Of a stretch of DNA of 5,880 nt, positions 1-5,880 are shown in pieces (position 1 is the first letter of the stretch; each line of letters opens with the position of its first letter). Source of the DNA: Fusobacteriaceae bacterium (GTDB taxonomy: Bacteria; Fusobacteriota; Fusobacteriia; Fusobacteriales; Fusobacteriaceae); contig DAOUPY010000112.1 of assembly GCA_030625925.1 (NCBI GenBank), positions 1 through 5,880 of the forward strand, given 5' to 3'. A program made the position numbers and the translations under genes. The notes beneath the pieces were generated by a model. It saw only the letters and a program-made list of their open reading frames with translations, was not told where the DNA came from and ran no database searches.

Positions 1-50
1 TGTGGGATTCTCACCCATCTTCCTTTTTAATTGAACTAATCAAACCTTAA
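1..50 (-). promoter_or_regulatory. Cobalamin (B12) riboswitch, 5' part only
   Basis: Read on the minus strand, this stretch runs AGGTTTGATTAGTTC, then AATTAAAAAGGAAGAT, then GGGTGAGAATCCCACA at the window edge. This follows the order of the conserved cobalamin riboswitch core: an AGGT element, an A-rich GGGAA element, then GGTGaaAATCC flanked by complementary bases (here GGG/CCC). The next conserved block, CCCGCnACTGT, would lie just past position 1 and cannot be seen. Such elements bind adenosyl- or other cobalamins and turn off genes for B12 uptake or synthesis, or for B12-replaceable enzymes. The controlled gene would be to the left, off the window. The GGAA element has one G fewer than the usual GGGAA. 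The call rests on motif recognition, not on a covariance-model search. Confidence 0.72.
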
Positions 51-96
51 ATTTTAATATTTAATTGTATTTATGTTTTGCTTATTTTACGTAAAG

Positions 97-125
97 ACTT
101 TATCACTTATCAGTAATAAAGTCAA
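97..125 (-). promoter_or_regulatory. Sigma-70-type promoter feeding the B12 riboswitch
   Basis: On the minus strand there is TTGACT (125-120), a 17-nt spacer, and TAAAGT (102-97) preceded by TGA, which makes an extended -10. The -35 matches the consensus at 5 of 6 positions and the -10 at 4 of 6. Initiation would be near position 90, giving a leader of about 40 nt before the riboswitch core begins near position 50. A 10-bp palindrome, TTTACGTAAA (86-95), covers the predicted start site and might be an operator. The placement directly ahead of the riboswitch supports both calls. Confidence 0.65.
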
Positions 126-136
126 TAACTTTTTCG

Positions 137-180
137 TAAATCACAGTAAATTAAAATTAATTTTAATTTACTGTGATTTA
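137..180. repeat. Perfect 44-bp palindrome
   Basis: The 22 bases at 137-158 are the exact reverse complement of the 22 bases at 159-180, with no central spacer. The outer ends read TAAATCACAG and CTGTGATTTA; the middle is A/T only. Transcribed from either strand it would fold into a hairpin of about 20 bp with an AATT loop. No run of T follows on either strand, so it is not a typical intrinsic terminator. It ends 11 bp upstream of the -35 box of the minus-strand promoter. It could be a protein-binding site for that promoter, a processing hairpin, or a mobile palindromic element. Confidence 0.85.
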
Positions 181-415
181 ACGCCTATTTATACCCTGAA
201 AACCTATGATTGTGAGACAATTTTTTTTCTTTATAACACGTTTTTTTCACTCTGACATGTTTTTCAAAATATCCTCTGAATCGTAATAGTACCAATGGAT
301 TTATGACGTTATAATTTGATAAATTTCAGTTATAAGGGTGTAATCACAAGGGGCGATTTTTAGGAGAGCTTAGGAGGAAAATGAGAGAGAATTTAATTAA
401 AAATGGATAATTGAA

Positions 416-482
416 AACCAAGAAAAAAAGATTTTTAATTTGTGTAATTCGTGAAAAAAATTCAAAGATTCCTGTAGTGTAA
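416..482 (+). repeat. Degenerate dispersed repeat, copy A
   Basis: This segment matches a second one downstream of rnhB. Both begin AACCAAG, continue with an A-rich run and GATTTTT, then a TTGTGT/CTGTGT block, and end in CCTGT. Copy A contains the 12-mer GTGTAATTCGTG (442-453), which is repeated exactly at 1513-1524. Compared with the copy at 1442-1490, copy A carries extra bases in its middle. The presence of related copies only in the two non-coding stretches suggests a decayed intergenic repeat family rather than a chance similarity. Confidence 0.6.
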
Positions 483-599
483 CTCTTCATCTCAGTTTCT
501 CAAAATTCTATGTTTACAGAGTATACTAATAGTTTTTTGGTGATGACCCATGCGGTTATTTTGTGCTAAATATTTTCATCTATGTAAATTGTTGATTTG

Positions 600-626
600 A
601 ATATTTTTTTTGTAAAAAAAAATATT
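600..626. repeat. A/T-only inverted repeat
   Basis: The bases at 600-611 (A then ATATTTTTTTT) pair perfectly with those at 615-626, with a three-base GTA loop. The stem is entirely A-T, so it would be weak as RNA but could matter as bent or easily melted DNA ahead of rnhB. In an AT-rich spacer part of this is expected by chance. Confidence 0.5.
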
Positions 627-727
627 TGAAAAAATGTTAAAATAACAATAAGAGAAAATTTAATAGAAAAAATCAAAAAAATTAAATATAAAATAACTGT
701 GGTTTTTCTATTGTTAGAGGAACCTTT

Positions 728-736
728 GAGGAGGAG
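728..736 (+). promoter_or_regulatory. Ribosome-binding site that decides the rnhB start
   Basis: GAGGAGGAG contains the full GGAGG (730-734). It lies 7 nt ahead of the TTG at 742 but 16 nt ahead of the ATG at 751. The spacing favours the TTG as start codon. Confidence 0.8.
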
Positions 737-741
737 TAAGC

Positions 742-1356
742 TTGAATACCATGCTGGAATTTGATAAGGAATATGGAAATAGTATAATAGGGATAGATGA
801 AGCTGGACGTGGGCCTCTTGCAGGGCCTGTAGTAGCATCTGCCGTAAAGATAATAAACTATGTAGAAGAATTTGATATGATAGATGACTCGAAAAAATTA
901 ACCGAGAAAAAAAGGGAGTTTTTATTTGACCTAATCTTGGCTAACTGTGAAGTAGGAGTTGGAATAGCTAATGAAAAGGAGATAGACGAGATAAATATCT
1001 TGAATGCTACATTTCTTGCCATGAGAAGAGCGATAGAAGATTTAGAGGCAGAGGGAACAGAATTCGATCTTGCTTTAATTGACGGAAATCATAAGATTCG
1101 TGAGTATGACGATCCCCAGGAGTTTGTAATTAAAGGTGATGGAAAGAGTCTGGCTATTGCAGCTGCAAGTATCATAGCTAAGGTAACTAGGGACAGGATT
1201 ATGATTAAATATGGTGAGCTTTATCCTGAATACGGATTTGCAAAACATAAGGGGTACGGGACAAAACAGCACCGTGAAGCACTTCTTAGTCATGGAAAAA
1301 TAGATTGTCATAGAAATAGTTTTTTGACTAAAATTTTAGCTCCTACACTATTTTAG
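742..1356 (+). CDS. rnhB: Ribonuclease HII
   Basis: This 204-aa protein has the usual length of RNase HII, the cytoplasmic enzyme that cuts the RNA strand of RNA/DNA hybrids and nicks at single ribonucleotides misinserted in DNA. The signature GIDEAGRGPLAGPVV starts at residue 17 and supplies catalytic D19 and E20. The other two metal-binding acids are D114 (ALIDGNHK) and D151 (AKVTRDRI). The motifs DSKKLTEKKR (49-58), KGDGKSLAIAAASIIAK (131-147) and YGFAKHKGYGTKQH near the C-terminus are all typical. All four catalytic acids are present, so the enzyme should be active. The TTG start is chosen because of the strong Shine-Dalgarno 7 nt upstream; an ATG three codons further in is the fallback. 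It stands alone, with a 367-nt spacer holding a terminator before the next gene. Confidence 0.97.
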   Translation: MNTMLEFDKEYGNSIIGIDEAGRGPLAGPVVASAVKIINYVEEFDMIDDSKKLTEKKREFLFDLILANCEVGVGIANEKEIDEINILNATFLAMRRAIEDLEAEGTEFDLALIDGNHKIREYDDPQEFVIKGDGKSLAIAAASIIAKVTRDRIMIKYGELYPEYGFAKHKGYGTKQHREALLSHGKIDCHRNSFLTKILAPTLF

Positions 1357-1410
1357 ATAATAAATAACTCAGCTATCAATGGACATCAATAAAAAATATT
1401 AAACTTTTTA

Positions 1411-1560
1411 CTCACAGATTACGTAGAGAGGTGCAGATTTTAACCAAGGAAAAGATTTTTGATCTGTGTCAAAAAAGACTCCTGTGTTATAGCAGTGGAG
1501 TATTATAGATTCGTGTAATTCGTGACAGAGGTTTAAATTTGTGTAGATTGGTGGCCAAAA
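1411..1560. repeat. Cluster of degenerate dispersed repeats, copy B
   Basis: Several related short units lie together. The block 1442-1490 (AACCAAGG, AAAAGATTTTT, CTGTGT, CTCCTGT) aligns with 416-482 but lacks some of its middle. At 1508-1525 the sequence reads GATTCGTGTAATTCGTGA, sharing the 12-mer GTGTAATTCGTG with copy A. At 1535-1554 a diverged unit reads AATTTGTGTAGATTGGTGG. At 1413-1426 CACAGATTACGTAG resembles the same unit in reverse complement. The units therefore face both ways and are decayed to different degrees, as expected for an old non-coding repeat family. Confidence 0.6.
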
Positions 1561-1620
1561 GAAAGATTTTGAATTTATAGATCTGCGACAAAGAAAAAAA
1601 AATCATAACTTTATAGAGGT

Positions 1621-1660
1621 CCTTAAGAAGTATTAAAACTTTTTAAGGATTTTTTATTTT
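1621..1660 (+). terminator. Intrinsic terminator after rnhB
   Basis: CCTTAAGAAG (1621-1630) pairs with CTTTTTAAGG (1639-1648) over ten positions, one of them a G-U pair, with the eight-base loop TATTAAAA. It is followed directly by ATTTTTTATTTT. On the opposite strand no T-run follows the stem, so it acts on the plus strand. It lies 264 nt beyond the rnhB stop and separates rnhB from the next operon. Confidence 0.8.
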
Positions 1661-1709
1661 TAAAATAAAAAAATATGTAGTAATATTGTAATATAAATAA
1701 TTCTGAGTC

Positions 1710-1715
1710 GGGGGG
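1710..1715 (+). promoter_or_regulatory. Unusual GGGGGG ribosome-binding site
   Basis: A run of six G ends 8 nt before the ATG at 1724. GGGGG can pair with CCUCC of the 16S rRNA tail through one G-U pair. A G-run stands out strongly in this AT-rich spacer, and the same run precedes the zinc-ribbon gene at 2179-2184. Confidence 0.5.
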
Positions 1716-1723
1716 CGAGAACT

Positions 1724-1843
1724 ATGATCATGATAATATTACAGAGTATAGCGATAACTGCTTTATTATGTGTAAGTTATATATGCATGTGTGCATTGAA
1801 TGAAAAAAAAGTTGAGATGGAAAAGGAAGAAAAAGATGGATAA
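1724..1843 (+). CDS. Small single-span membrane protein, 39 aa
   Basis: I do not recognise a family. The predicted product starts MIMIILQSIAITALLCVSYI, a hydrophobic stretch of about 25 residues that fits one membrane span. It ends in a charged tail of about 14 residues that is rich in Glu and Lys (NEKKVEMEKEEKDG). Cysteines occur at 16, 21 and 23. Three things support a real gene: a G6 ribosome-binding site at good spacing, a clean split into hydrophobic and charged halves, and a stop codon lying within the start of yraN (ATGGATAA, 8-nt overlap), as in translationally coupled gene pairs. It may anchor or modulate something at the membrane, or serve mainly as a translated leader for yraN. It could still be a chance frame, because AT-rich DNA readily encodes hydrophobic stretches. 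Confidence 0.55.
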   Translation: MIMIILQSIAITALLCVSYICMCALNEKKVEMEKEEKDG

Positions 1844-2195
1844 TAGAGCTGTCGGAACAAAATATGAAGGGATAGCCATGGAATATCTAGCTGAAAAAGG
1901 ATATTCTGAATTGGGGAGAAATTATTATTCCAGGTATGGAGAATTAGATCTCATATGCAGGGATGAAAAAAAAGGCGATATAGTTTTTGTAGAGGTGAAG
2001 TATAGAAAAAGTATGGAATACGGGAATGGACTGGAATCCATTACCAGATCTAAGCAGAGGAAGTTAGTAAAGACCGCTGCAGTTTATTTGAAAGACAAAA
2101 AAATAGAGGATATTCCCTATAGATTCGATATAATATCAATATTAGGAAATGAAATAGAGCATATTGAAAATGCGATTTGGGGGGATTGTCTATGA
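1836..2195 (+). CDS. yraN: YraN family (UPF0102) endonuclease-like protein
   Basis: The protein is 119 aa, typical of YraN/UPF0102, a family with a PD-(D/E)XK nuclease-type fold related to Holliday junction resolvases; its cellular role is not settled. Visible motifs are GTKYEGIAMEYL (7-18, with E11), YGELDLI (34-40, with D38) and IVFVEVKYR (49-57, with E53 and K55). Together these form the presumed metal-binding active site, and all are intact. A longer frame opens at an ATG at 1800, adding the very basic leader MKKKLRWKRKKK. I prefer 1836 because AGGAAG (1824-1829) lies 6 nt ahead of it, the length fits the family, and the 1800 start has no ribosome-binding site. It overlaps the stop of the 39-aa gene upstream and shares ATGA with the next gene. 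Confidence 0.92.
   Translation: MDNRAVGTKYEGIAMEYLAEKGYSELGRNYYSRYGELDLICRDEKKGDIVFVEVKYRKSMEYGNGLESITRSKQRKLVKTAAVYLKDKKIEDIPYRFDIISILGNEIEHIENAIWGDCL
2179..2184 (+). promoter_or_regulatory. GGGGGG ribosome-binding site that decides the zinc-ribbon start
   Basis: Six G lie inside the end of yraN, 7 nt ahead of the ATG at 2192. This favours ATG 2192 over an in-frame TTG at 2177, which would itself sit on top of the G-run. Confidence 0.6.
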
Positions 2196-2383
2196 ATTTT
2201 AGATGTTTAAAGTGCGAGGGAGAAGATTATACAGTAAAGACTACATTTATGGCAGAAAAAACACCAGGGTTGAGATTGGAATTAGGGACATATTATCTAA
2301 AAATATGTTCAAACTGCGGGTACACAGAGATGTATTCAGCCAAGATACTGGATAAAGATGAAGAGCCTAAACCACAGCATTAG
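2192..2383 (+). CDS. Small zinc-ribbon protein, 63 aa
   Basis: The protein holds two CxxC knuckles: C5/C8 (RCLKCEG) and C39/C42 (ICSNCGY), about 30 residues apart. This is the layout of a single zinc ribbon that binds one structural zinc. The segment between them (KTTFMAEKTPGLRLELGTYY) and the Y-T-E-M-Y after the second knuckle resemble short bacterial proteins annotated as nucleic-acid-binding zinc-ribbon proteins. The actual ligand is unknown. The C-terminus is acidic and short. The gene starts within the yraN stop (ATGA) and its last 26 nt overlap comF, so it is embedded in the operon and probably translated by coupling. Confidence 0.85.
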   Translation: MNFRCLKCEGEDYTVKTTFMAEKTPGLRLELGTYYLKICSNCGYTEMYSAKILDKDEEPKPQH

Positions 2384-3011
2384 ACAGATATTTTTTAAGA
2401 ATAACTGTATTCTTTGCCCTGAAAAAGCCAATGACAACCTTCATTATATGTGTTATAATTGCCATAAAAGTCTAAGGGATACAGGGGATTTGAAAAAGTT
2501 CAATGATATCTATTACCTTTGGAATTATGATAAGAAATTAAAAAAAATAATAGAGGAATATAAGTTTAAAAATAAACTTTATATAGGAGAACTATTGTTT
2601 GGCTTGATAGGAGAAGAGCTGGATAAATTGATAAAAAAAGAGGGAATAGGAGGTATAATCCCAATACCTGTAAGTCATAAAAGACTCATGGAAAGAGGAT
2701 TTAACCAAGTGGAAGAACTCCTAAAATTTGGTGGATATTCCTATATAAAAACTAACAGGATCAAGGAAACAAAACATATGTATGAACTCCTAAATTCGGA
2801 GGCAAGAAGAAAAAATATAAGATCAGCATTTAAAATAGAGGGATTAAAAGGGTTAAAAAAAGTTTTAATAATTGACGATATAATAACGACAGGTTCAACC
2901 ATGAAGGAATTTATAACTGAGATTAAAAATAATAATGATACTATACAAATAGTGGTATTTACCTTGGCTTTATCTAAAACTGCTAAAAAAATAAATTTAA
3001 AAATGAGGTAA
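2358..3011 (+). CDS. comF: ComF family phosphoribosyltransferase-like protein
   Basis: The 217-aa protein has the ComF/GntX layout. An N-terminal four-Cys zinc finger (C17, C20, C32, C35) is followed by a type I phosphoribosyltransferase domain. IPIPVSHKRLMERGFNQ (101-117) is the family motif. VLIIDDIITTGSTM (169-182) is the PRPP-binding loop with D173, D174 and TTGST. In Bacillus and Haemophilus ComF proteins are needed for DNA uptake by transformation, working with the ComFA helicase at the inner face of the membrane; many non-competent bacteria keep the gene, where its role is unclear. The ATG at 2358 is the only ATG before the zinc finger and lies 26 nt inside the previous gene, with only a weak GGAT ahead of it, so translation probably depends on coupling. 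Confidence 0.93.
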   Translation: MKSLNHSIRQIFFKNNCILCPEKANDNLHYMCYNCHKSLRDTGDLKKFNDIYYLWNYDKKLKKIIEEYKFKNKLYIGELLFGLIGEELDKLIKKEGIGGIIPIPVSHKRLMERGFNQVEELLKFGGYSYIKTNRIKETKHMYELLNSEARRKNIRSAFKIEGLKGLKKVLIIDDIITTGSTMKEFITEIKNNNDTIQIVVFTLALSKTAKKINLKMR

Positions 3012-3016
3012 ATAGA

Positions 3017-3628
3017 ATGAAAATTATATTAGACAATAGAGAGATAACCATGAATGATGTAGATGATAAGAGCTTTTCCTGGGTATTAGAGGAGGTAACA
3101 GATCTTTTAGAGAGAGATGGAAGAATGTTATTTGATGTATATATCGATGGAAAAGGGATGGATTACTATGAATACTTCAATAAAGAGCAGATAGGAGTAG
3201 TGGAATTTATCAGTAAATCTCCAAAGGTAATCATACTTGAATCTTTAGGCGGGATGAGAGATTTTATCTCAAAGTATTTTGACGCCCTTATAGCCATAGC
3301 CAGTAGTTTTAATAGTAATAGAACCACAGATGCTGTAGAGATCCTTTTAGAGGTAGAAAATGGATTGGAATGGGTATGTAATGTTTTGGCTTCTATAAAG
3401 GAAAATACAGCTATTGATTTTAAATATCCTGAATTTGATATGATGTTCTTGGAGTATAGAACCAGCTTGGAAAAGGTGCAGGAATCTATAGAAAATGGTG
3501 ACTATATTGGTGGTTTAACCGTTCTAGAGGTAGAGATGAGCGGTGAGCTGATATTTTTGCAGGAAAACCTGGATACCTACATGGAAGATATTGTAGATGA
3601 AGAGATAAATGAATATAAGTATAATTAA
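3017..3628 (+). CDS. Hypothetical protein, 203 aa, acidic
   Basis: I do not recognise this protein. It starts 5 nt after the comF stop, with GAGGT (3005-3009) 7 nt ahead of the ATG, so it is the last gene of the operon. It has no signal peptide, no clear membrane span and only one cysteine, and it is strongly acidic, ending DEEINEYKYN. The first 75 or so residues alternate short strand-like segments (MKIILDNREI, RMLFDVYIDGK, KVIILESL) with a helix. The rest (about 80-195) looks mostly helical, with heptad-like stretches such as SLEKVQESIENGDYIGG. It is probably a soluble cytoplasmic protein. Its place behind comF says little about function, since the whole cluster is mixed. Confidence 0.85.
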   Translation: MKIILDNREITMNDVDDKSFSWVLEEVTDLLERDGRMLFDVYIDGKGMDYYEYFNKEQIGVVEFISKSPKVIILESLGGMRDFISKYFDALIAIASSFNSNRTTDAVEILLEVENGLEWVCNVLASIKENTAIDFKYPEFDMMFLEYRTSLEKVQESIENGDYIGGLTVLEVEMSGELIFLQENLDTYMEDIVDEEINEYKYN

Positions 3629-3654
3629 GAGAGTGGGAAACCACTCTTAATTTA
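3625..3654 (+). terminator. Hairpin with GAAA tetraloop at the end of the operon
   Basis: GAGTGG (3631-3636) pairs with CCACTC (3641-3646) around a GAAA loop, and flanking TTAA bases can extend the stem past a two-base bulge. The tail TTAATTTACG is T-rich but lacks a real T-run. It lies immediately at the stop codon of the 203-aa gene and 33 nt before the lipoprotein start. It is probably a weak or partial terminator, or an mRNA-stabilising hairpin. No promoter can be made out between it and the next gene, so some read-through is likely. Confidence 0.5.
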
Positions 3655-3678
3655 CGTACACAATAAAGGAGTAAAATT

Positions 3679-5880
3679 ATGAAGAAATGGTTGATTATCA
3701 TGGGAGTGACTCTGCTTATGGGGTGCTCAAACAGTGAAATATTGAAGATAAAGGAGAATACTCCAATCCCTGTTGTTACAAAAAAAGGAGACAGCTATGT
3801 ATTTTTAGACGATTTAGAACATAGATCTACAACGAAGTACCTGATATATGACGAAGATAAAAAGCAACTGAAAGTATTAATCAAAGTACGGAAAAATGAT
3901 ATAGAAAAAATAAATTTAATATTGGATGGAGAAAAAAAAGAGATGCAGTCTCTAGGGTTTCTTAGAGGAAACGAATTTTTTTCAGTAGATATAAAGGAAA
4001 CAACCGAGAAAAATGTAAATTATTATTTTGAGATAATAGATGGTAAATTTAAATATTTTTACGGGAAAAAATCATCATATTATTCAGAAGATGTATCTGC
4101 ATTTACATATATTGTAGAAGATAAACAAAGGGAACTTCCCAGCTGGGCTGAAGGGATGACCTGGTATTCTATCTATGTGGACAGTTTTCGAGATGGAGAT
4201 GAAAAAAATAGCCCTATCTACTCAGAGTTTGGGCCTGAATATTATTTTAGACCTAGTGGAAGGCTGAATGATGGGACTCTAAAGTCGGAATTGATTTCGC
4301 CGGAAAAGTGGCAAAAAAAGGGAACCCTCCAGGGATTTGAAGTGACAGATTGGGGCGATGACTGGAATACTCCTCCATATTCAGAGATTGAAGCTAAAAA
4401 TAGATATTTTTCTTATGCAGTAAAAAATACCAGAAGGTATGGCGGAGACCTGCAGGGAATAATGGATAAATTGGATTATCTCAAAGGGTTAGGCGTTGAG
4501 GGAGTAAAACTATCCCCTGTATATTATTCAAATTCAAGCCATAAATTAGATACCATAGATTACGGTCATATTTCCCCTGATTATGCTTTAACAGATAAGG
4601 ATTCATATAGGGAGCTAGAGGGTGGTCTAGGGAGTGATATATGGACTAACTCAGATAGACTTTTTCAAAAATTAGTGGATGAGATCCACAAAAAAAAAAT
4701 GAGGGTGGTCTTGGATATTAATTTTTCATATGTATCATCGGAATTTTTTGCATATAAGGATCTATTAAAAAATGGAGATAATTCAAAATATAAAAATTGG
4801 TTTATCCTCAATGAAGATCAGTTGTCGAAGGAACCAAAAAAAGAAACCAAAAAAATACTTTTAAATCTAGAGGATGAATTCCTGCAGGATTATTTGATCG
4901 GAGCAACGACAAAATGGGTAAGGGGTTATGAAAATAAGGGAATAGATGGATATTATGTAAAAAATGACCTGTCTAATAAGGCGTTTTTAACTAGGTGGAA
5001 AAAAGCACTTTTAGAGATGAACGGTGAATTTATCTTAGTTGGAGAATCTACAGAGGAAAATGAAAACAATTTAGGAAAAGATGGCTTTGATATCATAGGT
5101 TCCTATGAATTAGGAGCTTGGATGCAGGGCTTACTTGAAAATTCGAACAGAAATACTATAGAGACAGTAAAGGGTGGGATGAAAATTTATAGTATTAAAA
5201 CTCCTAGATGGAATTTTATAGAATCCTATGATACCGATAGATTTTATTCTAGTCTAATAAATCCAAATAGGGAATTTGACAGGTTAAATAATTACGGCAG
5301 AGATGATTATATAAATATCAGACCTGATTTGATCGACAAAGATGCTATAAAAAAATTAAAATTAGCTGCTTTAATCCACCTAACCATAGATGGGAGTCCG
5401 GTTATATACTATGGTAATGAAAAAGCAATGTGGGGTGCAGATGCTCCTGACAGCAGAAAACCAATGATTTGGGAAGATGTGAAGTTTGAAAATGAAACGG
5501 ACAGTCTGAAAAAATACAGTAAAAATAGAGCTGAAATAGCTGAAATATTTAAAACAGACCTGATAAAAGATGAAATATCTTATAGTGTGACAGCAGGTAA
5601 AACTTTGGAAGATTGGTATAAGAAAATTTCTGAATTTAGAAACTTTGATATGGAACTAATGAAAAGTGGGGACCTGGAGATACTGGATCTGGATAGAGAT
5701 AAATATTTGGAAGATGGACGTTTAGAGAAGACACCTGAGACTGATGTGTTTTCCTACAAGAGGGAATATAAGGGCAGAAGTGCAATTATAGTAATAAATA
5801 GATCTAATCTAAAGAAGACGGTGGAACTGCCGATACAAGGGAAAAAAGGTTATACTGATTATTATTCTGGTAAAAGACAT
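3679..5880 (+). CDS. GH13 alpha-amylase-like lipoprotein with degenerate active site (3' end off window)
   Basis: The frame is open for 734 codons to the window edge; AAAGGAG lies 7 nt ahead of the ATG. Residues 1-16 form a lipoprotein signal with lipobox LMGC (C16); Ser at +2 suits outer-membrane sorting in a diderm. About 25-150 is a beta-sandwich like the N-terminal domain of neopullulanases and cyclomaltodextrinases. The barrel then runs WYSIYVDSFRDGD (162-174), GDLQGIMDKLDYLK (from 256), HKLDTIDY (288-295), GSPVIYYGNE (572-581) and DSRKPMIW (591-598), all close to GH13. The start of the C-terminal beta domain follows. The catalytic motifs are altered: region I reads DINFSY (346-351) for DxxxNH; region II reads GIDGYYVK (421-428), so the Arg is Tyr426 and the nucleophile Asp is Lys428; region IV reads SYD (516-518) for HD. 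E456 (GES) and D518 remain. Normal GH13 hydrolysis is unlikely. I infer a binding or structural role. Confidence 0.93.
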   Translation, partial: MKKWLIIMGVTLLMGCSNSEILKIKENTPIPVVTKKGDSYVFLDDLEHRSTTKYLIYDEDKKQLKVLIKVRKNDIEKINLILDGEKKEMQSLGFLRGNEFFSVDIKETTEKNVNYYFEIIDGKFKYFYGKKSSYYSEDVSAFTYIVEDKQRELPSWAEGMTWYSIYVDSFRDGDEKNSPIYSEFGPEYYFRPSGRLNDGTLKSELISPEKWQKKGTLQGFEVTDWGDDWNTPPYSEIEAKNRYFSYAVKNTRRYGGDLQGIMDKLDYLKGLGVEGVKLSPVYYSNSSHKLDTIDYGHISPDYALTDKDSYRELEGGLGSDIWTNSDRLFQKLVDEIHKKKMRVVLDINFSYVSSEFFAYKDLLKNGDNSKYKNWFILNEDQLSKEPKKETKKILLNLEDEFLQDYLIGATTKWVRGYENKGIDGYYVKNDLSNKAFLTRWKKALLEMNGEFILVGESTEENENNLGKDGFDIIGSYELGAWMQGLLENSNRNTIETVKGGMKIYSIKTPRWNFIESYDTDRFYSSLINPNREFDRLNNYGRDDYINIRPDLIDKDAIKKLKLAALIHLTIDGSPVIYYGNEKAMWGADAPDSRKPMIWEDVKFENETDSLKKYSKNRAEIAEIFKTDLIKDEISYSVTAGKTLEDWYKKISEFRNFDMELMKSGDLEILDLDRDKYLEDGRLEKTPETDVFSYKREYKGRSAIIVINRSNLKKTVELPIQGKKGYTDYYSGKRH

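Follow-up and report, generated by a model that had tools for sequence, protein, structure and literature searches.

The window analysed here, meaning the whole stretch of 5,880 nucleotides, carries at positions 3679..5880 of its + strand a gene for a degenerate GH13 protein of the neopullulanase type. We propose, with a probability of about 0.6, that its product is a predicted envelope lipoprotein that lacks five of the seven catalytic and subsite -1 residues, is likely non-hydrolytic on alpha-glucans, and acts as a non-catalytic, scaffold-like docking partner. The loss of five of these seven residues makes the hydrolysis of alpha-glucans by this protein improbable, and, since relatives in some of the Fusobacteria in which at least three of them are lost still carry the gene, a non-cutting job, for example docking a partner protein or binding a sugar chain, is likely. 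An old, selected pseudo-amylase is the best reading of the gene, and the role that we infer for it is non-catalytic.

The GH13-like protein and its active-site positions

The window is an entire contig (C121) of exactly 5880 bases, and the GH13-like reading frame runs off its end, which cuts the 3' end of the gene after 734 codons that contain no internal stop. A 98% identical relative, P0001, has 760 aa and ends in a Malt_amylase_C domain (27.4 bits, cut-off 27); thus, approximately 26 C-terminal residues are missing from the window protein, and the open frame over 734 codons reported in the preliminary description of this DNA is borne out with that addition. The closest named relatives are the Psychrilyobacter proteins P0004, P0005, and P0007 (81-84% identity). 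The beginning of the gene (3679..3726; all features described below are on the + strand) encodes a signal sequence with the lipobox MGC at residues 14-16 and a predicted lipidated Cys16, and the hydrophobic N terminus with MGC is kept across the Psychrilyobacter group, which comprises the window protein and P0001-P0019 (52-98% identity). The signal peptide noted previously is therefore retained, whereas the designation as a secreted protein is corrected to a predicted lipoprotein, a call made from the sequence and from a crude check of four relatives for hydrophobicity and a lipobox. The Leptotrichiaceae N termini inspected by eye show no clear lipobox, thus envelope anchoring is not general.

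The protein shares with the neopullulanase/maltogenic amylase/cyclomaltodextrinase group (TVA II, 1j0h) a predicted N-terminal Ig-like domain and a predicted GH13 fold; however, it differs from these enzymes in the replacement of five of seven residues, in extra insertions, and in the predicted lipoprotein signal. The Ig-like domain, which is characteristic of neopullulanase-type enzymes, covers residues ~41-150 (3799..4128) according to the structural model and a Pfam match (PF02903, residues 47-138, E 1.9e-6), and the GH13 domain is matched by PF00128 (E 1e-27). The first insertion (residues ~172-250, 4192..4428), delineated by alignment, is present in the active-looking Haliovirga abyssi protein L046, whereas the four canonical outgroup rows displayed lack it or have a reduced version. 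The second insertion (residues ~528-555, NPNREFDRLN..., 5260..5343), likewise found by alignment, also occurs in L046 and has a mean pairwise identity of 0.51 within the degenerate clade. The AlphaFold2 model built from 53 sequences (mean pLDDT 87.6, pTM 0.88), used instead of an earlier 30-sequence model that was weak at the insertions (mean pLDDT 73.0), gives a GH13 fold match with a predicted (beta/alpha)8 barrel. In this model, strand 424-427 stops right before K428, and strand 510-513 immediately precedes Y517 and D518.

Alignment of the family profile A2 with a profile built from 14 canonical proteins of the neopullulanase type by hhalign (Prob 100, E 4e-81), together with the family rows, assigned all seven positions exactly as the preliminary description had paired them, and every residue named there was found in its place. 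The subsite -1 Tyr is replaced by L290 (4546..4548), the region I His by Y351 (4729..4731), the region II Arg by Y426 (4954..4956), the nucleophile Asp by K428 (4960..4962), and the region IV His by Y517 (5227..5229), whereas the acid/base Glu (E456, 5044..5046) and the transition-state Asp (D518, 5230..5232) are retained. The protein thus keeps two of the seven residues of a complete -1 subsite (Tyr, His, Arg, Asp, Glu, His, Asp), and of the catalytic Asp, Glu, and Asp that GH13 enzymes carry on strands 4, 5, and 7, it has the Glu and the second Asp, with K428 at the place of the nucleophile. In addition, the first Asp of region IV, which was absent from the original list of replacements, is E515.

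This pattern is highly constant within the Psychrilyobacter group, where L290, Y351, K428, E456, Y517, and D518 occur in all 20 proteins. Of the suggested conserved signature K428/Y426/Y351/Y517, only position 426 varies, with Tyr in 12 proteins and Phe in the other 8. Among the 19 full-length rows (the truncated P0010, 645 aa, was excluded), six of the seven positions are invariant against 205 of 734 columns overall, which corresponds to binomial probabilities of 0.0025 with all columns, 0.011 with domain A, and 0.022 with strand-end columns as the reference. The residue right after K428 is Asn429 in 20/20 proteins, of which 14 carry Asp and 6 carry Asn at residue 430. We examined whether D430 or another Asp could take the nucleophile place; D430 lies two residues past K428 in the profile alignment and alternates with Asn, and was therefore ruled out as the nucleophile.

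The survival of E456 and D518, which are invariant in the Psychrilyobacter group (of the 74 degenerate rows of the wider family, 52 keep the Glu and 62 keep the second Asp), leaves room for residual or altered chemistry, and the protein could still be an enzyme, either with such chemistry or with an aberrant triad. A published exception to the general rule that the Asp nucleophile is required in every GH13 hydrolase is the GH13_45 amylase BmaN1, which is active with Lys at the nucleophile place followed by Asp, and has His instead of the transition-state Asp (PMC5347038). The Lys is common to both proteins; however, the Asp after the Lys, which may be the nucleophile of BmaN1, is conserved in GH13_45 and has no counterpart here, where Asn429 follows K428 and residue 430 is not constant, while the transition-state Asp is retained. 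Moreover, the window protein lacks the -1 Tyr, both His, and the Arg, and the relatives P0020-P0029 have lost the Glu as well. We thus regard an enzymatic function as unlikely.

Distribution and origin of the degenerate family

We aligned 112 GH13-like rows, a set that includes near-duplicates because some loci repeat P rows; 38 of them keep all seven residues, 74 keep zero to four, and none keeps five or six. The 74 degenerate rows represent 71 distinct sequences, many of them close kin, with the members from genomes G046 and G085 being partial; three GH13 hits, L002 (duplicate of L066) and L005 and L068 (a single weak hit, resembling CBM48 pullulanases), were left out before alignment. The region I His is retained in none of the 74 degenerate rows, the region IV His in one, the nucleophile Asp in four (P0024, P0246, L057, and P0274), the Tyr in 31, and the Arg in 36. 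The nucleophile is replaced by Lys in 28 rows, by Val in 26, by Glu in 10, and by other residues in the remaining ones. The replacements follow lineage. For instance, nine Leptotrichiaceae rows have Val (eight) or Ser (one) at the nucleophile place and keep the Tyr in nine, the Arg in seven, the Glu in seven, and the second Asp in eight cases, whereas eight Propionigenium-type rows have lost the Glu, keep the Arg in all eight, and the second Asp in six; P0026 and P0028 keep none of the seven residues. Since the replacements differ between genera, there is no single rebuilt pocket common to the clade. Random decay of homologues at these sites, which had been named as an argument against a selected new function, is thus applicable across the order, where the residues differ between genera, but not within the genus.

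Within the order, a degenerate member was read in at least 37 of the 96 genomes, including the eight genomes of the own genus, G053, G045, G046 (in pieces), G039, G040, G062, and 23 genomes of the family f4, presumably the Leptotrichiaceae. Altogether, 65 of the 96 genomes have a match, those beyond the 37 being read only in part, and no match at E 1e-10 was found in the other 31, all of which belong to the own family. In the tree (LG+C20) of 47 chosen rows, the 28 sampled degenerate rows form one clade with support 100/100, and in a second LG+C20 tree of 44 chosen rows, to which P0245-P0247 were added, 23 degenerate rows form one clade with support 100/99. We took the canonical outgroup rows from search lists, and both trees have several long branches, compositional differences among rows, and an unresolved deep order inside the degenerate clade. 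The members of the clade come from two or more families within the order. Outside of it are proteins with all seven residues, namely L046 and P0241-P0244, a group of canonical proteins of 910-1023 aa encoded by G061, G062, and genomes of f4, and other canonical proteins, mostly of other phyla. The nearest intact sisters in the second tree are L046 from Haliovirga abyssi and P0241-P0244, while P0245 and P0246, which keep four and three of the seven residues, respectively, occupy the base of the degenerate clade and have the appearance of intermediates.

L046 resembles the window protein in its lipobox-like N terminus and in both insertions; in contrast, it has, as do P0241-P0244, all seven canonical residues. 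As L046 has the same two insertions, the degenerate family likely descends from a Haliovirga-like enzyme, and its ancestor would have been an active secreted alpha-glucan enzyme resembling that of H. abyssi. The region I His was probably lost early, since it is absent in 74/74 degenerate rows, whereas there is at least one row that retains each of the remaining six residues.

Such an origin from an alpha-glucan enzyme also speaks for the main rival explanation, in which the protein captures alpha-glucans at the surface or in the periplasm for uptake; the non-catalytic glucan-binding lipoproteins of Sus systems offer a comparison. R593, the equivalent of which we take to be an alpha-glucan contact in TVA II, is invariant in 19/19 rows of the Psychrilyobacter group. 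However, subsite -1 is filled by non-canonical residues that differ among genera, and the equivalent of TVA II Asp465, a residue to which we presume a role in that enzyme, is Ala, Ser, Thr, or Val. Together with the evidence from gene neighborhoods given below, this leaves glucan capture possible, at odds clearly lower than those of a docking role.

Selection and gene neighborhood

The GH13-like gene is present without an internal stop in 8/8 genomes of the genus, and its NG86 dN/dS ratio has a mean of 0.14 over all 28 genome pairs, with dS above 1.5 in some pairs, where the method is rough. Seven neighbor genes have ratios of 0.054-0.108 (15 to 27 usable pairs each), all below that of the GH13-like gene, which is thus under purifying selection that is somewhat weaker than that on its neighbors. 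At the codon level, Y351, K428, E456, and D518 show no variation at all in the eight genomes, whereas the codons of L290 and Y517 have synonymous-only changes; therefore, constancy of the amino acid against synonymous change is observed only for the latter two. The source assembly is fragmented (576 contigs, completeness 81.75), which would be compatible with a decaying pseudogene or an assembly artefact, but the intact frames across the genus, the dN/dS ratio, and the synonymous-only changes at L290 and Y517 make this explanation hardly credible. The preliminary description held the gene to be probably selected and proposed comparing synonymous with non-synonymous changes; that comparison, the homologue pattern, and the conserved gene order support this view.

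In its chromosomal setting, the GH13-like gene stands beside housekeeping genes. The window contains rnhB (ribonuclease HII, 742..1356), a yraN-type gene (UPF0102, 1800..2195), a phosphoribosyltransferase gene that we take to be comF (2358..3011), all three identified by Pfam and conserved in synteny, and, immediately upstream, a gene for a 203-aa protein (3017..3628) without a Pfam or NCBIfam match. The order rluD-rnhB-yraN-comF-(203 aa)-gene-tpiA-gpmI is found in six of seven Psychrilyobacter loci, interrupted by an additional frame in one of the six, and in Propionigenium maris, while the contig of the seventh locus (L044) ends at the GH13-like gene; the names rluD, comF, tpiA, gpmI, and FliD (below) were read from sequence by eye and not from a scan. 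The direct neighbors in the Psychrilyobacter loci are accordingly the 203-aa gene and the tpiA-like gene, and no transporter is directly beside the GH13-like gene in the loci compared. In Leptotrichiaceae, comF is directly 5' of the GH13-like gene in 9/9 loci compared. A homologue of the 203-aa gene is located just upstream of the GH13-like gene in 11 of 30 loci, with one gene between them in two of these. In G039, G040, and G045, this homologue follows a 696-705-aa protein that resembles the flagellar cap protein FliD (one inspected), and the 203-aa protein may have a flagellar link.

Several further observations concern the window and its genome. A hairpin with a 7-bp stem and a GAAA loop (AGAGTGG GAAA CCACTCT, 3630-3647) separates the 203-aa and the GH13-like genes; it is kept with a 6-8-bp stem in 7/7 Psychrilyobacter loci, and a similar hairpin, but with a different loop, occurs in Propionigenium. 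A pattern scan finds it terminator-like on the - strand only, and it may be a terminator or attenuator. The first ~675 bases of the window (1-675) do not align to any of the seven Psychrilyobacter loci, in which rluD would be expected ahead of rnhB, except for 48 bases that match elsewhere in L039; they contain no long + strand frame and may reflect a rearrangement, a repeat, or an assembly break. Rfam and tRNA scans of the window found nothing. The genome also encodes a CBM48 pullulanase-like GH13 protein (L068:2050-4125) and a 628-aa GH13 frame (L067), which, to judge by size and gene order, we guess to be the branching enzyme of a glycogen operon.

The gene context bears on glucan capture in both directions. 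A gene for Glucodextran_C, a predicted glucan-binding module, directly precedes the GH13-like gene in G039, G040, G061, and G062 (the G061 and G039 proteins were Pfam-scanned), and three of these four loci have a degenerate GH13-like gene. Glucan capture is most plausible where this neighbor persists. However, Glucodextran_C is found in 4 of 96 genomes of the order and in 0/8 genomes of the genus, thus it was rejected as a partner for Psychrilyobacter. The location among housekeeping genes also argues against glucan capture, as does the finding that four near-complete Psychrilyobacter genomes (G054, G055, G057, and G059) encode, among the PF00128-detected GH13 proteins in their assembled parts, no other one with a clear export signal. 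The export test is crude, since the frames of L180, L182, and L183 start with an extra stretch that was taken to reflect an upstream start codon.

The same result weakens a partnership with an active secreted GH13 enzyme, one form of the previously suggested partnership with another enzyme. Non-catalytic GH13 paralogues of this kind do exist: plant ISA2, a conserved paralogue without a functional catalytic site, is bound by ISA1 (PMC12510319). The window protein resembles ISA2 in being a likely non-catalytic GH13 protein, but differs in that no GH13 partner with a clear export signal was seen in the four genomes by the crude test, and an arrangement of the ISA1/ISA2 type is very improbable here.

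Proposed docking role and relation to other non-enzymatic GH13 proteins

Regional conservation was compared as mean pairwise identity among 26 chosen degenerate and 14 canonical rows. The values are equal for residues 251-303 (0.61 vs 0.61) and 556-602 (0.55 vs 0.55), whereas the degenerate rows are less conserved at 341-396 (0.35 vs 0.46), 397-460 (0.35 vs 0.48), and 461-527 (0.30 vs 0.42), and domain B is also less conserved in the degenerate clade than in the active enzymes. The beta1 stretch (151-171, 0.47 vs 0.60) and the N domain (0.34 vs 0.34) were dropped as parts of a conserved face because their identities do not bear them out. We propose that the docking face would consist of the beta2-containing stretch 251-303, the beta8-containing stretch 556-602, and the second insertion, and that the stretches with beta3 to beta7 would have drifted. 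Conservation of beta2, beta8, and the second insertion, combined with the loss of the -1 site, would favor a docking or scaffold role over catalysis; retention of beta2 and beta8 alone does not mark a docking face, since these motifs are also fold-defining in GH13.

The heavy chains 4F2hc and rBAT are known non-enzymatic GH13 members; 4F2hc lacks the catalytic triad and is reported to show no glucosidase activity and no binding of glycans (PMC8537225). However, these are animal membrane proteins bound to SLC7 transporters, whereas the window protein is a bacterial predicted lipoprotein. A more far-reaching version of the docking proposal, which we put forward as doubtful, would make it a bacterial counterpart of 4F2hc, in which catalysis was lost near the base of the clade, the protein became a structural subunit of the envelope, the pocket was rebuilt genus by genus, and the beta2-beta8 side with the insertions docks onto a conserved partner machine. 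The GH13 family is described as including non-enzymatic members and some GH13_48 proteins without catalytic residues (PMC11239784). We recognized no described fusobacterial dead GH13 among the matches listed and the open-licence literature, and the passages considered from two papers on starch and Psychrilyobacter (PMC10580919, PMC11129491) name no test of the window protein.

The pseudo-GH13 family of Fusobacteria would be a new, bacterial addition beside the known non-enzymatic GH13 proteins. The dead GH13 proteins that surface in the literature searched are heavy chains of animal transporters, one isoamylase subunit of plants, and some GH13_48 sequences that are untested. Because related bacteria contain intact sisters as well as partial intermediates and nearly stripped members, the family would let the path from an amylase to a pseudoenzyme be followed and the gained function be found, and the GH13 counts in CAZyme surveys of Fusobacteria, including Leptotrichia, would then include likely non-enzymes.
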